In this document: positions 1-64,000 of the stretch, in pieces
Numbering within the stretch: the stretch's first letter is position 1
Layout: each line of letters starts with the position of its first letter
Assembly: GCF_001623405.1 (NCBI RefSeq)
Contig: NZ_LUHG01000039.1
Coordinates: 124,001-188,000 of the forward strand
DNA: 64,000 nt
Source of the DNA: Hydrotalea flava
GTDB lineage: Bacteria; Bacteroidota; Bacteroidia; Chitinophagales; Chitinophagaceae
Direction of reading: 5' to 3'
Position numbers and translations under genes: made by a program
The notes under the pieces: generated by a model
Seen by the model: the letters and a program-made list of their open reading frames with translations, nothing else
The model's database searches: none
Told to the model about the DNA's origin: nothing

Positions 1-478
1 TGCGCATTGCTTCAAAAAGTTGCAGATTTTCTTCTACACTTCTGTTGCGATACGGGCTGTTTATGCCCGGTTGTGTAGGGGTTCCTTTTTGTGCAGCAAT
101 TTGCTCACTGGTGCTGTCGTCTACATAAGCCAATCCTTTTTGAATTAACTGAACAGCAAATCCATACAATGTTTCAAAGTAATCGCTGGCATACAATTCA
201 TGTTTCCACTCAAAGCCCAGCCACCGAATATCTGCTTTAATGCTTTCTACATATTCCGTATCTTCTGTTATCGGATTGGTATCATCAAATCGTAAGTTGG
301 TGTATCCGCCATATTTTTTTGTAAGTCCAAAATTCAGGCAAATACTGGTTGCATGCCCCATATGCAAATAGCCATTGGGCTCAGGAGGAAATCGGGTAAT
401 AATTTGTTTGTATTTACCCGATGCCAAATCTGCTTCAATAATCTCTTCCAGAAAATTTAAACTTTTTTCTTCGCTCAT
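1..478 (-). CDS. glnS: Glutaminyl-tRNA synthetase, N-terminal part (cut by window edge)
   Basis: Class I aminoacyl-tRNA synthetase that charges tRNA-Gln in the cytosol. The frame opens with ATG (complement of 476-478) and 159 residues are visible before the window ends, so the gene continues to the left. Residues about 28-42 hold the signature [15 protein letters not shown], the Rossmann-fold HIGH motif of the Gln/Glu class; the PEPNGYLH form, followed by LRFDDTNP, is typical of GlnRS rather than bacterial GluRS. The KMSKS loop and anticodon-binding domain lie outside the window. It is divergent from the secreted-protein gene at 692. Confidence 0.93.
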
Positions 479-499
479 ACCTCTGTTGGTTGTAGTGGA

Positions 500-507
500 C
501 AAATGTA
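500..507 (-). promoter_or_regulatory. Putative -7 box (TACATTTG) for glnS
   Basis: The minus strand reads TACATTTG, an exact match to the Bacteroidota -7 consensus TAnnTTTG, 22 bases before the glnS ATG. No TTG box is seen at the usual 19-21 base spacing, so this is a half-site only. Confidence 0.35.
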
Positions 508-691
508 CGTTATACACGTATATAAAACTTGCTGCAAGCCTTTGTTCAATGATTTATACCCATTGAATGCATTATAGAAAATTCGCTTTAAAGCACTTTT
601 AACCTATTATATTAAAATTGTTAAAACCATATCTAAAAGCAGCAGAAAGCCTATTTTGCAATTCTAATAAGAAACTGCGTATTACAAATTG

Positions 692-2401
692 ATGAATCAG
701 CACAAATATATTTTTTTGCTTTTTGTTTTGTTTTTCCTGCAGCAAACTACTATTGATGCACAAAGCGGTGTTTGTTCCTTAAAAGGGCAAACCCCTGCCA
801 GCGCTTTCCCGGTTTGTGGAGTTAAAACATTTACACAAGGCTCTGTTGGTATTTGCGGCAATACACCCATACCCGTACCACCTTGTAATAATGCATTTAT
901 AGCCACCAATAAAAACCCTTATTGGTATAAATTTACCTGTTATCAGTCGGGCACACTGGGCTTTTTAATTACACCCAATACATTAAGTGATGATTATGAC
1001 TGGCAAATATTTGATATTACAGGTGTTGACCCCAATACTGTATTTACCGATGCTTCGCTTTTTGTAGCCTGCAACTGGTCGGGTGTTGGCGGTTTAACAG
1101 GCACTTCCGATACCGCATCAGCAGCCAATCAATGTGCTTCGCCCACCACCTACGCACAAGGCGGAGTTTCGCCCTTTAGTAAACCACCCAATATTATTGC
1201 AGGGCATATCTATTTGTTATTGGTAAGCCATTATACTGACAGCCAAAGCGGATATAGTTTATCATTTTCTGGTGGTACAGCCAGTATTACAGATCCAAAC
1301 ATTCCTACTTATATAAAAGCTTCAGGTATTTGTGGTGGCAAAGAAGTGTATATTAAATTAAATAAAACGGTTCAATGTACTTCTATTGCTGCCGATGGCA
1401 GTGATTTTACACTTTCTCCGGCTGCCACTGTACAATCTGCCTTAGGTGTTGGTTGTAATAATGGCTTTGATACAGATTCCATTATTGTTCAGTTAAATTC
1501 ACCGCTTTCTCCTAATATTTACAGTATTCAACAATTGATGGGTTCTGATGGAAATACGCTGTTAGATAACTGCTTCAATGCGGTACCGTTGGGTACTCAA
1601 TCTTCTTTTACCATTACTTCGCAACAATTGGTAAAAGCCGATTTTGCTTATGCCATTCATTATGGTTGCCACTCAGATACCGTTCAATATACTTTACAGG
1701 CGCAAAATGCTACAGATTGGTTATGGACTTTTGATAATGTAACGACCAGTACCGATGCAAATCCGGCAATTATTTATCCGAGTCTGGGGCAAAAGCAAAT
1801 TAAATTGGTGGCATCTAACAGCGTTTGTGCAGACAGTATTTTTAAAACCATTGTATTGGATAATTATCCGCCAAAAGCATTTTTTATAGCACCCGATTAT
1901 ATTTGCCCCAATGATGCCGTAAACTTTACAGATTCAAGTGTGGGGTTGATTACAAAATGGTATTGGGATTTTGGCAACGGACAAACAAGTGGATTACAAA
2001 CGCCACCTATACAAAATTACCCCAACACGAACCGAACCACCAATTATCCGGTTCAATTAATCGTTACTGACACGGCAGGTTGCACCAGCACCTATACCAA
2101 ACTGCTTAAAGCAGTTTCAAATTGTTATATAGCCGTACCATCGGCCTTTACTCCAAATGGTGATGGCTTAAATGATTATTTATATCCGTTAAACGCATAC
2201 AAGGCCATTAATCTGCGCTTTGCAGTATACAACCGTTTTGGGCAAATTATTTTTCAAACAACCGACTGGACACAAAAATGGGATGGCACTGTGAATGGTT
2301 TAGCACAACCAAGCGGTACTTATATCTGGACATTGAATTATACCGATAGCCAAACCGGAGAAAAGTTTGCTTTAAAGGGCACCACTGTTTTAATCAGGTA
2401 A
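692..2401 (+). CDS. Secreted PKD-domain protein with gliding-motility/T9SS C-terminal domain
   Basis: Probably exported to the cell surface or medium. A signal peptide (residues 1-24, hydrophobic core FLLFVLFFLQ, cleavage near DAQS) is followed by Cys-rich beta-type sequence, a PKD-like domain around residues 395-470 (WYWDFGNGQTS), and a final 90-residue domain beginning PSAFTPNGDGLND and ending GTYIWTLNY...LKGTTVLIR. That last domain is the CHU_C / gliding motility-associated C-terminal domain, known as a type B sorting signal for the type IX secretion system. Start: ATG at 692 preferred over the adjacent in-frame TTG at 689. The 3' end overlaps convergent hutH by 12 bases. Ligand or substrate unknown. 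Confidence 0.85.
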   Translation: MNQHKYIFLLFVLFFLQQTTIDAQSGVCSLKGQTPASAFPVCGVKTFTQGSVGICGNTPIPVPPCNNAFIATNKNPYWYKFTCYQSGTLGFLITPNTLSDDYDWQIFDITGVDPNTVFTDASLFVACNWSGVGGLTGTSDTASAANQCASPTTYAQGGVSPFSKPPNIIAGHIYLLLVSHYTDSQSGYSLSFSGGTASITDPNIPTYIKASGICGGKEVYIKLNKTVQCTSIAADGSDFTLSPAATVQSALGVGCNNGFDTDSIIVQLNSPLSPNIYSIQQLMGSDGNTLLDNCFNAVPLGTQSSFTITSQQLVKADFAYAIHYGCHSDTVQYTLQAQNATDWLWTFDNVTTSTDANPAIIYPSLGQKQIKLVASNSVCADSIFKTIVLDNYPPKAFFIAPDYICPNDAVNFTDSSVGLITKWYWDFGNGQTSGLQTPPIQNYPNTNRTTNYPVQLIVTDTAGCTSTYTKLLKAVSNCYIAVPSAFTPNGDGLNDYLYPLNAYKAINLRFAVYNRFGQIIFQTTDWTQKWDGTVNGLAQPSGTYIWTLNYTDSQTGEKFALKGTTVLIR

Positions 2402-3889
2402 ATGATAGGTTTCCAAGAAATGAGTAGCGGCCATCATATCGTTATGCAGTACTCTGTCTTTTTCATTAAAAGGAACTACTTTTCTAAAATCGGATACTAC
2501 TTTTTCAATGATAGGTGAACTGGTTTCGGGAAGTCTGAAAGTTAATGCCTGCACTGCAGTTAACAATTCTATAGCCAATATTTTTTCTACATTTTGAATT
2601 ACACGGTAACATTTGGTTGCTGCATTGGCTCCCATGCTTACATGATCTTCCTGATTGTTGGATGAAGAAATACTATCTATACTGGCAGGGGTACACAATT
2701 GCTTATTTTCACTAACAATTCCGGCAGCAGTGTATTGGGGAATCATAAAACCACTGTTTAATCCCGCATCTTTAACCAAAAACAAAGGCAAGCCCCGTTG
2801 CCCACTAATTAACTGATATGTTCTACGTTCACTAATATTCGCTAACTCACTCATGGCTATGGCCAAGAAGTCTAATCCCAACGCCAATGGCTGTCCGTGA
2901 AAATTCCCTCCGCTTAAAATAGCATCCTCATCAGGAAAAATATTTGGATTATCCGTTACCGAATTAATTTCACGTGTAAAAGTTTCCTGTACAAAATGCA
3001 ATGTATCGGCAGTCGCACCATGCACCTGGGGTATGCACCTAAACGAATAAGGATCCTGTACCTGATGTTTTTTTTGAAGTGCAATAGGGCTATCCTGTAA
3101 ATATTTTCGCAATGTTTCAGCGCATGCAACCTGTCCGCTATGCGCTCTGATTTGATGAATCAGTGACTGCAAAGGTTCAGTTGTACAATGAAACGCATCG
3201 AACGAAATGGATGCAATAAAATTAGCCCATTGCAACAAATGATACGATTGATGAATACAATATACCCCATAAGCACTCATAAACTGAGTACCATTAATTA
3301 AAGCCAAACCCTCTTTACTTTGCAAAGCAAGCGGCTGCCACTGCAATAATTCAAAAGCTTTAGTTGTTGGCATTTTATTGCCTTTATACTTTACTTCACC
3401 CAATCCAATTAAAGGCAAACTTAAATGGCTAAGGGGAGCTAAATCTCCGGATGCTCCCAAAGAACCCTGGGTATACACAACAGGCAAAACAGCTGCATTA
3501 TACATATCAGCCAGGCGTTTAACGGTAGCCCATTGTACACCGCTATGGCCATACACCAACGATTTTATTTTCAGCAACAAGATTAATTTCACAATGGCTT
3601 CCGGCACTTCTTCACCCATTCCGCAGGCATGAGACATTAACAAATTATATTGTAATTGTTCTATTTTTGCTTTATCTATTTGCACATTTTGCAAATAACC
3701 AAAACCGGTATTAATACCATAAAATGCAGCCTGCGCATTTTGCATTTTCTCATCTAAATAATTACGACATCTGATTACTTTTTCCTGAGCATCTTTGTCA
3801 ATATGCAGTTCAAACTGCTCATGAATGGTAGTAGCAATTGCTGAAAGTAAAATCCACTCGGTGTTTACAGTAAAAACAGGCAACTTCAT
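2390..3889 (-). CDS. hutH: Histidine ammonia-lyase family enzyme
   Basis: Deaminates histidine to urocanate in the cytosol, the first step of histidine catabolism. 499 residues, the usual family length. The MIO cofactor triad Ala146-Ser147-Gly148 sits in GSLGASGDLAPLSH; Tyr57 in YGINTGFG is the conserved catalytic loop. The substrate-selectivity position reads Ser86-His87 (LMSHACG), as in histidine rather than tyrosine or phenylalanine ammonia-lyases. SGGNFHGQPLA and NQEDHVSMG are further family signatures. No hutU, hutI or hutG lies nearby, so a role in another pathway, such as aromatic ammonia-lyase activity for pigment precursors, is not excluded. Confidence 0.88.
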   Translation of the reverse strand: MKLPVFTVNTEWILLSAIATTIHEQFELHIDKDAQEKVIRCRNYLDEKMQNAQAAFYGINTGFGYLQNVQIDKAKIEQLQYNLLMSHACGMGEEVPEAIVKLILLLKIKSLVYGHSGVQWATVKRLADMYNAAVLPVVYTQGSLGASGDLAPLSHLSLPLIGLGEVKYKGNKMPTTKAFELLQWQPLALQSKEGLALINGTQFMSAYGVYCIHQSYHLLQWANFIASISFDAFHCTTEPLQSLIHQIRAHSGQVACAETLRKYLQDSPIALQKKHQVQDPYSFRCIPQVHGATADTLHFVQETFTREINSVTDNPNIFPDEDAILSGGNFHGQPLALGLDFLAIAMSELANISERRTYQLISGQRGLPLFLVKDAGLNSGFMIPQYTAAGIVSENKQLCTPASIDSISSSNNQEDHVSMGANAATKCYRVIQNVEKILAIELLTAVQALTFRLPETSSPIIEKVVSDFRKVVPFNEKDRVLHNDMMAATHFLETYHLPD

Positions 3890-4033
3890 ATAGCAGCATT
3901 TATTGCGTAAATGTAAGGCAAACTAATATTGAAAATGTATTTGAGTGTAATCAACACAATAAATGTTCTGTCAATTAAAAAAGAAAAAACGGCTTCAACA
4001 AAAACATTAATCGTTCATGGTTTTATTGTAATG

Positions 4034-4041
4034 TATATTTG
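4034..4041 (+). promoter_or_regulatory. Putative -7 box (TATATTTG) for the MFS gene
   Basis: Exact match to TAnnTTTG, about 43 bases upstream of the preferred ATG at 4084. No clear -33 TTG at normal spacing. Confidence 0.35.
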
Positions 4042-4083
4042 TTACCTGTCATTCATCTTTTATTTCTGAACAAAAGCTGTTAC

Positions 4084-5349
4084 ATGATGCTACCTAATTC
4101 CATGCGGGCATTGCAGTATAGAAATTTCAGACTATACTTTGGCGGTCAGGCAATATCACTGATTGGCACTTGGATGCAAAGGATAGCTGTAAGCTGGTTA
4201 ATGTATACTTTAACATATTCTGCCTTTATGCTGGGTATTGTAGCCTTTGCAGGACAAATACCAACTTTACTGCTATCACCCTACGCCGGCAGTTATGTTG
4301 ACAGGCATAGTCGTTATAAAACTTTACTATTTACGCAAATCGCCTCTATGATACAAGCAGGCATTTTAGCGGCATTGGTAATAACAGGTACCCATACAGT
4401 CAATAGCATCATTGTATTAAGTGTATTGTTGGGTATCATCAATGCTTTCGATACACCAGCCCGACAATCTTTTATGATTGTATTGGTTGAAAAAAAAGAC
4501 GACTTGCCCAATGCTATTGCTTTAAATTCAAGCATGGTTACATTGGCACGTTTAGCCGGGCCGGCAGTTGCAGGCATATTACTCAGTAGTTTTGGAGAAG
4601 GTGTTTGTTTTTTCATTAATTTTTTAAGTTTTATTGCAGTAATTGTATCGCTACTATTCATGAAAATAAAAGTACCACCTGCCAAAACAATTAAGGAGCC
4701 CATCTGGGAAAATTTGAAAGAAGGTTATCTGTATTTACAACATAGCAAAGGCATCCGATCGGCTATTTTATTAATGGCCTTAATCAGTTTTTTTGTTATG
4801 CCCTACAATACATTATTTCCGGTATATGCACAACAGGTATTTAAAGGTAACGTAACCACATTTAGCTGGCTAAATAGTATTGCCGGTTTAGGAGCATTAA
4901 TGGGTGCTGTTTATGTAGCCACTCTAAAACCCGGTAAAGATTTTTTAAAAATTATTACATGGTCTAATGTATTAATATCTGTTTGCATTATATTTTTTTC
5001 ATACATGCAAAATTTATGGATTGCCTTAGCCATTATTATGTTGGGCGAAAGTGGACTGCTGGCATTAATTGCATCTACCAATACCTATATACAAACCCAT
5101 GTTGAAGAACGGATGCGAGGCAGAGTAATCAGCTATTATGTAATGGCATTCCTGGGCATTCAGCCCATTGGCAGTTTAGTAATTGGATATTTAGCGCATA
5201 AAACCAGTGCACCATTTACTTTGTTGCTGGAAGGTATTGCAGGAATTATTTCGGTTACTGCTTTTATTCCTGCATTTAAAAAAGCCGGCATGGGTAAGGT
5301 GATGAACCCTGCCATTGAAAAATATATTCCAAAAAATCCGTTTAAATAA
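4084..5349 (+). CDS. MFS transporter (EntS-like MFS_3 family)
   Basis: Twelve-helix inner-membrane secondary transporter, probably an exporter. The N-terminus RALQYRNFRLYFGGQAISL and the following GTWMQRIAVSWLMY are typical of the enterobactin-exporter-like MFS_3 group; the loop-2 motif appears as AGSYVDRHSRYK. About 421 residues with alternating hydrophobic segments. The frame is open upstream to a TTG at 4039, but the tandem ATGs at 4084/4087 give the normal N-terminus. Substrate cannot be read from sequence. Convergent with the tRNA-Arg unit. Confidence 0.85.
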   Translation: MMLPNSMRALQYRNFRLYFGGQAISLIGTWMQRIAVSWLMYTLTYSAFMLGIVAFAGQIPTLLLSPYAGSYVDRHSRYKTLLFTQIASMIQAGILAALVITGTHTVNSIIVLSVLLGIINAFDTPARQSFMIVLVEKKDDLPNAIALNSSMVTLARLAGPAVAGILLSSFGEGVCFFINFLSFIAVIVSLLFMKIKVPPAKTIKEPIWENLKEGYLYLQHSKGIRSAILLMALISFFVMPYNTLFPVYAQQVFKGNVTTFSWLNSIAGLGALMGAVYVATLKPGKDFLKIITWSNVLISVCIIFFSYMQNLWIALAIIMLGESGLLALIASTNTYIQTHVEERMRGRVISYYVMAFLGIQPIGSLVIGYLAHKTSAPFTLLLEGIAGIISVTAFIPAFKKAGMGKVMNPAIEKYIPKNPFK

Positions 5350-5397
5350 AAAACTGAGTTATAAAAGTACAATGCTGAATTAATTTCAGTTTCAGTC

Positions 5398-5424
5398 AAA
5401 AAAACCTCATCGGTTTGGATGAGG
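5398..5424 (-). terminator. Rho-independent terminator of tRNA-Arg
   Basis: On the minus strand CCTCATC - loop CAAACC - GATGAGG forms a 7-bp stem followed by seven T (A tract 5398-5404 on the plus strand). It lies 16 bases past the tRNA 3' end. Confidence 0.8.
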
Positions 5425-5439
5425 CCTTTAAATTTGATG

Positions 5440-5516
5440 TGGTGATTCGGATTGGATTCGAACCAATGACCTACTGCTTAGAAGGCAGTTGCTCTATCCA
5501 GCTGAGCTACCGAACC
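5440..5516 (-). tRNA. tRNA-Arg (anticodon TCT)
   Basis: 77 bases including an encoded CCA (5440-5442). Acceptor GGTTCGG pairs with CCGAATC with one G-T; D arm GCTC...GAGC; anticodon stem ACTGC/GCAGT with loop CTTCTAA, giving anticodon TCT; T arm ATTGG TTCGAAT CCAAT. It reads AGA/AGG codons, which are common in AT-rich genes. Own promoter upstream and own terminator downstream, so a complete transcription unit. Confidence 0.97.
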
Positions 5517-5530
5517 AAATGATTAGGGCG

Positions 5531-5562
5531 CAAAACTAAATTTTAATTAGTTTGCATCCAAA
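5531..5562 (-). promoter_or_regulatory. Consensus Bacteroidota promoter of tRNA-Arg
   Basis: The minus strand reads TTTG (5562-5559), 20 bases, then TAGTTTTG (5538-5531). Both boxes match the -33/-7 consensus at standard spacing, and the tRNA 5' end follows 15 bases later. Confidence 0.75.
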
Positions 5563-5575
5563 CACATTTCAAAAA

Positions 5576-6247
5576 ATGGACGTAAAAATTGAAAACAGTT
5601 GGAAAGAACAGTTACAAAAAGAGTTCACTAAACCCTATTTTTTGCAAATTGTAGCCCATTTAAAAACAGAAAAAGCTACCGGAGCTACCATTTACCCACC
5701 CGGTAGTTTAATTTTTAATGCGTTTAATACTACCCCATTTCAGGAAGTAAAGGTTGTCATCATCGGGCAGGACCCCTATCATGGGCCACAACAGGCTATG
5801 GGCTTAAGTTTTAGTGTTCCCAATGGTATTACCCCACCACCCTCTTTACAAAATATATTTAAAGAATTACAAAACGATTTAGGTATGCCCATCCCCTTAA
5901 CTGGCAACCTCACGCCCTGGGCAAAACAGGGCGTTTTATTGTTAAATGCCGTATTAACAGTGCGTGCTAATGAAGCGGCCAGCCACGCTAAAATTGGCTG
6001 GATGAATTTTACCGATGCTGCCATAAAAAAAATTTCTGAACAAAAAAAAGGAATTGTTTTTTTGCTTTGGGGAAAATTTGCGCAGGAAAAACAACAATAT
6101 ATTGATGCTAATAAACATTTTATTTTAAAAGCGGCTCATCCTTCTCCACTTAGTGCCCATAACGGTTTTTTTGGATGCAGGCATTTTAGTAAAACCAACG
6201 AAATATTAATGAAACAGGGCAAAACACCCATTGACTGGAAACTTTAA
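5576..6247 (+). CDS. ung: Uracil-DNA glycosylase
   Basis: Family 1 UDG, removes uracil from DNA for base-excision repair. The water-activating loop GQDPYHG is at residues 64-70 with catalytic Asp66; the Leu intercalation loop [13 protein letters not shown] is near residue 187. 223 residues from ATG 5576, the typical length. The frame extends to a TTG at 5552, but the ATG fits the family N-terminus better and the longer form would overlap the divergent tRNA promoter. plsC follows after 19 bases. Confidence 0.95.
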
Positions 6248-6266
6248 ATGATAAACCAACATTAAA

Positions 6267-7019
6267 ATGCAATATTTAAAAAACTTTTTTGCCCGTATCT
6301 GGGCTTTTTGGGGAATTGTATCCTTCATTGTTACATTTTTAATTTTTTACATACCCTCTATGCTATGCTATGCCATTCCCGGCAAAAGCGGACAAAAAAT
6401 TTTTATTGATCTTTCCCGCTATTGGATGAATATCTGGTTGCCGTTAATTGGCTGCCCATTAAAAGTATATGGCTACGAAAATTTTGAAAAAAACAAAGCC
6501 TATATCGTTACCTGCAACCACAATGCATTGTTAGATGTGCCGCTTTCAGCACCCTATACCCCATCGCCCAATAAAACCATTGCAAAAAATTCATTTGCAA
6601 AAATTCCCATATTTGGATGGTACTATAAAAAAGGTTCAGTGCTGGTTGACAGAAAAAGTGAGCGTAGCCGTATACACAGTTTTGAAGAAATGAAGAAAGT
6701 TTTAAAAGATGGGATGAACATGTGCATCTTCCCCGAAGGAACCCGAAACAGAACCAACGAACCGCTTAAAAAGTTTTATGACGGTGCTTTTAAACTGGCT
6801 GAAATAACCAAAGCGCCGATTATTCCTGCTATTATTTTCAATACCAAAAAAGCCATGCCTATCCATAAAAAATTTTATTTATGGCCACATAAATTAGCCC
6901 TTCATTTTTTACCTCCGGTTGAGGCAGATGAATTATCTGCTCAGGAATTAAAGGAAAAAGTATTTTCAATAATGAAGGATTATTATACAGCCAATGAAGC
7001 ACATCCCTTCAAAAAATAA
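6267..7019 (+). CDS. plsC: 1-acyl-sn-glycerol-3-phosphate acyltransferase
   Basis: Inner-membrane acyltransferase making phosphatidic acid from lysophosphatidic acid. The catalytic HX4D is His85-Asp90 in CNHNALLD, and the acceptor-binding motif FPEGTRNR lies near residue 156. An N-terminal hydrophobic segment spans about residues 11-36. 250 residues, normal length. Probably co-transcribed with ung. It ends 5 bases before the convergent LptD-like gene with no visible terminator. The NHNALLD variant of the usual NHQSxxD is conservative. Confidence 0.9.
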   Translation: MQYLKNFFARIWAFWGIVSFIVTFLIFYIPSMLCYAIPGKSGQKIFIDLSRYWMNIWLPLIGCPLKVYGYENFEKNKAYIVTCNHNALLDVPLSAPYTPSPNKTIAKNSFAKIPIFGWYYKKGSVLVDRKSERSRIHSFEEMKKVLKDGMNMCIFPEGTRNRTNEPLKKFYDGAFKLAEITKAPIIPAIIFNTKKAMPIHKKFYLWPHKLALHFLPPVEADELSAQELKEKVFSIMKDYYTANEAHPFKK

Positions 7020-7024
7020 ATTGA

Positions 7025-9745
7025 TTATTGGTTGTAATTTGAAAAAGTTCGGGAACGGTTAATGCGCAAATCGCGTAAAATACCCGATTTAGGATTGAGT
7101 GTAATACTGAACGAACGCCATAAACCAATGGGTGTAACATTGATAGACATTTGCCAACAGTGCATTTCGCGTGTTAAAAACATGCTTAATTGTTGTAATT
7201 TACCGGCATTAAAATCAAAATACCCGGTGCCGCCTACTTTCCATTTGGTGGTTAAACTAAAATCGCCCTGAAAGTTTACGTTCGAGGAAATCAGTGTGTT
7301 AAATTGATACCTGCTTAAAGAATCAACCTGCAATTGCTTCGAAAAATTGAGTGAATACGACAAAGAGAGTGTCCATGGAATATTAAAATCGGTATACTCG
7401 GCCGGATTACTGCGCACATATTGCAGTTGCATTTGCTGCTCTTCCGGAGTCATAAAAGGATCAACAGGTATCTGGCTTTTCGAATCTTTTCCATCCTTCG
7501 ATTTGCTTTTAAACTGCGTGGAAATGGCAATATTGCCACCCGTTAACCTGCCTAACGTGGGATGATTCCCACTCCACGTAAACACATTTTTCCTAAAACC
7601 AAATTGATCCACCTGATAAGGGTCTAAAATAGCACTGGCCGTAATGTTTATTTTATCGAATAAAGTACTTCGGGCATAAATATTAAATGGTGCCAATGCA
7701 AAACTATCGGCTAATAAATTGTAAGATGAGTTAAATCCAAAACCATCTAATATTTTTATTTTTTTAATGCCGTTATTGCTGGTATCGGTTTTGCTTTTCA
7801 CTTTCATCTCCAATAAATTATCTACTCCAAAACTAATTCCACCAAATGCACCTTCAGGAAATGCACCGGGCAGCACTCCATCAAACTGCGAAAAACGAAG
7901 TACATGGCCAAACGTATCTACCTTCATGGAATAATAAAATTTGCCATTCATGTTTGGCGAATAGTTTAAGGCAATAGTTGGCCTTATTTCATGCCGAATG
8001 GCCTGAATACCGCTAGAATGTTTAAACTGATACGTTCCAAAAATACGGGTGCTGGCGCTGATGCCATACGTCATTTGCCGGGCAGCAAAAAAACCTTTTC
8101 GCATACTGGTATCTAACCGGTTGTTGATACTATCCCAATTACGAAATATTTTTTGTCCATACCATCTTTCCTGATAAGATACAGATGGACTTAATGTAAC
8201 GGGCCCCAATTGTGGTAAAGTTAAACTGATAGGAATATTGTGTGTAAATCCATACTGTGCCGTATCTAACAAGCGCTTAAAACTAAAAGTTGAATCATAA
8301 AAAGAAAGCTGGTTGGTAAAGTTGCCGGTATAACCAATACCAATACTCTCCCACCATTTTGGGGCGCCAACTTTCTCCTTTTTTTGAAAAGGATAAAACG
8401 TATTTACATTATAGTTAATGGTGGGAAGGTTTAAATTTACAAGACCTGTAACACTATTCTGATTATGGTTTAAGTTAACGGAGATATTCGATTTTCCGCC
8501 AAAATCTTTACTGTAACTAATGGAAGAGCTTAACTGATTCTGAAAATTTTGAAAAGGATTGTTTAATAAATACTGGTTAAACTTAGTGCTGCCAAAATTT
8601 ACATTGGCGCTAAAAGTGGTACCCGGACGGGCTTTGTTATCGCGGGTATGTGTCCAGTTAATCATGAATGATTTGGATGTATTATACTCTTGGGGTGTCA
8701 GGTAATTTTGATTCAATGCCTTGGTACTTTGAAAGGTAACATTCAATGCGCCCTGATAATGATAGCGCACATAATATTTTGGATTTACATTAATTAAAAA
8801 TCCGCCATACGAATATAAATTTGCCCGGGTGGTTACATCAAAATTGTCGTTTAAAACTTTATAATAGCCCAATCCTTCTAACCCAAGCCCAAAATCCTGA
8901 CTCACAACAAATTGCGGCGGTAAAATACCCGAATGCCTGCCGGTTGATAAGGGATAAATACCAAACGGAATACCAATAGGAATAGGCACACCTTCAAATT
9001 CGGGAGATGCCGGACCACTTACTGCAATTTTATTGCTGATCATTTTCAGCTTGCGTGTTCTGAAAGCAAAGTGCGGCGTATCTAAATTACAAGTGGTAAA
9101 CCGGCCTCTGTAACCATAAAAAATATCTTTCCCTTCTTTTTTTAATACATCGGCATGCACAAACAATTCGCCTTCATTAAAAAAGCTGTTGGTGGTGCGA
9201 CCCTTCATGGTTTTTAGGTTAAATAAAATAGAATCACTGATCGATTTTGAATCGCCTTGCGTTAATTTGGGCTTGGTATCTAAATTCGTGGAAGTATCAT
9301 TCAATCCATAAGCCCTTACCAATTGCGATTGCTGGTTATAATTAATGATGGCCGCCTGCAATTCTATATCTTTATATTTTGCATCTGCCTTGCCATATAA
9401 AATGAATTGTTTGGATGGAATGAGCAATACACCCGAATCAGCAGCGGCATAATGCACCGGTGCATCTAAAGAGTCTTTGGAAAGTTGCAGAGTGTCAGTT
9501 TTTGCAATACCACTGGAATCTTTGGAAATACGTGAACTGTTGTTTTTGCCACGTACAACCACCGTATCCCCCAATTGTTGAGTTGTATCAATTGTTGGAA
9601 TGGTATCAGAAAATGCTGTTAATGAATTGAAAAAAAATTTGGGGGGCGTGTTAAAAGCATTCAAATTCATTGAAATCAGGAGTATTATGCCAAAAGCTAT
9701 ACTTCCCGCAAGGGTTTTTACGTTAATTTTACCGCGTAATCTCAT
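7025..9745 (-). CDS. lptD: LPS-assembly protein LptD-like outer-membrane barrel
   Basis: Outer-membrane translocon delivering LPS to the cell surface. 906 residues: an N-terminal hydrophobic segment (about residues 12-31), an OstA-type periplasmic region around 115-230 (LTQGDSKSISDSILFNLKT), then the LptD signature region EFEGVPIPIGIPFGIYPLS and a long beta-barrel rich in alternating aromatic strands (NYNVNTFYPF and so on). This matches the Bacteroidota putative LptD family. An OstA/LptA-like gene lies 2 kb away and an lptE-like gene at 30.9 kb, so the machinery is spread over the region. ATG start at 9745. Confidence 0.87.
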   Translation of the reverse strand: MRLRGKINVKTLAGSIAFGIILLISMNLNAFNTPPKFFFNSLTAFSDTIPTIDTTQQLGDTVVVRGKNNSSRISKDSSGIAKTDTLQLSKDSLDAPVHYAAADSGVLLIPSKQFILYGKADAKYKDIELQAAIINYNQQSQLVRAYGLNDTSTNLDTKPKLTQGDSKSISDSILFNLKTMKGRTTNSFFNEGELFVHADVLKKEGKDIFYGYRGRFTTCNLDTPHFAFRTRKLKMISNKIAVSGPASPEFEGVPIPIGIPFGIYPLSTGRHSGILPPQFVVSQDFGLGLEGLGYYKVLNDNFDVTTRANLYSYGGFLINVNPKYYVRYHYQGALNVTFQSTKALNQNYLTPQEYNTSKSFMINWTHTRDNKARPGTTFSANVNFGSTKFNQYLLNNPFQNFQNQLSSSISYSKDFGGKSNISVNLNHNQNSVTGLVNLNLPTINYNVNTFYPFQKKEKVGAPKWWESIGIGYTGNFTNQLSFYDSTFSFKRLLDTAQYGFTHNIPISLTLPQLGPVTLSPSVSYQERWYGQKIFRNWDSINNRLDTSMRKGFFAARQMTYGISASTRIFGTYQFKHSSGIQAIRHEIRPTIALNYSPNMNGKFYYSMKVDTFGHVLRFSQFDGVLPGAFPEGAFGGISFGVDNLLEMKVKSKTDTSNNGIKKIKILDGFGFNSSYNLLADSFALAPFNIYARSTLFDKINITASAILDPYQVDQFGFRKNVFTWSGNHPTLGRLTGGNIAISTQFKSKSKDGKDSKSQIPVDPFMTPEEQQMQLQYVRSNPAEYTDFNIPWTLSLSYSLNFSKQLQVDSLSRYQFNTLISSNVNFQGDFSLTTKWKVGGTGYFDFNAGKLQQLSMFLTREMHCWQMSINVTPIGLWRSFSITLNPKSGILRDLRINRSRTFSNYNQ

Positions 9746-9756
9746 AATAACTGGAG

Positions 9757-9764
9757 CAAAAATA
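9757..9764 (-). promoter_or_regulatory. Putative -7 box (TATTTTTG) for lptD
   Basis: Exact TAnnTTTG on the minus strand 12 bases before the ATG, implying a very short 5' leader. No obvious -33 box. Confidence 0.4.
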
Positions 9765-9817
9765 GGTGCTTCACATTAAATAGTTCTATTACTATAATTC
9801 CTTTAACGTTTGAACGA

Positions 9818-10762
9818 ATGATAAAAAAAATTGCAGTACCTGGATTGATAAGTTTTTGGTGTATTTTAATTTTTGCATCTTTTACCTACCCCATTCAAAA
9901 AAATGCCCAACAACCGGGCCCAAAACCGGTTTTAAAAAGAATTGTAATTGATCCCGGGCACGGTGGCAGTGATTTTGGTGCTTCAGGTAAATATTCTCAC
10001 GAAAAAGATATTGCATTGGCTGTTGCATTGAAATTAGAAAAAGAAATTCATCAACAAATGCCGGATGTTGATGTATATATGACAAGAACGACCGATGTGT
10101 ATGATAACGTTAAAGTGAAAGCTATTAAAGCCAATCAGGCAAAAGGCGATTTGTTTATTTCTATCCACTGCAATTATGGAGATCCTATCCGTCATAGTGA
10201 ATTTATTGGTTATAAAACAGAAACCTACCACAGAAAGGGGAAAAAATATACCAGAAAAGTGAAGGCTTATAAAACTTATACAACGCCAAACCCTGCTAAA
10301 GGCACTGAAACTTATATCTGGGGTGTAGATAAAAACGATGATAAAGAGAAAGCATTGAGAGAAAATGAATCTTTATACATGGATAATACACTGGCCAATG
10401 AAATGAAGGATTTTGATCCAAATGATCCTGCAAAAATTGTATTGTATTCCTTAAAAACACAACAATATGCAGAACGCAGCCAGAGTTTGGCTTTAACGGT
10501 AGAAGATGAGTTTACAAAAATGGGCAGAGTAAGTCGCGAAGCCAAACAGCGAGGAAAAGGTATTTGGGTTTTACAGGCGGTAGCCATGCCGGCTATTTTG
10601 GTAGAAACCGGCTTTCTTTCCAATCCGGAAGAAGAAGATTATTTAAACAGTCAAACCGGACAACAGGAAATTGCAGAAGCCATTGCCAGAGCCGTAAAGC
10701 GCTACAAATTTTCTTTAGAAAATAAAATGCAGGTAAATGGCACTGCACAAAACCCAAAATAA
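9818..10762 (+). CDS. amiC: N-acetylmuramoyl-L-alanine amidase (Amidase_3)
   Basis: Zinc amidase that cleaves the bond between MurNAc and the stem peptide during cell separation. N-terminal membrane or signal segment (about residues 5-25), then the Amidase_3 fold: zinc ligands His in IDPGHGG, Glu in SHEKD and His in ISIHCN, with the catalytic Glu in VETGFLSN. 314 residues. The central insertion rich in Lys/Tyr (YHRKGKKYTRKVKAYKTY) resembles the insertions of other Bacteroidota AmiC proteins. Divergent from lptD; the MlaD-like gene follows 51 bases downstream with its own -7 box. Confidence 0.9.
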   Translation: MIKKIAVPGLISFWCILIFASFTYPIQKNAQQPGPKPVLKRIVIDPGHGGSDFGASGKYSHEKDIALAVALKLEKEIHQQMPDVDVYMTRTTDVYDNVKVKAIKANQAKGDLFISIHCNYGDPIRHSEFIGYKTETYHRKGKKYTRKVKAYKTYTTPNPAKGTETYIWGVDKNDDKEKALRENESLYMDNTLANEMKDFDPNDPAKIVLYSLKTQQYAERSQSLALTVEDEFTKMGRVSREAKQRGKGIWVLQAVAMPAILVETGFLSNPEEEDYLNSQTGQQEIAEAIARAVKRYKFSLENKMQVNGTAQNPK

Positions 10763-10800
10763 TACTACTTTCCATAATATTAAGCTTCCATAATAACCCT

Positions 10801-10808
10801 TAGATTTG
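10801..10808 (+). promoter_or_regulatory. -7 box (TAGATTTG) directly upstream of the mlaD-like gene
   Basis: Exact TAnnTTTG ending 5 bases before ATG 10814. With the usual start site 4-6 bases after this box, transcription would begin at or next to the start codon. No TTG at -33. Confidence 0.5.
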
Positions 10809-10813
10809 TGTTT

Positions 10814-11827
10814 ATGAAGATTTCGAACGAAACAAAAGTAGGTGCACTAACTGCTATTGCCATTACTTTGCTGATATTGGGTTTTAATTTTTTAAAGGGG
10901 CATAGTGTATTTAAAACTGGCAATTTTTTATATGCCAAATATCCCAATGCAAAAGGCATCATGGTATCTAACCCTGTTTATATCAATGGCTATCAAATTG
11001 GTAGTGTTTTTGATATTGAAAATGCTGACCGCGATTTAAAAAGTATCATCATTGCCATTAAACTAAAAAGTAGTTATAATATTCCTAACAACTCGGTTGC
11101 CTCTATTAAAGAAGGTTTTTTAGGTGCCCCCAGTATTGATATTCAGTTGGGCAACAGCAATACTTATTTACAATCCGGTGATACATTACTAACCAGCTCT
11201 AATCCCGGATTACTGGGCCAGATAGGCGATAAAATCAATCCCATTAGTGCACAGTTAACCACTACTTTACATGCTTTAGATAGTGTACTCAATAACATCA
11301 ATACCATTTTCGATCCGCATACCAAACATAATTTGCAAGAAGTTATTGCCAATATCAATAAAACTACCGCAAGTTTAGCTATATCGTCAATTGCTATTCA
11401 AAAAATGCTGGACCAGCAAAGTGGAGCTATTGTGCAAACTATGAATAACGTAAACAGCTTTACCAAAAACCTTAGTGCTAATAATGAAAAAATTACACAA
11501 TCGCTTACGCATGTAGAGGCTGCTACCCATCAATTAGCTGATGCTGACATGAAAGGTACTATCACAGAATTAAAAACCACTATTGCCAATTTAAACGGCA
11601 CACTCAATAAAATCAATTCGGGCAATGGTTCATTGGGTTTGTTGCTGAATGATAAACAATTGTACAATAATTTGAATAATACGGTTCGTAGCGCCAATAT
11701 TTTAATGGACGATCTGAGAGCACATCCTAAACGATATGTAAACATTTCTGTTTTTGGCCGAAAAGACAAGTCGGGACCGTTAATGGCACCATTAAATGAT
11801 ACTTCAGTTCAACAACAGCATAAATAA
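10814..11827 (+). CDS. mlaD: MlaD/MCE-domain lipid transport protein
   Basis: Substrate-binding component of an MCE/Mla-type phospholipid transport system, anchored in the inner membrane with a periplasmic MCE domain. Residues 1-28 carry the membrane anchor (VGALTAIAITLLILGFNFLKG); the MCE domain follows at about 33-115 (YPNAKGIMVSNPVYINGYQIGSV). The C-terminal half is predicted helical coiled coil with many Asn/Thr. 337 residues from ATG 10814; GTG 10808 is rejected because it overlaps the -7 box. The partner ATPase and permease (MlaF/MlaE) are not in the window. Overlap with the next reading frame supports coupling. Confidence 0.85.
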   Translation: MKISNETKVGALTAIAITLLILGFNFLKGHSVFKTGNFLYAKYPNAKGIMVSNPVYINGYQIGSVFDIENADRDLKSIIIAIKLKSSYNIPNNSVASIKEGFLGAPSIDIQLGNSNTYLQSGDTLLTSSNPGLLGQIGDKINPISAQLTTTLHALDSVLNNINTIFDPHTKHNLQEVIANINKTTASLAISSIAIQKMLDQQSGAIVQTMNNVNSFTKNLSANNEKITQSLTHVEAATHQLADADMKGTITELKTTIANLNGTLNKINSGNGSLGLLLNDKQLYNNLNNTVRSANILMDDLRAHPKRYVNISVFGRKDKSGPLMAPLNDTSVQQQHK

Positions 11828-11831
11828 ACAC

Positions 11832-13472
11832 ATGCCTTTTCTAAAATTAAGTATAATTACATGCCTGTTATTGTTTTTCATGGGCATGGTACAGGCACAA
11901 ACCAATACTGCAGATACCACCGGTAAAAAAACAATCACCATTATTCATGCGGATACATACAACTTTCAAAATAAAGACACACTGGGGCAATTTATAGCTC
12001 TGGTGGGTCATGCTGAAGTACAGCAGGGTAAAACTTTATTTTATGCAGATAGCATTGTATTAGACCAAAAGCAAAATATTTTGGAAGCTTTTGGCAACGT
12101 ACATATAAACGATGCCGACAGTGTTCAAACCTATTCGCAATACCTGAAATATCTGGGAAAAGAAAAAAAAGCTTTTTTAAAAAATAAAGTAAAATTGACC
12201 GATGGCAAAGGGGTATTAACCACCAATGAATTAGAATATGATACACAAATTAAAATAGGAAATTATACCAATGGCGGAAAAGTTGTGAATGGTAAAACAG
12301 TTTTAACCAGTAAAGAAGGAACTTATTATGGCGATACCCGGGATGTAATATTTAAAAAGAATGTAGTACTAACTGACCCGGAATATAAAATTTATACCGA
12401 TACACTTTTGTACAACATTAATACCAACATTACTACTTTTGTTTCACCCTCCAAAGTTATTAATGGCAACAGAACCATTAAAGTAAGTGATGGTTATTAC
12501 GATTTAAAGCATAAAATTGCCAATTTCGGTAAACGGCCATTTATTGACGACAGCACTTATACCTTTACTTCAGATTACATGGCATTTAATGATAGTACCG
12601 GTTTGGGCGAATTTCAAGGCAATGCTGTTTATAGAAGTAAAGACTCAATAGGGGGGTACGATATTATTGCCAATAATATAAAGACCAATAAAAAAGAAGA
12701 TGCGTTTTTAGCTACAGAGCAGCCCATATTACTCATTAAACAAGAAAAAGACAGCATTTATGTTGGGGCAGATACATTAAAATCGGGAAGGCTTTCAACA
12801 TTAACCAAAACCAGAGCGGTACCGGTTATCAGAGATTCATTGGGTGCTGCTAACCGATTACTGATAGATAGTGCTGCAGCAGTAAAAGATAGCAGTACCA
12901 ATCGTTACATTGAAGCCTACCACCATGTAAAAATATTTTCTGATTCATTGCAGGCAGTGGGCGATAGTTTATTTTATTCCCTGCATGATTCTGCTTTTCG
13001 TTTGTTTACCCAACCCATTGTATGGTCAAATGAAAATCAAATTACAGGCGATACTATTTATTTGTTTCTGGCTAATAAAAAACCAAAAGAATTAACTGTA
13101 TTTGAAAATGCTTTAACCATCAGTAAAGTAGGAACCGGCTATTATAACCAAGTGCGTGGCAACATCATGCATGCATTTTTTTCAGATGGCAGAATTAATT
13201 ATTTAACCACTCGTGGCACACCGGCAGATAATGTTTACTATGTGGAAGATGATAACCATAAATTTATTGGAGTAAACAAATCAACCTGCAGCGTTATTGA
13301 TGCTTATTTTGATAATGGTGAAATTCAAAAAGTTGTATTTATCAACGATTTAAAAGGTGATATGAATCCTATGAATCAGATTGACCATACGTCTCTCAGG
13401 GTTCGTGGCTTTAAGTGGCAGGATAAACTAAGACCCAAAAGCAAATTTTCCATTCTTTCCAACACAGAATAG
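11832..13472 (+). CDS. OstA/LptA-like LPS transport protein
   Basis: Periplasmic OstA-like (OstA_2) protein thought to form part of the LPS bridge to LptD. Signal peptide at residues 1-23 from ATG 11832 (LSIITCLLLFFMGMVQAQ). Repeating beta-jellyroll units such as GHAEVQQGKTLFYADSI and FGNVHINDADSV run through the first 300 residues. 546 residues, much longer than E. coli LptA, which is usual in Bacteroidota. The frame is open to an ATG at 11796 inside the mlaD-like gene, but only 11832 gives a signal peptide. It starts 4 bases after the mlaD stop, so the two are in one operon. Confidence 0.82.
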   Translation: MPFLKLSIITCLLLFFMGMVQAQTNTADTTGKKTITIIHADTYNFQNKDTLGQFIALVGHAEVQQGKTLFYADSIVLDQKQNILEAFGNVHINDADSVQTYSQYLKYLGKEKKAFLKNKVKLTDGKGVLTTNELEYDTQIKIGNYTNGGKVVNGKTVLTSKEGTYYGDTRDVIFKKNVVLTDPEYKIYTDTLLYNINTNITTFVSPSKVINGNRTIKVSDGYYDLKHKIANFGKRPFIDDSTYTFTSDYMAFNDSTGLGEFQGNAVYRSKDSIGGYDIIANNIKTNKKEDAFLATEQPILLIKQEKDSIYVGADTLKSGRLSTLTKTRAVPVIRDSLGAANRLLIDSAAAVKDSSTNRYIEAYHHVKIFSDSLQAVGDSLFYSLHDSAFRLFTQPIVWSNENQITGDTIYLFLANKKPKELTVFENALTISKVGTGYYNQVRGNIMHAFFSDGRINYLTTRGTPADNVYYVEDDNHKFIGVNKSTCSVIDAYFDNGEIQKVVFINDLKGDMNPMNQIDHTSLRVRGFKWQDKLRPKSKFSILSNTE

Positions 13473-13479
13473 AGCGCCT

Positions 13480-13505
13480 AAAAAAACCGCCTGTGAAAGG
13501 CGGTT
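13480..13505. terminator. Bidirectional terminator hairpin
   Basis: AACCGCCT - GTGAA - AGGCGGTT, an 8-bp stem. The minus strand has a run of seven T after it, making a good terminator for the decarboxylase gene ending at 13534. The plus side (TTGTATTGTTT) may also end the OstA-like gene. Confidence 0.8.
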
Positions 13506-13533
13506 GTATTGTTTATTTTCATTGTTTTAAACA

Positions 13534-14964
13534 CTAACGTAAATAACCCAAAATCTTTAACATACTCTGGGCAGATTGTTCTTTTGCATACAGCCAATCA
13601 ATCAGTTTACCACTTTTATCATATTCAACAATTACATGCTTTGGTGAAGGAATTAAACAATGTTTAATGCCGCCATATCCACTAATTTGATCCTGATAGG
13701 CACCTGTATGAAAGAAACCTACATACAGGGGTTCTTTATTGTTTTGCTCATTTTCTTTTTCAGGCGAAGAAATTTTAGGTAAGAATACTTCGTTAATGTG
13801 TTCTTCACTGTCGTAATAATCATGACTATCGCAGGTTATTCCACCTAAAACTACCCGATGGTATTCATTTTCCCACTTATTAATAGGCAGCATTAAAAAT
13901 TTTTCACCTATTCCCCATGTATCGGGTAATGTAGTGATGAAAGATGAATCAATCATATACCAACACTCCCGGTCGTTCTGAATTTTCTGGCCTGTAACAC
14001 TGTAAATATGTGCCATACTCTCCCCCACTGTAAAACTGCCAAATTCAGTATAAATATTGGGCATGGGCACTTTGGCTTTTTTGCAGGCTTTTTTAATATT
14101 GCCAACAATTTCATTAATCATGAACTGATAATCGTATTCAAAGCCCAATGAATGTTTAATGGGGAAACCACCGCCAATATTGATAGAATCTAACTCCGGA
14201 CAAATCTTCTTCAACTGGCAATACAGGTTAATAATTTTGTTCAATTCACTCCAGTAATAAATATCATCTTTAATGCCTTTATTCAAAAAAATATGCAGCA
14301 TTTTTAGTTGAAACTTATCTTCAAACCCTTCTATTTCATCTACATAAAACTCTAAAATATCTTTAGCTCGCATACCTAAACGCGAAGTATAAAAAGGAAA
14401 AGATGGTTCTTCTTCTGCTGCCACCCGAATGCCCAATTTAAAAGGTTGTTTTACACTTCTTTTATATGCCTGCAATTCTTCTTTATTGTCTAAAATAGGA
14501 ATTACATTTTTAAACCCTGAATTGATGAGTTTTGCGATACGGCTGGTGTAAGCTTTTTGTTTATAGCCATTACAAATAATGAATATGTCTTTATTTATTT
14601 TTCTGCGTTCATATAATCGGTTAATAATTTCAATATCGTAGGCATAAGAGGTTTCCAAATTAATATTGTGCTTGAGGGCCTCCTCTACAATAAATGAAAA
14701 ATGAGAACTTTTGGTGCAATAACAATAAAAATACTCTCCTTCATACTTATGCTTTTTAAAAGCAGACTGAAACATGGCTTTTGCTTTGTTAATCTGCATA
14801 CCAATTTTTGGTAAATAGGTTAACTTCATAGGAGTGCCGTACTTATCTATTAAAGCTTTCAGGTCTAAGCCATTAAAAGAGAGATAGCCATCATCGTTTA
14901 CGTTAAATCCTTCCTGCGGAAAATGAAAAGTTTGTTGAACCAGCGAGGTGTAGGTATTGTTCAT
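13534..14964 (-). CDS. PLP-dependent decarboxylase, arginine decarboxylase-like (fold type III)
   Basis: Alanine-racemase-fold PLP enzyme of the LysA/SpeA superfamily; Bacteroidota members of this 460-480-residue group are usually called arginine decarboxylase (agmatine and polyamine synthesis). The PLP lysine is in YCYCTKSSHFSF near residue 85; the glycine-rich phosphate loop is SINIGGGFPIKHS; the C-terminal active-site Cys/Asp is in GGITCDSHDYYDSEEH. 476 residues. Monocistronic, with terminator at 13480. Substrate (arginine versus diaminopimelate or another amino acid) is inferred from family resemblance only. Confidence 0.75.
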   Translation of the reverse strand: MNNTYTSLVQQTFHFPQEGFNVNDDGYLSFNGLDLKALIDKYGTPMKLTYLPKIGMQINKAKAMFQSAFKKHKYEGEYFYCYCTKSSHFSFIVEEALKHNINLETSYAYDIEIINRLYERRKINKDIFIICNGYKQKAYTSRIAKLINSGFKNVIPILDNKEELQAYKRSVKQPFKLGIRVAAEEEPSFPFYTSRLGMRAKDILEFYVDEIEGFEDKFQLKMLHIFLNKGIKDDIYYWSELNKIINLYCQLKKICPELDSINIGGGFPIKHSLGFEYDYQFMINEIVGNIKKACKKAKVPMPNIYTEFGSFTVGESMAHIYSVTGQKIQNDRECWYMIDSSFITTLPDTWGIGEKFLMLPINKWENEYHRVVLGGITCDSHDYYDSEEHINEVFLPKISSPEKENEQNNKEPLYVGFFHTGAYQDQISGYGGIKHCLIPSPKHVIVEYDKSGKLIDWLYAKEQSAQSMLKILGYLR

Positions 14965-15014
14965 TGAAGAACGATGGTTTTTAAAAAATGAAGAAATTGC
15001 TTACAAATAAGTTG

Positions 15015-15022
15015 CAAAAATA
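15015..15022 (-). promoter_or_regulatory. Putative -7 box (TATTTTTG) for the decarboxylase gene
   Basis: Exact TAnnTTTG on the minus strand, giving a leader of about 45 bases. A TTG lies upstream but only 15 bases away, closer than usual. Confidence 0.35.
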
Positions 15023-15152
15023 ATGGAAGTTAGCACCCAAGTAATAAAAATTTTGCGGTAAGTAGTTTTATTAATTTGATTAAGCTGCACTTATGCAAAT
15101 ATTTAAAGTTACAAGCAGCCGTTTCTTTGTAAACAGTTATTTTAAATTTCAC

Positions 15153-15187
15153 AAAAAAACCGACAGATAAATTTTAGCTGCCGGTTT
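15153..15187 (-). terminator. Rho-independent terminator of the Pmp3-family gene
   Basis: The minus strand reads ACCGGCAG, a 12-base loop, CTGTCGGT (one G-T pair), then seven T. It starts 22 bases past the stop at 15209. Confidence 0.75.
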
Positions 15188-15208
15188 GTATAACTAATAT
15201 TTAAAATA

Positions 15209-15646
15209 TTATCCGCCCAAAATTACAATCAAAGCATAAATAATACCGGGCAGGAAGAACAATAAAGTCAAAATTAAATCAATCCAGAACTTAGTGTTAA
15301 TCGCATTTTCATGCAAATACACGGCTAATGGTGGTAATAAAATGGCTAAAATTACCAACAAAAGAGTGTTGGTATCAGTTGAAGTACCTGCCTTTTTTTC
15401 TGCTTTGTATTGCTTTAATAAAGCTTTTGATTCTTTGATTCTGAATTTTTTTTCTTTATGCGATAAGCTTTTAAACTCGGCTAATGCATTATGTAAAACA
15501 GCACTATTTAGCGTAGCACCGCCTTTTCCGGCAGAATCGGTACCACCATTACCTGGCTTAAAAGGCAGGCTGGATGCCATTGAAGGTGTAAATGCTATCA
15601 TGCATAGCATCCAAAATGGAATTATAAAAATTATTTTGCGTAACAT
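15209..15646 (-). CDS. YqaE/Pmp3-family membrane protein with secreted-type N-terminal extension
   Basis: The last 55 residues are a complete Pmp3/UPF0057 module: two hydrophobic helices, the first with LLPPLAVYLHE and the second ending FFLPGIIYALIVILGG. Ahead of it are a hydrophobic leader (residues 5-24, IIFIIPFWMLCMIAFTPSMA) and a 65-residue Gly/Lys-rich linker with a likely helical segment (EFKSLSHKEKKFRIKESK). 145 residues, against about 52 for classical Pmp3. Small Pmp3 proteins are linked to membrane potential and salt stress; the role of the extended form is unknown. Single gene with its own terminator. Confidence 0.8.
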   Translation of the reverse strand: MLRKIIFIIPFWMLCMIAFTPSMASSLPFKPGNGGTDSAGKGGATLNSAVLHNALAEFKSLSHKEKKFRIKESKALLKQYKAEKKAGTSTDTNTLLLVILAILLPPLAVYLHENAINTKFWIDLILTLLFFLPGIIYALIVILGG

Positions 15647-15867
15647 AAACAGTTAGTTTTATTGTTAAAAAGAAGTTAGTATTTGCCTGTAAATTACACT
15701 GTTTTGTTGAAATGGTACATTATTTTATCATTATAAAATGTATTATTTCTTTTTATTTGAGAAAAGGAATCAAATCCGATTAAAAACAAAAGAGTTTAGC
15801 GTTGTATTAACCAATTTTAGCACAATAGATGTGCTGAACTAAACGTTCCATCAGTAATTTTCAACAA

Positions 15868-15899
15868 TTGGAATTAGCTGATAAAATAAGATAACTTTG
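15868..15899 (+). promoter_or_regulatory. Promoter of the tonB-like gene, adjacent to its ATG
   Basis: TTG (15868-15870), 21 bases, then TAACTTTG (15892-15899), with ATG at 15901. Both boxes fit the Bacteroidota consensus. The -7 box ends one base before the start codon, so the mRNA is predicted to be leaderless. Confidence 0.6.
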
Positions 15900-15900
15900 T

Positions 15901-16794
15901 ATGAACAATTCCACCATAGTGTATCAAAATTTTGAAATAGAAAAAAACTGGAAAGCAGCTGCATATACCTTACTAATTTGTATCGGTATCTTTTTGCTGT
16001 TCTTTTTTCTAAAATGGACTTTGCCTCAAATTCCACCACCGGTTACAGAAGATGGAATAGAAGTAAACTTAGGAAACAGCGAAACAGGTTTGGGCGATAT
16101 TGCGCCTCAGATGCAGGGTAACCCTTCCTTAAATCAGGATGAACAGTTAAAAACACCACCCCCATCCAAACAAATACAATCCACTCCTGAGGTACTGGCC
16201 AATGAAGTAACCAATGAAAATGATGAAGCCGTTGGCACGTTAGAAAAAAAAGTGAATCCCAAAAAACCATTGAACCACAATCCTACGGTTTTACACAGAA
16301 AAATTTCTGAAAACACAGTTATAAAACCTACTCCGGCACCACCCAAACCTAAAGCTTTGTTTAAAGGTGGTACATCTACTACTTCCAGCGGTAATGGTGC
16401 CGATTCTTATAACGGAGTATATAACCAAGGCATTGCCAGCGGCAAAGGTGATCAGGGCAAGCCCAATGGCAACCCCAATAGCGACAGTTATACCGGAAAC
16501 GGAGGCGGTGGTACTAGCGGTGTAAGCATTAGAAATGGGTTGGAAGGCAGACATTTTACCAAACTACCCAGTTTTGAAGATGATTTCAATGAACCTGCAA
16601 AAGTTGCTGTTGATATTACAGTGAACAAAAGCGGACAAGTGATTCAGGCCAGTATTAACCCCAGAGGTACTACTACTACCAACCAAAACATTCGAAGCAT
16701 TGCCTTGAAAAAAGCAAAATTATTAAAATTGAATACAGGCGATACTGATAACCAAACAGGCACCATTGTATTTAGCTTTAAATTGAATGGTTAA
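15901..16794 (+). CDS. TonB-like energy transducer protein
   Basis: Inner-membrane protein with a single N-terminal helix (about residues 20-39), a long Pro/Lys/Asn/Gly-rich periplasmic spacer (TPAPPKPK around residue 146, then GNGADSYNG and GTSG stretches), and a C-terminal TonB-like domain of about 80 residues (AKVAVDITVNKSGQVIQA). 297 residues. TonB proteins carry proton-motive energy from ExbB/ExbD to outer-membrane receptors; exbB and exbD are not next to it here. folC follows after 14 bases. No alternative downstream Met lies near the N-terminus, so the ATG at 15901 is secure. Confidence 0.78.
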   Translation: MNNSTIVYQNFEIEKNWKAAAYTLLICIGIFLLFFFLKWTLPQIPPPVTEDGIEVNLGNSETGLGDIAPQMQGNPSLNQDEQLKTPPPSKQIQSTPEVLANEVTNENDEAVGTLEKKVNPKKPLNHNPTVLHRKISENTVIKPTPAPPKPKALFKGGTSTTSSGNGADSYNGVYNQGIASGKGDQGKPNGNPNSDSYTGNGGGGTSGVSIRNGLEGRHFTKLPSFEDDFNEPAKVAVDITVNKSGQVIQASINPRGTTTTNQNIRSIALKKAKLLKLNTGDTDNQTGTIVFSFKLNG

Positions 16795-16808
16795 TTATTA
16801 CCAAGTAC

Positions 16809-18116
16809 ATGAATTACAGGGAAACAATCGCCTACTTATATGAGCAATTGCCTATGTTCAGTAAACAAGGCGAATCTGCTTACAAAAAAGATTTAACCAA
16901 CACCCTATTGCTATGTGAAAAATTAGGGAATCCACAACAGCATTTTAAAACCATTCATATTGCCGGCACCAATGGTAAAGGAAGTACCAGCCATATGTTG
17001 GCTGCTATTTTGCAAACTGCAGGTTATAAAACAGGCTTATACACTTCGCCACATTTAAAAGATTTTAGAGAACGCATTAAAGTAAATGGCAACCTGTGTT
17101 CAGAAGAATTTATTGTATCTTTTACCGAGCAAATGATTCCGGCTATTCAATCCATTCAACCTTCTTTTTTTGAAATTACCGTTGCCATGGCTTTTGATTA
17201 TTTTTCGAAACAACAGGTTGATATTGCAGTGATTGAAACGGGTTTGGGCGGAAGATTGGACAGTACAAATATAATTTTACCAGAACTCTCTGTTATTACC
17301 AATATTGGCTGGGACCATATGAATTTACTCGGCAATACTTTAGAAGCCATTGCATCAGAAAAAGCAGGTATCATCAAGAAAAATATTCCGGTAGTAATTG
17401 GAGAAGTAATTCCCGAAACAAAACCTGTTTTTGAAAACAGCGCCAAACAAAATAATGCCCCGATCATTTTTGCGCAGGAACAGTTTTCGCTTTTCAAATA
17501 TCAACAAACCTTAGAAACACTTACGGTAACCGTTAAAAATAATAATAGCGGCCTGCATGAAACATATACTTTAGATTTACCCGGGCTATACCAAACCAAT
17601 AATTTGATTACAGTTTTAACATCCATACAACAACTGAATAAAAATGGATGGAATTTTCAGGAATCGGTTGTGCAAAAAGCACTTGCACATACAAAAAAAA
17701 TTACCGGCTTACATGGCCGATGGGAATTATTACATCAACAGCCCAACGTTATTGCAGATGTGGCACATAATGAAGCAGGCATACAACAACTATTGCAACA
17801 AATTGCCATCAGCCAATACCGGCATTTACACTTGGTTTTTGGTATGGTAAAAGATAAAGATGCCGATACAGTTTTGAAGTTGTTACCAAAACAAGCCAGT
17901 TATTATTTTACACAGGCACATATTCCCAGAGCTTTGGCAGCAGATATTTTATTGGAAAAAGCAAGCACATTTGGTTTAAAGGGCAAAACTTATTCACAGG
18001 TAAATGAAGCCGTTCGTGCTGCTATTCAACAGGCCGGGAAAAATGATTTAATTGTGGTTTGTGGCAGTGTATTTTTAATTGCAGAAATAGATAAAGAAAA
18101 GTTTATATCACTTTAA
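16809..18116 (+). CDS. folC: Folylpolyglutamate synthase / dihydrofolate synthase
   Basis: Mur-ligase-family enzyme adding glutamate to (dihydro)folates in the cytosol. The ATP loop is AGTNGKGSTSHML at about residues 52-64; YTSPHLKDFRERI and ETGLGGRLDSTN are FolC signatures, and VIADVAHNEAG marks the C-terminal domain. 435 residues. Likely co-transcribed with the tonB-like gene, a neighbour pair I recall from other Bacteroidota. Its stop shares the 4-base TTAA with the convergent Nudix gene. Confidence 0.93.
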   Translation: MNYRETIAYLYEQLPMFSKQGESAYKKDLTNTLLLCEKLGNPQQHFKTIHIAGTNGKGSTSHMLAAILQTAGYKTGLYTSPHLKDFRERIKVNGNLCSEEFIVSFTEQMIPAIQSIQPSFFEITVAMAFDYFSKQQVDIAVIETGLGGRLDSTNIILPELSVITNIGWDHMNLLGNTLEAIASEKAGIIKKNIPVVIGEVIPETKPVFENSAKQNNAPIIFAQEQFSLFKYQQTLETLTVTVKNNNSGLHETYTLDLPGLYQTNNLITVLTSIQQLNKNGWNFQESVVQKALAHTKKITGLHGRWELLHQQPNVIADVAHNEAGIQQLLQQIAISQYRHLHLVFGMVKDKDADTVLKLLPKQASYYFTQAHIPRALAADILLEKASTFGLKGKTYSQVNEAVRAAIQQAGKNDLIVVCGSVFLIAEIDKEKFISL

Positions 18117-18673
18117 AAATACAGTTCTCCTAATTGTTCTAATGCAAGTATGATACAGGTTATATGCATACTTTGTATAATTTTATTTGCCCGAATCATT
18201 TGTTTTACTTCAGCAATATCAGCCAGAAATACCTCTAAATCTTCACCGGGATCAAAATTTTGAGCAGCTACTTTTTCACCACCTATTGCTAAAAATAGAT
18301 GCATGATGTTATTGTTGGTAGATGGATTGGCGGAAGTAACACCCAATTTTTGAAAATGAGTAAACTGATATCCCGTTTCTTCTAACAATTCTCTTTGTAT
18401 GGCCGCTTCCGGTGATGCATCGGTGGCATCAATACATCCACCTGGCGTTTCAATATCAGTTCGGCCTAAAGCATGGCGGTATTGTTTTTCCAGAATTACT
18501 TTACCATCCTTCGTCAGTGCAAAAGCCGTTACCCAATCCGGAAATTCATACACATAATAAGGGTCTATGATTTTACCATTCGGTAACATGCAGGCATCTT
18601 TTCGAATAGTGGCCCAGGTATCTTTTAATAAGTATGTAGAAGAAAGCGTTTTCCAGGTTAAATCTCTTTCCAT
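18113..18673 (-). CDS. Nudix hydrolase, ADP-ribose pyrophosphatase-like
   Basis: Cleaves nucleoside diphosphates linked to another moiety, probably ADP-sugars. The Nudix helix REL-x-EETG is clear (AIQRELLEETGYQF), preceded by ETPGGCIDATDASPE, where Asp/Ala replace the usual first Glu; ADP-ribose-type features include the upstream EKQYRHALGR. 186 residues from ATG 18673. The frame is open to 18757, but this would overlap the DinB gene. The ATG overlaps the DinB stop by one base (TAATG), so translation is probably coupled. Last gene of the fbp operon. Confidence 0.85.
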   Translation of the reverse strand: MERDLTWKTLSSTYLLKDTWATIRKDACMLPNGKIIDPYYVYEFPDWVTAFALTKDGKVILEKQYRHALGRTDIETPGGCIDATDASPEAAIQRELLEETGYQFTHFQKLGVTSANPSTNNNIMHLFLAIGGEKVAAQNFDPGEDLEVFLADIAEVKQMIRANKIIQSMHITCIILALEQLGELYF

Positions 18674-19200
18674 TACCAGTTCATTCTTTCTTTGAGTGAT
18701 ATAATATGCGCTGTATGATGTTTTCCATGCCAGGCATATAAACCTAATAACAACCACAAACTCATTTCTCTTCCTTGTTCGGGATGAATAACAGTTCGTT
18801 CAAAATCCTGTTGTGATAAATCTTTTATTGCTGCATACCATCTTCTATGCAAAGCATGCAATAGTGTTAGTGAAACATTAACAGGTACCGTTTCATTATC
18901 TGCCAGTAATGCCCAGGCTTTTTCTTCATAAGGTTTAATAACAGGTTTTAATTCTGTTAAACCCAATTTAAATCTGATGTAGGCATTCATGTGGCTGTCT
19001 GCTACATGGTGTATCAATTGCTTCACCGTCCATCCACCATCGCGATATGTTGTGTTTAATTGAGCTGCGTCTAATGTTTGTACAGCTCTTTCCAGTTCTT
19101 CGGGCAATAACTGAATATCTCTTAACCATTCAATTTTTTGGGCCTCAGAAAATGGCTTCGGTTCATATTTCCCAATTGGGTAACGCTCATCTTTTTGCAT
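18673..19200 (-). CDS. DinB/YfiT-family putative metal-dependent transferase
   Basis: Four-helix DinB-superfamily protein of the YfiT / bacillithiol-transferase type. The expected metal ligands are visible: His-His in LIHHVADSHMN near residue 66, and HGKHHTAHI near residue 160. The N-terminal RYPIGKYEPK is characteristic of YfiT. 175 residues, normal length. Known members transfer bacillithiol or act on electrophiles; whether this organism makes bacillithiol cannot be judged here. 7 bases downstream of the ABC ATPase gene. Confidence 0.85.
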   Translation of the reverse strand: MQKDERYPIGKYEPKPFSEAQKIEWLRDIQLLPEELERAVQTLDAAQLNTTYRDGGWTVKQLIHHVADSHMNAYIRFKLGLTELKPVIKPYEEKAWALLADNETVPVNVSLTLLHALHRRWYAAIKDLSQQDFERTVIHPEQGREMSLWLLLGLYAWHGKHHTAHIISLKERMNW

Positions 19201-19207
19201 AGTGGTA

Positions 19208-19969
19208 TTATTCTTCTCTTAATGATTTGCCGGTAAGATGTATAAAAACATCTTCCAGCGTTGCTTTTTTCACTTCTTTTGTTCGTTCAAAACCGGTTGC
19301 TACCAAATTATCGATTAATTCATTTGGGGTAGCGATTGATTTTATTTTTCCACTATCAATAATGGCCACCCTGTCGCAAAGTTCCTCTGCCTCATCCATA
19401 TAGTGCGTTGTAATAATTACGGTAGTTCCGGTTGATCGAATGAGTTTGATTAAATCCCATAAATTACGACGAGCCTGCGGATCTAAACCGGTGGTAGGTT
19501 CATCCAAAAAAATAATCTTGGGATGATTAATCAGTGTGGTAGCCAATGAAAACCGCTGCTGTTGCCCTCCGCTCAACTCCTTATATTTTGCTTTGGCTTT
19601 ATCGGCTAATTTTACTTCTTCTAATATTTTCTTTTTATCGATGGTTTTATTGTATAAACCTGCAAACAAGTCGAGCAATTCGTTCAATGTTAAACCGGGA
19701 TAATAGCCACTCGATTGTAATTGTACACCTATAATTTGTTTAATTTCATTTGGATTTTTATCTAAATCAAACCCATCTACCCAAATTTTGCCGCTTGTTT
19801 TTTCTTTTAGCGTTTCTATAATTTCAAGAGTGGTTGATTTGCCAGCACCATTGGGACCCAGTAAACCGAAAATTTCGCCTTCCAATACCTGAAAACTAAT
19901 GCCTTTTACTGCGGCTACATTAACGTAATTTTTTGTAAGTTCCTTTACTTCAATAATTGTTTTTTGCAT
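19208..19969 (-). CDS. ABC transporter ATP-binding protein (ABC-2/drug or antibiotic type)
   Basis: Nucleotide-binding subunit with Walker A GPNGAGKST (about residues 38-46), signature LSGGQQQRFSLA and Walker B IIFLDEPTTGLDPQ, followed by the switch His in TTHYMDEAE. 253 residues; the C-terminal ATLEDVFIHLTGKSLREE is typical of ABC-2 exporters. No ABC-2 permease lies next to it: the upstream gene encodes only a two-helix protein. It is therefore an orphan ATPase in this operon, or it works with a permease encoded elsewhere. Confidence 0.9.
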   Translation of the reverse strand: MQKTIIEVKELTKNYVNVAAVKGISFQVLEGEIFGLLGPNGAGKSTTLEIIETLKEKTSGKIWVDGFDLDKNPNEIKQIIGVQLQSSGYYPGLTLNELLDLFAGLYNKTIDKKKILEEVKLADKAKAKYKELSGGQQQRFSLATTLINHPKIIFLDEPTTGLDPQARRNLWDLIKLIRSTGTTVIITTHYMDEAEELCDRVAIIDSGKIKSIATPNELIDNLVATGFERTKEVKKATLEDVFIHLTGKSLREE

Positions 19970-19971
19970 GA

Positions 19972-20478
19972 CTAAAAATTTATGGCCAATCCTATTTTAT
20001 TTGCCGAAAATCCAATACCTGCTTGTATTTTAGGTAGTTTTTGATGCTGCTTTTCATTAAAAAACTGAACTGCCATGAGCAGGTTTTTCTGCCCCGAAGC
20101 TATTAAATATCCGCCAACAATGGTTGAAGTAAATCCGGCACCTATTAAAATCCAGCCGGGTGATTGGTGGTTATTGGAAGCCAGCCCAATGCCTGCGCCC
20201 ATCATACCTGCACCCAGCACACCCAAAATATTACCGAAAATTTTGTTCGACTGATGTTTTTGATACAAATGCATTAACAGGGGGTCACCCATTCGGTAAA
20301 AAAGGGCTTTAAACTCTCTGGCACCGCGGTACAGCGTGTCCGCATATAAAAAGGTATTGGTTTTCGGATTAATGAAATAATTCAGTTTTCCGGGATCTAA
20401 TACCTGCTGTGCCTTTACATTGTTTTGTAACCCACCCACCAATAATAGCATACACAAAATTTTAAAAATTGGCTTCAT
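19972..20478 (-). CDS. Hypothetical membrane protein
   Basis: I do not recognise the family. 168 residues: a signal peptide or anchor (residues 5-23, ending KAQQV), a soluble stretch, then two Gly-rich hydrophobic helices (about 85-103 FGNILGVLGAGMMGAGIGLA and 113-130 ILIGAGFTSTIVGGYLIASG). Glycine-zipper spacing suggests tight helix packing in a membrane. It starts inside the end of fbp (17-base overlap) and ends 2 bases before the ABC ATPase start, so translation is coupled. A partner role for the ATPase is possible but it does not look like an ABC-2 permease. Confidence 0.65.
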   Translation of the reverse strand: MKPIFKILCMLLLVGGLQNNVKAQQVLDPGKLNYFINPKTNTFLYADTLYRGAREFKALFYRMGDPLLMHLYQKHQSNKIFGNILGVLGAGMMGAGIGLASNNHQSPGWILIGAGFTSTIVGGYLIASGQKNLLMAVQFFNEKQHQKLPKIQAGIGFSANKIGLAINF

Positions 20479-21490
20479 TTGTTTCCTTTAAATAGTTTTC
20501 TAATTCATCCATCATCTGCCTGCTGCCAATAAACAATGGCGAACGTTGATGCAATTGATGGGGTTGTACATCTAATACCCGTTGTTGCCCATTGGTTGCC
20601 CTTCCGCCTGCCATTTCAACTATAAAAGCCAATGGATTGCATTCATACAATAATCTTAACTTTCCATTGGGACGGTCAGTTGTTCCGGGATACATAAAAA
20701 TACCACCCTTTAACAAATTGCGATGCACATCGGCTACCATACTGCCAATATAACGCTGGGTATATGGCCCACCCTCCGACTTTGGTTTTTGCTGACAGGC
20801 TGTGATATATTTTTGTACGCCTTTGTCGTATTTAAAAAAATAACCGTGATTCACAGAATAAAAATTGCCGGTTGCCGGGCATTGAATATTGGGATGGCTC
20901 AGGCAGAATTCACCAATCGAGGGATCTAACGTAAATCCATTGGCACCACGTTTGGTAGCATATACCAACATGGTAGATGAACCGTAAATAATGTAACCTG
21001 CTGCCACCTGCTTGTTACCGGGTTGTAAAAAATCTTCCTTAGTACAAGGCGTGCCTTTAGGGCTAACCCTTCTAAACACACTAAAAATGGTTCCAATAGA
21101 AATATTTACATCAATATTTCCACTGCCATCTAAGGGATCAAACAAAACAACATACTTACTGTTGTTGCTCACCTCATCATCAAAAATTACAAAATCCTCT
21201 AATTCTTCACTGCCAATACCTGCACAGCTAATGCCATGTTGTAATGCCCCCATAAATTGGTTGTTGGCAAAAATGTCTAATTTTTTTACATCCTCACCTT
21301 GTACATTAATGGAACCTGCATCACCCAAAATATCAACTAAACCTGCTTTATTTACTTCTACATTTACACGTTTCGCAGCGAGGCCCATATCGCGCAGTAA
21401 GCTACTTAATTCACCTGTAGCAGTAGGGAACTGTCTTAACTGCTGAATAGTAAATTCATCTAAGGTTAAAATTTTTCTGTTAACCACCAT
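20462..21490 (-). CDS. fbp: Fructose-1,6-bisphosphatase class 1
   Basis: Gluconeogenic enzyme hydrolysing fructose 1,6-bisphosphate to fructose 6-phosphate. The metal site FDPLDGSGNIDVN is at about residue 117 (usual form FDPLDGSSN, so Ser to Gly at one position), with an upstream acidic pair in GIGSEELEDF. The substrate-binding region includes RYIGSMVADVHRNLLKGGIF and YECNPLAFIVEMAGG. 342 residues. First gene of a five-gene minus-strand operon with overlapping or near-touching genes down to 18113. Confidence 0.95.
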   Translation of the reverse strand: MVVNRKILTLDEFTIQQLRQFPTATGELSSLLRDMGLAAKRVNVEVNKAGLVDILGDAGSINVQGEDVKKLDIFANNQFMGALQHGISCAGIGSEELEDFVIFDDEVSNNSKYVVLFDPLDGSGNIDVNISIGTIFSVFRRVSPKGTPCTKEDFLQPGNKQVAAGYIIYGSSTMLVYATKRGANGFTLDPSIGEFCLSHPNIQCPATGNFYSVNHGYFFKYDKGVQKYITACQQKPKSEGGPYTQRYIGSMVADVHRNLLKGGIFMYPGTTDRPNGKLRLLYECNPLAFIVEMAGGRATNGQQRVLDVQPHQLHQRSPLFIGSRQMMDELENYLKETNEANF

Positions 21491-21587
21491 GGCATTTTAT
21501 GTTTTCGATAAAGATAAAGGGCAGATAGAATACATACAATATTTTTTTATGCAATCGTGTTCGCCCTACACATTAAATGCCACCCTG

Positions 21588-22112
21588 TTAATTTGGTTTA
21601 TATATAAAAATTTGGGTAAAATATAAATTCCCATCATTACTTTGTGCAATACCAATGGCTGTTAAATTATAATTTCCTTCAATATTTTTTTTATGACCTG
21701 GACTATGCAGCCAGCCATTTACAACAGCCTGGGCATCTAGATGGCCTAATGCAACGTTTTCTGCACCGCCACGCAAATACCCCAATTTACTTTTAATGGC
21801 ATTAAATCGATTATCGAAACCAGCATGCCCAAAAACAACCCGGTGTTTGGCCATATCGTTACTATGCTCCACTGCTTCAGTGTAAATCGTCTTATCCCAT
21901 TGTAAAGGAGCTAAGCCCATACCCGTTCGATGTAGATTAATGTAATACAACACATCTTTCTCCATTTTTGCAAAATTGGTAGCAGCGGGGCCATGTAAAG
22001 TATCAGTACCAATACAACCATTGCCAACAAAAGCCAAAGTAATCAGCGATAATTTTACAGTTTTAAATAGGAGTGAAAATAGCATTGTATTATTTTTTAC
22101 ATGTAAATTCAA
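21588..22112 (-). CDS. CAP/SCP-domain secreted protein
   Basis: Extracytoplasmic protein with a CAP (SCP/PR1) fold, residues about 48-170: LYYINLHRTGMGLAPLQW, HSNDMAKHRVVFGH, GGAENVAL and GWLHSPGHKKNIEG are the four family motifs, with the His and Glu of the cavity present. The N-terminus has a hydrophobic leader; translation may start at ATG 22112 or ATG 22085 (MLFSLLFKTVKLSLITLAF). 174 residues. Substrate unknown; CAP domains in bacteria are usually secreted and of unclear activity. Divergent from aspartokinase. Confidence 0.85.
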   Translation of the reverse strand: MNLHVKNNTMLFSLLFKTVKLSLITLAFVGNGCIGTDTLHGPAATNFAKMEKDVLYYINLHRTGMGLAPLQWDKTIYTEAVEHSNDMAKHRVVFGHAGFDNRFNAIKSKLGYLRGGAENVALGHLDAQAVVNGWLHSPGHKKNIEGNYNLTAIGIAQSNDGNLYFTQIFIYKPN

Positions 22113-22161
22113 TAATTATACCAACAAATTTTTGGTAACCTTTTAGATGGCATAATTACTG

Positions 22162-22169
22162 TAGCTTTG
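22162..22169 (+). promoter_or_regulatory. Putative -7 box (TAGCTTTG) for aspartokinase
   Basis: Exact TAnnTTTG, leaving a leader of about 28 bases before ATG 22202. A TTTG lies upstream at 22131 but 27 bases away, which is long. Confidence 0.4.
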
Positions 22170-22201
22170 CGAATCTTCCACCTAATCATTTGTTAAATAG
22201 C

Positions 22202-23467
22202 ATGATTGTTTATAAGTTCGGCGGGGCAAGCATTAGCAATATTGATCGCATTCAACAGGTTATTGAAATTGTAAAAAACATTCCGGAAAACGAAACGGCC
22301 ATATTGGTTATTTCAGCAATGGGTAAAACAACCAATGCATTGGAAAAAGTGGTAGAAGCATTTTACAACCAGAACCCAACAGAAGCCATAGCACTTTTTA
22401 ATGTAATTAAAAACCAACATTTAACGATTGCGAAATATTTATTAGTTCAACAATACAATGAATGCTATTCAAAACTGGTTGATGTTTTTACAGAAGTAGA
22501 ATGGTTGTTACACGATAAGCCTGTAAAGGGATTTGATTATTATTATGACCAGATTGTTTGTGCAGGAGAATTACTCAGCTCTGCTATTCTGCATTTTTAT
22601 TGTAAGGAAAATCATATTGCCAGTAAATGGGTGGATGTTCGGGATGTATTGTTAACAGATAATAATTTCAGGGATGCAGCCATTGAATGGCCAATAACCG
22701 AAAACAAGGCAAAGCAAGTTTTTTTAAAAAATGATGCAGCAATTTATGTTACCCAAGGATTTATTGGTGCTACATCTGATAATGAAAGCACCACTTTGGG
22801 CAGAGAAGGGAGCGATTTTACCGCAGCTATTTTAGGCAACCTGTTACATGCTGATAGTGTAACCATCTGGAAAGATGTGGAAGGTGTGATGAGTGCTGAC
22901 CCGAAACATTTTCCCGAAGCTGTTTATATTCCTGAATTAAATTACAGTGAGGTTATTGAAATGGCGTATTATGGTGCCCAGGTCATTCATCCCAAAACCA
23001 TCCAACCATTGCAAAACAAAAACATTCCATTGCTGGTAAAATGTTTTCAAGACCCTGCACTGCCCGGTACCATCATTCATAAAACACAACAACTGCAATT
23101 ACCTCCTATACAGATTTTAAAAGAAAAACAGGTGCTGGTTACCTTGCTAAGTCTTGATTTTTCTTTTGTAGGCGGTGTATCCATGAATAGCATTTATGCA
23201 ATTTTGCAGGAATTGAAACTCATTCCAAACCTAATTCAGTTCGGTGCCATTTCTGTTCAAATTTGTTTAGATGATAAACCGGAAAAAATTGCACAATTGG
23301 CTTTAGCTGCAGCAGCAAATTTTGATGTTCAGGTAGAAAAAGGCTTACAGCTATTCACCGTTCGGCATTACAATACAGCTATTGCCGAAAAATTAAATCA
23401 GAAAAATGCAGTGGTGTTGCGCCAACAAACACCTGTTACCATTCAAATTCTAAAAAAAACTGCATAA
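22202..23467 (+). CDS. lysC: Aspartate kinase
   Basis: Phosphorylates aspartate, the first step towards lysine, threonine, methionine and diaminopimelate. The nucleotide motif is KFGGASISN at residues 5-13 (Ala in place of the usual Thr of KFGGTS); the catalytic region is LGREGSDFTAA, followed by IWKDVEGVMSADPK and YYGAQVIHPKTIQP. The C-terminal 120 residues form ACT-type regulatory sequence (LVTLLSLDFSFVGG). Monofunctional, 421 residues, no homoserine dehydrogenase domain. ATG 22202 is chosen over TTG 22190. It ends 3 bases from the convergent L,D-transpeptidase gene. Confidence 0.93.
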   Translation: MIVYKFGGASISNIDRIQQVIEIVKNIPENETAILVISAMGKTTNALEKVVEAFYNQNPTEAIALFNVIKNQHLTIAKYLLVQQYNECYSKLVDVFTEVEWLLHDKPVKGFDYYYDQIVCAGELLSSAILHFYCKENHIASKWVDVRDVLLTDNNFRDAAIEWPITENKAKQVFLKNDAAIYVTQGFIGATSDNESTTLGREGSDFTAAILGNLLHADSVTIWKDVEGVMSADPKHFPEAVYIPELNYSEVIEMAYYGAQVIHPKTIQPLQNKNIPLLVKCFQDPALPGTIIHKTQQLQLPPIQILKEKQVLVTLLSLDFSFVGGVSMNSIYAILQELKLIPNLIQFGAISVQICLDDKPEKIAQLALAAAANFDVQVEKGLQLFTVRHYNTAIAEKLNQKNAVVLRQQTPVTIQILKKTA

Positions 23468-23470
23468 AAT

Positions 23471-24223
23471 TTAATACATTACATATTTTCCTTTCTCATT
23501 AATTGTAATAACGGGCAGGGTTTTGTGTTTCTCAAAGTAATTGTATACTTTTTCCAGGCTCTCAGTAAAGTTTGCATATTCTTGATCATCCTTGGTAATC
23601 TTATCCAAATAAGCTAAACTTTTTGGGTTATTAAAGCGTACAGGAAAAATATGCACCGGTATAAAATCTTCGCCATTGTTTTTTGCATAAGATGCCAGTA
23701 AATACAATTCATCAATCTGATTATCCATAATAGGAATACAACCCACTGTTACGCAAGTCCCATGAATAAAAATATCGCTGCCGGGCTTAAGCGAATCAGA
23801 CAATAACTGGTCTGAAACATTAGGATAATTAAGACCTAATGATAAATAATAAGTACTTTTAGGATTAAACAGATTAATATAATAAAAGCCCTCAGGTACC
23901 TGATAATCCCCTTCAATTCTTTTTGGCCCTAATCCGCCGCTTAATGCACAAATTTTGTATGTTTTAAATAATTTAAAGGGTTCATTGCTATTATTCCGCG
24001 CCCATACTTCTAACTGGCTATCGTATTTAAAGCTACGGATGTATAATTGTTTGGGTGGCCAGCTTAGCCCCTCTTTTTTAAACTGTCTTTCAAGGGTATC
24101 TTCTTTTAATTTAAATGCATTTGCTACACGTACATTTGATTTTTGATAATCTACAAACGACGTTTGTGCATTTAAATGGCCAAACGAAACAAACAGTATA
24201 CAGCACAAAACAATGACTCGCAT
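23471..24223 (-). CDS. L,D-transpeptidase (YafK/YkuD-like)
   Basis: Periplasmic YkuD-fold enzyme for peptidoglycan cross-linking or modification. Signal peptide at residues 1-19 (VLCCILFVSFGHLNAQ). The catalytic motif is IFIHGTCVTVGCIPI near residue 152, with the His and the nucleophilic Cys. Surrounding sequence (LEVWARNNSNEPFKLFKTY, GPKRIEGDYQVPEGFYYIN) matches the YafK subgroup. 250 residues. Preceded at 24265 by a long palindrome. Confidence 0.87.
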   Translation of the reverse strand: MRVIVLCCILFVSFGHLNAQTSFVDYQKSNVRVANAFKLKEDTLERQFKKEGLSWPPKQLYIRSFKYDSQLEVWARNNSNEPFKLFKTYKICALSGGLGPKRIEGDYQVPEGFYYINLFNPKSTYYLSLGLNYPNVSDQLLSDSLKPGSDIFIHGTCVTVGCIPIMDNQIDELYLLASYAKNNGEDFIPVHIFPVRFNNPKSLAYLDKITKDDQEYANFTESLEKVYNYFEKHKTLPVITINEKGKYVMY

Positions 24224-24256
24224 CCGATTTTCAATTTTTTATGGGTACATATCATC

Positions 24257-24288
24257 CAAAAATCTCCATGTTGTTATAACGACATGGA
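24257..24288 (-). terminator. Palindrome, probable terminator of hpd
   Basis: 24265-24288 is a 24-base palindrome with 11 of 12 complementary pairs (TCCATGTTGTTA / TAACGACATGGA). On the minus strand it is followed by GA and five T, 76 bases past the hpd stop, so it can act as a terminator. The near-zero spacer would also suit a dimeric repressor site for the L,D-transpeptidase gene. Confidence 0.5.
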
Positions 24289-24363
24289 ATAAATATTCGT
24301 ATTAAAAACCGAAAATAAACAATCCTGATAAATCAAAAATGCGAAATTATGCAGATACTGTGT

Positions 24364-25500
24364 TTATAAATTACCCCGAAGTGCCTGTTCGCATTCAATA
24401 GCTTCAAAAAGTGCTTTAAAATTGCCCTTTCCAAAACTTTTTGCCCCCCGTCGCTGAATAATTTCAAAAAACAAAGTGGGTCTGTCTTCAACAGGTTTGG
24501 TAAAAATTTGTAATAAATAACCTTCTTCGTCCCTGTCAATTAATATCCCTAATTTACTCAGTGCCTGTACATCTTCCTGAATGTTGCCCACCCTTTCTGA
24601 CATGGTTTCATAATAAGAAGCGGGTACTTTTAAAAATTCAACACCACGATTTTGTAGAGCAATTACTGTTTCAATAATATTATGGGTTGCCAAAGCTACA
24701 TGCTGAACGCCTTCCCCATCATAAAACTCAAGGTATTCTTCTACCTGCGATTTCTTTTTACCTTTTGCCGGTTCATTAATAGGAAACTTCACAAAACCAT
24801 TCCCGTTACTCATTACTTTGCTCATCAAAGCTGAATATTCGGTTGATATATCCGTATCATCGAATGTTAAAATGTTTCTGAATCCCATTACATTTTCATA
24901 AAATGACACCCATTTATTCATTTGATTCCATCCTACATTGCCTACACAATGGTCAACATACAATAAACCGGTTTCAGTTGGCTGATAGTTTGTATTCCAT
25001 ATTTGATAGCCGGGCATGAACGGGCCGTGATAATTTTTTCGTTCAATAAACAAATGCACGGTATCGCCATAGGTATGAATTCCGCTTATTACCACTACCC
25101 CATCTTTATCGGTTAATGTTTTGGGCTCCATAAAACTTTTGGCACCGCGATGCGTGGTTTGCTGCCAGGCATCGGTTGCATCGGGTACACGTAGTGCCAA
25201 TACTTTAATACCATCGCCATGTTTAAAAATATGTTGTGCTATTGGGTGCGATGATGTAAGGGGTGTAGTGAATACAAAGGTTAATTTGTTTTGCCGCAAT
25301 ACATAACTTGCTGTGTCATGATTACCGGTTTCGGGCCCGGAGTAGGCAACACTTTGAAAACCAAATGCGGTTTTATAGTAATGGGCAGACTGTTTGGCAT
25401 TTCCCACATAAAATTCTACATAATCTGTTCCTTCCAATGGAAGGAAATCCTGAGCTGCCAGATTGGGAATACCAGTATTTTCTTTTACCTGAAAAGACAT
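24364..25500 (-). CDS. hpd: 4-hydroxyphenylpyruvate dioxygenase
   Basis: Fe(II) enzyme converting 4-hydroxyphenylpyruvate to homogentisate in tyrosine breakdown. Two VOC domains; iron ligands are expected at the His of LYVDHCVGNV, the His of GVQHVALAT and the Glu of TLFFEIIQR, all visible. The C-terminal GAKSFGKGNFKALFEAIE is the family signature. 378 residues from ATG 25500. The frame is open to 25587, but that adds 29 residues without homology. No homogentisate dioxygenase is adjacent. Confidence 0.95.
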   Translation of the reverse strand: MSFQVKENTGIPNLAAQDFLPLEGTDYVEFYVGNAKQSAHYYKTAFGFQSVAYSGPETGNHDTASYVLRQNKLTFVFTTPLTSSHPIAQHIFKHGDGIKVLALRVPDATDAWQQTTHRGAKSFMEPKTLTDKDGVVVISGIHTYGDTVHLFIERKNYHGPFMPGYQIWNTNYQPTETGLLYVDHCVGNVGWNQMNKWVSFYENVMGFRNILTFDDTDISTEYSALMSKVMSNGNGFVKFPINEPAKGKKKSQVEEYLEFYDGEGVQHVALATHNIIETVIALQNRGVEFLKVPASYYETMSERVGNIQEDVQALSKLGILIDRDEEGYLLQIFTKPVEDRPTLFFEIIQRRGAKSFGKGNFKALFEAIECEQALRGNL

Positions 25501-25816
25501 AAATACAAATTTTAATGACTGAAAAAATGAGATACAAAAGTTAGTAGTTCTGCAAATATTAGCCAGCCGAGTCCATCGCCAAGGCAAACATCAGCAAACA
25601 ATAATTTGCCCTTCTGTCATTAAATAATTTGTGTGGGTAATCTGGTAACATGAATCAAAAGTAAAACATTTAAGCAAAATGCATCATAACAATGTGCTAC
25701 CGTTTTATCTTCGCAATGGTATTGCAAACAGTATTGTTACCAATACCATTCAATAACCGTATTTTAAAAAAATACGATTTGCATTTTTGCATCATCATTT
25801 TTAAAGTATCATACCC
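25501..25816. other. 316-base intergenic region with competing hairpins
   Basis: Lies between divergent hpd and purK and holds no convincing gene. Arm AATGGTATTG (25715-25724) pairs perfectly with CAATACCATT (25741-25750). The nearer GTATTG (25731-25736) can pair with the same CAATAC (25741-25746). A third hairpin is CGTATTT-TAAAA-AAATACG (25758-25776). CATTTTTG near 25782, one base off the -7 consensus, is the best purK promoter candidate, which would put the hairpins upstream of transcription. Confidence 0.45.
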
Positions 25817-26935
25817 ATGAAAGTAGGCATTTTAGGCGGCGGTCAATTAGGAAGAATGTTATTACAGGCTGCGGCCAACTATACTGTAGAAACCTTTGTG
25901 TTGGAGCGTGATAAGCATTGTCCTGCAGCTCATTTATGCCACCACTTTGTGCAGGGTGATATTACCGATTACAATACAGTGTATACTTTTGGAAAACAGG
26001 TAGATGCATTAACCATTGAAATTGAAGCGGTAAATGTAGCAGCGCTGGAACAATTAGAAGCAGAAGGCATTAAAGTATATCCTTCACCCGGTGCCATTAA
26101 AATTATTAAAAATAAAATTTTACAAAAAAAATTTTATCAGCAACATCAAATTCCTACGGCCCCTTTTGTTATTACTGCTGCATTAAATGACTTATTTCAG
26201 CATACTAATTTTTTACCTGCTGTTCATAAAATTGGTGAGGGCGGGTATGATGGCAGAGGTGTTCAAATTATCAGGAATGAAAAAGAAATTGAAAATGGGT
26301 TTAATGATTCTGCTGTTTTGGAAAAAATGATAGCTATTGAAAAAGAAATTGCCATTATTGTATCGAGAAACCACAAGGGCGAAACAGCTGTTTATCCTCC
26401 CGTAGAAATGATTTTTGATCCGGTTTTAAATATCTTAGAATACCAGATTGCCCCTGCCAGAATTAGCCAGCAATTGCTATGGAAAGCAGAAGCCATTGCC
26501 ATAAAAGTGGTTCAGGAACTGAATAGTGCCGGCTTATTTGCTATTGAATTTTTAATTGATAAACAACAAGAAATTTGGGTGAATGAAACTGCACCAAGGG
26601 TGCACAATAGCGGCCATCATACCATTGAAGCCAGTTATTGCAGCCAATACGATATGCTGTGGCGCATTATTTTAGATTATCCATTAGGTAATACAAAACT
26701 CATTAGCCCCTCAGCAATGATCAATGTTTTAGGTGAACCCGGTTATAGCGGTACACCGATTTATCATGGATTAACCGATACCCTTAAAACAGAACAGGCT
26801 TTTGTTCATTTATATGGTAAACTAACCACCAAACCCGGACGCAAAATGGGGCACGTTACCCTGCTGGCTAAAGATGAAGGTGAACTGATTTACCAGGCTC
26901 ACAAAATAAAACAAACGCTAAAGGTGATTGCCTGA
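25817..26935 (+). CDS. purK: 5-(carboxyamino)imidazole ribonucleotide synthase
   Basis: ATP-grasp enzyme carboxylating AIR in purine synthesis. The N-terminal GGGQLGRML (residues 7-15) is the PurK signature; the ATP-grasp regions include HKIGEGGYDGRGV and the metal-binding Glu/Asn stretch EIWVNETAPRVHNSGHHT. 372 residues. purE, the usual partner, is not adjacent. It ends with TGA and overlaps the convergent DUF3078 gene by 18 bases. Confidence 0.95.
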   Translation: MKVGILGGGQLGRMLLQAAANYTVETFVLERDKHCPAAHLCHHFVQGDITDYNTVYTFGKQVDALTIEIEAVNVAALEQLEAEGIKVYPSPGAIKIIKNKILQKKFYQQHQIPTAPFVITAALNDLFQHTNFLPAVHKIGEGGYDGRGVQIIRNEKEIENGFNDSAVLEKMIAIEKEIAIIVSRNHKGETAVYPPVEMIFDPVLNILEYQIAPARISQQLLWKAEAIAIKVVQELNSAGLFAIEFLIDKQQEIWVNETAPRVHNSGHHTIEASYCSQYDMLWRIILDYPLGNTKLISPSAMINVLGEPGYSGTPIYHGLTDTLKTEQAFVHLYGKLTTKPGRKMGHVTLLAKDEGELIYQAHKIKQTLKVIA

Positions 26936-27955
26936 GGTATTTAAATTAATTCTTGGATCAATAATGGTTGGAATAGACGGCGGTGCATTGTTAACGGGAA
27001 CGGGTTTATGCAATTTTTTTAACGGCATGGTAAATCCTAAGCCTATAATACTTTTTACCTGCAATGCCGGCGAATCGCCATTCGGGCCAAATATTTTTAC
27101 ATTATCATCATAAATCATATCTAAACTATATGAGGCAGTGAGGTATTTATTGATTTTAAAATTGAACTGATTGGTCATGAAAAAATTGATGTTTTGGGGT
27201 TGCTTCAGATAATTGGAAAATAAATCAACCCTACCTCTGTAATCTACATTCTTAATAATGGTTGTATTGTAATTAATGGTTGCAAAAGCACCAAACTCGT
27301 TCAAAACATGGCTTCCTGAATCTACCCCATAAGCCTTTTGGTTAGATAAATACTGATTGGCTACTATTACCCAACGGGAAGTGATGGGTGAAAGAAACAA
27401 GGAAAATTTATCAGTGGGCTTATAATCGAAACCGGCAGCCAGAATTACAAATGCAGGCGATAAAAAACTGGATGCAAATACCGGTGCTCCATTGGGGTAT
27501 GTATACCCATCAAAAAACTGAGAACGAAAATTAAATAATCCGGACAAATACCATTTACCCAGCGTATCAACTTTGTAACCATACTTACTCACAAAATCAA
27601 TTCGGTCATCATTTTTTCTCCCCCCTAAACTTGTAGTTTGAATATATCCCAGATTAACATCCAGGTTATTATCCCAACTATGCCGTTCCTTTTTATAATA
27701 AACAAAATAATTAAAATAGGAACTAACTGCTAACGAAAAATTATCACCTCCTGCAGCCCAGTTACTCAACGAACCCTGTGATAAACTAAAATTAAATAAC
27801 CCCCCTCTTTTCCAACGCCAATTAATGGAATCTTTATCCTTATCCTTCTTAATCGGTCTGTAAATCTCATTTTTTAATGTGTTCACTAAAATATCCTGTG
27901 CCTGCACCTGACTGGCCCCCAGCATTAACAAAAAAATAAATCCTATTTGCTTCAT
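26918..27955 (-). CDS. DUF3078 outer-membrane-type protein
   Basis: Bacteroidota-specific family of unknown function. Signal peptide at residues 1-19 (FIFLLMLGASQVQAQ), followed by beta-strand-rich sequence with alternating aromatic residues (FSLSQGSLSNWAAGGDNFSL, WDNNLDVNLGYIQTTSLGG) consistent with an outer-membrane barrel; the SNWAAGG motif is characteristic. 345 residues. Single gene on the minus strand, divergent from miaB. Confidence 0.8.
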   Translation of the reverse strand: MKQIGFIFLLMLGASQVQAQDILVNTLKNEIYRPIKKDKDKDSINWRWKRGGLFNFSLSQGSLSNWAAGGDNFSLAVSSYFNYFVYYKKERHSWDNNLDVNLGYIQTTSLGGRKNDDRIDFVSKYGYKVDTLGKWYLSGLFNFRSQFFDGYTYPNGAPVFASSFLSPAFVILAAGFDYKPTDKFSLFLSPITSRWVIVANQYLSNQKAYGVDSGSHVLNEFGAFATINYNTTIIKNVDYRGRVDLFSNYLKQPQNINFFMTNQFNFKINKYLTASYSLDMIYDDNVKIFGPNGDSPALQVKSIIGLGFTMPLKKLHKPVPVNNAPPSIPTIIDPRINLNTSGNHL

Positions 27956-28128
27956 GAAAGTTTGGCGATTAAATGAACAATGACCTCATGCAAAACAGTT
28001 GTTGCTTTTTTCAAACAGACCATTGCTTAAAAACATAAATACCTGCTCAATTCGTACAAAAATAAAGGCATTTCTTTAAAATTACTCAATCAATCTCTGA
28101 CAAAGTGTCACCACAACGTACAAAACTG

Positions 28129-28136
28129 TATTTTTG
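28129..28136 (+). promoter_or_regulatory. Putative -7 box (TATTTTTG) for the miaB operon
   Basis: Exact TAnnTTTG, 23 bases before ATG 28160. Upstream at 28098-28110 is a small dyad TGACA-AAG-TGTCA occupying the -33 area. Confidence 0.45.
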
Positions 28137-28159
28137 CAGTCCCAAAATAATTTTAACCA

Positions 28160-29587
28160 ATGAACATATTAGATTTACCTACTAAAATTCATGATGAAAG
28201 CAGGCAGGGAGAAGCCTATGCCCCTGTTGCACAGGAAACAGCACTATTTTCAAAAAAATTTTATATTGAAAGCTATGGCTGTCAAATGAATTTCAGTGAT
28301 AGCGAAATTGTTGCCGCCATTCTGCATCAGGAGGGATTTGGTGCAACCAAACAGTTTGAAGAAGCTTCGCTCATTTTATTAAATACTTGCTCCATTCGTG
28401 AAAAAGCAGAACAAACCATTCGTAAAAGATTAACCGAATTTAGAAAAACAAAAGAAAAAAAACCGGAACTATTAATTGGAATTTTAGGCTGTATGGCCGA
28501 ACGCTTAAAAGCCAAGTTGTTAGAAGAAGAAAAATTAGTGGATATTGTAGTTGGGCCGGATGCGTATCGTAGTTTACCCGCATTGATTGCCGAAGCCGAA
28601 ACAGGTCAGAAAGCAGTGAATGTATTATTGAGTCGGGAAGAAACCTATGCCGATATTGCACCCATTCGGTTAGACAGTAATGGCGTTACAGCTTTTGTTT
28701 CTATTATGCGTGGCTGTAATAACATGTGCAGTTTCTGTGTGGTTCCTTTTACACGTGGGCGTGAAAGAAGTAGAAATGCTGATTCAATAGTTGCCGAAGT
28801 GGAAGATTTATTTCGCCGCGGTTACAGAGAAGTTACCTTATTGGGTCAAAATGTAGACAGCTATCATTGGTTGAATGAAGCAGACAATACTTCGGTAAAC
28901 TTTGCGCAGCTTTTAGAGAAAGTTGCACTTGTAAATCCATTACTGCGTGTTCGTTTTAGCACATCACATCCAAAAGATATAACAGATGATGTGCTTTACA
29001 TCATGGCAAAATATAAAAACATTTGCCAATACATTCACTTGCCTATTCAAAGCGGCAACTCACGAATTTTACAATTAATGAACCGAACTTACAGCAGGGA
29101 GTGGTATTTGGCTAAGGTAGACCGTATTAAAGAAATAATGCCCGATTGCTCTATTAGTACCGACATCATTACCGGATTTTGTACCGAAACAGAAGCAGAA
29201 CACCAAGATACTTTAAGTGCCATGGAATATGCACAATATGATTATGCCTACATGTTTTTTTACAGTGAAAGACCCGGCACACTAGCAGCAAAAAGATTTA
29301 CCGACAATGTACCGGAAGCAGTAAAGAAAAGAAGGCTTCAGGAAATCATTAACCTGCAAAATGAACTTTCTAAAAAAAGCTATATGAATGATGTGGGTAA
29401 AAGCTTTGAAGTATTAATTGAAGGCGAAAGCAAGAAAGACAATTTATACTGGAAAGGCAGAAATCCGCAAAATAAAATGCTGGTATTCCCCAAAAAACAA
29501 TTCAATTACAAACCTGGAGATTATGTAAATGTGCTGGTACACGATGCTACACAAGCAACTTTATTGGGAGAAATTATACCTGCATAA
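28160..29587 (+). CDS. miaB: tRNA-2-methylthio-N6-dimethylallyladenosine synthase
   Basis: Radical-SAM methylthiotransferase modifying A37 of tRNAs that read UNN codons. The N-terminal UPF0004 domain holds the auxiliary cluster Cys in [16 protein letters not shown] and LGCMAER; the radical SAM motif is [10 protein letters not shown] (CxxxCxxC); the C-terminal TRAM domain is at about residues 410-470. 475 residues, full length. First gene of a run with the sigma-54 activator, lptE and secG. Confidence 0.95.
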
Positions 29588-29639
29588 AGTATTCAAAATC
29601 ATATAAAAGCATTCTATTTTAACTTTAATAGCATTGGGT

Positions 29640-30923
29640 ATGGATTTACAAAGTATAAAAAACAGATTTGGTATCATAGGCAACTCTCCTGCACTCAATT
29701 TTGCTTTAGATACTGCAGTTCAAGTAGCGGCAACTGATTTAACCGTTTTAATTGTAGGAGAAAGCGGAGTAGGTAAAGAAGTATTTTCACAAATTATTCA
29801 TGCACTTTCTGCACGTAAACACAACCCGTTTATTGCCGTAAACTGTGGGGCTATTCCGGAAGGAACGATTGATTCTGAATTATTTGGACACGAAAAAGGT
29901 GCATTTACCGGTGCAGTAGACAGTCGCAAAGGTTATTTTGAAACAGTAAACGGAGGTACTATTTTTTTGGATGAAATTGGCGAAATGCCAATGGGTACAC
30001 AAGCCCGGCTATTACGAGTTTTAGAAACCGGAGAATTTATCCGGGTGGGTTCATCAAAAGTGCAAAAAACCGATGTTCGGGTAATAGCCGCTACCAACCG
30101 CGAATTAATTGAGTTTGCAGAAAAAGGCCGGTTTAGACAGGATTTATATTATCGTTTAAGCACTGTACCCATTCGGGTACCTGCTTTAAGAGACAGACAA
30201 GAGGATATTCCCCTGCTGTTCAGAAAATTTGTAGTTGATTTTGCGGAACGCTATAAAACCAATCCTGTACAATTGAATGAGGATGCCAAAAATATACTGA
30301 TGCACTACCCATTCCCCGGCAATGTAAGAGAACTAAAAAATCTGGCAGAACAAATTTCAGTTTTAAGCAATGAACCCATTTTATCAGCGCAGGAATTAAG
30401 GCGCTTTTTACCTGAACGGCATCAAAATAATTTGCCGGTTTTAGCGCATGCAGCCGATGCACCGCATCAGGAATTTGCCAATGAACGAGAACTACTATAC
30501 AAACTTTTTTTCGATATGAAAAAAGATGTAACAGAGTTAAAAAAAATGTTCCTTGAAATTCTTAAAAACCCTTCTCTGGCCGGCAGTGCTGCACAATTTA
30601 CCAAAGAATCTTTGATACATGATGTAACTACCCATCACGAAGACGGGTTGCACCCGCTCTTTCCGGCAAATATTACCAATCAAAATACACTGGCACCTGC
30701 TGCTTTATCAGCCAATGCCGGACAACCGGTAATTCTTAACCATGATGATGTACATCATCATGAAGTGGTTGAAGAATCGCTCAACATTATGGATAAAGAG
30801 AAAGAATTAATTATTAAAGCACTGAAAAAACATAAAGGCAAGCGAAAAGATGCAGCATCCGACCTGGGTATCAGCGAACGTACATTGTACAGAAAACTCA
30901 AAGAATATGATATTGAAGAATAA
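29640..30923 (+). CDS. Sigma-54-dependent transcriptional activator without receiver domain
   Basis: AAA+ enhancer-binding protein. The central domain starts almost at the N-terminus: Walker A GESGVGKE near residue 41, the sigma-54 contact loop GAFTGA near 85, Walker B GGTIFLDEIGE, and the arginine-finger region FRQDLYYRL. A roughly 140-residue linker, partly His-rich (HDDVHHHEVVEE), precedes the C-terminal Fis-type helix-turn-helix (AASDLGISERTLYRKLKEY). There is no N-terminal receiver or GAF domain, so activity must be set by level or by a partner. ATG 29640 preferred to TTG 29634. 427 residues. Confidence 0.9.
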   Translation: MDLQSIKNRFGIIGNSPALNFALDTAVQVAATDLTVLIVGESGVGKEVFSQIIHALSARKHNPFIAVNCGAIPEGTIDSELFGHEKGAFTGAVDSRKGYFETVNGGTIFLDEIGEMPMGTQARLLRVLETGEFIRVGSSKVQKTDVRVIAATNRELIEFAEKGRFRQDLYYRLSTVPIRVPALRDRQEDIPLLFRKFVVDFAERYKTNPVQLNEDAKNILMHYPFPGNVRELKNLAEQISVLSNEPILSAQELRRFLPERHQNNLPVLAHAADAPHQEFANERELLYKLFFDMKKDVTELKKMFLEILKNPSLAGSAAQFTKESLIHDVTTHHEDGLHPLFPANITNQNTLAPAALSANAGQPVILNHDDVHHHEVVEESLNIMDKEKELIIKALKKHKGKRKDAASDLGISERTLYRKLKEYDIEE

Positions 30924-30945
30924 GCAAATACTATTTTTAAAGCCA

Positions 30946-31479
30946 ATGAAGGCTTTCAAAGCAAACCCGGCATTCTTGCATCGCAGATATGGCTGGATGT
31001 TGTTATTCGGTGTGCTGTTTCTATCGGGCTGCAAAATTTATTCCTTCAAAGATGTTTCAATCGATTATTCCAAAATAAAAACCATAAAAATCGGGTTTAT
31101 AGAAAACCGGGCCAGCTATGTAAATCCACAATTAAGCCCGCAGTTAACCGACAAATTACAACTTAAAATTGCCAGCCAAACCAAACTAATTCGTACCAAT
31201 AGCGATGATGCCAATCTGGTAGTGAGTGGATATATTTCTGACTACTCTGTTTCAACAGCAGCCATCTCAGCACAACAAGCCAGTGCCAACCGTTTAACCG
31301 TTTCAGCACACATAACTGTTAAAAATAATGTTGAAAATAAAACAGATGAATTTGATGTAAGCCGCAATTACGATTTTTCATCTAACTTATCGTTGCAACA
31401 GGCCGAGGGGCAATTAATTACAACCATTGTAAGTAATATTTCGGATGATATTTTTAACCATATCTTTTCTAACTGGTAA
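30946..31479 (+). CDS. lptE: LptE-like LPS-assembly lipoprotein
   Basis: Outer-membrane lipoprotein expected to plug and stabilise LptD. A basic n-region is followed by MLLFGVLFLSGC, where LSGC is a lipobox; the mature part (IYSFKDVSIDYSKIKTIKIGF...) matches the Bacteroidota LptE family. 177 residues from ATG 30946. ATGs at 30907 and 30850 overlap the upstream gene and give no better signal peptide. This order (sigma-54 activator, lptE, acidic protein, secG) recurs in Bacteroidota as far as I recall. Confidence 0.82.
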   Translation: MKAFKANPAFLHRRYGWMLLFGVLFLSGCKIYSFKDVSIDYSKIKTIKIGFIENRASYVNPQLSPQLTDKLQLKIASQTKLIRTNSDDANLVVSGYISDYSVSTAAISAQQASANRLTVSAHITVKNNVENKTDEFDVSRNYDFSSNLSLQQAEGQLITTIVSNISDDIFNHIFSNW

Positions 31480-31499
31480 GCTTATTGTATTTTCACAAC

Positions 31500-32657
31500 A
31501 TGAATGCTGTAATCAATCAAACTGCTTATGCTATTTTGCAACAACCTTTAGAAAAGGTTGCTGTAGAACAATTACAGCAAATTTGCAAAAGTTATCCATT
31601 TTTTACACCTGCTCAGGTATTATTGGCTGCTAAATTACAGCAAAATGCACCGAATTTACTGGTACAGGCCCAAAACCAAATCATTGCTGCACCTTGCAAT
31701 ATAACCTGGGTAAACTACCTACTAAATGAAACACCGGCCAATCCAACAACCGCGGGAAGGGAATCTGAGGTATTATCAAATGAAAGCAAAACCAATGCAG
31801 CAATTGCCTCTTCTGAAATGAGAGCTGAAGAACAATCTGAGCAGACAGATATGACCGATCTTGCGGCAATCAACAACATTCCGGAAACAGAAGCAGTAAC
31901 ACCCTCATTTTTAGAAGAGGTTAAAAATGCAGATCACTTCATCGAAATAAATCCCGAGCCTTTAGAAAACAGCGATGATTTGCAAGCAGTTGATTCTACG
32001 AATACTATTCAGGAAGTACTGCCACATGCTTCAGCAGAACATATCATTGAAAACGAAAATAATGCTGTGCCGGAAACAGCATTGCCGCAAAACAATATGG
32101 CCATTGCAGAACAAGAATTAGTGGAACATTTGGAAATGCAGGCAAATGATGCCAACGAAACAGACCAGCTGCCCGAAACTTCATCTGAAAACAAAGAACC
32201 AGCGGTTGAAAACGAAAAATTATCTGATATTGTTGCAGCACAGTGGGCTGCATTTCAGGAACCGGCTGAAACAGATGAAGAACTAACTTATGAACCGCCG
32301 CATTTACATACCATAGATTATTTTGGATCATTAGGTATTACCGCTGATTTAACCCAAGAGCCGCAAGACAAATTAAGCAAGCAACTTTTAAAATTTACTG
32401 ACTGGCTTAAAATTGTTAAAAACCAGCATACGCCCGATACACATGCAGTACAACAGGCAGAAGTAGACAGTATTATACCTGGTATTGCTCAAACCTCAAA
32501 CGAAACCAGAGAAATTATTACTGAAACCATGGCTGAAGTGTTGGTAAAACAAGGTAAAATTGACAAAGCAATTCAGGTGTATATTAAATTAAGTTTTTTA
32601 GATCCTGATAAATCTGCTTATTTTGCAAAAAAAATTGAACAACTAAAAGAAATGTAG
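31500..32657 (+). CDS. Hypothetical acidic protein with C-terminal TPR-like segment
   Basis: Not assigned to a named family. Residues 1-75 are helical and Gln/Ala/Leu-rich (YAILQQPLEKVAVEQLQQIC); residues about 80-260 are low-complexity, Glu/Asn/Thr-rich and probably disordered; the last 50 residues (ETMAEVLVKQGKIDKAIQVY, then KLSFLDPDKSAYFAKKIEQL) look like one TPR helix pair. No signal peptide, so cytosolic. 385 residues from ATG 31500 (TTG 31485 rejected). It stops 1 base before secG, so the two are probably translationally linked. Confidence 0.7.
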   Translation: MNAVINQTAYAILQQPLEKVAVEQLQQICKSYPFFTPAQVLLAAKLQQNAPNLLVQAQNQIIAAPCNITWVNYLLNETPANPTTAGRESEVLSNESKTNAAIASSEMRAEEQSEQTDMTDLAAINNIPETEAVTPSFLEEVKNADHFIEINPEPLENSDDLQAVDSTNTIQEVLPHASAEHIIENENNAVPETALPQNNMAIAEQELVEHLEMQANDANETDQLPETSSENKEPAVENEKLSDIVAAQWAAFQEPAETDEELTYEPPHLHTIDYFGSLGITADLTQEPQDKLSKQLLKFTDWLKIVKNQHTPDTHAVQQAEVDSIIPGIAQTSNETREIITETMAEVLVKQGKIDKAIQVYIKLSFLDPDKSAYFAKKIEQLKEM

Positions 32658-32658
32658 C

Positions 32659-32991
32659 ATGACTGTAATTTTTATTATTTTAATTGTAATTGCCTGTATA
32701 GCCTTAGGTTTTATTGTATTAATTCAAAACCCAAAAGGCGGGGGTTTAGCAGGAAATGTAGGTGGATTTGGCAACCAGATTATGGGCGTTAAGCAAACAA
32801 CTGACGTATTGGAAAAAGGCACCTGGTTATTTGCTGCAATTATTACCATACTCTCTCTGTTTTCTACCATAATTTTCAGGGGCTCAACAAAAGGACCCGA
32901 TACTTCTATCATTCAAAAAGTAAACACCAATCAAAATACAGCACCGGCTAATAGTATTCCTTTAAATACTCCTCCGCCCGCTAATAAATAA
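32659..32991 (+). CDS. secG: Preprotein translocase subunit SecG
   Basis: Small inner-membrane subunit of the SecYEG channel. Two hydrophobic helices (about residues 2-21 and 52-72) with the conserved cytosolic loop IQNPKGGGLAGNVGGFGNQI between them; the C-terminal tail is Asn/Thr/Pro-rich. 110 residues. Last gene of the miaB-secG run, followed by a strong terminator. Confidence 0.92.
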   Translation: MTVIFIILIVIACIALGFIVLIQNPKGGGLAGNVGGFGNQIMGVKQTTDVLEKGTWLFAAIITILSLFSTIIFRGSTKGPDTSIIQKVNTNQNTAPANSIPLNTPPPANK

Positions 32992-33013
32992 ATTTTAGTG
33001 ATAAAATATTTTA

Positions 33014-33046
33014 CCCTGTCTGTTTGTTACAGACGGGGTTTTTATT
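33014..33046 (+). terminator. Rho-independent terminator after secG
   Basis: CCCTGTCTG - TTTGTTA - CAGACGGGG (9 bp, one T-G pair) followed by TTTTTATT. It ends 14 bases before the mltG ATG. Confidence 0.85.
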
Positions 33047-33059
33047 ATCTTGAACTACC

Positions 33060-34100
33060 ATGCGCAAAATTATAGGCACAGTCGTTGTACTAATTGTAAT
33101 CATAACCATTGGTTTTTTATGGTTTTTAGAAAGCCCTGCTACTGCTTTCAATGATAAAAAAGCTTATTTCACACTTTCTGATGACAGTTTAAGCAGTCAA
33201 CAAATTACCCAATCATTAAAGCAACAGCAAATTATAAAATATGGCTGGCCCTTTCAATTTGTATTAAAAGAATTGCATATAGCCAAACACATTAAACCGG
33301 GTAAATATGAGGTTAATAAAGATGCATCGCTGTTAAGCATTATCCGAATGTTGAAAAACAATCGCCAGGCTTCCATTAATTTAGTGATTACCAAATTGAG
33401 AGTAAAGGAAGATCTGGCCAAATTAATGGCAAAAAACTTTTCAACCGATTCGGTACAGGTTATGCAATTTTTAAATAGCAATGATTCGTTAAAAGAATAT
33501 CATGTAGATACTGCTACTATTTTCACCATCATTTTGCCCGATACCTATACTTTTTATTGGAATACATCCATTAGAAAAATTTTTAATAAATTATATATTG
33601 CTGACAGCTTATTCTGGACCAAAAACAACAGGCTACAAAAAACTAAAGAGATAGGTCTTACCCCAACTGAAGTGTATATATTAGCCTCTATTGTTGAAGA
33701 GGAATCGAATATTGATGATGAAAGAGGAAAAATTGCCAGTGTATACCTAAACAGATTACACCAAAATATGGCATTACAGGCTTGTCCTACCATTAAATAT
33801 GCCATGAAAGATTTTGCGTTGATACGTATTTATGAAAAATACTTATTAACTCCTTCTCCTTATAATACCTATCGCCACAAAGGTTTACCACCGGGCCCTA
33901 TTTGCACTCCTTCAACTAAATGCATCGATATTGTTTTAAGCGCTCCTAAAACCAATTATTTATATTTTGTAGCAAAAAGCGACTTTAGTGGTTACAGCCA
34001 TTTTAGCAGTAATTTTGCAGAACACAATGCGTATGCAAAACAATACCAGCAGGCATTAAATGCTGCTATGGCTAAAAAACAAAAAATGAAGGGCGAGTGA
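33060..34100 (+). CDS. mltG: Endolytic murein transglycosylase MltG
   Basis: Inner-membrane lytic transglycosylase that releases nascent glycan strands. One N-terminal helix (about residues 4-24); a LysM-like region; the YceG/MltG catalytic domain with Glu in ASIVEEESN (near residue 219); then SPYNTYRHKGLPPGPI and YSHFSSNFAEHN, all family signatures. LQACPTIKYA has Cys where most homologues have Asp. 346 residues. Ends in TGA, overlapping the GTG start of yihY (GTGA). Confidence 0.92.
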   Translation: MRKIIGTVVVLIVIITIGFLWFLESPATAFNDKKAYFTLSDDSLSSQQITQSLKQQQIIKYGWPFQFVLKELHIAKHIKPGKYEVNKDASLLSIIRMLKNNRQASINLVITKLRVKEDLAKLMAKNFSTDSVQVMQFLNSNDSLKEYHVDTATIFTIILPDTYTFYWNTSIRKIFNKLYIADSLFWTKNNRLQKTKEIGLTPTEVYILASIVEEESNIDDERGKIASVYLNRLHQNMALQACPTIKYAMKDFALIRIYEKYLLTPSPYNTYRHKGLPPGPICTPSTKCIDIVLSAPKTNYLYFVAKSDFSGYSHFSSNFAEHNAYAKQYQQALNAAMAKKQKMKGE

Positions 34101-35074
34101 CAAAATTTGAAAAGACATTAGTTTCCTTCCCTCCCATTGCATTTGCAATTCGCAAAAGCAAGCAAATTGTTATTCCGGGTTTTAAAGGAATACCCCTGTT
34201 TTATGTAATTCGGTTTTTTTTTCAACAAATTAATAAAATTGGCATTATAGACAGGGCTTCAGCAATTTCATTTAATTTAATCATGGCTTTACCTGCCGCT
34301 TTTTTATTTATTTTTTCTATCATACCTTATTTACCTGACTCATTTGATTTTAAAGGGCAAATGCTGAATTTATTTAAAGATTTAACCCCCAACTCAAACA
34401 CATATAAATTAATTACCACCATAATTAATGATTTATTGAAAAAACATGTGGGTGTTTTTTCTTTTGGTTTTATTTTGGTTTTGTTTTATGCATCTAATGC
34501 AACAATGGGTATTGTAAGAACTTTCGATAAATCAATATCTGAGAAAAAAGCTTATTTTTTGCATCGAAGATGGCGCGCTATCCGATTAACTACCTTATTA
34601 ATTTTATTGGTACTGGCCTCGTTGCTGGTGTTAATAGGACAAGGCGAACTAGCCGGTTTATTGCGTGAATTTTTTCATTTCAGAAAAAAAACTTTTTTCC
34701 CCTGGTGGAATACTGTTCGTTGGGGTATTATTGTTTTATTTATATTTTTTGGTATTGCCTTTATTTATCGTTTTGCACCGGCCATTCAGAAAAAATGGCC
34801 CCTCATATCACCAGGTTCTATTCTTGCAACTTTATTAATGTTACTAACCACTATTGGGTTTTCATTTTGGGTAAATCATTTTAGCAGTTATAATAAAGTG
34901 TATGGCTCAATTGGAACGGTATTAATTATTATGTTACTGATATACCTGAACTCTTTGATACTTTTAATAGGATTTGAATTGAATGTAAGTATTACTATTT
35001 TGCAACAACAAGCTGAACAGGGTAAAGCAGAAATGCTGGCGCAAACAAAAAACGCAAAACAATCACAACATTAA
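34097..35074 (+). CDS. YihY/BrkB-family inner-membrane protein
   Basis: Six-helix membrane protein of the YihY (formerly RNase BN) family of unclear function. Signatures: DRASAISFNLIMALPAAFLF near residue 54, FGFILVLFYASNATMGIVRTF, and the last two helices with YNKVYGSIGTVLIIMLLIYL. GTG start at 34097 overlapping the mltG stop by 4 bases, a classic coupled arrangement. 325 residues; the last 25 are polar and Gln/Lys-rich. Shares TTAA stops with convergent tlpA-like. Confidence 0.88.
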   Translation: MTKFEKTLVSFPPIAFAIRKSKQIVIPGFKGIPLFYVIRFFFQQINKIGIIDRASAISFNLIMALPAAFLFIFSIIPYLPDSFDFKGQMLNLFKDLTPNSNTYKLITTIINDLLKKHVGVFSFGFILVLFYASNATMGIVRTFDKSISEKKAYFLHRRWRAIRLTTLLILLVLASLLVLIGQGELAGLLREFFHFRKKTFFPWWNTVRWGIIVLFIFFGIAFIYRFAPAIQKKWPLISPGSILATLLMLLTTIGFSFWVNHFSSYNKVYGSIGTVLIIMLLIYLNSLILLIGFELNVSITILQQQAEQGKAEMLAQTKNAKQSQH

Positions 35075-35559
35075 TGCACGCCATTCAACATTTCCTGAAC
35101 CGCTAAAGGAATTTGCGGTGCGGTTAATTGACGGTTATAAAATTGCCGGTATTTTGTAATCGGATTCATCATTAAAGTAGCAGGTATATTTCCATTCCAT
35201 GTTCGGTCTATTTTAGGGCAAAAATCTGCTGCATTGGTTTCATTCAGCCACCAAATGGTAGCACTGTAACCATGTTGTTTTACAAATTTGGTAATGGTTT
35301 TGGGATAATCATCGGCATAATCTACACTAATTAAAATAATTTTTACTCGGTTTCCTGCAACCGCTTTTATTTCATTTTCAAAGTAATTTAACTCATGTAC
35401 ACAAGGTGTACACCAGGTAGCCCAAAAGTTAATGATAACCGGTTGTGTGGTGGTATCAATATAATGCACCACATCATTTATTTTTACTTTTTCAATATTT
35501 TGGGCATGCAGCTGCCGAATCACTAAAAACAAGTAAAAAACAAAAAATATTTTTTTCAT
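35071..35559 (-). CDS. TlpA-like periplasmic thioredoxin-fold protein
   Basis: Thiol-disulfide oxidoreductase, periplasmic, with signal peptide (residues 1-19, FFVFYLFLVIRQLHAQ). The redox motif WCTPC sits in NFWATWCTPCVHELNYF near residue 50; cis-Pro is in NIPATLMM. 162 residues, close to a minimal TlpA/ResA domain. 18 bases downstream of the trmH-like gene. The substrate is unknown; cytochrome maturation or oxidative folding are usual roles, and a c-type cytochrome gene lies 5 kb away. Confidence 0.85.
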   Translation of the reverse strand: MKKIFFVFYLFLVIRQLHAQNIEKVKINDVVHYIDTTTQPVIINFWATWCTPCVHELNYFENEIKAVAGNRVKIILISVDYADDYPKTITKFVKQHGYSATIWWLNETNAADFCPKIDRTWNGNIPATLMMNPITKYRQFYNRQLTAPQIPLAVQEMLNGVH

Positions 35560-35577
35560 ATCAATTGATTGATAACA

Positions 35578-36177
35578 CTAATCATTTTCAGCATTGGGTA
35601 CGCCCCACTCTGATAACAACCGGTTAATACTTTGAGCAGGTAAACCCGGGCTGTTATAATGCCCTGCCTGTTGTTTCTGACGAAATGCTTCATAAATACT
35701 CACTGCGCATGCAACAGAAATATTCAGGCTTTGAATAATACCTACCTGTGGTATAATAAAATTGCCATCGGCTAACCGGCGTGCATCTTCACTAACTCCT
35801 TCATGTTCATTACCAAAAACCAAAGCAATGCTGTTTTGTGCAAAATCAAGTGCATACAATGGTTCGGCATCGGCAGACAAATGAGTGGTATAAATTTTTT
35901 GATATTGTGTACGAAGTGCGTTGTAGCACGCTTCTACATTATCATAAGCATGAACGGTAAGCCATTTGGCAGCACTACTACTGCTTTTGGCACCAAACTT
36001 TTTGTGGCGTGCTATTTTAGTGGTGATGATATAAATATCCTGAATACCTACTGCATCACAACTACGCATCACTGCGGATATATTGTGTGGATCCTGCACA
36101 TTCTCCATCACTACTGTTAAATTGGGCTGTCGTTTATATAAAACATTCAACAATTTTGTTTTACGTTCGGGTGTCAT
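35578..36177 (-). CDS. trmH: TrmH-family tRNA/rRNA 2'-O-methyltransferase
   Basis: SPOUT methyltransferase using a trefoil-knot SAM site. Motif 1: NVQDPHNISAVMRSCDAVGI; motif 2: ALVFGNEHEGVS; motif 3: IPQVGIIQSLNISVACAVSI. 199 residues. The strong match to motif 3 of TrmH (tRNA Gm18) makes that the best assignment, but rRNA-specific relatives cannot be excluded. In a minus-strand series with the epimerase (43 bases upstream) and the tlpA-like gene. Confidence 0.88.
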   Translation of the reverse strand: MTPERKTKLLNVLYKRQPNLTVVMENVQDPHNISAVMRSCDAVGIQDIYIITTKIARHKKFGAKSSSSAAKWLTVHAYDNVEACYNALRTQYQKIYTTHLSADAEPLYALDFAQNSIALVFGNEHEGVSEDARRLADGNFIIPQVGIIQSLNISVACAVSIYEAFRQKQQAGHYNSPGLPAQSINRLLSEWGVPNAEND

Positions 36178-36220
36178 AGCATTTATAATTTCATTTACCT
36201 ATCTAAAAAAATTGAAAAAA

Positions 36221-37237
36221 TTATTGTTTCAATTGAATACCCAGTCCAGATTTTCCCAATATATCCACCTTCCCAAATTCAAAATTTAGTCCGGTTGCAA
36301 TATCTTCTTTTAAAAGCAATGGGCCGTCCATATCCACATAATCTAATAATGGTAAAAATTGTGCAATAGCAGCAGAGCCTAAGGTAGATTCATTCATGCT
36401 TCCCATCATTACCTGTAAACCGAGTTCTCTTGCCTGAGCAATCATACGTTTGGCTGGTGTTAATCCACTGCATTTGGTTAATTTAATGTTGATGCCATGA
36501 AAATGATGTAAACATTTTTCAACATCGGTTTCAAGCACGCAACTTTCATCTGCAATTAAAGGCAAAGATGATGTTTGATACAAAACCTTCATTCCTTCCC
36601 AATCTTCTTTTGCTAATGGTTGTTCAATGAATTGCACACCTAATTGTTGTAATTGAGGAATTTTGATAAGTGCTTCTTCTAAAGTCCATCCTGCATTGGC
36701 ATCAATTCTAAATATTGCGTTGGTATGTTTTCTTAATTGGGCTACCATTTCAATATCATTTTCAACACCCAGTTTAATTTTATAAATGGGCCAGGGCTTG
36801 GCCAGCATTTTTTGAACCATATTTTCAGGTGTGTCTATACCAATGGTATAATCTGTAAGTGGCGTATTGCCCCATTCTACATTCCATAACCGGTAAACAA
36901 GCTGTTGTTCCATTTTACCGAACAAATCCCAGGCAGCCATATCCAATGCGGCTACCAGAAAGGGATTGGCAGGAAATAAATGATGCAAATAATGCCAATA
37001 ACGCTCAGGTTCGGTTAAAGCAAATTTTTCAACAAAAGCTCTTTTATGCTCCAATGCTTCTATCATTGAATCCACCGTAACATCATAATATTGAATGGCA
37101 GGTGCTTCGCCATAACCTATTAGTGAACCTAATTGCAGCGCTATTAATAATGATGGCTGATGGGTTTTTGTTCGCCCTCCTGAAATTGTAAATGGATACT
37201 CAAAAGGAAGTTCTATTTTTTTATAATATAATTTCAT
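36221..37237 (-). CDS. L-Ala-D/L-Glu-type dipeptide epimerase (enolase superfamily)
   Basis: Probably epimerises L-Ala-D-Glu from murein peptides for recycling. Catalytic Lys in IYKIKLG, metal ligands in FRIDANAGW, QFIEQPL and LIADESC, second catalytic Lys in NIKLTKCSG, and the dipeptide-epimerase motif DYVDMDGPLLL near the C-terminus. 338 residues from ATG 37237. The frame is open to 37399 inside malQ, but the start at MKLYYKKIELPF gives the normal capping domain. Substrate is inferred from the DMDG motif. Confidence 0.88.
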   Translation of the reverse strand: MKLYYKKIELPFEYPFTISGGRTKTHQPSLLIALQLGSLIGYGEAPAIQYYDVTVDSMIEALEHKRAFVEKFALTEPERYWHYLHHLFPANPFLVAALDMAAWDLFGKMEQQLVYRLWNVEWGNTPLTDYTIGIDTPENMVQKMLAKPWPIYKIKLGVENDIEMVAQLRKHTNAIFRIDANAGWTLEEALIKIPQLQQLGVQFIEQPLAKEDWEGMKVLYQTSSLPLIADESCVLETDVEKCLHHFHGINIKLTKCSGLTPAKRMIAQARELGLQVMMGSMNESTLGSAAIAQFLPLLDYVDMDGPLLLKEDIATGLNFEFGKVDILGKSGLGIQLKQ

Positions 37238-37343
37238 TTGCAATGCATAAAATAACCGCAAAGAAACGCCAAACGAATGGCTTCTAAAAAAATAAACCGG
37301 CAACAATACCGATTTATACAATATTAAAAAAGAAATTGACAGA

Positions 37344-40300
37344 CTATCTGCCGCTTTCCTGCACCATTTTTTGCAGCGCTTCATTAAACAAATTGGCATC
37401 CATGAGCTGCTCTAATGTAAGATGCATTCTATAACGCCAATAATGTTTTGGATTGGATGGAATATTAATACGTTCATCATTCGGATTGTTTCTTCTGATG
37501 GATTCATCCATTCCTAACAAATCCTGCAACTGAAATATGCTCCACATAGCCGGCGAATACAAATGTTGCAATACAATGGCTTTGTTAATCCAGGCTTCAC
37601 AATAATAAGGTGCATTACCCCATTGCCCTAATTCATTGTTGTAAAATTGTTGAATTTTATGCTTATCTTCTTCCCACCAGCCCCTAATGGTGCTCATATC
37701 ATGAGTAGAGGGGGTAACCACACTTAAATAAGGCGCATCATTGGGATGAAAAAATGTTTGCTGTGGGTTTTTAGGCATTCGTTGAATTTCGAGGCTTAAT
37801 AAACCTAACTGACGCATTACTTCCGGAACACAGGCTGGCACCAACCCTAAATCTTCACCACAAATCAGCATATTGGTAACGCGTTTTAACGCAGGTAATT
37901 TCTGCAAAGCTTCTTTCATCCAAAAATCATCCTGCCTGCGGAAGTAATAATCTACATACAATTCTCTTAATTGTTGTTGAGAATGCGCATCTAAATGGCG
38001 AAATGAAATGGTAGCATCCATAGCAAATCTAAAATGGAATTGCTGTGCGTTACTGCCTTCTTCTTCAAAAAAGATAACATTACTGATTAAATCGAACAGC
38101 CCTTGTTTTATCTTTTGTGTAAATGCATCGTCATTCCAATGGGCCAAATATTGTTCAACTTTACGTTGGGTATTGCATTCTTCTTTTAGTGTATAATTTC
38201 CAAAACCATTGTATTGCAAAAAAGTATTGCGTACAAAATCGGCATCTTTGCCAAAAACTTCGGCTAATACTTCTTCATTAATATAGGGCTTTGTAAACCG
38301 ATAGTAATCGAACCAAATATTTCTGCTAAACAATTCATTGATGTGTATGGGTAAAGCAGGTACAAAGCGCCCCATAATACCCTCTACTGCATCTAAAGGT
38401 ATACTCCATATTCTAAAAAAACCTAAAATATGATCAATCCTGAATGCATCAAAATAATAACGCATTTGTTCAAATCGTTTCTTCCACCAGGCAAAACCAT
38501 CCTGCATCATTTGTTGCCAGTTATAAGTCGGGAAACCCCAATTTTGGCCTTTTATGGCAAAATCGTCGGGTGGTGCACCAGCCTGCATATTCAAATGAAA
38601 TAAATGCGGTGCCTGCCAGGCATCTGCGCCATTTCTACACACACCAATTGCAATATCACCTTTCAAAATAATTCCATTTTGGTGGGCATAGCCAGTTGCC
38701 TCCTGCAACTGACTGTGCAGGTAAAACTGAACAAAATAATGATAAGCAATAGCATGGTATTGTTCAGAATCAGGTGAAGCCATGGCTTCAATGGCCGATT
38801 CATTATAAATACCATTCTTTGGCCATTCACTGAAATTGGCCGTGCCATACAAATCTCTCAAATAACAAAATACAGCATATGGAATTAACCAATGACTATT
38901 ATTGTGAAAGAATGTTTTAAATTCATCTGATTGAAACAAGACTTTCTGTTGTAAAGAATATAATTGCTGTAAATATTGTTGTTTTAGATGCATTGCAGCT
39001 TCATAATCAACTGTATCTAATGCATTTAATTGAAGGCGTTGCGCTTCTATGCTATCCAACAAGTGCAAATTTTCAGTTGAAGTAGCTTTTTTTAAGTTTA
39101 GGTATAACGGATGCAATGCAAAAGCAGAAATGGCAGCATAAGGATAAGAATCTGCCCAGGTATGCGTTGCTGTAGTATCATTCACCGGTAATATTTGCAC
39201 TAGTTTTAATCCTGTTTTTTTGGCCCAGTCTACCAACAGTTTTAAATCAGTAAACTCTCCTACGCCAAAACTCTGCTCGCTTCTTAAACTAAAAACAGGA
39301 ATTGCTACCCCTGCTCCTCTCCACGTATTATTGGGTAATACAGCAAATCCGGCATTCATTATGGTTAAAGTATCTGTTGCATTTGTTGCATTTATGGTTC
39401 TGTTTTTGCCATTTTCAAACCGAACAAATTGTTTTGTATTTATATTATAAACACCAAATTTAAATTGCAGTGTATGTTTGGCTGTTGATAAGTTGAGCTG
39501 TATAGAATAAAAAGATTCATCTTTATCCCGCTTTAACAGCAATGGTTTTTCTGTACTCCAATTGTTTAAAATGGTACTTTCACCGCATAAACAAAGCACT
39601 TCATCAGCAGACAGTAAGGGTGCTTTTACTTTTAACAAATGAGTTGTACCGGCATTAATTTTAGTGGTATCTGCAACCTGCTTGGGTTTGGGCAATAAAA
39701 TTTGCTGAAACGGTTCTGTATAAAATGCGTTTTCATAATAACCTGCAAAATTCCAAGCATCTTCAATTAACAGAGTTGATTTTTTAACATAAGCAGGAAA
39801 TAATTTTTTATCATTACCCCAATCATAATCAATCGTTCCATTTTCATTTTTTAGTATATAATGATAGGTAATTCCTTCTTTCGGTATTTCATTTAGTTGA
39901 AAAGTAATTGTAATTTGCCAATACTCCTGATTCAGGTACTGCATGGGAATTGCCTGATCAATATCTTGATTCCCCAGCTTGGGATGATTGCCGGTTATAA
40001 AAATATTTTGCCCGAAATGGGTACTAAATTTTAAAAGAAAAGTTACCTGCAATTCAGTAATTGATTTTGATGTAGTAGCAACAGTTGCTTTACTTTTTTG
40101 TGTTGCCGTTGTTGCATCTTTTTTTGATGAGGTTTTGGGCTTTTTAGTTGAAGTAGCCTCTTTGGCTGCTATCTTCTCTCCTTTCGGTGCCGCTTCCTTT
40201 TTGGCTGATTTTTTTTTCAAAACTTTTTTTTTCTGCCCTGCTTTTGTTGCATCAGGAGTTGCAGAAGCGGAAGATAAAGTTGAGGGTTCTTCTATTTTTT

Positions 40301-40409
40301 TTACACCACTTTTTGTTTTGGATAATCCGGTATTTTCAATTTCACCAGATTGCGTAATCGTTAGTTTTTTAGCCAATTTTCCTGGTTTTAGTTGTACTAA
40401 GTTAATCAA
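37344..40409 (-). CDS. malQ: 4-alpha-glucanotransferase with two CBM20 domains and a Lys-rich N-terminal extension
   Basis: GH77 amylomaltase that rearranges maltodextrins in glycogen/starch metabolism. From about residue 118 there are two starch-binding CBM20 domains (FSTHFGQNIFITGNHPKLGN; LCGESTILNNWS), then GH77 from about 365: nucleophile in FDAFRIDHILGFF, acid/base Glu in CGEDLGLVP, and Asp in TPSTHDMSTIRGW. Residues 1-115 are an unusual low-complexity tail with 28 Lys (KKKVLKKKSAKKEAAPKGEK). There is no ATG: the frame opens at TTG 40409 right after an in-frame TAA, and later TTGs exist (for instance residue 12). The true start is unsettled. Confidence 0.88.
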   Translation of the reverse strand: MINLVQLKPGKLAKKLTITQSGEIENTGLSKTKSGVKKIEEPSTLSSASATPDATKAGQKKKVLKKKSAKKEAAPKGEKIAAKEATSTKKPKTSSKKDATTATQKSKATVATTSKSITELQVTFLLKFSTHFGQNIFITGNHPKLGNQDIDQAIPMQYLNQEYWQITITFQLNEIPKEGITYHYILKNENGTIDYDWGNDKKLFPAYVKKSTLLIEDAWNFAGYYENAFYTEPFQQILLPKPKQVADTTKINAGTTHLLKVKAPLLSADEVLCLCGESTILNNWSTEKPLLLKRDKDESFYSIQLNLSTAKHTLQFKFGVYNINTKQFVRFENGKNRTINATNATDTLTIMNAGFAVLPNNTWRGAGVAIPVFSLRSEQSFGVGEFTDLKLLVDWAKKTGLKLVQILPVNDTTATHTWADSYPYAAISAFALHPLYLNLKKATSTENLHLLDSIEAQRLQLNALDTVDYEAAMHLKQQYLQQLYSLQQKVLFQSDEFKTFFHNNSHWLIPYAVFCYLRDLYGTANFSEWPKNGIYNESAIEAMASPDSEQYHAIAYHYFVQFYLHSQLQEATGYAHQNGIILKGDIAIGVCRNGADAWQAPHLFHLNMQAGAPPDDFAIKGQNWGFPTYNWQQMMQDGFAWWKKRFEQMRYYFDAFRIDHILGFFRIWSIPLDAVEGIMGRFVPALPIHINELFSRNIWFDYYRFTKPYINEEVLAEVFGKDADFVRNTFLQYNGFGNYTLKEECNTQRKVEQYLAHWNDDAFTQKIKQGLFDLISNVIFFEEEGSNAQQFHFRFAMDATISFRHLDAHSQQQLRELYVDYYFRRQDDFWMKEALQKLPALKRVTNMLICGEDLGLVPACVPEVMRQLGLLSLEIQRMPKNPQQTFFHPNDAPYLSVVTPSTHDMSTIRGWWEEDKHKIQQFYNNELGQWGNAPYYCEAWINKAIVLQHLYSPAMWSIFQLQDLLGMDESIRRNNPNDERINIPSNPKHYWRYRMHLTLEQLMDANLFNEALQKMVQESGR

Positions 40410-40440
40410 TTAATGTGTAAATTAAACACATTAATTGATT
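40404..40440. repeat. Perfect 15-bp inverted repeat covering the malQ start region
   Basis: AATCAATTAATGTGT - AAATTAA - ACACATTAATTGATT, both arms exact. The TTG at 40409 lies inside the distal arm on the minus strand. A nine-codon ATG frame (MCLIYTLID, 40431 to TAA at 40402) runs through the hairpin and overlaps that TTG. Could be an operator, an mRNA hairpin masking the start, or both. Confidence 0.7.
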
Positions 40441-40489
40441 TTCCAAAAACAAAATGCAACAAAACACAGGATTTTGCAATAACCCCAAT

Positions 40490-40527
40490 AAAAAACAGAT
40501 TGCTGTAAGTAAAGTAATCTGTTTTTT
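40490..40527. terminator. Bidirectional terminator hairpin
   Basis: AAAAAACAGATT - 14-base loop - AATCTGTTTTTT, a perfect 12-bp stem with T runs on both strands. On the minus strand it follows the cytochrome gene stop at 40545. Confidence 0.75.
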
Positions 40528-40544
40528 AAGAAAGAAGCGGAATA

Positions 40545-40955
40545 TTATTGCAGCTCTGGTTTAGATTTTCCCCTGTGGCAAGTACTGCAGGTTACCACCT
40601 GAAGTTGAACACTATCAGCATGGGGAATTTGGCTCACATATTTTTCATTAATTTCCATCGTCATGCGCATCATATCACGAGCAATATCTTTTTTAGGGTT
40701 TTCATCACTGGCCGGATCCATTCTTCCTGGCTGAGTTTTAGAAGGCGCATGGCAAAAAGAACATTTAACTCCCAACGCCGCTTTAAATCCATCCATCACA
40801 TGTTCCAAACTATCATGACTAATATTTTGTGGCAACACTTTTAAATTACGTGGCTTGGGTTGTGTAGGAATGGTAAAAGAAATAATGCCAATAGCCAATA
40901 CAGATAGAATGGCTGAAAAAACAAAAAATTTTCTTTTGTGAAAATGCATAATCAT
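40545..40955 (-). CDS. Small dihaem c-type cytochrome
   Basis: Periplasmic electron carrier. N-terminal hydrophobic anchor or signal (about residues 10-28, FFVFSAILSVLAIGIISF), then two haem-binding motifs, CSFCH near residue 66 and CSTCH near residue 125, with spacing and context (HVMDGFKAALGVKCSFCHA) like the photosynthetic reaction-centre cytochrome subunit family (CytoC_RC) that is widespread in non-photosynthetic Bacteroidota. 136 residues. ATG at 40955 or 40949. Redox partner unknown. Confidence 0.85.
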   Translation of the reverse strand: MIMHFHKRKFFVFSAILSVLAIGIISFTIPTQPKPRNLKVLPQNISHDSLEHVMDGFKAALGVKCSFCHAPSKTQPGRMDPASDENPKKDIARDMMRMTMEINEKYVSQIPHADSVQLQVVTCSTCHRGKSKPELQ

Positions 40956-41029
40956 TTTTTTGAATGATGCTAAAAATAAGGAATGCGATTTGAATTTGAA
41001 ATTATTTTACATAAAATGTTCATTAAAAT

Positions 41030-41069
41030 AAAAGAGGCTGCCTCAAAAGTTCGAGGCTGCCTCTTTTTA
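41030..41069. terminator. Strong bidirectional terminator
   Basis: AAAAGAGGCTGCCTC - AAAAGTTC - GAGGCTGCCTCTTTT: 14 of 15 pairs with one central T-T mismatch. T-rich on both sides. Expected to end the transcript of the small gene at 41185. Confidence 0.8.
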
Positions 41070-41184
41070 TTCGGTAAGGGGGGTTGGAGAAAGTTTTCAT
41101 TTAAGCCATTCTCAAACGCTTCATTTTACTTTTGAAACTTTCTCTTAACACTGTAATAAAAAAACTTAAATATGTAGCTATGAT

Positions 41185-41394
41185 TTATAGGCCCCAACGA
41201 TTGGTAAGCTTTTGTCTTAAAGCACGTTTTTTCTGATTTTGAATATGCCAAACTGTAGCAGCACTAATATGTGCTGATTTAGCAGGTACATGATTGCTTA
41301 AATTGGTAGCTACTGTTTCTTTTACTTCTGATACCAATTGGTTCAGATGTTCTTTTTCTAATTGCACTAATGAACTGTTTTGTTTGTTTTCCAT
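41185..41394 (-). CDS. Small hypothetical basic protein (69 aa)
   Basis: No named family. The N-terminal half is helical and acidic/polar (LVQLEKEHLNQLVSEVKETV); the C-terminus holds SAATVWHIQNQKKRALRQKL, reminiscent of the short AADLWNIQRQKR-type tails seen in small Bacteroidota proteins. No signal peptide or membrane segment. ATG at 41394 with good composition and its own terminator 118 bases downstream support it as a real gene. The 3' untranslated region contains a 10-bp inverted repeat (41087-41096 with 41135-41144). Confidence 0.65.
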   Translation of the reverse strand: MENKQNSSLVQLEKEHLNQLVSEVKETVATNLSNHVPAKSAHISAATVWHIQNQKKRALRQKLTNRWGL

Positions 41395-41621
41395 AACATT
41401 ATTATTAATTTTTTAAAATAAAGGTCATCAGCATGTGTATGCTTGCGGATGAAAACCAATAATCGTTAGAAGAAAATAGAATGGCAAGTTGCTTAATCCG
41501 TAAGTAGATGTTATGCTATTATACTCAATTGCGGGTGCAAAGGTACGACTATTTTTTATAACAACAATAATTTTAATTGATAAAAGCTTTGTTAATAACA
41601 CTTTTAGGTGATTCTTCGAGT

Positions 41622-42683
41622 TTATTTAGCTCTTTCATATTGTTTAGGCCATTGAATAGATTCTTTAAAAATTTTTGCTGCGAAGAGTGGAAAGTATGGA
41701 TTCCGCAATATTTCACGGGCCATAAAAACAAAATCTGCTTTTTGTTCCTGTAAAATATTTTCAGCCTGTTCCGCATTGGTTATTAAACCAACCGCTCCGG
41801 TTAATATGTGGGAGCCGGCTTTAATAGCTGCAGCAAAAGGCACCTGATATCCAGGCGCTACCGGAATTTTTGCATGTGCCACATTTCCACCGGAAGAACA
41901 ATCTATAACATCCGCACCCCTTTCTTTCAGTATAGAAGCCAATACAATGGAATCATTTAATTGCCAGCCATTTTCAATCCAATCGGTAGCTGAAATGCGA
42001 ACAAAAAGTGGCAAATCATTAGGCCATTCCTGCCGTACTGCATCAACAATTGCTAAGAGTAATTGAATTCTGTTTTCAAAACTTCCTCCATAAGCATCGG
42101 TACGTTGATTACTGTAGGGTGATAAAAACTGATGAATTAAATAGCCATGTGCTGCATGTATTTCAATTACTTTAAACCCTGCTTTTAAAGCACGCCGCGC
42201 TGCTGATTGAAATTGGGATACAACTTCCTGAATTTGTGGAACGGACAAAGCAATAACAGGAACCTGTTCTTCTTTAAATGGAATAGCACTGGGTGCTAAT
42301 ACTGGCCATCCGCCCTCTGTTTCACTTAGTTGCCTGCCTCCCAACCATGGGGCAACGCAACTGGCTTTACGGCCGGCATGCGCCAATTGAATACCGGGCA
42401 CAGCACCCTGTTGGGTAATAAATGTGGTAATGCGTTGCAGCATGGCAATATGTTCATCTTTCCAAATGCCTAAATCACCCGGACTTATTCTTCCTTCCGG
42501 GCTCACTGCAGTTGCTTCTGTAAACACCAATCCTGCACCACCTACTGCTCTGCTGCCTAAATGTACTAAGTGCCAATCGTTTGCAAATCCATCTTCAGCA
42601 GAATATTGACACATGGGCGATACCACAATTCTATTCTTAAAATTGATAGATTGAATGCGAATAGGTTGAAATAAAGTCGACAT
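41622..42683 (-). CDS. namA: NADH:flavin oxidoreductase, old yellow enzyme family (YqjM/NamA-like)
   Basis: FMN enzyme reducing activated C=C bonds. TIM-barrel with N-terminal NRIVVSPMCQYSAEDG (Cys near residue 25 modulating FMN, as in YqjM), QLAHAGRKAS, the substrate-binding His pair in IEIHAAHGYLIHQFLSP, and YGGSFENR. 353 residues. Natural substrate unknown. Sits between the dnaK terminator and an intergenic stretch with no other gene. Confidence 0.9.
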   Translation of the reverse strand: MSTLFQPIRIQSINFKNRIVVSPMCQYSAEDGFANDWHLVHLGSRAVGGAGLVFTEATAVSPEGRISPGDLGIWKDEHIAMLQRITTFITQQGAVPGIQLAHAGRKASCVAPWLGGRQLSETEGGWPVLAPSAIPFKEEQVPVIALSVPQIQEVVSQFQSAARRALKAGFKVIEIHAAHGYLIHQFLSPYSNQRTDAYGGSFENRIQLLLAIVDAVRQEWPNDLPLFVRISATDWIENGWQLNDSIVLASILKERGADVIDCSSGGNVAHAKIPVAPGYQVPFAAAIKAGSHILTGAVGLITNAEQAENILQEQKADFVFMAREILRNPYFPLFAAKIFKESIQWPKQYERAK

Positions 42684-42706
42684 ATAAATATTTTATGGGT
42701 ATAACA

Positions 42707-42737
42707 CAAAAGCCCCTACGTTGTTGCAGGGGCTTTA
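42707..42737 (-). terminator. Rho-independent terminator of dnaK
   Basis: AAAAGCCCCT - loop - AGGGGCTTT, a 9-bp stem ending in TTTTGTG on the minus strand, 28 bases past the dnaK stop at 42765. Confidence 0.75.
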
Positions 42738-42764
42738 GCTATTTTTTTGAAATAATAATTCAAA

Positions 42765-44672
42765 CTATTTTACTTCTTCAAACTGAGCATCTTCTACTGT
42801 ATCGCCTCCAGCCTGTTGGCCTGAAGCATTTTCAGTAGCATTTGCTTCAGCACCGCCCGGTTGTGCACCTGCAGCCTGAGCTTTATAAATTTCTTCGCTG
42901 GCGGCAGTCCATGCAGTATTTAAAGCAGCCATAGCTGTATCAAGATTGTTGATGTCTTGATTTTTATGTGCTTCTTTCAGCTTATTCAATGCTTCTTCAA
43001 TTGGTGCTTTTTTATCAGCGGGCACTTTATCACCAAACTCTTTTAATTGTTTTTCAGTTTGGAAGATTAAGCTGTCAGCCTGATTTAATTTTTCAATTTT
43101 TTCTTTAGCTGCTTTATCTTCTGCTTCATGCGCTTTGGCCTCAGCTTTCATTTTTTCTACTTCTTCCTTGCTTAAACCACTGCCGGCCTCAATTCTGATT
43201 TTTTGTTCTTTTCCGGTGCCTTTGTCTTTTGCACTAACATGCAACATACCATTGGCATCAATATCAAAAGTTACTTCAATTTGCGGAACACCTCTTGGAG
43301 CCGGTGGTATGCCGTCTAAATTAAACATACCTAAACTCTTATTGTCTTTTGCCAGCGGACGCTCACCTTGTAATACATGAATTTGTACACCGGGTTGATT
43401 ATCACTGGCAGTAGAGAACACTTCAGATTTTTTGGTAGGAATGGTAGTATTAGCAGGAATCATGGGTGTTAATACGCCCCCCATGGTTTCTATGCCTAAG
43501 GTTAATGGCGTTACGTCTAATAACAATACATCTTTTACTTCACCGGTTAAAACGGCACCTTGAATTGCAGCGCCTACAGCTACCACTTCATCCGGGTTAA
43601 CACCCTTATTGGGTTTACGTCCAAAAAACTTTTCAACTATTTCCTGAACTTTAGGTATACGGGTTGAACCACCTACCAATATTACTTCATTAATTTGCGA
43701 TGCAGTATATCCGGCATCTTTCAATGCAGCTTCACAGGGTTTTAAGCAACGTTCAAACAAACTATCTGATAATGCTTCAAATTTTGCACGTGTTAATTTC
43801 TTAACCAAATGTTTGGGAACGCCATCTACTGCAGTAATGTAAGGCAAGTTAATTTCAGTTTCTGAAGAAGAACTTAATTCAATTTTTGCCTTTTCGGCTG
43901 CTTCTTTTAAACGCTGTAAAGCCATGGGATCTTTTCTTAAATCAATAGCCTCATCTTTTTTAAACTCATCTGCCAACCAATCCATGATTACTTTATCAAA
44001 ATCATCACCACCTAAGTGGGTATCTCCATTGGTTGATTTTACTTCAAAAACGCCATCGCCTAAATCTAAGATAGAGATATCGAAAGTACCGCCACCTAAG
44101 TCAAACACAGCAATTTTCATGTCGTGTTTTTTATCTAAACCGTATGCCAAAGCGGCAGCAGTAGGTTCATTTACAATACGGCGTACATTTAGTCCGGCAA
44201 TTTCACCGGCTTCTTTGGTAGCCTGGCGTTGTGCATCGTTAAAATAAGCAGGTACGGTAATTACCGCTTCGGTAACTTCCTGCCCTAAATAATCTTCTGC
44301 AGTTTTCTTCATTTTTTGAAGAATCATGGCAGATATTTCCTGAGGTGTATATAATCGTCCGTCAATATCAATTCGAACGGTATTATTATCGCCTTTTACA
44401 ACTTTGTAACTCCAGTGACTGATTTCTTCTGTTACTTCATCAAACCTTCTACCCATGAAACGTTTTACACTGGCAATGGTATTGTGAGGGTTAGTAATGG
44501 CCTGGCGTTTTGCAGGATCACCAACTTTACGCTCTCCATTCTTTAAAAAAGCCACAACAGAGGGTGTAGTTCTACGTCCTTCATCGTTCGCTATCACTAC
44601 AGGCTCATTACCTTCCATAACGGCAACACAACTGTTGGTGGTACCTAAGTCTATTCCTATAATTTTTCCCAT
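42765..44672 (-). CDS. dnaK: Chaperone protein DnaK (Hsp70)
   Basis: ATP-dependent chaperone. N-terminal phosphate loop [16 protein letters not shown], phosphate-2 [16 protein letters not shown], adenosine motif [13 protein letters not shown], linker [15 protein letters not shown], then substrate-binding domain and lid, ending in a Gly/Ala/Gln-rich tail with EEVK. 635 residues, standard. Neither grpE nor dnaJ is adjacent. Monocistronic with its own terminator. No CIRCE-type repeat is visible upstream. Confidence 0.98.
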
Positions 44673-44800
44673 AATAAATAAATTTTATTGCTAAATACTA
44701 ATTCAATTTTTGAATTCGTAAAACATTGGCAACGATTATGCCACTGACAGAAAAAGTGCAAAATTGTCAGCAAAAAAATAACCGGGGTAAATGGAGGCAG

Positions 44801-45304
44801 TCAATCTACTGAAGATACTGCTTTGAATGTATAATGTTTTTGAGAAAGATAACTAAACGCCACCACAAAAACGGTAGTAGCAATCTTAGCAGGCGTTGGA
44901 TACCAGTGTAACACCTCTATAAACAACTTCAGAAAAACATAATTCAGCAACAGGCAGCCCATCACCACCATAAAATATTTACGCAATTGAACCGTTTTTT
45001 TTGCTTCGGTTTGTTGAAAAACTACATAACGACTTAAATAAAACCCAACCGGAAAAGTAACCGTAAAACTGAGAAGAAATGATGCAATGGGAGCTGAAAT
45101 TAAAATAATTGGCGTTTGAACAGGCTTTTTTAAAAAAATATAGTTGTAGGCAATAAAAAACAAAGTAATATCGGTTAATGTATTAAACCCGCCACAGGCA
45201 GCATATCGAAAAGTTTGCAATGGCATAATTTTTTTAAACCAGGGATAAAACCAATCAATCAACTGTAACACCGAACCTCTTATATAATTGTGCATACGCC
45301 TCAT
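44801..45304 (-). CDS. GtrA-family membrane protein
   Basis: Four-helix GtrA-like protein; family members are thought to move lipid-linked sugars across the inner membrane. Signatures: FRYAACGGFNTLTDITLFF near residue 32 and FPVGFYLSRYVVF near residue 85, ending with FSYLSQKHYTF. 167 residues including a 28-residue cytosolic N-terminal stretch. ATG 45304 (or 45295). Natural TGA stop. Divergent from argS by 49 bases. No glycosyltransferase neighbour to indicate the sugar. Confidence 0.83.
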   Translation of the reverse strand: MRRMHNYIRGSVLQLIDWFYPWFKKIMPLQTFRYAACGGFNTLTDITLFFIAYNYIFLKKPVQTPIILISAPIASFLLSFTVTFPVGFYLSRYVVFQQTEAKKTVQLRKYFMVVMGCLLLNYVFLKLFIEVLHWYPTPAKIATTVFVVAFSYLSQKHYTFKAVSSVD

Positions 45305-45335
45305 AAACGGCGGCGAAGGTAGTATATAAATCCTT

Positions 45336-45343
45336 TAGATTTG
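45336..45343 (+). promoter_or_regulatory. Putative -7 box (TAGATTTG) for argS
   Basis: Exact TAnnTTTG, 10 bases before ATG 45354, implying a leader of only a few bases. No -33 TTG at normal spacing. Confidence 0.4.
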
Positions 45344-45353
45344 CAGACTGAAA

Positions 45354-47150
45354 ATGTTAATAATGCATATTGTAAACACCATCAAAGCACATACTTCAGC
45401 AGCACTGCAACAAATATTTCAATACACTACTAACCCCGATCAGGTATTGGTCAATGAAACCAAACCCGAATTTACCGGCGATTACACCATTGTATTATTT
45501 GCCTATATCAAACCATTAAAACTTTCGCCCGATCAAATTGGGGAACAAATAGCCAATTATTTCCTACAAAACCATGCCGACCTTTTTGCCAGCTTTAATG
45601 TAATAAAAGGATTTTTGAATTTAACCATTCAACCGGCATATTGGCAGCAATTTTTAGCCAATAACTGGCAAAATGTACAATTTGGTTTTGCAACACCCAA
45701 ACAAGAAAAAATTTTGGTGGAATACTCCTCTCCCAATACCAATAAACCTTTACACCTGGGCCATTTACGCAATAATTTTTTAGGATGGGGCATTGCAGCC
45801 ATTTTAGAAGCCAATGGATATGATGTAATTAAAACCTGCATTGTAAACGATAGGGGTATTCATATTTGTAAAAGTATGGTTGCCTGGTTAAAATTAGCCA
45901 ATGGCGCTACTCCAGAAACTACCCATACCAAAGGCGATCATTTTGTGGGTAAATACTATGTTTTATTTAACGATTTATATAAAGCCGAAGTTGAAAGTTT
46001 AATAGCCGCCGGGCATAGCCGTGAATCGGCCGAAAAAAACGCACCTATTTTGCTGGAAGCACAGCAAATGCTGGTAGAATGGGAAGCCGGCAATAAGGAA
46101 GTAATTGCCTTATGGAAAAAAATGAATGAATGGGTTTACCGGGGATTTGATGAAACCTATCAAAAAATTGGCAGCGATTTTCAAAAAATTTACTATGAAA
46201 GCGAAACCTATATTCTGGGTAAAAAACTGGTAGAAGAAGGCTTGGCAAAAAAAATATTTTATACCAAAGAAGATGGCAGCGTTTGGATTGATTTAACCGC
46301 CGATGGACTGGATGAAAAAATTGTGCAACGTAAAGATGGCACTTCGGTTTATATAACGCAGGATATTGGGCTGGCCGAACAACGTGAAGCCGAATTTCAC
46401 CCTTCAAAAACCATTTATGTAGTTGGCGATGAACAAAACTACCATTTTAAAGTACTGAAACTCATTTGTGAAAAATTAGGATTGCCCTCAGCGCAACAAA
46501 TTTACCATTTAAGTTATGGTATGGTTGAGTTACCACATGGCAAAATGAAAAGCAGAGAAGGTACTGTGGTAGATGCAGATGATATTGTGGCAGAAATGAT
46601 TAACATAGCCCGACAAAAAACAGAAGAACTTGGAAAAGTAAACGATTTTACACCAGAAGAATTAAAGCAATTATACCATACCATTGGGCTGGGCGCTTTA
46701 AAATTTTTTCTGTTACGGGTTGACCCGAAAAAGAAAATGATTTTTAATCCGGAAGAAAGCATTGATTTTCATGGTTTTACCGGCCCGTTCATACAGTATA
46801 CCTATGCCAGAATTAAAAGCATTTTAAGAAAAATTGACCAACAGGAAGCGCTACAAAATACAAGTGCTACCAGCTTGCAATTAAGTGCACTTGAAATTGA
46901 ATTAGCTAAATTATTAGAACAGTTTCCCGGGTTTATTGCCGATGCCGCCAATACACTCAACCCATCTGTTGTAGCCATTTATGTGTTCAATTTATCCAAA
47001 ACATTCAATTCATTTTATGTAGATCATCCCATTGCACAGGAAACCAACCCCATGCAAAAACAGTATAGAATTCAATTGGCTACCTTAACAGCACATGTTA
47101 TCAAAACATCCTTACAATTGCTGGGTATTCAGGTACCGGAAAGAATGTAG
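45354..47150 (+). CDS. argS: Arginyl-tRNA synthetase
   Basis: Class I synthetase charging tRNA-Arg. N-terminal additional domain, HIGH-type motif in SSPNTNKPLHLGHLRNN near residue 126, KMSKS-like loop GKMKSREGTVVDADD near residue 397, and a C-terminal DALR anticodon-binding domain (FIQYTYARIKSILRK). 598 residues. ATG at 45354 or 45363. Followed by the tRNA-Leu unit. Confidence 0.96.
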   Translation: MLIMHIVNTIKAHTSAALQQIFQYTTNPDQVLVNETKPEFTGDYTIVLFAYIKPLKLSPDQIGEQIANYFLQNHADLFASFNVIKGFLNLTIQPAYWQQFLANNWQNVQFGFATPKQEKILVEYSSPNTNKPLHLGHLRNNFLGWGIAAILEANGYDVIKTCIVNDRGIHICKSMVAWLKLANGATPETTHTKGDHFVGKYYVLFNDLYKAEVESLIAAGHSRESAEKNAPILLEAQQMLVEWEAGNKEVIALWKKMNEWVYRGFDETYQKIGSDFQKIYYESETYILGKKLVEEGLAKKIFYTKEDGSVWIDLTADGLDEKIVQRKDGTSVYITQDIGLAEQREAEFHPSKTIYVVGDEQNYHFKVLKLICEKLGLPSAQQIYHLSYGMVELPHGKMKSREGTVVDADDIVAEMINIARQKTEELGKVNDFTPEELKQLYHTIGLGALKFFLLRVDPKKKMIFNPEESIDFHGFTGPFIQYTYARIKSILRKIDQQEALQNTSATSLQLSALEIELAKLLEQFPGFIADAANTLNPSVVAIYVFNLSKTFNSFYVDHPIAQETNPMQKQYRIQLATLTAHVIKTSLQLLGIQVPERM

Positions 47151-47180
47151 CAATCAAAATAATAATAGCCAAAAACTAAA

Positions 47181-47211
47181 TTGCAGACAAACATTCAAAT
47201 ACTTATTTTTG
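47181..47211 (+). promoter_or_regulatory. Consensus Bacteroidota promoter of tRNA-Leu
   Basis: TTG (47181-47183), 20 bases, TATTTTTG (47204-47211); the tRNA begins 20 bases later. Same architecture as the tRNA-Arg promoter. Confidence 0.75.
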
Positions 47212-47231
47212 CGCTCCTGAATACAATAGCT

Positions 47232-47315
47232 GCGGAGGTGGCGAAATTGGTAGACGCACTACTTTGAGGTGGTAGCGCCTTCATCGGCGTGGGAGTTCGA
47301 ATCTCCTCTTCCGCA
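47232..47315 (+). tRNA. tRNA-Leu (anticodon GAG)
   Basis: 84 bases, ending at the discriminator A; CCA is not encoded (next bases CATTT). Acceptor GCGGAGG/CTTCCGC, anticodon stem CTACT/GGTAG with loop TTGAGGT giving GAG, long variable arm CGCCTTCATCGGCG as expected for Leu, T arm GGGAG TTCGAAT CTCCT. Reads CUU/CUC codons. Confidence 0.97.
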
Positions 47316-47335
47316 CATTTTCTTCAAAACATACC

Positions 47336-47367
47336 AACCATTGTTTTAACCAACAGTGGTTTTTTTG
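47336..47367 (+). terminator. Rho-independent terminator of tRNA-Leu
   Basis: AACCATTG - TTTTAACCAA - CAGTGGTT (8 bp, one T-G) followed by a T run, 20 bases after the tRNA. Confidence 0.75.
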
Positions 47368-47424
47368 TGTCTTTATTTTAATAGAAAGCAACCCACCACT
47401 TCCCGGCTCCTCTTGAATTATGTT

Positions 47425-47432
47425 TACATTTG
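47425..47432 (+). promoter_or_regulatory. Putative -7 box (TACATTTG) for the DUF2130 gene
   Basis: Exact TAnnTTTG, 24 bases before ATG 47457; no -33 box at the usual distance. Confidence 0.35.
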
Positions 47433-47456
47433 TCCAGGAATAAAAAACAAGCATAT

Positions 47457-48713
47457 ATGTCATCTTTTATCATTACTTGTCCCAAATGCAATCATCAGTT
47501 CGAGCCCGGCGAATCAATCAGAGAAGAAATTCAAAACGAATTGCGTAAACAAATGGTGGAATGGCAAAAAACAAAAGATCAGGAATACAAAAACAAGGAG
47601 GCTACTCTTCAAAAACAATTAGAAAACAGAGAAATTGAATTTAATAAAATTTTAATTGAAGAAAAACAAAAATTACAAACAGAATTAGAAAACAGCATTC
47701 AACAACGCATTGCAGCAGACTTTGAAAACAAACTGCAATTGTTGCAAAAAAGCGAAATGGAAACCCGCGAAAAATTAAGAATTGCCAACGAAAAAGAAAT
47801 TCAATTTTTACAAAAAGAACAAGCCTTACAGCAAAAAGAAACGGAATTAGAATTAACCATACAGCGAAAATTGTTAGATGAAAGAGAAAAAATAAAACAT
47901 GAATTGCTGCAGGTAGAACAGGGAAAAATGAATTTAAAAGAAGAACAATACCAACTGCGGATGAAAGAATTAGAAAAACAAATTGAAGATCAAAAAAAGT
48001 TGGTAGATGAAATGAAACGCAGAGCCGAACAGGGCTCCATGCAATTACAAGGCGAAGTGCAGGAATTGTTGTTAGAAGATGTATTAAGAAACACCTTTCC
48101 TTTTGATGTGATTAGCGAAGTGGGCAAAGGGGTAAAAGGGGCAGATTGTATTCAAACCGTACGCAACCAAATGGCGAATACTTGCGGAAAAATAATTTAT
48201 GAAAGCAAACGAACAAAAGATTTTAATAAAGAATGGATTGAAAAAATTAAAATAGACATGCGCAATTTAGGTGCCGATGTTGCAGTAATTGTAACACAGG
48301 CAATGCCAAAAGAAATGGACCGGTTTGGTGAAAAAGAGGGCATTTATATTTGTACTTTTTCAGAAGTGAGAACTGTAGCTTTACTTTTGAGAAATGCACT
48401 GATAAAAATTGCCGAAGCCAAAAAAAGCCAGGAAAACAAAGGTGAAAAAATGACAATGTTGTATGATTACCTTACCGGGGCCGAATTTGGCGAACAATGG
48501 AAAGCCATTAGTGAAGGATTCATGCAAATGAAACTTTCCATTCAACAGGAAAGAATTGCCATGGAAAAACTTTGGAAAGCCAGAGAAAAACAATTGGAAA
48601 AAGTATTGCTCAATGCTGCACATATTAAAGGTTCGGTAGAAGGTATTGCAGGCAGCGGAGCAGTAAACCTGAATTTAATTGACGATGAATCCAACCTCTT
48701 ATTACCCGATTAA
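47457..48713 (+). CDS. DUF2130 protein: zinc ribbon, coiled coil, nuclease-like domain
   Basis: Cytosolic protein of unknown role. Residues 1-14 hold CPKCNHQFEPGE, half of a zinc ribbon; about 20-195 are heptad-rich Glu/Lys/Gln coiled coil; the C-terminal DUF2130 domain has GVKGADCIQTV followed by KIIYESKRTKDF, an Asp...ExK pattern like PD-(D/E)XK nucleases, and DVAVIVTQAMPKEM. 418 residues from ATG 47457 (TTG 47430 lies on the -7 box). The layout recalls RmuC. The next gene follows 8 bases after the stop. Confidence 0.8.
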   Translation: MSSFIITCPKCNHQFEPGESIREEIQNELRKQMVEWQKTKDQEYKNKEATLQKQLENREIEFNKILIEEKQKLQTELENSIQQRIAADFENKLQLLQKSEMETREKLRIANEKEIQFLQKEQALQQKETELELTIQRKLLDEREKIKHELLQVEQGKMNLKEEQYQLRMKELEKQIEDQKKLVDEMKRRAEQGSMQLQGEVQELLLEDVLRNTFPFDVISEVGKGVKGADCIQTVRNQMANTCGKIIYESKRTKDFNKEWIEKIKIDMRNLGADVAVIVTQAMPKEMDRFGEKEGIYICTFSEVRTVALLLRNALIKIAEAKKSQENKGEKMTMLYDYLTGAEFGEQWKAISEGFMQMKLSIQQERIAMEKLWKAREKQLEKVLLNAAHIKGSVEGIAGSGAVNLNLIDDESNLLLPD

Positions 48714-48721
48714 AATTGGAT

Positions 48722-49822
48722 ATGACAAAAGAAAGTATAGAAACCGCTGAAAACTTTTATAAACCCAGCAGAAAGAAACCAATTTATCCAATTCAAAAAG
48801 AATTAAGGCATTATTTAATGCGCTTTGGCAGAGAATTGCAATTGCCGGCTATATATAACGATTTAACCCGATTTACCTACACTTTACCCATTAAAGATAA
48901 AACTGGAAATGATACTTTTTGGGAAAGTGCTATTTATGATATGCGTGATTTGGAGTTTTTGAAAGAAAACTTAGTAAAAAATTATGCCATTTTAAAAACC
49001 AAAGGCGATTATAGTTTTATTAATCATTTAGATGTTGCAGGTATTGATTTTTGTTATTTTGGCAACAGTCAGCCTTTCCGAATAAGAATCATTAATAAGT
49101 TCAACGACAACCAGGATCACTATTATATTAAACAAGCAGATGCCAGCCGGGTATATGGACTTGAATTGGAACATTTGTTATCGCCTAACCGTATTACCTA
49201 TTTTACCTGTAAAAACACATTAATTGAAGAACATATACCCGGTATACCAGGCGATAAATTTATTTCCAATTACTTACATGCACCTGATTTAAATGCTATT
49301 CGACTGGCGAAGGAATTTGTAAAATTTAATGAACGTTGTTTTACCCATTTATTGGGCGATATGCGCAGCTATAATTTTGTTGTGAATATTACACCCGATA
49401 TTGAAGGTTATCAATACCGCATTAGAGCCATTGATTTTGATCAGCAATCCTATGAAGGAAGAAAAAACTTGTACCTGCCACAATTTTTTAAAGAAAATAA
49501 TGCCTTTGTTGCTTTGGTAGCTAAGTATTTGAATAAAGAATCCATTTCGCAATACCAGGCTGAAGAAAAAACACTGATGGCTTTCAGGTTATCTTCCGCT
49601 AAATATAGAATCAAAGAATTATTGGATATTATGAGTAATGACATGATTTCAAAACCGGAAAAAATTAACCAGCTGAAACAAGAGTTGAGCGAACATTTTG
49701 AACAACCGGTATTCTTAAAAGCACATACAATGGGGCAAATTGTAAAAATGCAACTGAAACAAAACCTCAGAAAAAGTTTGGCTTTAATACCCAAGCAAGC
49801 TACTCCCGGAAAATCACTGTAA
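48722..49822 (+). CDS. Conserved hypothetical protein with protein-kinase-like motifs
   Basis: Not a family I can name. 366 residues, no signal peptide or membrane helix. Motifs in kinase order: YYIK (Lys137), a helix with Glu148/Glu150, hinge-like LIEEHIPGIPGD (167-178), a catalytic-loop-like LGDMRSYN (Asp213, Asn218) and a metal-loop-like AIDFD (Asp238, Asp240). This spacing resembles the APH/HipA-type kinase fold, but there is no clear Gly-rich loop. The C-terminus is helical and basic. Translationally close to the DUF2130 gene (8 bases), suggesting a joint function. ATG 48722 preferred over TTG 48716. Confidence 0.65.
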   Translation: MTKESIETAENFYKPSRKKPIYPIQKELRHYLMRFGRELQLPAIYNDLTRFTYTLPIKDKTGNDTFWESAIYDMRDLEFLKENLVKNYAILKTKGDYSFINHLDVAGIDFCYFGNSQPFRIRIINKFNDNQDHYYIKQADASRVYGLELEHLLSPNRITYFTCKNTLIEEHIPGIPGDKFISNYLHAPDLNAIRLAKEFVKFNERCFTHLLGDMRSYNFVVNITPDIEGYQYRIRAIDFDQQSYEGRKNLYLPQFFKENNAFVALVAKYLNKESISQYQAEEKTLMAFRLSSAKYRIKELLDIMSNDMISKPEKINQLKQELSEHFEQPVFLKAHTMGQIVKMQLKQNLRKSLALIPKQATPGKSL

Positions 49823-50443
49823 TGCCGGCGTAGTAAGCCATACCAAACACAATTGTTGCAAAAAACGATAATGAAGTAATAAGGGTTGTGTTATATCCAG
49901 ATTTTGAAAGTTGGCATGTAGGGTTTGTGTAATACTGTCTGTTGATTCAATACGCAACATTTCTTTAAAATCAATTTTACCCATCCCCCACCATTTATAC
50001 ATGGCTTCTTTGGCACTCCATAATAAAGTTGTGGTCGCAATTAAATCGCCACCATACCGAACAAATAAAAACTCATCGGGGTGCATGAATTTGGTACTAA
50101 TGTTTACAATTTTTTCCTGAGGTATTTCAATATCAATTCCTACTCTTTCATTCCTGCTAACAATGGCCGCGGCATAATTACCACAATGCGAAATAGAAAA
50201 ATGGTATTGTTCATCTGGTAAATAGGGCTTTCGGGTATCGGCTATTAAAATCTCATCATAAGGAAAATCATCAAATAAAAAAGGCAGTAAATATCTGCCA
50301 GCGGCATGTTGCAGCTGTTTATGTTTATGGGTAACTTTATGCTGAACAGGTATTTCTTTCAAAAAAAAATCCAATGATTCTGTTATTTGCCAAATGGCCA
50401 GTCGGGTATTTTCGTTAATATTTTGTTGATAAAACAAGGGCAT
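49814..50443 (-). CDS. 4'-phosphopantetheinyl transferase superfamily protein (Sfp type)
   Basis: Transfers phosphopantetheine from CoA to carrier proteins. Diagnostic motifs: RVGIDIEIP near residue 119 (magnesium-binding Asp and Glu) and LLWSAKEAMYKWWG near 141 (the WxxKEA signature); FSISHCGNY marks the N-terminal lobe. 209 residues. No polyketide, NRPS or fatty-acid gene sits next to it, so the carrier protein is unknown. Overlaps the kinase-like gene end by 9 bases; ends in TGA. Confidence 0.85.
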   Translation of the reverse strand: MPLFYQQNINENTRLAIWQITESLDFFLKEIPVQHKVTHKHKQLQHAAGRYLLPFLFDDFPYDEILIADTRKPYLPDEQYHFSISHCGNYAAAIVSRNERVGIDIEIPQEKIVNISTKFMHPDEFLFVRYGGDLIATTTLLWSAKEAMYKWWGMGKIDFKEMLRIESTDSITQTLHANFQNLDITQPLLLHYRFLQQLCLVWLTTPALQ

Positions 50444-50476
50444 AAAAAAAGGAATGGTTCTTCATGCAGAATTACG

Positions 50477-50503
50477 AATTATATTGCACTATACAATGTA
50501 ATT
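50477..50503. promoter_or_regulatory. Dyad between divergent PPTase and dcd genes
   Basis: AATTATATTG - CACTATA - CAATGTAATT: arms match at 9 of 10 positions. It lies 34 bases from the PPTase start and 70 from dcd, the place for a shared operator. A further GTAATTGGCCATTAC follows near 50520. No regulator is known. Confidence 0.35.
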
Positions 50504-50572
50504 AAAACAGGGATGGGTAATTGGCCATTACATAAAAATGCTTTGAATCAACCATTTAAATAGTCAACACAC

Positions 50573-51109
50573 ATGATTTTATCGGATACACGAATTTTGG
50601 AAGAGATGGAAAAAGGTACTATCAAAATTGTACCCTTCCAACAAGACTGTTTAGGGAGTAATAGTTATGATGTGCATCTGGGCAGTACTTTAGCCACATA
50701 TAAAGACCATATTTTAGATGCAAAACTACACAACACAATAGAGTATTTTGAAATACCCGATGAAGGCTTTGTATTGTATCCGCATATATTTTATTTGGGT
50801 GTTACTGCTGAATATACCGAAACCCATGCTCATGTGCCATTTTTGGAAGGCAAATCATCCACCGGACGGCTTGGTATAGATATACATGCCACTGCAGGTA
50901 AAGGAGATGTTGGATTTTGTGGCAACTGGACACTTGAAATTTCAGTAAAACAACCGGTTAAAATATATAAGGGAATGCCTATTGGTCAATTAATATATTT
51001 TCCTGTTGAAGGTGATATTGCTGTGAAATACAACCAAAAATTAAATGCAAAATACAGCCACCAACCCAATAAGCCCATTGAAAGTATGATGTGGAAAAAC
51101 AGTTTTTAG
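50573..51109 (+). CDS. dcd: dCTP deaminase
   Basis: Converts dCTP to dUTP for thymidylate synthesis. The trimeric dUTPase-like fold shows EGKSSTGRLGIDIHATAG (substrate loop, near residue 95) and the catalytic Glu in NWTLEISVKQP; the N-terminal MILSDTRILEEMEKG is typical. 178 residues, normal length. A bifunctional dCTP deaminase/dUTPase cannot be excluded from motifs alone. The stop overlaps that of the tspO remnant by 3-4 bases. Confidence 0.92.
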   Translation: MILSDTRILEEMEKGTIKIVPFQQDCLGSNSYDVHLGSTLATYKDHILDAKLHNTIEYFEIPDEGFVLYPHIFYLGVTAEYTETHAHVPFLEGKSSTGRLGIDIHATAGKGDVGFCGNWTLEISVKQPVKIYKGMPIGQLIYFPVEGDIAVKYNQKLNAKYSHQPNKPIESMMWKNSF

Positions 51110-51579
51110 TTGAACATATAAATAGCTCCGTTCAATATGGCTGCAAAACTTACCCAGGCAATATATGGTATTCATAACCACGCTGCCCACTTTTGAACTG
51201 AAGCGCTATAAATGATGGTCAGTAAAATAAACAACCGCATCAATAGTATTTCTGCAAACGCCCATCCGGTTTTATGCAAATAAAAAAATATAAATGACCA
51301 GACAATATTCAGCAAGAATTGTATAACAAACAATAATATAGCCTTTTGCTTTTTAGGTGAAGCAGCACTATTCCAAAGCAAATAAAAAGAAACGCCCATA
51401 GAGGCATATAAAAATGTCCACACCGGAGCAAACAAACCATTGGGCAGATTAATAAAGGGTTTATTCAAATGGGCATACCAATTTGCAATTTGTGGTGCAG
51501 TAACAATGCCACCTGCTGCCCCTAAAACCATAATAGTAATGAGTGCAACAATGAATTTTAAAGCATTAAATTTTTTTAT
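51106..51579 (-). pseudogene. tspO: TspO/MBR-family protein, interrupted by TGA and lacking an ATG
   Basis: Five-helix tryptophan-rich sensory/transport protein. The open part (51172-51531, ATG to TGA) starts within helix 1 and contains NWYAHLNKPFINLPNGLFAPVWTFLY, cut here as two family stretches NWYAHLNKP and FAPVWTFLYASMG. After the TGA at 51172-51174 the frame continues IPYIAWVSFAAILNGAIYM to TAA at 51106, exactly the conserved fifth helix (PYLAWVSFA). Upstream the frame is open to ATA 51579 (ATA AAA AAA TTT), where an ATG would be expected. Restored length 157 residues, the family norm. Either a recent pseudogene, read-through, or sequence errors. Confidence 0.78.
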
Positions 51580-52657
51580 ATTTTTTTTGAAAAGCTATTA
51601 ACAAACCCACTACTTCATTATAACTGTTAATACCGTTCTTTTGTTGATTCGCTCTTAAATAAACATCATACAAATCCATTATCTGTGGGGCAATACTGTT
51701 TTGTTCCTGCATAAAAAACCGATTGACACGCTTAAAATCATTTCTAACCAAGGTATCTAAAGCCGGAGTAGCATCCGGGAAGGTATTTCTCAGCAATAAT
51801 TCATTGTATACATATTTATACAATTCACTATAACAGGAATAAGCAACATAGGCATTTCCAGATTCTCTGGCAACCAAATAGCCTACAAAATTGGCTTCTT
51901 CTTCACCGGCATAACCAATTTGATGTGCCATTTCATGCAATACAGTGTAAGGAATTAATATGCGGGGCATATCGGCCCTTATCTGTGCTTCGCCGGTAAA
52001 GGGATTATAATATCCCCCCCATCCAAAATATTTTGCCCAAGGTGTAAACAAACTGTTTTTAATACTTCGGTAACGGTAATGAATAAATGGATACTGTTTT
52101 GAAGCCTGTTGATAGTATGTTGGTGCCTGCCGATATAAAGTTATTAAATCAGGAGATGGCAATATTGAATCATGACCTATTTGTTGTCTTAGGCTGTTTA
52201 ACTTTACAGCTAAACTGTCTCGCAACACACACAATTCATCATTTGTATAAGGATTTACCTGTAAATGTAGCTGATAAGCAATACCCAATCGATGATAATT
52301 CAATCCCCAACTCAACATAAACCAGACATAGGCAACCACAACAATTTTCAATAAATTTTTCAGTATTAACCAAATTTGTGCACCATTTTTTCGAACCAGG
52401 CAGATTTTTATCAATCGAATAACTGAATAACACAAATAAAGACCTATTAAAATATACAAAACATCACCCAAACTAAATAGCAACCAGCCGGTTAACCATC
52501 TTAATATTTGGGCATACCCAACATATAGGCGCGTACTGTATAGTTTTTCAACAAAATTTGGGTAAAATGTGGCGAATTGAATACTACCAATTAGAATAAT
52601 GAGAACATTCCAGATAAAATTTTGCTTTACCAAAAACTGTTTATTGCTTAATTTCAT
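51566..52657 (-). CDS. DUF3810 membrane zinc-metalloprotease-like protein
   Basis: Four N-terminal membrane helices (within about residues 12-125), then a soluble domain with HEMAHQIGYAGEEEANF near residue 243, the HExxH...E pattern of a gluzincin-like peptidase, together with GGYYNPFTGEAQI. 363 residues from ATG 52657; the listed TTG at 52663 is rejected. Characteristic of Bacteroidota; substrate unknown. Its end overlaps the ATA start of the tspO remnant by 14 bases. Confidence 0.82.
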   Translation of the reverse strand: MKLSNKQFLVKQNFIWNVLIILIGSIQFATFYPNFVEKLYSTRLYVGYAQILRWLTGWLLFSLGDVLYILIGLYLCYSVIRLIKICLVRKNGAQIWLILKNLLKIVVVAYVWFMLSWGLNYHRLGIAYQLHLQVNPYTNDELCVLRDSLAVKLNSLRQQIGHDSILPSPDLITLYRQAPTYYQQASKQYPFIHYRYRSIKNSLFTPWAKYFGWGGYYNPFTGEAQIRADMPRILIPYTVLHEMAHQIGYAGEEEANFVGYLVARESGNAYVAYSCYSELYKYVYNELLLRNTFPDATPALDTLVRNDFKRVNRFFMQEQNSIAPQIMDLYDVYLRANQQKNGINSYNEVVGLLIAFQKKYKKI

Positions 52658-52699
52658 TATCAATTTACTGGGTCACTGAATATGGTATAATAATTTCCT

Positions 52700-52730
52700 T
52701 TTGCTCTTTCAATACGATATTGTACCTTTG
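52700..52730 (+). promoter_or_regulatory. Consensus promoter of the yceD-rpmF-plsX unit
   Basis: TTTG (52700-52703), 19 bases, TACCTTTG (52723-52730); ATG follows at 52751. One of the best promoter matches in the window. Confidence 0.7.
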
Positions 52731-52750
52731 CCCACCCTAAAAAACAAACC

Positions 52751-53293
52751 ATGAGCCATAACAGGGAATTTGAAATAGCTTTTGTTGGGTTGAAACCAGG
52801 GCTTCATGTTTTTGAATATAGGGTTGAAGATAAGTTCTTTACAGCTTATGGGCATCAGGATTTTACCAATTGCAATGCAAATATCAAACTAAGCCTCGAT
52901 AAAAAGAATGGCTTTATGCAATTGAAATTTGATATTGATGGCACGGTAGATATTCAATGCGACCGGTGTGGCAACCCACTAACCAAACTACTTTGGGATG
53001 AATTTAATATTGTAGTGAAAATGGTGGAAGAACCTGATTTAATGAATCATCAGGAAGAAGACCCGGATGTATTTTATATTGGCAAAGGTGAAAGTCATTT
53101 GCTGATTGCAGACTGGATTTATGAATTCATTAATCTTTGTTTGCCCATTCAAAACATGTGTAACCCCGATGAATACGGCGGAACATTATGTAATAAGGTT
53201 GTTTTAGAACAACTCAAAAAAATGGAAGAACAGGTCAATAACGGAAACAATCCCCTATGGAAGGGATTGGATCAAATAAAAGGTTTAGAATAA
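52751..53293 (+). CDS. yceD: YceD/DUF177 family protein
   Basis: Family usually encoded just upstream of rpmF and tied to 23S rRNA/ribosome or lipid synthesis. The core motif IQCDRCGNPL near residue 76 is present, but the second Cys pair of some homologues is replaced by NMCNPDEYGGTLCNK at about 134. 180 residues. Gene order with rpmF (26 bases) and plsX supports the assignment. Confidence 0.85.
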   Translation: MSHNREFEIAFVGLKPGLHVFEYRVEDKFFTAYGHQDFTNCNANIKLSLDKKNGFMQLKFDIDGTVDIQCDRCGNPLTKLLWDEFNIVVKMVEEPDLMNHQEEDPDVFYIGKGESHLLIADWIYEFINLCLPIQNMCNPDEYGGTLCNKVVLEQLKKMEEQVNNGNNPLWKGLDQIKGLE

Positions 53294-53319
53294 TTTTTTG
53301 AAAGTATAAATTTTAGGTT

Positions 53320-53514
53320 ATGCCCAATCCAAAACGCAGACATTCTCAACAACGTAGTGCAAAAAGAAGAACACATTACATTGCAGAAACCGTTACTTTA
53401 AGTAAAGACACCACTACCGGTGAAACGCATGTACGCCATCGTGCACATGTAAGTGAAGGTAAATTGTATTACAAAGGAAAATTAGTAGCTGAAAAAGCAC
53501 CCTTAAAAGCTTAA
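53320..53514 (+). CDS. rpmF: 50S ribosomal protein L32
   Basis: Small basic ribosomal protein: MPNPKRRHSQQRSAKRRTH at the N-terminus, then VRHRAHVSEGKLYYKGK. 64 residues. No zinc-binding Cys, as in C-minus L32 paralogues and most Bacteroidota. Follows yceD and is followed by a terminator-like hairpin. Confidence 0.96.
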   Translation: MPNPKRRHSQQRSAKRRTHYIAETVTLSKDTTTGETHVRHRAHVSEGKLYYKGKLVAEKAPLKA

Positions 53515-53536
53515 TTTTCTATTACATAAATGCATA

Positions 53537-53572
53537 CTGCTACTTGTTTTGTAACGAATAGCAGCTTTTTTT
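53537..53572 (+). terminator. Likely terminator after rpmF
   Basis: CTGCTA - 16-base loop - TAGCAG followed by C and seven T. Short stem, strong T run. plsX would then need its own promoter or read-through. Confidence 0.5.
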
Positions 53573-53726
53573 GTTTTTATCAATACCTTTACTGAAACAT
53601 ATATTGTCTACAAACCATACAGTAGTAGATTTTCAGCAATATAATATTCATCAACGTTTAAACGTTTAGCCACACAGAGTTCCATAACAGGCATTTCTTG
53701 TTGAGCAATAAAACAGACTGAATCAA

Positions 53727-54680
53727 ATGAATATAGGAATAGATTTAATGGGTGGAGATTATGCTCCTTTAGAAGCTGTACAGGGCATTCAAGCGTACTT
53801 GCATTCCGGTAATTATCCGCATAAAAATAATATTACCATCACAGCCATTGGTAACGAGGCGACGATAGCTCCTTTATTATCTGTCCACGAATTAAATCAC
53901 ATTCCTGTTATTCATGCAGATGAAGTAATTGGATATCACGAACATCCCACCAAAGCTTTAAAAGAAAAAACCAAAAGTTCAATAGCCATTGGTTTTCATT
54001 TGCTGGCAACCCAAAAAATTGATGCTTTTATCAGTGCCGGTAATACCGGTGCCATGCTCGTAGGGGCACTTTTTAGCATTAAAGCCATAGAAGGGGTAAT
54101 TAGGCCCACCATTGCTACTATTATTCCGAAAGTAAATGGCGGAACAGGTGTTTTACTAGATGTTGGTTTAAATGCAGATTGTAAACCTGAACATCTGGAT
54201 CAGTTTGCAGTTTTAGGTAGTTTATATGCGCAACATATTCTGCATATTGAGCAACCTAAAGTTGGTTTGTTGAATGTTGGCGAAGAAGAAGGAAAGGGAA
54301 ATATTATAGCGCAAACTACTTACCCACTCTTAAAAAATAATCCACACATTCAATTTGCAGGAAATGTGGAAGGTAGAGATTTATTTGAAGATAAAGCAGA
54401 TATTATTGTATGCGACGGCTTTACCGGCAATGTAGTATTAAAATTAGCCGAAAGTTTTTATGATATTGCTTGTAAAAGAAATTTACAGAATGATGCCTAT
54501 ATACAACGCTTTCATTACGAAAATTATGGAGGCACGCCTGTTTTAGGTGTTTCAAAACCGGTTATTATTGGGCACGGCATTAGCAATGCAAAAGCTTTTG
54601 CCAATATGATTGATGTAGCTGAAAAAATGATTGAAACAGAACTCTGCAAAAAAATACAAGCTAGTTTTAAAGTAGGTTGA
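53727..54680 (+). CDS. plsX: Phosphate acyltransferase PlsX
   Basis: Makes acyl-phosphate from acyl-ACP for phospholipid synthesis. N-terminal GIDLMGGDYAPLEAVQG, middle SAGNTGAMLVGALF, and NVGEEEGKGN plus CDGFTGNVVLK are PlsX signatures. 317 residues, ends in TGA. A 14-base palindrome (AACGTTTAAACGTT, 53653-53666) lies 60 bases upstream. fabH, often next, is absent. Confidence 0.94.
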   Translation: MNIGIDLMGGDYAPLEAVQGIQAYLHSGNYPHKNNITITAIGNEATIAPLLSVHELNHIPVIHADEVIGYHEHPTKALKEKTKSSIAIGFHLLATQKIDAFISAGNTGAMLVGALFSIKAIEGVIRPTIATIIPKVNGGTGVLLDVGLNADCKPEHLDQFAVLGSLYAQHILHIEQPKVGLLNVGEEEGKGNIIAQTTYPLLKNNPHIQFAGNVEGRDLFEDKADIIVCDGFTGNVVLKLAESFYDIACKRNLQNDAYIQRFHYENYGGTPVLGVSKPVIIGHGISNAKAFANMIDVAEKMIETELCKKIQASFKVG

Positions 54681-54729
54681 AATTGCTTTTGCCAACCATA
54701 CCATTAAACCACTTAAAAAACCTATTATA

Positions 54730-55857
54730 TTATCCCTTTCCCATTGGCAAGGCTGTTTCTGGTTGATTGTTACCTGATAGATAAATGGTTTGCGATGGAT
54801 AGGCGAATTCTATCCCCTCTTTTTCAAATTTTTCAAAAATAGCCAAGTTAACGGCCTGCACAGTATTCATATACACCAAATAATCAGGTGTTTCAGTATA
54901 ATACACATATTCAAAATTGATAGAAAAATCGCCAAATGATTTTAAATGCGCTCTATCAAAAGTAGCGCCGGCAGTTGTAACAATTTCTTTTAATATTTCT
55001 GGCAGGTTACGTAATTGGGTTGCATTGGTTTGATACACTACTCCAATTGAATTTACTACTCTACGCCGTTCCATCCTTTTATAATTATGTATGGTAGATT
55101 TCACCAATTCTGCATTGGGCATTACCAATTGCTGACCATCTAAACTTCTGAGATGAGAGGTTTTGATTCCAATTCTTTCAATCACCCCACTGGTATTCCC
55201 TACCACAATAAAATCACCAATTTCAAAAGGTTTATCAAAGAAAATAACCAGATAACTAAATAAATCACTCAAAATATTCTGTGCAGCCAATGCTATGGCA
55301 ATACCTCCAACCCCTAAACCTGCAATAATGGTGGTAACATTGTACCCCAAATTGTCTAATAACATAATAAACCCGGCACCCCAAATCAACACTTTTATGA
55401 GTACCAAAACGCCGTTTAATTGTTTGATACGTTCTTCAGGTTCATTTTTTAAGTGCATGTACAACAATACCAAACTGTGCAATAAATAATTAATTAATCG
55501 AACTGCGTAATAAACTGTAATTACAGAAAGGCCCGCTGATAATATATGCTCAATTTTTGGGGAGAGTGTTAGTGCAGTAATTATGGTATAATTAATAAAA
55601 AGGTAAGCGTACGGAATTACAAATCTCTCTGCCGCTAACACTATTTGATCATCAAATTTGTTTTCGGTTTTGCTGGTTATATTCTGTAATAACCGAATGA
55701 GGTACCGCTTAAAAAATTTAAGCAACAACCAAATCAATAACATCCATCCTGCCACAATGAAATAATCCAATACAGTATTTTTCCAATAAATTTGTTGCAT
55801 AAAGTCTTGCATAGTTAATTTCATTGTTTTGTTAAAAAATACAGCTATTTCATCCAT
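54730..55857 (-). CDS. Small-conductance mechanosensitive channel (MscS family)
   Basis: Tension-gated osmotic safety valve. Several N-terminal helices, then the pore helix TM3 with GLGVGGIAIALAAQNILSD (Gly/Ala packing) and the beta domain FEIGDFIVVGNTSGVIERIG, followed by a C-terminal alpha/beta domain. About 375 residues; ATG 55857 chosen, although ATG 55821 is also possible and TTG 55875 is unlikely. No partner genes. Confidence 0.9.
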   Translation of the reverse strand: MDEIAVFFNKTMKLTMQDFMQQIYWKNTVLDYFIVAGWMLLIWLLLKFFKRYLIRLLQNITSKTENKFDDQIVLAAERFVIPYAYLFINYTIITALTLSPKIEHILSAGLSVITVYYAVRLINYLLHSLVLLYMHLKNEPEERIKQLNGVLVLIKVLIWGAGFIMLLDNLGYNVTTIIAGLGVGGIAIALAAQNILSDLFSYLVIFFDKPFEIGDFIVVGNTSGVIERIGIKTSHLRSLDGQQLVMPNAELVKSTIHNYKRMERRRVVNSIGVVYQTNATQLRNLPEILKEIVTTAGATFDRAHLKSFGDFSINFEYVYYTETPDYLVYMNTVQAVNLAIFEKFEKEGIEFAYPSQTIYLSGNNQPETALPMGKG

Positions 55858-55932
55858 CAATGATGAATCCCTCAATAACTGCGAGCATTCATTTTAGTGT
55901 TTAAATCATGTATTAAATCGGACCTGCTGTAA

Positions 55933-56568
55933 CTAATTTCCCTGCTTGTTCAATAAAAGCTGCAGTGCATTAGGACCTTCACAACAAATTAAATCGATAC
56001 AACTTAAATTTTTTTGGAAGCCAATTTTCGCTTCAAAAACTTGTGGATAATAAACAGGTTGTTCAATATTTTGGAAATTATTAGGGCTAAACCTGTTTCG
56101 GTAATCTGTTACAAAATTAGGGTATTGTGGTAAAAAGCTATCAGTATACGTCAAATTGACAGAAAATTTTAAACACTGAATTGCCCATTGTAAAGTAGCC
56201 AGATTCAGTTCAAACAGCAAAGCGTATTCCTGAAAAATTACTTCACGAAGTGAAGCGGCATAATATTCAAAAAAGGGAGAACGATTGTAACAAGACACAA
56301 TGGTTCGCCAATGTTGTTGCTGCCATTTGGAACGATAGTCAATTTTAACCAACTTAAATAATCCTTTTTGATCCCGTCCTTTAAGAACAGGAACTGTTAA
56401 GCCAATTAGTCCATTAGCCCCGGCAACCATACTCCGGTTGCGAAAACTCATTTTTTGCCAGTTATCGCATACTTCAATTTTAACATTTGAAAAAATAAGT
56501 AAAGCTTTAAGTAATTCAACGTTTATAAAATATTGATTATCAATTATTAATGTTAATTTATGATTCAT
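55933..56568 (-). CDS. WbqC-like family protein
   Basis: Resembles the WbqC family (PF08889), found near polysaccharide genes and of uncertain activity. Visible marks: MSFRNRSMVAGANGLIGLTVPV near residue 45 (given in part as FRNRSMVAGANG), WRTIVSCYNRSPFFEYY near 90, and a C-terminal CIDLICCEGPNA. 211 residues, cytosolic. No glycosyltransferases adjoin it. ATG at 56568. Upstream 56569-56795 is very AT-rich and holds no gene. Confidence 0.75.
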   Translation of the reverse strand: MNHKLTLIIDNQYFINVELLKALLIFSNVKIEVCDNWQKMSFRNRSMVAGANGLIGLTVPVLKGRDQKGLFKLVKIDYRSKWQQQHWRTIVSCYNRSPFFEYYAASLREVIFQEYALLFELNLATLQWAIQCLKFSVNLTYTDSFLPQYPNFVTDYRNRFSPNNFQNIEQPVYYPQVFEAKIGFQKNLSCIDLICCEGPNALQLLLNKQGN

Positions 56569-56825
56569 TTATTCATATAATTTAATTTTGTGTAAATATT
56601 GTTGTTTTTAGCATTGAATTACCTATTTTTTATTTTGAATAAATAATTATAAATAATTTATAAACAAGTATTTATGTTTATTTTTGTCAACTAAATTTTA
56701 TAGCTCTAAATTTTTCAAACGAGTATTGAAAAAAATCTAAATTGTTTAGCATCAAAAATAAGTCAAATTTTCTTTCAATTGCGTAACTGAAATTTTTGAC
56801 TACTTTTCATGCAAAATTGTATAGC

Positions 56826-57272
56826 GTGAAAAATACCGTACTCCTATCCTTTTGCATTTTCCTGTTTTGGAGTTGCCAGCAACCTCAGGCCTTTGTTTTT
56901 CGATCTATCCAAAATGTTGCTATGCTGCCAACAGCAAAAGATTCAATCGGCGTTCGATTGAATCTGGCATTTACCAACCCGAATAATTTTAATGTGGTAC
57001 TAAAAAAAGTAGAGGGAAATATTTTTGTGAACGGCAATTTTATTGGCCATTATTGTTTAGATACTTTATTAAAAATTGCCAAAAAGTCAGCTTTTGAATT
57101 ACCGGCTGCAATCACCATTTCTAAACAAGTACTTTACAAAAATGCCTGGAACAGCCTTTTGCAAAAAGAAGTTTTGCTGGAAGTAAAAGGGTCCAGTAAA
57201 GTGGGCAAATCGGGAATTTTCATCAATTTGCCGTTCGATTATAAAGGGAACCAGCGCATTCCTTTTTTCTAA
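56826..57272 (+). CDS. LEA type 2-like lipoprotein
   Basis: Small envelope protein with a lipoprotein signal (SFCIFLFWSCQQP; lipobox WSC) and a beta-rich LEA-2 / water-stress domain (RLNLAFTNPNNFNVVLKKVE, then VEGNIFVNGNFIGHY). 148 residues. The frame has no ATG near the front: GTG 56826 gives the best signal peptide, with TTGs at 56796 and 56817 as alternatives. Function unknown. Ends 4 bases from the convergent HMA-like gene. Confidence 0.72.
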   Translation: MKNTVLLSFCIFLFWSCQQPQAFVFRSIQNVAMLPTAKDSIGVRLNLAFTNPNNFNVVLKKVEGNIFVNGNFIGHYCLDTLLKIAKKSAFELPAAITISKQVLYKNAWNSLLQKEVLLEVKGSSKVGKSGIFINLPFDYKGNQRIPFF

Positions 57273-57276
57273 AAAA

Positions 57277-57690
57277 CTATTGTATGGGTTGTATATGGCA
57301 GGGTTTTCCTTTTTTCGGGCCGCCCCCATCTGCAGCTCGTTTACAAATAGGCGGTAATTTTTGATAGGCAACCGGTTCTGCTTTTTCATCATCGGCATCA
57401 AATCCGGCATTATTTAGAGCCGTTTTAATATCATCCACAGAAACCCTGTCGGGTATGTATTGCACCCTGATTTCGCCGGCCAATAAATTTATCTTCCACT
57501 GTACCATCCCTTTTTGCATGTTGGCATTGTTTTCAATAATCAGATATTTATCCAGCCGCTCTTTACATTGCCAGCATTTTAAATTATCAGATTTAATGGT
57601 AACCCATTGCGGCCTTGCGGCCATTACCTGACTTTGGGCGGAATGAACAATTAAACCCAAAACAAAAACAAGTGCAATTTTTTTAAGCAT
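57277..57690 (-). CDS. Secreted heavy-metal-associated-like domain protein
   Basis: Signal peptide (residues 1-20, ALVFVLGLIVHSAQS) followed by an HMA-like ferredoxin fold: KCWQCKERLDKY supplies a CxxC, and IRVQYIPDRVSVDDIKTALNNAGFDAD is the typical second half. The C-terminus adds Cys (PPICKRA, KPCHIQ). 137 residues. Probably binds a metal ion in the periplasm or acts structurally; no efflux ATPase is near. 33 bases upstream is the pyrE stop. Confidence 0.72.
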   Translation of the reverse strand: MLKKIALVFVLGLIVHSAQSQVMAARPQWVTIKSDNLKCWQCKERLDKYLIIENNANMQKGMVQWKINLLAGEIRVQYIPDRVSVDDIKTALNNAGFDADDEKAEPVAYQKLPPICKRAADGGGPKKGKPCHIQPIQ

Positions 57691-57723
57691 AATACGAAAA
57701 TTTAGATGTGTACATTAACCTTA

Positions 57724-58368
57724 TTATTGTTGCCAGTTGGCTGGATCTGTTCTCCAATTTAGCAATAATTGTTCAGTTGAGGCATCTACCAGCTTTTTTT
57801 GGATAGCTACATCAATTAAAACGCTATAATTGGTTAACGAGCGATATACTATTCCAGCTTCTTTAAAAGCTGTTGCTGCTGCTTCAAAACCATAAGTAAA
57901 TATAGATACCATCCCTACTACTTCCATGCCTGCATCCTGCAGTACTTTTACCACCTGCAAACTACTTTTTCCGGTAGATATCAAATCTTCTACCACCACC
58001 ACTTTTTTGCCGGGCAGTACAGCACCTTCTATCTGATTGCCCAACCCATGTTCCTTTGGTTTAGGGCGAACATATAAAAATGGTAATTTTAACTGATCGG
58101 CTGCCATAGCCCCCCAGGCTATTCCGGCAGTAGCTACTCCGGCAATGGCCTCAGCAGCATCAAATTCACTAAACAATACATTACACAGTTCACTTTTTAT
58201 AAAATCACGTTCATAGGGATAAGAAAGTATCTTTCTGTTATCGCAATAAATTGGACTTTTCCACCCACTGGCCCAGGTAAAGGGCTGGTTTGGGCTTAAT
58301 TGTATGGCTTTAATCTGCACTAATTTTTCGGCAACAGCCCGTTCGTTTGTTTGCATATTTACATTCAT
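57724..58368 (-). CDS. pyrE: Orotate phosphoribosyltransferase
   Basis: Forms OMP from orotate and PRPP in UMP synthesis. The PRPP-binding loop VVVVEDLISTGKSSL is near residue 123; GVATAGIAWGAMAAD and RPKPKEHGLGNQIEG are OPRTase signatures. 214 residues; ATG 58368 or 58356. Other pyrimidine genes (pyrB, pyrR) lie 1.5-3 kb to the right. Confidence 0.94.
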   Translation of the reverse strand: MNVNMQTNERAVAEKLVQIKAIQLSPNQPFTWASGWKSPIYCDNRKILSYPYERDFIKSELCNVLFSEFDAAEAIAGVATAGIAWGAMAADQLKLPFLYVRPKPKEHGLGNQIEGAVLPGKKVVVVEDLISTGKSSLQVVKVLQDAGMEVVGMVSIFTYGFEAAATAFKEAGIVYRSLTNYSVLIDVAIQKKLVDASTEQLLLNWRTDPANWQQ

Positions 58369-58474
58369 TTATTCGCAAAAATCAATCAAATTTTACGCTA
58401 AATTAAGCTTAGCCCGCCACGATGAAATATTTTACCTTGCATAATATTATTCACATTCTATCAATAAAGGAGAT

Positions 58475-58891
58475 ATGAAAAAGAAAATTATAGCCGGTGG
58501 CGGATTGATTACCAATGAAGATGATGCAGTTTTAATGATTTACAGAAGCGGTAAATGGGATTTACCCAAAGGCAAGAAAGAAGAAAATGAAACTATTGAA
58601 GCTTGTGCACTTCGTGAAATAACTGAAGAAACCGGCTTACAAAATTTGTTAATTGAAGCTGAAATTACTGTTACAGTGCATGAATATATTGATCCATTTT
58701 CAAGAGAAGCCATTGAAAAGCACACCCATTGGTTTAAAATGCAAGCCAGTAAAAAGGAAAAATTAGTGCCCCAAAGTATTGAAGATATTGTTGAAGTGAA
58801 ATGGATTGAGCGCAACGAATTAAATACTTATGTAAAAGAAACTTATCCCACTTTAATAGAAGTATTTCAAAAAGCCGGTTATCTGAATTAG
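58475..58891 (+). CDS. Nudix hydrolase
   Basis: Nudix box GKKEENETIEACALREITEETG, given in parts: GKKEENETIEACALREI and TEETGL; DLPKGK precedes it. 138 residues. The C-terminal half (THWFKMQASKKE, VKWIERNEL) is like diadenosine polyphosphate or nucleotide-cleaning Nudix enzymes, but the substrate is not determined. An AAAGGAG stretch lies only two bases before the ATG, unusual for this phylum. Stop codons of this gene and the convergent thioesterase share TTAG. Confidence 0.88.
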   Translation: MKKKIIAGGGLITNEDDAVLMIYRSGKWDLPKGKKEENETIEACALREITEETGLQNLLIEAEITVTVHEYIDPFSREAIEKHTHWFKMQASKKEKLVPQSIEDIVEVKWIERNELNTYVKETYPTLIEVFQKAGYLN

Positions 58892-59322
58892 TGTTTTTTA
58901 AGAATAGCTACCGTTAACCGGCTGATGCAAATTAATTGATGCTTTACATTCGTTATACGGATATCCCAAACATGTGTAGTGGCTCCAATATGCAAAGGCG
59001 AACAGATTCCGGTAACAAATCCTTCTTTTACCCCTTTTAAATGATTGGCATTAATTTCAATGCCCACGCAAATTTGCTTATCCGGATCGATAATGAGTGC
59101 AGAAGCAACGCTTCCCAACGTTTCGGCCAATGCTGCGGATGCGCCGCCATGTAATAAACCATATGGCTGGCGGGTATTTTGATTAACGGGCATGGTAGCT
59201 TTCAGATAATCACTACCTACTTCTGTAAATTCAATACCCAACACCTCGCCCATGGTATTTTTACCAAGGCTATTTAAGTCAGCAATACTAAGCTGTTCAA
59301 GGTACCAGATGTGCTTTCTCAC
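58888..59322 (-). CDS. PaaI-like hotdog-fold thioesterase
   Basis: Acyl-CoA thioesterase of the PaaI / 1,4-dihydroxy-2-naphthoyl-CoA thioesterase type. The catalytic-helix signature is YGLLHGGASAALAETLGS near residue 55; VGIEINANHLKG follows. 144 residues from GTG 59322, which lies 4 bases after the coaD stop. The longer frame from TTG 59346 would overlap coaD. Substrate not determined. Confidence 0.85.
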   Translation of the reverse strand: MRKHIWYLEQLSIADLNSLGKNTMGEVLGIEFTEVGSDYLKATMPVNQNTRQPYGLLHGGASAALAETLGSVASALIIDPDKQICVGIEINANHLKGVKEGFVTGICSPLHIGATTHVWDIRITNVKHQLICISRLTVAILKKH

Positions 59323-59326
59323 TGAA

Positions 59327-59797
59327 TTAATGATTAATGGTTGCAATCACTTCATCGGGTAAAAAAGGGGCAGCATTTCCGCCATTTTTTAAAATATCGC
59401 GAACAATAGTAGATGCTACAGATGTATATTTTGGTTCGCCGGTTAAAAAAATGGTTTCAATATTCCGATTCATTGTTCTGTTGGCATCTGCAATTGATTT
59501 TTCGTATTCAAAATCGCTAACAAAACGAATACCCCTTAAAATAAAACGGGCACCAAGGGTAGTACAAAAGTCGATGGTAAGGCCTTCGTAACAAATACTT
59601 TCTACTTTGGGTTCATTTTTATAAATGGCTTTAAACCAAGCCATACGTTGTGCTGCTGAAAACATTGGATTTTTTGCGGCATTAATACCTATACCAACAA
59701 AAATTTTATCAAATAATGGTAATGCCCGGTTAATAATATCCACATGTCCTAAGGTTACCGGATCAAAAGTTCCAGGAAAAAGACAGATTCTTTGCAT
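59327..59797 (-). CDS. coaD: Phosphopantetheine adenylyltransferase
   Basis: Penultimate step of CoA synthesis. Nucleotidyltransferase motif FPGTFDPVTLGHVDII at residues 7-22 (T/HxGH) and RGIRFVSDFEYE, plus TSVASTIVRD near the C-terminus. 156 residues, standard. Co-directional with the thioesterase (coupled) and 45 bases after pyrB. Confidence 0.96.
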   Translation of the reverse strand: MQRICLFPGTFDPVTLGHVDIINRALPLFDKIFVGIGINAAKNPMFSAAQRMAWFKAIYKNEPKVESICYEGLTIDFCTTLGARFILRGIRFVSDFEYEKSIADANRTMNRNIETIFLTGEPKYTSVASTIVRDILKNGGNAAPFLPDEVIATINH

Positions 59798-59841
59798 AGC
59801 ATCATTTTTTTCTGAACAAGAATATCTACTCTTTTTCAGTG

Positions 59842-60768
59842 TTAAGCATTACGGTTCGATAATAAATATAAAGCAGCCATACGCACCGCTACCCCATTTT
59901 CTACCTGGTGTAAAATTATTGAAAAGGGGCCATCAGCCACATCGCTATCTAACTCAACACCGCGATTAATAGGTCCTGGGTGCATAATCACAATTTCTTT
60001 ACCCAAATTTTCTAATAACCGGCGATTAATGCCATAGCTTAAATTGTATTCCCGCAATGATGAAAACAAGGGTTGATTTTGCCGTTCTAATTGGATGCGT
60101 AACACATTGGCCACATCGCACCACTGCAAAGCTTCTTTTAAACTGTAGGTAACCTTTACACCTAAAGCAGTTGTAATATAAGGTGGAATTAATGTTGGAG
60201 GCCCGGCTACCATTACCTCTGCTCCCATTTTGTTCAATAAATAAATATTGCTCAATGCTACACGGCTGTGCATGATATCACCAATTATGGCCACTTTTAA
60301 ACCTTTTAAAGAACCAAATTTTTCAGTCATGGAAAAGGCATCTAAAAGGGCTTGTGTTGGATGTTCATTGATACCATCACCGGCATTAATAATAGCTGCG
60401 GGAATATGGCGGGCTAAAAAATGGGGGGCACCACTGGCGCTATGGCGCATCACCACCATATCCACCTTCATACTTAAAATATTATTCACCGTATCTAATA
60501 GTGTTTCACCTTTTGCAGCCGATGAACCACTGGCAGTAAAATTGATGGTATCTGCACTGAGCCTTTTTTCAGCCAATTCAAAAGAGATACGTGTACGGGT
60601 AGAATTTTCGTAAAATAAATTTACAATGGTGATGTCTCGAAGAGAAGGAACTTTTTTTACCGGCCGCTGCAATACCTCTTTAAATTGTGTTGCAGTATGC
60701 AGAATAAGTTCAATATCTTCTTTATGAAGATCCTTAATACCAAGGAGATGTTTGGTAGATAGTGCCAT
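59842..60768 (-). CDS. pyrB: Aspartate carbamoyltransferase catalytic subunit
   Basis: Condenses carbamoyl phosphate with aspartate. The carbamoyl-phosphate motif is FYENSTRTRISFE near residue 52; INAGDGINEHPTQALLD and MHPGPINRGVELD are ATCase signatures. 308 residues. 28 bases after pyrR, the usual pyrR-pyrB operon. No pyrI is seen here. Confidence 0.96.
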   Translation of the reverse strand: MALSTKHLLGIKDLHKEDIELILHTATQFKEVLQRPVKKVPSLRDITIVNLFYENSTRTRISFELAEKRLSADTINFTASGSSAAKGETLLDTVNNILSMKVDMVVMRHSASGAPHFLARHIPAAIINAGDGINEHPTQALLDAFSMTEKFGSLKGLKVAIIGDIMHSRVALSNIYLLNKMGAEVMVAGPPTLIPPYITTALGVKVTYSLKEALQWCDVANVLRIQLERQNQPLFSSLREYNLSYGINRRLLENLGKEIVIMHPGPINRGVELDSDVADGPFSIILHQVENGVAVRMAALYLLSNRNA

Positions 60769-60796
60769 TAAAAAGCGAAGATAATGTTTTCACAAA

Positions 60797-61324
60797 TTAG
60801 CTGTCTAATAATTCTACATATTCCTGTTCATCTGTTTCTAACCAATGTACTTTTACCTTTTGGGAAACAATGGTATCAATAGATCGGCCAACATAATCGG
60901 GCTGTATCGGAAATTCTCTGCTGAATCTTCTGTCAATCAATACACATAAAGCTACTTTGGCCGGCCTACCAAAATCAACCAATGCATCTAAGGCAGCTCT
61001 AATTGTTCTCCCGGTATACAGCACATCATCTATCAGTATTACATTTTTGTTTTCAATATTAAAAAGGATATCTGTTTTATTGGCACGGTGCAATTCTTTT
61101 CGAATATCATCCCTGTAAAAAGTAATATCTAATTTTCCATAATGAAATGTTTGTTGTGGCAATAATTGCTGCAATGCCTGCGCTATTTTATTGCTTAAAA
61201 AAACCCCACGGGGCTGTAAACCTATCAACACAGTATCCTGCAAATCGGGATAATCTTCTCTAATTTGGCAAGCCAAACGTTGAACGGTTAAATGTAATTG
61301 CTCTTTTGCTAGTATTGTTTTCAA
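60797..61324 (-). CDS. pyrR: Bifunctional pyr operon regulator / uracil phosphoribosyltransferase
   Basis: PRTase-fold protein that in other bacteria binds pyr mRNA and has weak UPRTase activity. The PRPP loop is VILIDDVLYTGRTIRAALDAL, shown here as ILIDDVLYTGRTIRAA; DRRFSREFPIQPDYVGR is typical of PyrR. 175 residues with a TTG start at 61324; no ATG is in frame upstream or near. First gene of the pyrR-pyrB unit, divergent from recF. No obvious attenuator hairpin lies between pyrR and pyrB (28 bases). Confidence 0.9.
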   Translation of the reverse strand: MKTILAKEQLHLTVQRLACQIREDYPDLQDTVLIGLQPRGVFLSNKIAQALQQLLPQQTFHYGKLDITFYRDDIRKELHRANKTDILFNIENKNVILIDDVLYTGRTIRAALDALVDFGRPAKVALCVLIDRRFSREFPIQPDYVGRSIDTIVSQKVKVHWLETDEQEYVELLDS

Positions 61325-61377
61325 ACCCTGCTATTTTTTTATAAAAGTACGTGTTTCAATTTATCCTGCTTATTTTG

Positions 61378-61385
61378 CAAATCTA
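61378..61385 (-). promoter_or_regulatory. Putative -7 box (TAGATTTG) for pyrR
   Basis: Exact TAnnTTTG on the minus strand, just in front of the recF ATG, giving a pyrR leader of about 48 bases. No -33 TTG at standard distance. Confidence 0.4.
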
Positions 61386-61387
61386 TC

Positions 61388-62470
61388 ATGCTTTATTTGA
61401 AGAAGATATCATTATTTCAATTTAAAAATTACGGCAGTAACAGTTGGGAGTTTACTGAGGCTGTAACCGGGATATGCGGACCAAATGGTACCGGTAAAAC
61501 CAATTTGCTGGATGCAATTTATTATTTGTGTTTTACCAAAAGTTATTTTGCCCGACAGGATACATTTTCAGTTCAGCAAGGTAAAAAGGGTATGCGTTTG
61601 GAAGGTTTGTTCGAAAATAATAATCAATTTTTTGAAACTGTTGCCATTTTGCGGGAGAATAATAAAAAAGAATTTTTATTAGATCAGGAAACTTATAAAA
61701 AATTTTCTGAACATATTGGCCGGTTTCCCTGTGTAATGATTGCGCCCGATGATGCTGCAATTGTTGTAGGACTGAGCGAAGAAAGACGAAGGCTGATTGA
61801 TACCATTTTATCACAATACAATGCTACTTATTTAGAAGCACTGATTCAATACAATAAATTACTACAACAACGCAACAGTTTATTGAAACAAATAGCCGAT
61901 ACCGGGCAGCACGATATTACTTTGTTGGAAGCCATTGATACCCAGTTTGTGTATTATGGCAGCATTATTTACCAACACAGAAAAAAATTCACTACTGAAT
62001 TCATTCCAAAAATTTTGGAAAACTATCAATTAATTGCAGGTAGCGATGATGGTATTTCAATCAGCTACATCAGCCAATTGAATGAAAACAGTTTTAAAGA
62101 TTTACTGAAGGCTTCGTTACAAAAAGATATGCTGTTACAAAGAACCAATTCCGGCATTCATAAAGATGATCTTGAAATAACCATGCAGGAAAACAGTTTT
62201 AAAAACAGGGCATCACAGGGGCAGAGAAAAACATTGTTGTTAGCCATTAAACTGGCAGAATTTTCTGTTTTAAAAGAACAAAAAAAAGTTGCTCCCATTA
62301 TGTTACTGGATGATGTGTTTGAAAAATTAGATGAGCAACGAATGCATCAGTTATTTTATATAGTTTGTGTACAGGAAAACTGTCAGGTATTTATTACGGA
62401 TACGCATGCCGAAAGGCTCAGCAATTATTTAAAAAAAATGCAGGTAAATTTTAGTTTAATTACATTATAA
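61388..62470 (+). CDS. recF: DNA replication and repair protein RecF
   Basis: SMC-like ATPase loading RecA at gaps. Walker A GICGPNGTGKTNLLDAIYYL near residue 30, shown as GPNGTGKTNLL; signature ASQGQRKTLLLAIKLAEF; Walker B IMLLDDVFEKLDEQR. 360 residues. The dciA-like gene follows after 18 bases, as is common for recF in Bacteroidota. Confidence 0.95.
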   Translation: MLYLKKISLFQFKNYGSNSWEFTEAVTGICGPNGTGKTNLLDAIYYLCFTKSYFARQDTFSVQQGKKGMRLEGLFENNNQFFETVAILRENNKKEFLLDQETYKKFSEHIGRFPCVMIAPDDAAIVVGLSEERRRLIDTILSQYNATYLEALIQYNKLLQQRNSLLKQIADTGQHDITLLEAIDTQFVYYGSIIYQHRKKFTTEFIPKILENYQLIAGSDDGISISYISQLNENSFKDLLKASLQKDMLLQRTNSGIHKDDLEITMQENSFKNRASQGQRKTLLLAIKLAEFSVLKEQKKVAPIMLLDDVFEKLDEQRMHQLFYIVCVQENCQVFITDTHAERLSNYLKKMQVNFSLITL

Positions 62471-62488
62471 CCAAAGTATCTTTACAGC

Positions 62489-62770
62489 ATGGGAGAATTT
62501 AGTATTGGAGATGCACTCCATCAGTTTGTAAATAAAAGCAATTTACGCAATGGGCTGAGAGCCGTTCAAATTACCCAAATTTGGGAAGAAGTGATGGGTA
62601 AAACAATTGCTAAGTACACTACAAAAATAGAGATTATTAATAATACATTATTTGTATATACGCCTGTAGGCCCATTAAAAAATGAGTTGCAATATCAAAA
62701 AAGCCAAATTATTGAACGTATTAACGAGGCGTTGCAGGAAAAACTTATTACTGAAGTAGTTATTCGCTAA
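62489..62770 (+). CDS. DUF721/DciA-like protein
   Basis: 93 residues. Matches the DUF721 (DciA) family, implicated in loading the replicative helicase: ITQIWEEVMGKTIAKYT near residue 28 and LFVYTPVGPLKNELQYQK near 55 are the conserved stretches (W..vvG...a / l.v.v.s..w..eL). Located right after recF, consistent with a replication role. The N-terminal part is shorter than in actinobacterial DciA, as usual for Bacteroidota. Confidence 0.85.
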   Translation: MGEFSIGDALHQFVNKSNLRNGLRAVQITQIWEEVMGKTIAKYTTKIEIINNTLFVYTPVGPLKNELQYQKSQIIERINEALQEKLITEVVIR

Positions 62771-62778
62771 CTCCAATA

Positions 62779-63201
62779 TTAAGTATAGGTATAATCTTCC
62801 TTATGCTTTAAATGTTGTTCTTCTGCAGTTTCCTTTAAAATGTCATAAATACTTAGAACACCTAAAAATTTATGCCCTTTAAAAACCGGCAGATACAAAA
62901 TCTGGAAACTGTTCATTAATTCCATGCAACGTTCTGTACTATCTTCCGGTGCAACAATCGGGAAATCTTTTATCAAAATATCTTTTACAAAAGTTTTTTC
63001 CGGACGCAGTCCGTTCAATGCAATTTTATGCAGGCAGTCTTTTTCACAAACAATACCTTTATACTGGTCATCATCCGTAACAATAACATAACTAACATTC
63101 GCCACCTTCATTAAAACAAGCGCTTCCAGAACAGTTGCTTTACTGCTAATATAATTAAATTTAGCAGTTTGTTTTTCTAACAATTCATGTACATTTTTCA
63201 T
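62779..63201 (-). CDS. CBS-domain pair protein
   Basis: Stand-alone Bateman module: first CBS at about residues 8-65 (TVLEALVLMKVANVSYVIV...GIVCEKDC), second at 72-130 (IVAPEDSTERCMELMNSFQ...FLGVLSIYDILKE). 140 residues. Such proteins bind adenosine nucleotides and regulate partners; none is identifiable here. ATG 63201. Confidence 0.85.
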   Translation of the reverse strand: MKNVHELLEKQTAKFNYISSKATVLEALVLMKVANVSYVIVTDDDQYKGIVCEKDCLHKIALNGLRPEKTFVKDILIKDFPIVAPEDSTERCMELMNSFQILYLPVFKGHKFLGVLSIYDILKETAEEQHLKHKEDYTYT

Positions 63202-63242
63202 ACGTAAGAATTTGTTTCATTACATGCGGCATTCATAAATAA

Positions 63243-63260
63243 ATATATATATATATATAT
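63243..63260. repeat. (AT)9 microsatellite in an AT-rich gap
   Basis: Nine AT dinucleotides inside a region (63230-63300) that is almost only A and T, between the CBS gene and the dppB-like gene. No gene is seen from 63202 to 63400. Confidence 0.8.
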
Positions 63261-63421
63261 TATTATTTTATAAAATAAAAATATATAAGTATAGGATTTG
63301 TTTAAAAACCACATGTAAGAAGGTGATTGCAGAATTGCATGATAAAGGTAGTAAAAACGATTATGGAAGAAATGATAAAAATCAGTTAATTAGAACTTTG
63401 TTATTTTACTCTGGGATCAAT

Positions 63422-64000
63422 TCATGCATACAAAATATCGGAGAGTATATTCATTACAATAAAAAAGCAAGCTGTTAACAAAACACTGCCCATAACTACC
63501 GGAAAATCAAGTTGTTCCAGAGCATCTACCGTAACTTTTCCAATCCCATTCCAACCAAAAATATATTCCACAAAAAATGCGCCTGCCAGTAATTCCGCAA
63601 ACCAACCGGTTATGGCAGTAATAATCGGATTCAATGCATTTTTTAACGCATGCACAAATAATACTTTAGTACGAGTTAATCCTTTGGCATATGCTGTTCG
63701 AATATAATCCTGTTGCAACTCATTCAATAAACTACTTCTGGTTAATTGGGTAAAAATGGCAAGCGGTCGTATACCCAAAGTAATGGCCGGAAGAATTAAG
63801 TTTTTCAAGTCTAGTTGCTTTCCTTTAAAGGGATCAATATAATATAAACTACCCAGCATGTGTAGACCGGTATATTGAGACAATAAAAAACCAAACAGAT
63901 AAGCTATTACAATTCCTGTAAAAAAAGAAGGAACAGAAATTCCCAATATGCTGGTAAATACAGTGGTTGTATCTATCCAGCTTCCTTTCTTCACAGCAGC
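63422..64000 (-). CDS. dppB: Dipeptide/oligopeptide ABC transporter permease, C-terminal part (window edge)
   Basis: DppB/OppB-type inner-membrane permease, cut at the right edge; the frame is open through 64000 (AAVKKGSWIDT). Visible: GISVPSFFTGIVIAYLFGF, the EAA-type cytosolic loop (IRTAYAKGLTRTKVLFVHAL), and helices ending DILYA. A TGA at 63422-63424 stops the frame, but IDPRVK and then TAA (63401-63403) follow directly in frame. IDPRV is the conserved C-terminus of this family, so the TGA looks like a nonsense change that removes seven residues. GTG 63994 is only an internal Val. ATPase and binding-protein genes are not in view. Confidence 0.87.
   Translation of the reverse strand, partial: AAVKKGSWIDTTTVFTSILGISVPSFFTGIVIAYLFGFLLSQYTGLHMLGSLYYIDPFKGKQLDLKNLILPAITLGIRPLAIFTQLTRSSLLNELQQDYIRTAYAKGLTRTKVLFVHALKNALNPIITAITGWFAELLAGAFFVEYIFGWNGIGKVTVDALEQLDFPVVMGSVLLTACFFIVMNILSDILYA

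Follow-up and report, generated by a model that had tools for sequence, protein, structure and literature searches.

The 3' end of a dppB-type ABC permease gene raises the question of how a conserved C-terminal tail came to lie, in frame and intact, behind a stop codon. Within the window (the whole stretch of 64,000 nucleotides analysed here), the 3' part of the gene (codons 148-339) occupies positions 63425..64000 of the minus strand. It is followed on the same strand by an in-frame TGA at 63422..63424 (codon 340, next base A) and by a tail, IDPRVK and then TAA, at 63401..63421. Read on the minus strand, positions 63401-63445 give LSDILYA-TGA-IDPRVK-TAA, which confirms the DILYA-TGA-IDPRVK-TAA of the preliminary description. 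The start of the gene lies outside the window, 441 bases past its edge at C8:188441 of the same genome (G000), and the full ORF runs from there to the TGA at C8:187422-187424, with 339 codons ahead of the TGA. Counting the TGA and the six codons behind it, the gene has 346 codon positions, 7 of which are cut off, the same seven residues whose loss had been claimed. The gene is otherwise intact and carries no other lesion. Its product contains a BPD_transp_1 domain (PF00528, E 1.7e-32 on the part in the window and 132.6 bits in the genome search), and the closest solved chain, 8z1v_A (E 1.3e-38), is named DppB, in agreement with the dppB-like identity first proposed. A structure model of a 199-residue read-through fragment, built on an alignment with 38 of the 80 genome_contigs loci described below, was too weak for use (mean pLDDT 65, pTM 0.44); in this weak model, the last helix reaches residue 194 and coil lies behind it.

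We compared the gene with 109 related dppB loci, 29 from related genomes (where the search kept 30 loci, our own included) and 80 from genome_contigs, the latter being the best 80 of 556. Only best matches were taken, and a few species were possibly counted in both sets. All 109 related loci examined have a sense codon where our gene has the TGA, and the next residues are DPR in 108 of them and NPR in one, as expected from the conserved IDPRV(K/R) ending and the premature TGA of the preliminary description. Because the frame runs on into D-P-R or N-P-R in every one of these loci, the tail behind the stop is not a product of chance, as had also been argued, and the stop is the derived state. 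None of the 109 relatives examined ends at this TGA, a shared end being the observation that the preliminary description had named as contrary to its view. The position itself is variable (Val in 33 relatives, Ile in 32, Trp in 16, Leu in 13, Met and Ala in 5 each, Phe in 3, Tyr and Arg in 1 each). It is Tyr in the congener G002 and Cys in none of the 109. Counted from the TGA codon onward, the proteins of relatives close with 8-11 residues and ours would close with 7 even with readthrough. In the full list of matches from related genomes, only our own genome (TGA) and the congener G001 (TAG) had a stop inside the dppB match. The D-P-R tail is present in the DNA but lies behind the TGA, hence outside the translated frame, and we read its misplacement, going by sequence, as damage to a member of the DppB/OppB type and not as the mark of a separate family.

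The partner permease is likewise truncated. A search of our own genome with PF12911 (OppC_N) returned nothing, and dppC was found instead through PF00528, at C6:48399-49472. It reads NLLGNG-TGA-SDILNIPGSFKTGN-TGA, with an in-frame TGA 14 codons ahead of the end and a conserved 14-residue tail behind. In G002, dppC reads on across the site of this TGA (NLLGNGLSDILNVPGSVRIGN), and the site is Leu in the two congeners in which it could be read. The third component, a fused DppD/F-like ATPase gene at C31:73239-74993, has an intact frame of 585 aa with two ABC_tran stretches and oligo_HPY. The transporter genes of G000 are thus spread over three contigs, with dppB on C8, dppC on C6 and the fused ATPase on C31, and both permease lesions fall within the last 2-4% of the genes. 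A plasmid search of the dppB region gave no match.

The state of the transporter differs among the congeners (G001, G002 and G003, the last 82% complete): it is intact in G002, truncated at its ends in G000 and shattered in G001, and it was not found in the incomplete genome of G003. In G001, dppB is in pieces that sit at contig ends (C126 and C198): it lacks about 98 residues, its reading frame changes three times, and a TAA and a TAG interrupt it in frame. The dppC gene of G001 (C13) carries one TAG and two TAA within a single matched stretch, and no ATPase match was found. In G003, the searches for dppB, PF00528 and the ATPase all came back without a match. Across a wider set, a dppB match at E 1e-20 was absent from 23 of 99 genomes. 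Given the TGA in dppC, the wreckage in G001 and the lack of any sighting of the three genes in G003, the Dpp-type transporter seems, on these sequences, to be dispensable in the genus.

Whether the TGA acts as a stop depends on how the codon is read in this organism, and several lines of evidence bear on this. The RF2 gene is present above the family cut-off, and its product is 94% identical to that of the congener over 309 residues. The SPF and GGQ motif regions are identical in the two proteins. The 5' region of the gene keeps CTT-TGA, the classical frameshift site of RF2 genes. TGA is also a frequent terminator: in the 1.19 Mb of G000 examined, 103 of 993 ORFs end with it, vs 62 of 1027 in G002; terminal TGA is about 1.7 times commoner in G000. 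The paired G000 genes include 62 that end in TGA. For 49 of these, the end lies no more than 2 residues from that of the congener's gene, and 9, including dppB, dppC and TspO, terminate 3 or more residues before it; the congener's gene ends in TAA or TAG in 43 of the 62 pairs. No tRNA-Sec was found above cut-off, and the 10 sub-threshold matches were ordinary tRNAs. We read the anticodon of each of the 38 tRNA matches above cut-off and found no UCA among them; the anticodon of tRNA-Trp is CCA, and a 39th match, below cut-off, was not called a tRNA by ARAGORN. With RF2 present, TGA a frequent terminator and neither tRNA-Sec nor a tRNA with a UCA anticodon above cut-off, this organism reads UGA as a stop.

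This evidence leaves next to no room for programmed recoding, whether by selenocysteine at UGA or by reassignment of UGA in the lineage, even though a lone TGA in frame, with a conserved tail behind it, superficially looks like its signature. Selenocysteine is rejected on the tRNA search, with nothing above cut-off, and the lack of Cys at the dppB position in the relatives examined points the same way. A change of code that made TGA Trp or another residue is rejected on RF2 with its own TGA frameshift site, on the many TGA terminators, on the 0 of 38 UCA anticodons among tRNA matches above cut-off and on like lesions made of TAA and TAG. Nor do the three TGAs in dppB, dppC and TspO share a meaning as Trp, the residue at the TspO site being Leu in most relatives and never Trp, and that at the dppC site being Leu in two congeners.

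The TspO gene is among the cases of a scan for interrupted genes, which took, for each G002 gene, only its top tblastn hit and was enlarged from 305 to 606 and then to 709 orthologue-like genes. The script set aside stops that fell among the first 30 codons of the query, that had a flank identity <45% or that lay in matches with identity <50%. We dropped by eye, on the G000 side, one ORF that was an antisense shadow (C8:108457-110079), two cases with a 5' end extended too far (C104:39056 and 67709) and three stops 1-4 codons ahead of the end; on the G002 side, four near-end stops (one of which lay in a tRNA region) and three cases with an over-extended 5' end, which left one gene (C3:39368-39730); and, among frameshift-like rows, C31:178481 in G000 with its G002 counterpart (a tRNA region). 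Internal nonsense codons were found in 7 of 709 genes in G000 vs 1 of 704 in G002, and frameshift-like breaks in 5 vs 2, with the tRNA-region artefact removed on each side. One TGA each interrupts dppB, dppC and TspO. The remaining G000 nonsense genes are a 99-codon gene with a TAA (C8:25895-26191), a gene with a TAG (C31:241974-242648), a gene labelled sensor-kinase-like from a look at its sequence, with two TAA (C31:15435-15989), and a gene labelled helicase-like by eye, with a TGA and a frameshift (C31:101463-103224). Besides these seven, four further genes have frameshift-like breaks. As to individual genes, the one at C31:241974-242648 is 92% identical to the congener's, and its TAG stands 25 codons ahead of the end, is TGG in the congener and has 20 identical residues on either side. 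The helicase-like gene is an open frame of 826 codons in G002, and a frameshift at C8:84042-86263, adjoining prfB, splits a gene whose G002 counterpart encodes 749 aa.

The TspO/MBR gene (51106..51576, minus strand; PF03073, E 7.8e-42 when read through) stands outside the transporter, 12 kb from dppB. Its in-frame TGA, at 51172-51174, is 21 codons ahead of the usual end and lies within a conserved C-terminal block. The position is a sense codon in all 24 relatives with an aligned residue (Leu in 17 of the 24, never Trp), the match of a 25th relative stopping short of it. In addition, an in-frame ATG of the congener corresponds to ATA here, so that the gene may carry two lesions.

Since all three kinds of stop codon (TAA, TAG and TGA) occur among the broken genes of G000, the scan argues against a TGA-specific code. 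A broad excess of TGA, which we suspected after finding the dppC lesion, was no longer clear once the enlarged scan had yielded TAA and TAG cases. Among the genes with a single nonsense lesion, 3 of 5 have TGA vs 23% expected, the approximate TGA share of single-step routes to a stop (a chance of about 0.08, calculated by hand), an excess that is mild and not convincing. The base after the TGA is A in all four in-frame TGAs of interrupted genes, a context expected by chance at about 0.012 (also by hand, with A as the first base in 32.8% of codons) and noticed after the fact.

These last two observations would fit a leaky UGA, at which ordinary tRNA-Trp would insert a residue at low frequency, some full-length DppB (and DppC and TspO) would be made and the tails would be kept under selection. 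An A on the 3' side favours UGA readthrough, so the shared context speaks for this reading a little, as do the TGA share of the single-lesion genes and the conservation of the tails behind the TGAs of dppB, dppC and TspO. Moreover, the available part of Belinky et al. (PMC7918605) describes in-frame stops as widespread in bacterial genes, with dN/dS <1, and terms TGA leaky. Against this, the conserved tails are equally expected from young mutations, RF2 matches the congener's without a difference in the two motif regions, TAA and TAG interrupt G000 genes too, TGA is a common true stop at a frequency above that of the congener, and the TspO position is predominantly Leu and never Trp among the aligned relatives. 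We consider a leaky UGA unlikely. An elaboration of it, in which UGA-A is tolerated near the 3' ends of membrane-protein genes (dppB, dppC and tspO) and a small, condition-dependent share of the permease would receive its tail, as a control of dose or assembly by readthrough, strikes us as highly improbable. A consensus base error or a minority strain variant, with a sense codon in most cells, is similarly doubtful. The G000 assembly is a draft in 116 contigs and contains more interrupted genes of both kinds than G002, as errors would produce, but its completeness is 99.99 and its contamination 0.08. In addition, the loss of the same transporter in a congener is real, and two of the five single-nonsense genes encode the two permease subunits of that transporter, a pairing that random errors would not favour.

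We regard as probable, instead, that the TGA arose by a young nonsense mutation and is read as a normal stop, and that the Dpp-type importer is under weakened selection and beginning to decay. A recent substitution would have made the TGA of dppB codon 340, at which RF2 would terminate to release a DppB of 339 residues without the last seven. The part lost would be a short tail past the last transmembrane helix, a position suggested by the family, and dppC would have gained its TGA independently, 14 codons from the end. Under this model, selection on the peptide importer would have weakened in the genus, with decay starting in G000 and the system already wrecked in G001. We infer that the dppB mutation is fixed in living cells and that its direction is decay and not harmless trimming. 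Because dppC has a matching lesion and the system of a congener is wrecked, lost or weakened DppB function appears likelier than a harmless trim, and the truncated DppB/DppC pair presumably works poorly or not at all.

Some of the evidence counts against decay. Among G000 vs G002 pairs, dppB is not fast-evolving (dN percentile 65, compared with 80 for dppC and 93 for the ATPase) and has no further lesion, and the 585-aa frame of the ATPase is intact. The confinement of both lesions to the extreme 3' ends is as expected if the cell still used the permease genes and tolerated loss only at their ends, and the contig-end position of the G001 dppB pieces also weighs against the decay reading. In favour of decay, the fused ATPases of G000 and G002 share only 62% identity, where the median over 621 reciprocal best pairs is 83%. 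Yet the identity of dppB to outgroups (108 loci) averages 65.5% for G000 vs 63.5% for G002, and the G000 ATPase is no more divergent from outgroups than that of G002 in 5 of 6 comparisons. Divergence is thus not concentrated in G000, which counts against a faster decay of the dppB and ATPase sequences in this genome. The ratio pN/pS is 0.23 behind the three TGAs of dppB, dppC and TspO (41 codons) and 0.24 ahead of them (830 codons). Such equal constraint implies either stops that are young compared with the divergence from G002 or tails that are still used, two cases that the test cannot separate; the constraint on the tails would also be expected if they were still translated.

The DppB of E. 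coli DppABCDF is a BPD_transp_1 permease, as is the dppB product here. The solved DppB chain 8z1v_A has 339 residues, aligns up to LY at residue 328 and has 11 more where our gene has its tail, whereas the product here ends after LYA. This chain and the E. coli structure considered next presumably belong together. According to the available part of the report on that complex, the five dpp genes of E. coli form one operon, and the complex was resolved except for 30 residues of the DppB periplasmic region (PMC12136057). The latter implies, within the same limits, an ordered DppB tail in E. coli. In contrast to the single dpp operon, dppB, dppC and the fused ATPase of G000 lie on three contigs.

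The idea of incipient pseudogenes that arise as a genus loses a transporter is a general one. The graded states of the congeners resemble it, but both permease lesions of G000 are confined to the last codons. This kind of event is already known, since the available part of the study by Belinky et al. (2021; PMC7918605) describes in-frame stops in constrained bacterial genes as widespread and as short-lived in evolutionary terms. Our case is like those described there in having a nonsense codon with a downstream part that is still constrained. It differs in that their stops, as given in that part, occur in orthologues of at least two species, whereas the dppB stop was found in 1 of the 110 loci examined. 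If readthrough did maintain the tails, the three genes would offer a natural case of UGA leakiness in Bacteroidota. Recoding need not be invoked for a tail that is intact behind a stop, because young nonsense mutations leave exactly such tails. With early decay as the probable reading, the locus illustrates, on a small scale and cleanly, a way in which a transporter of several parts may be lost.
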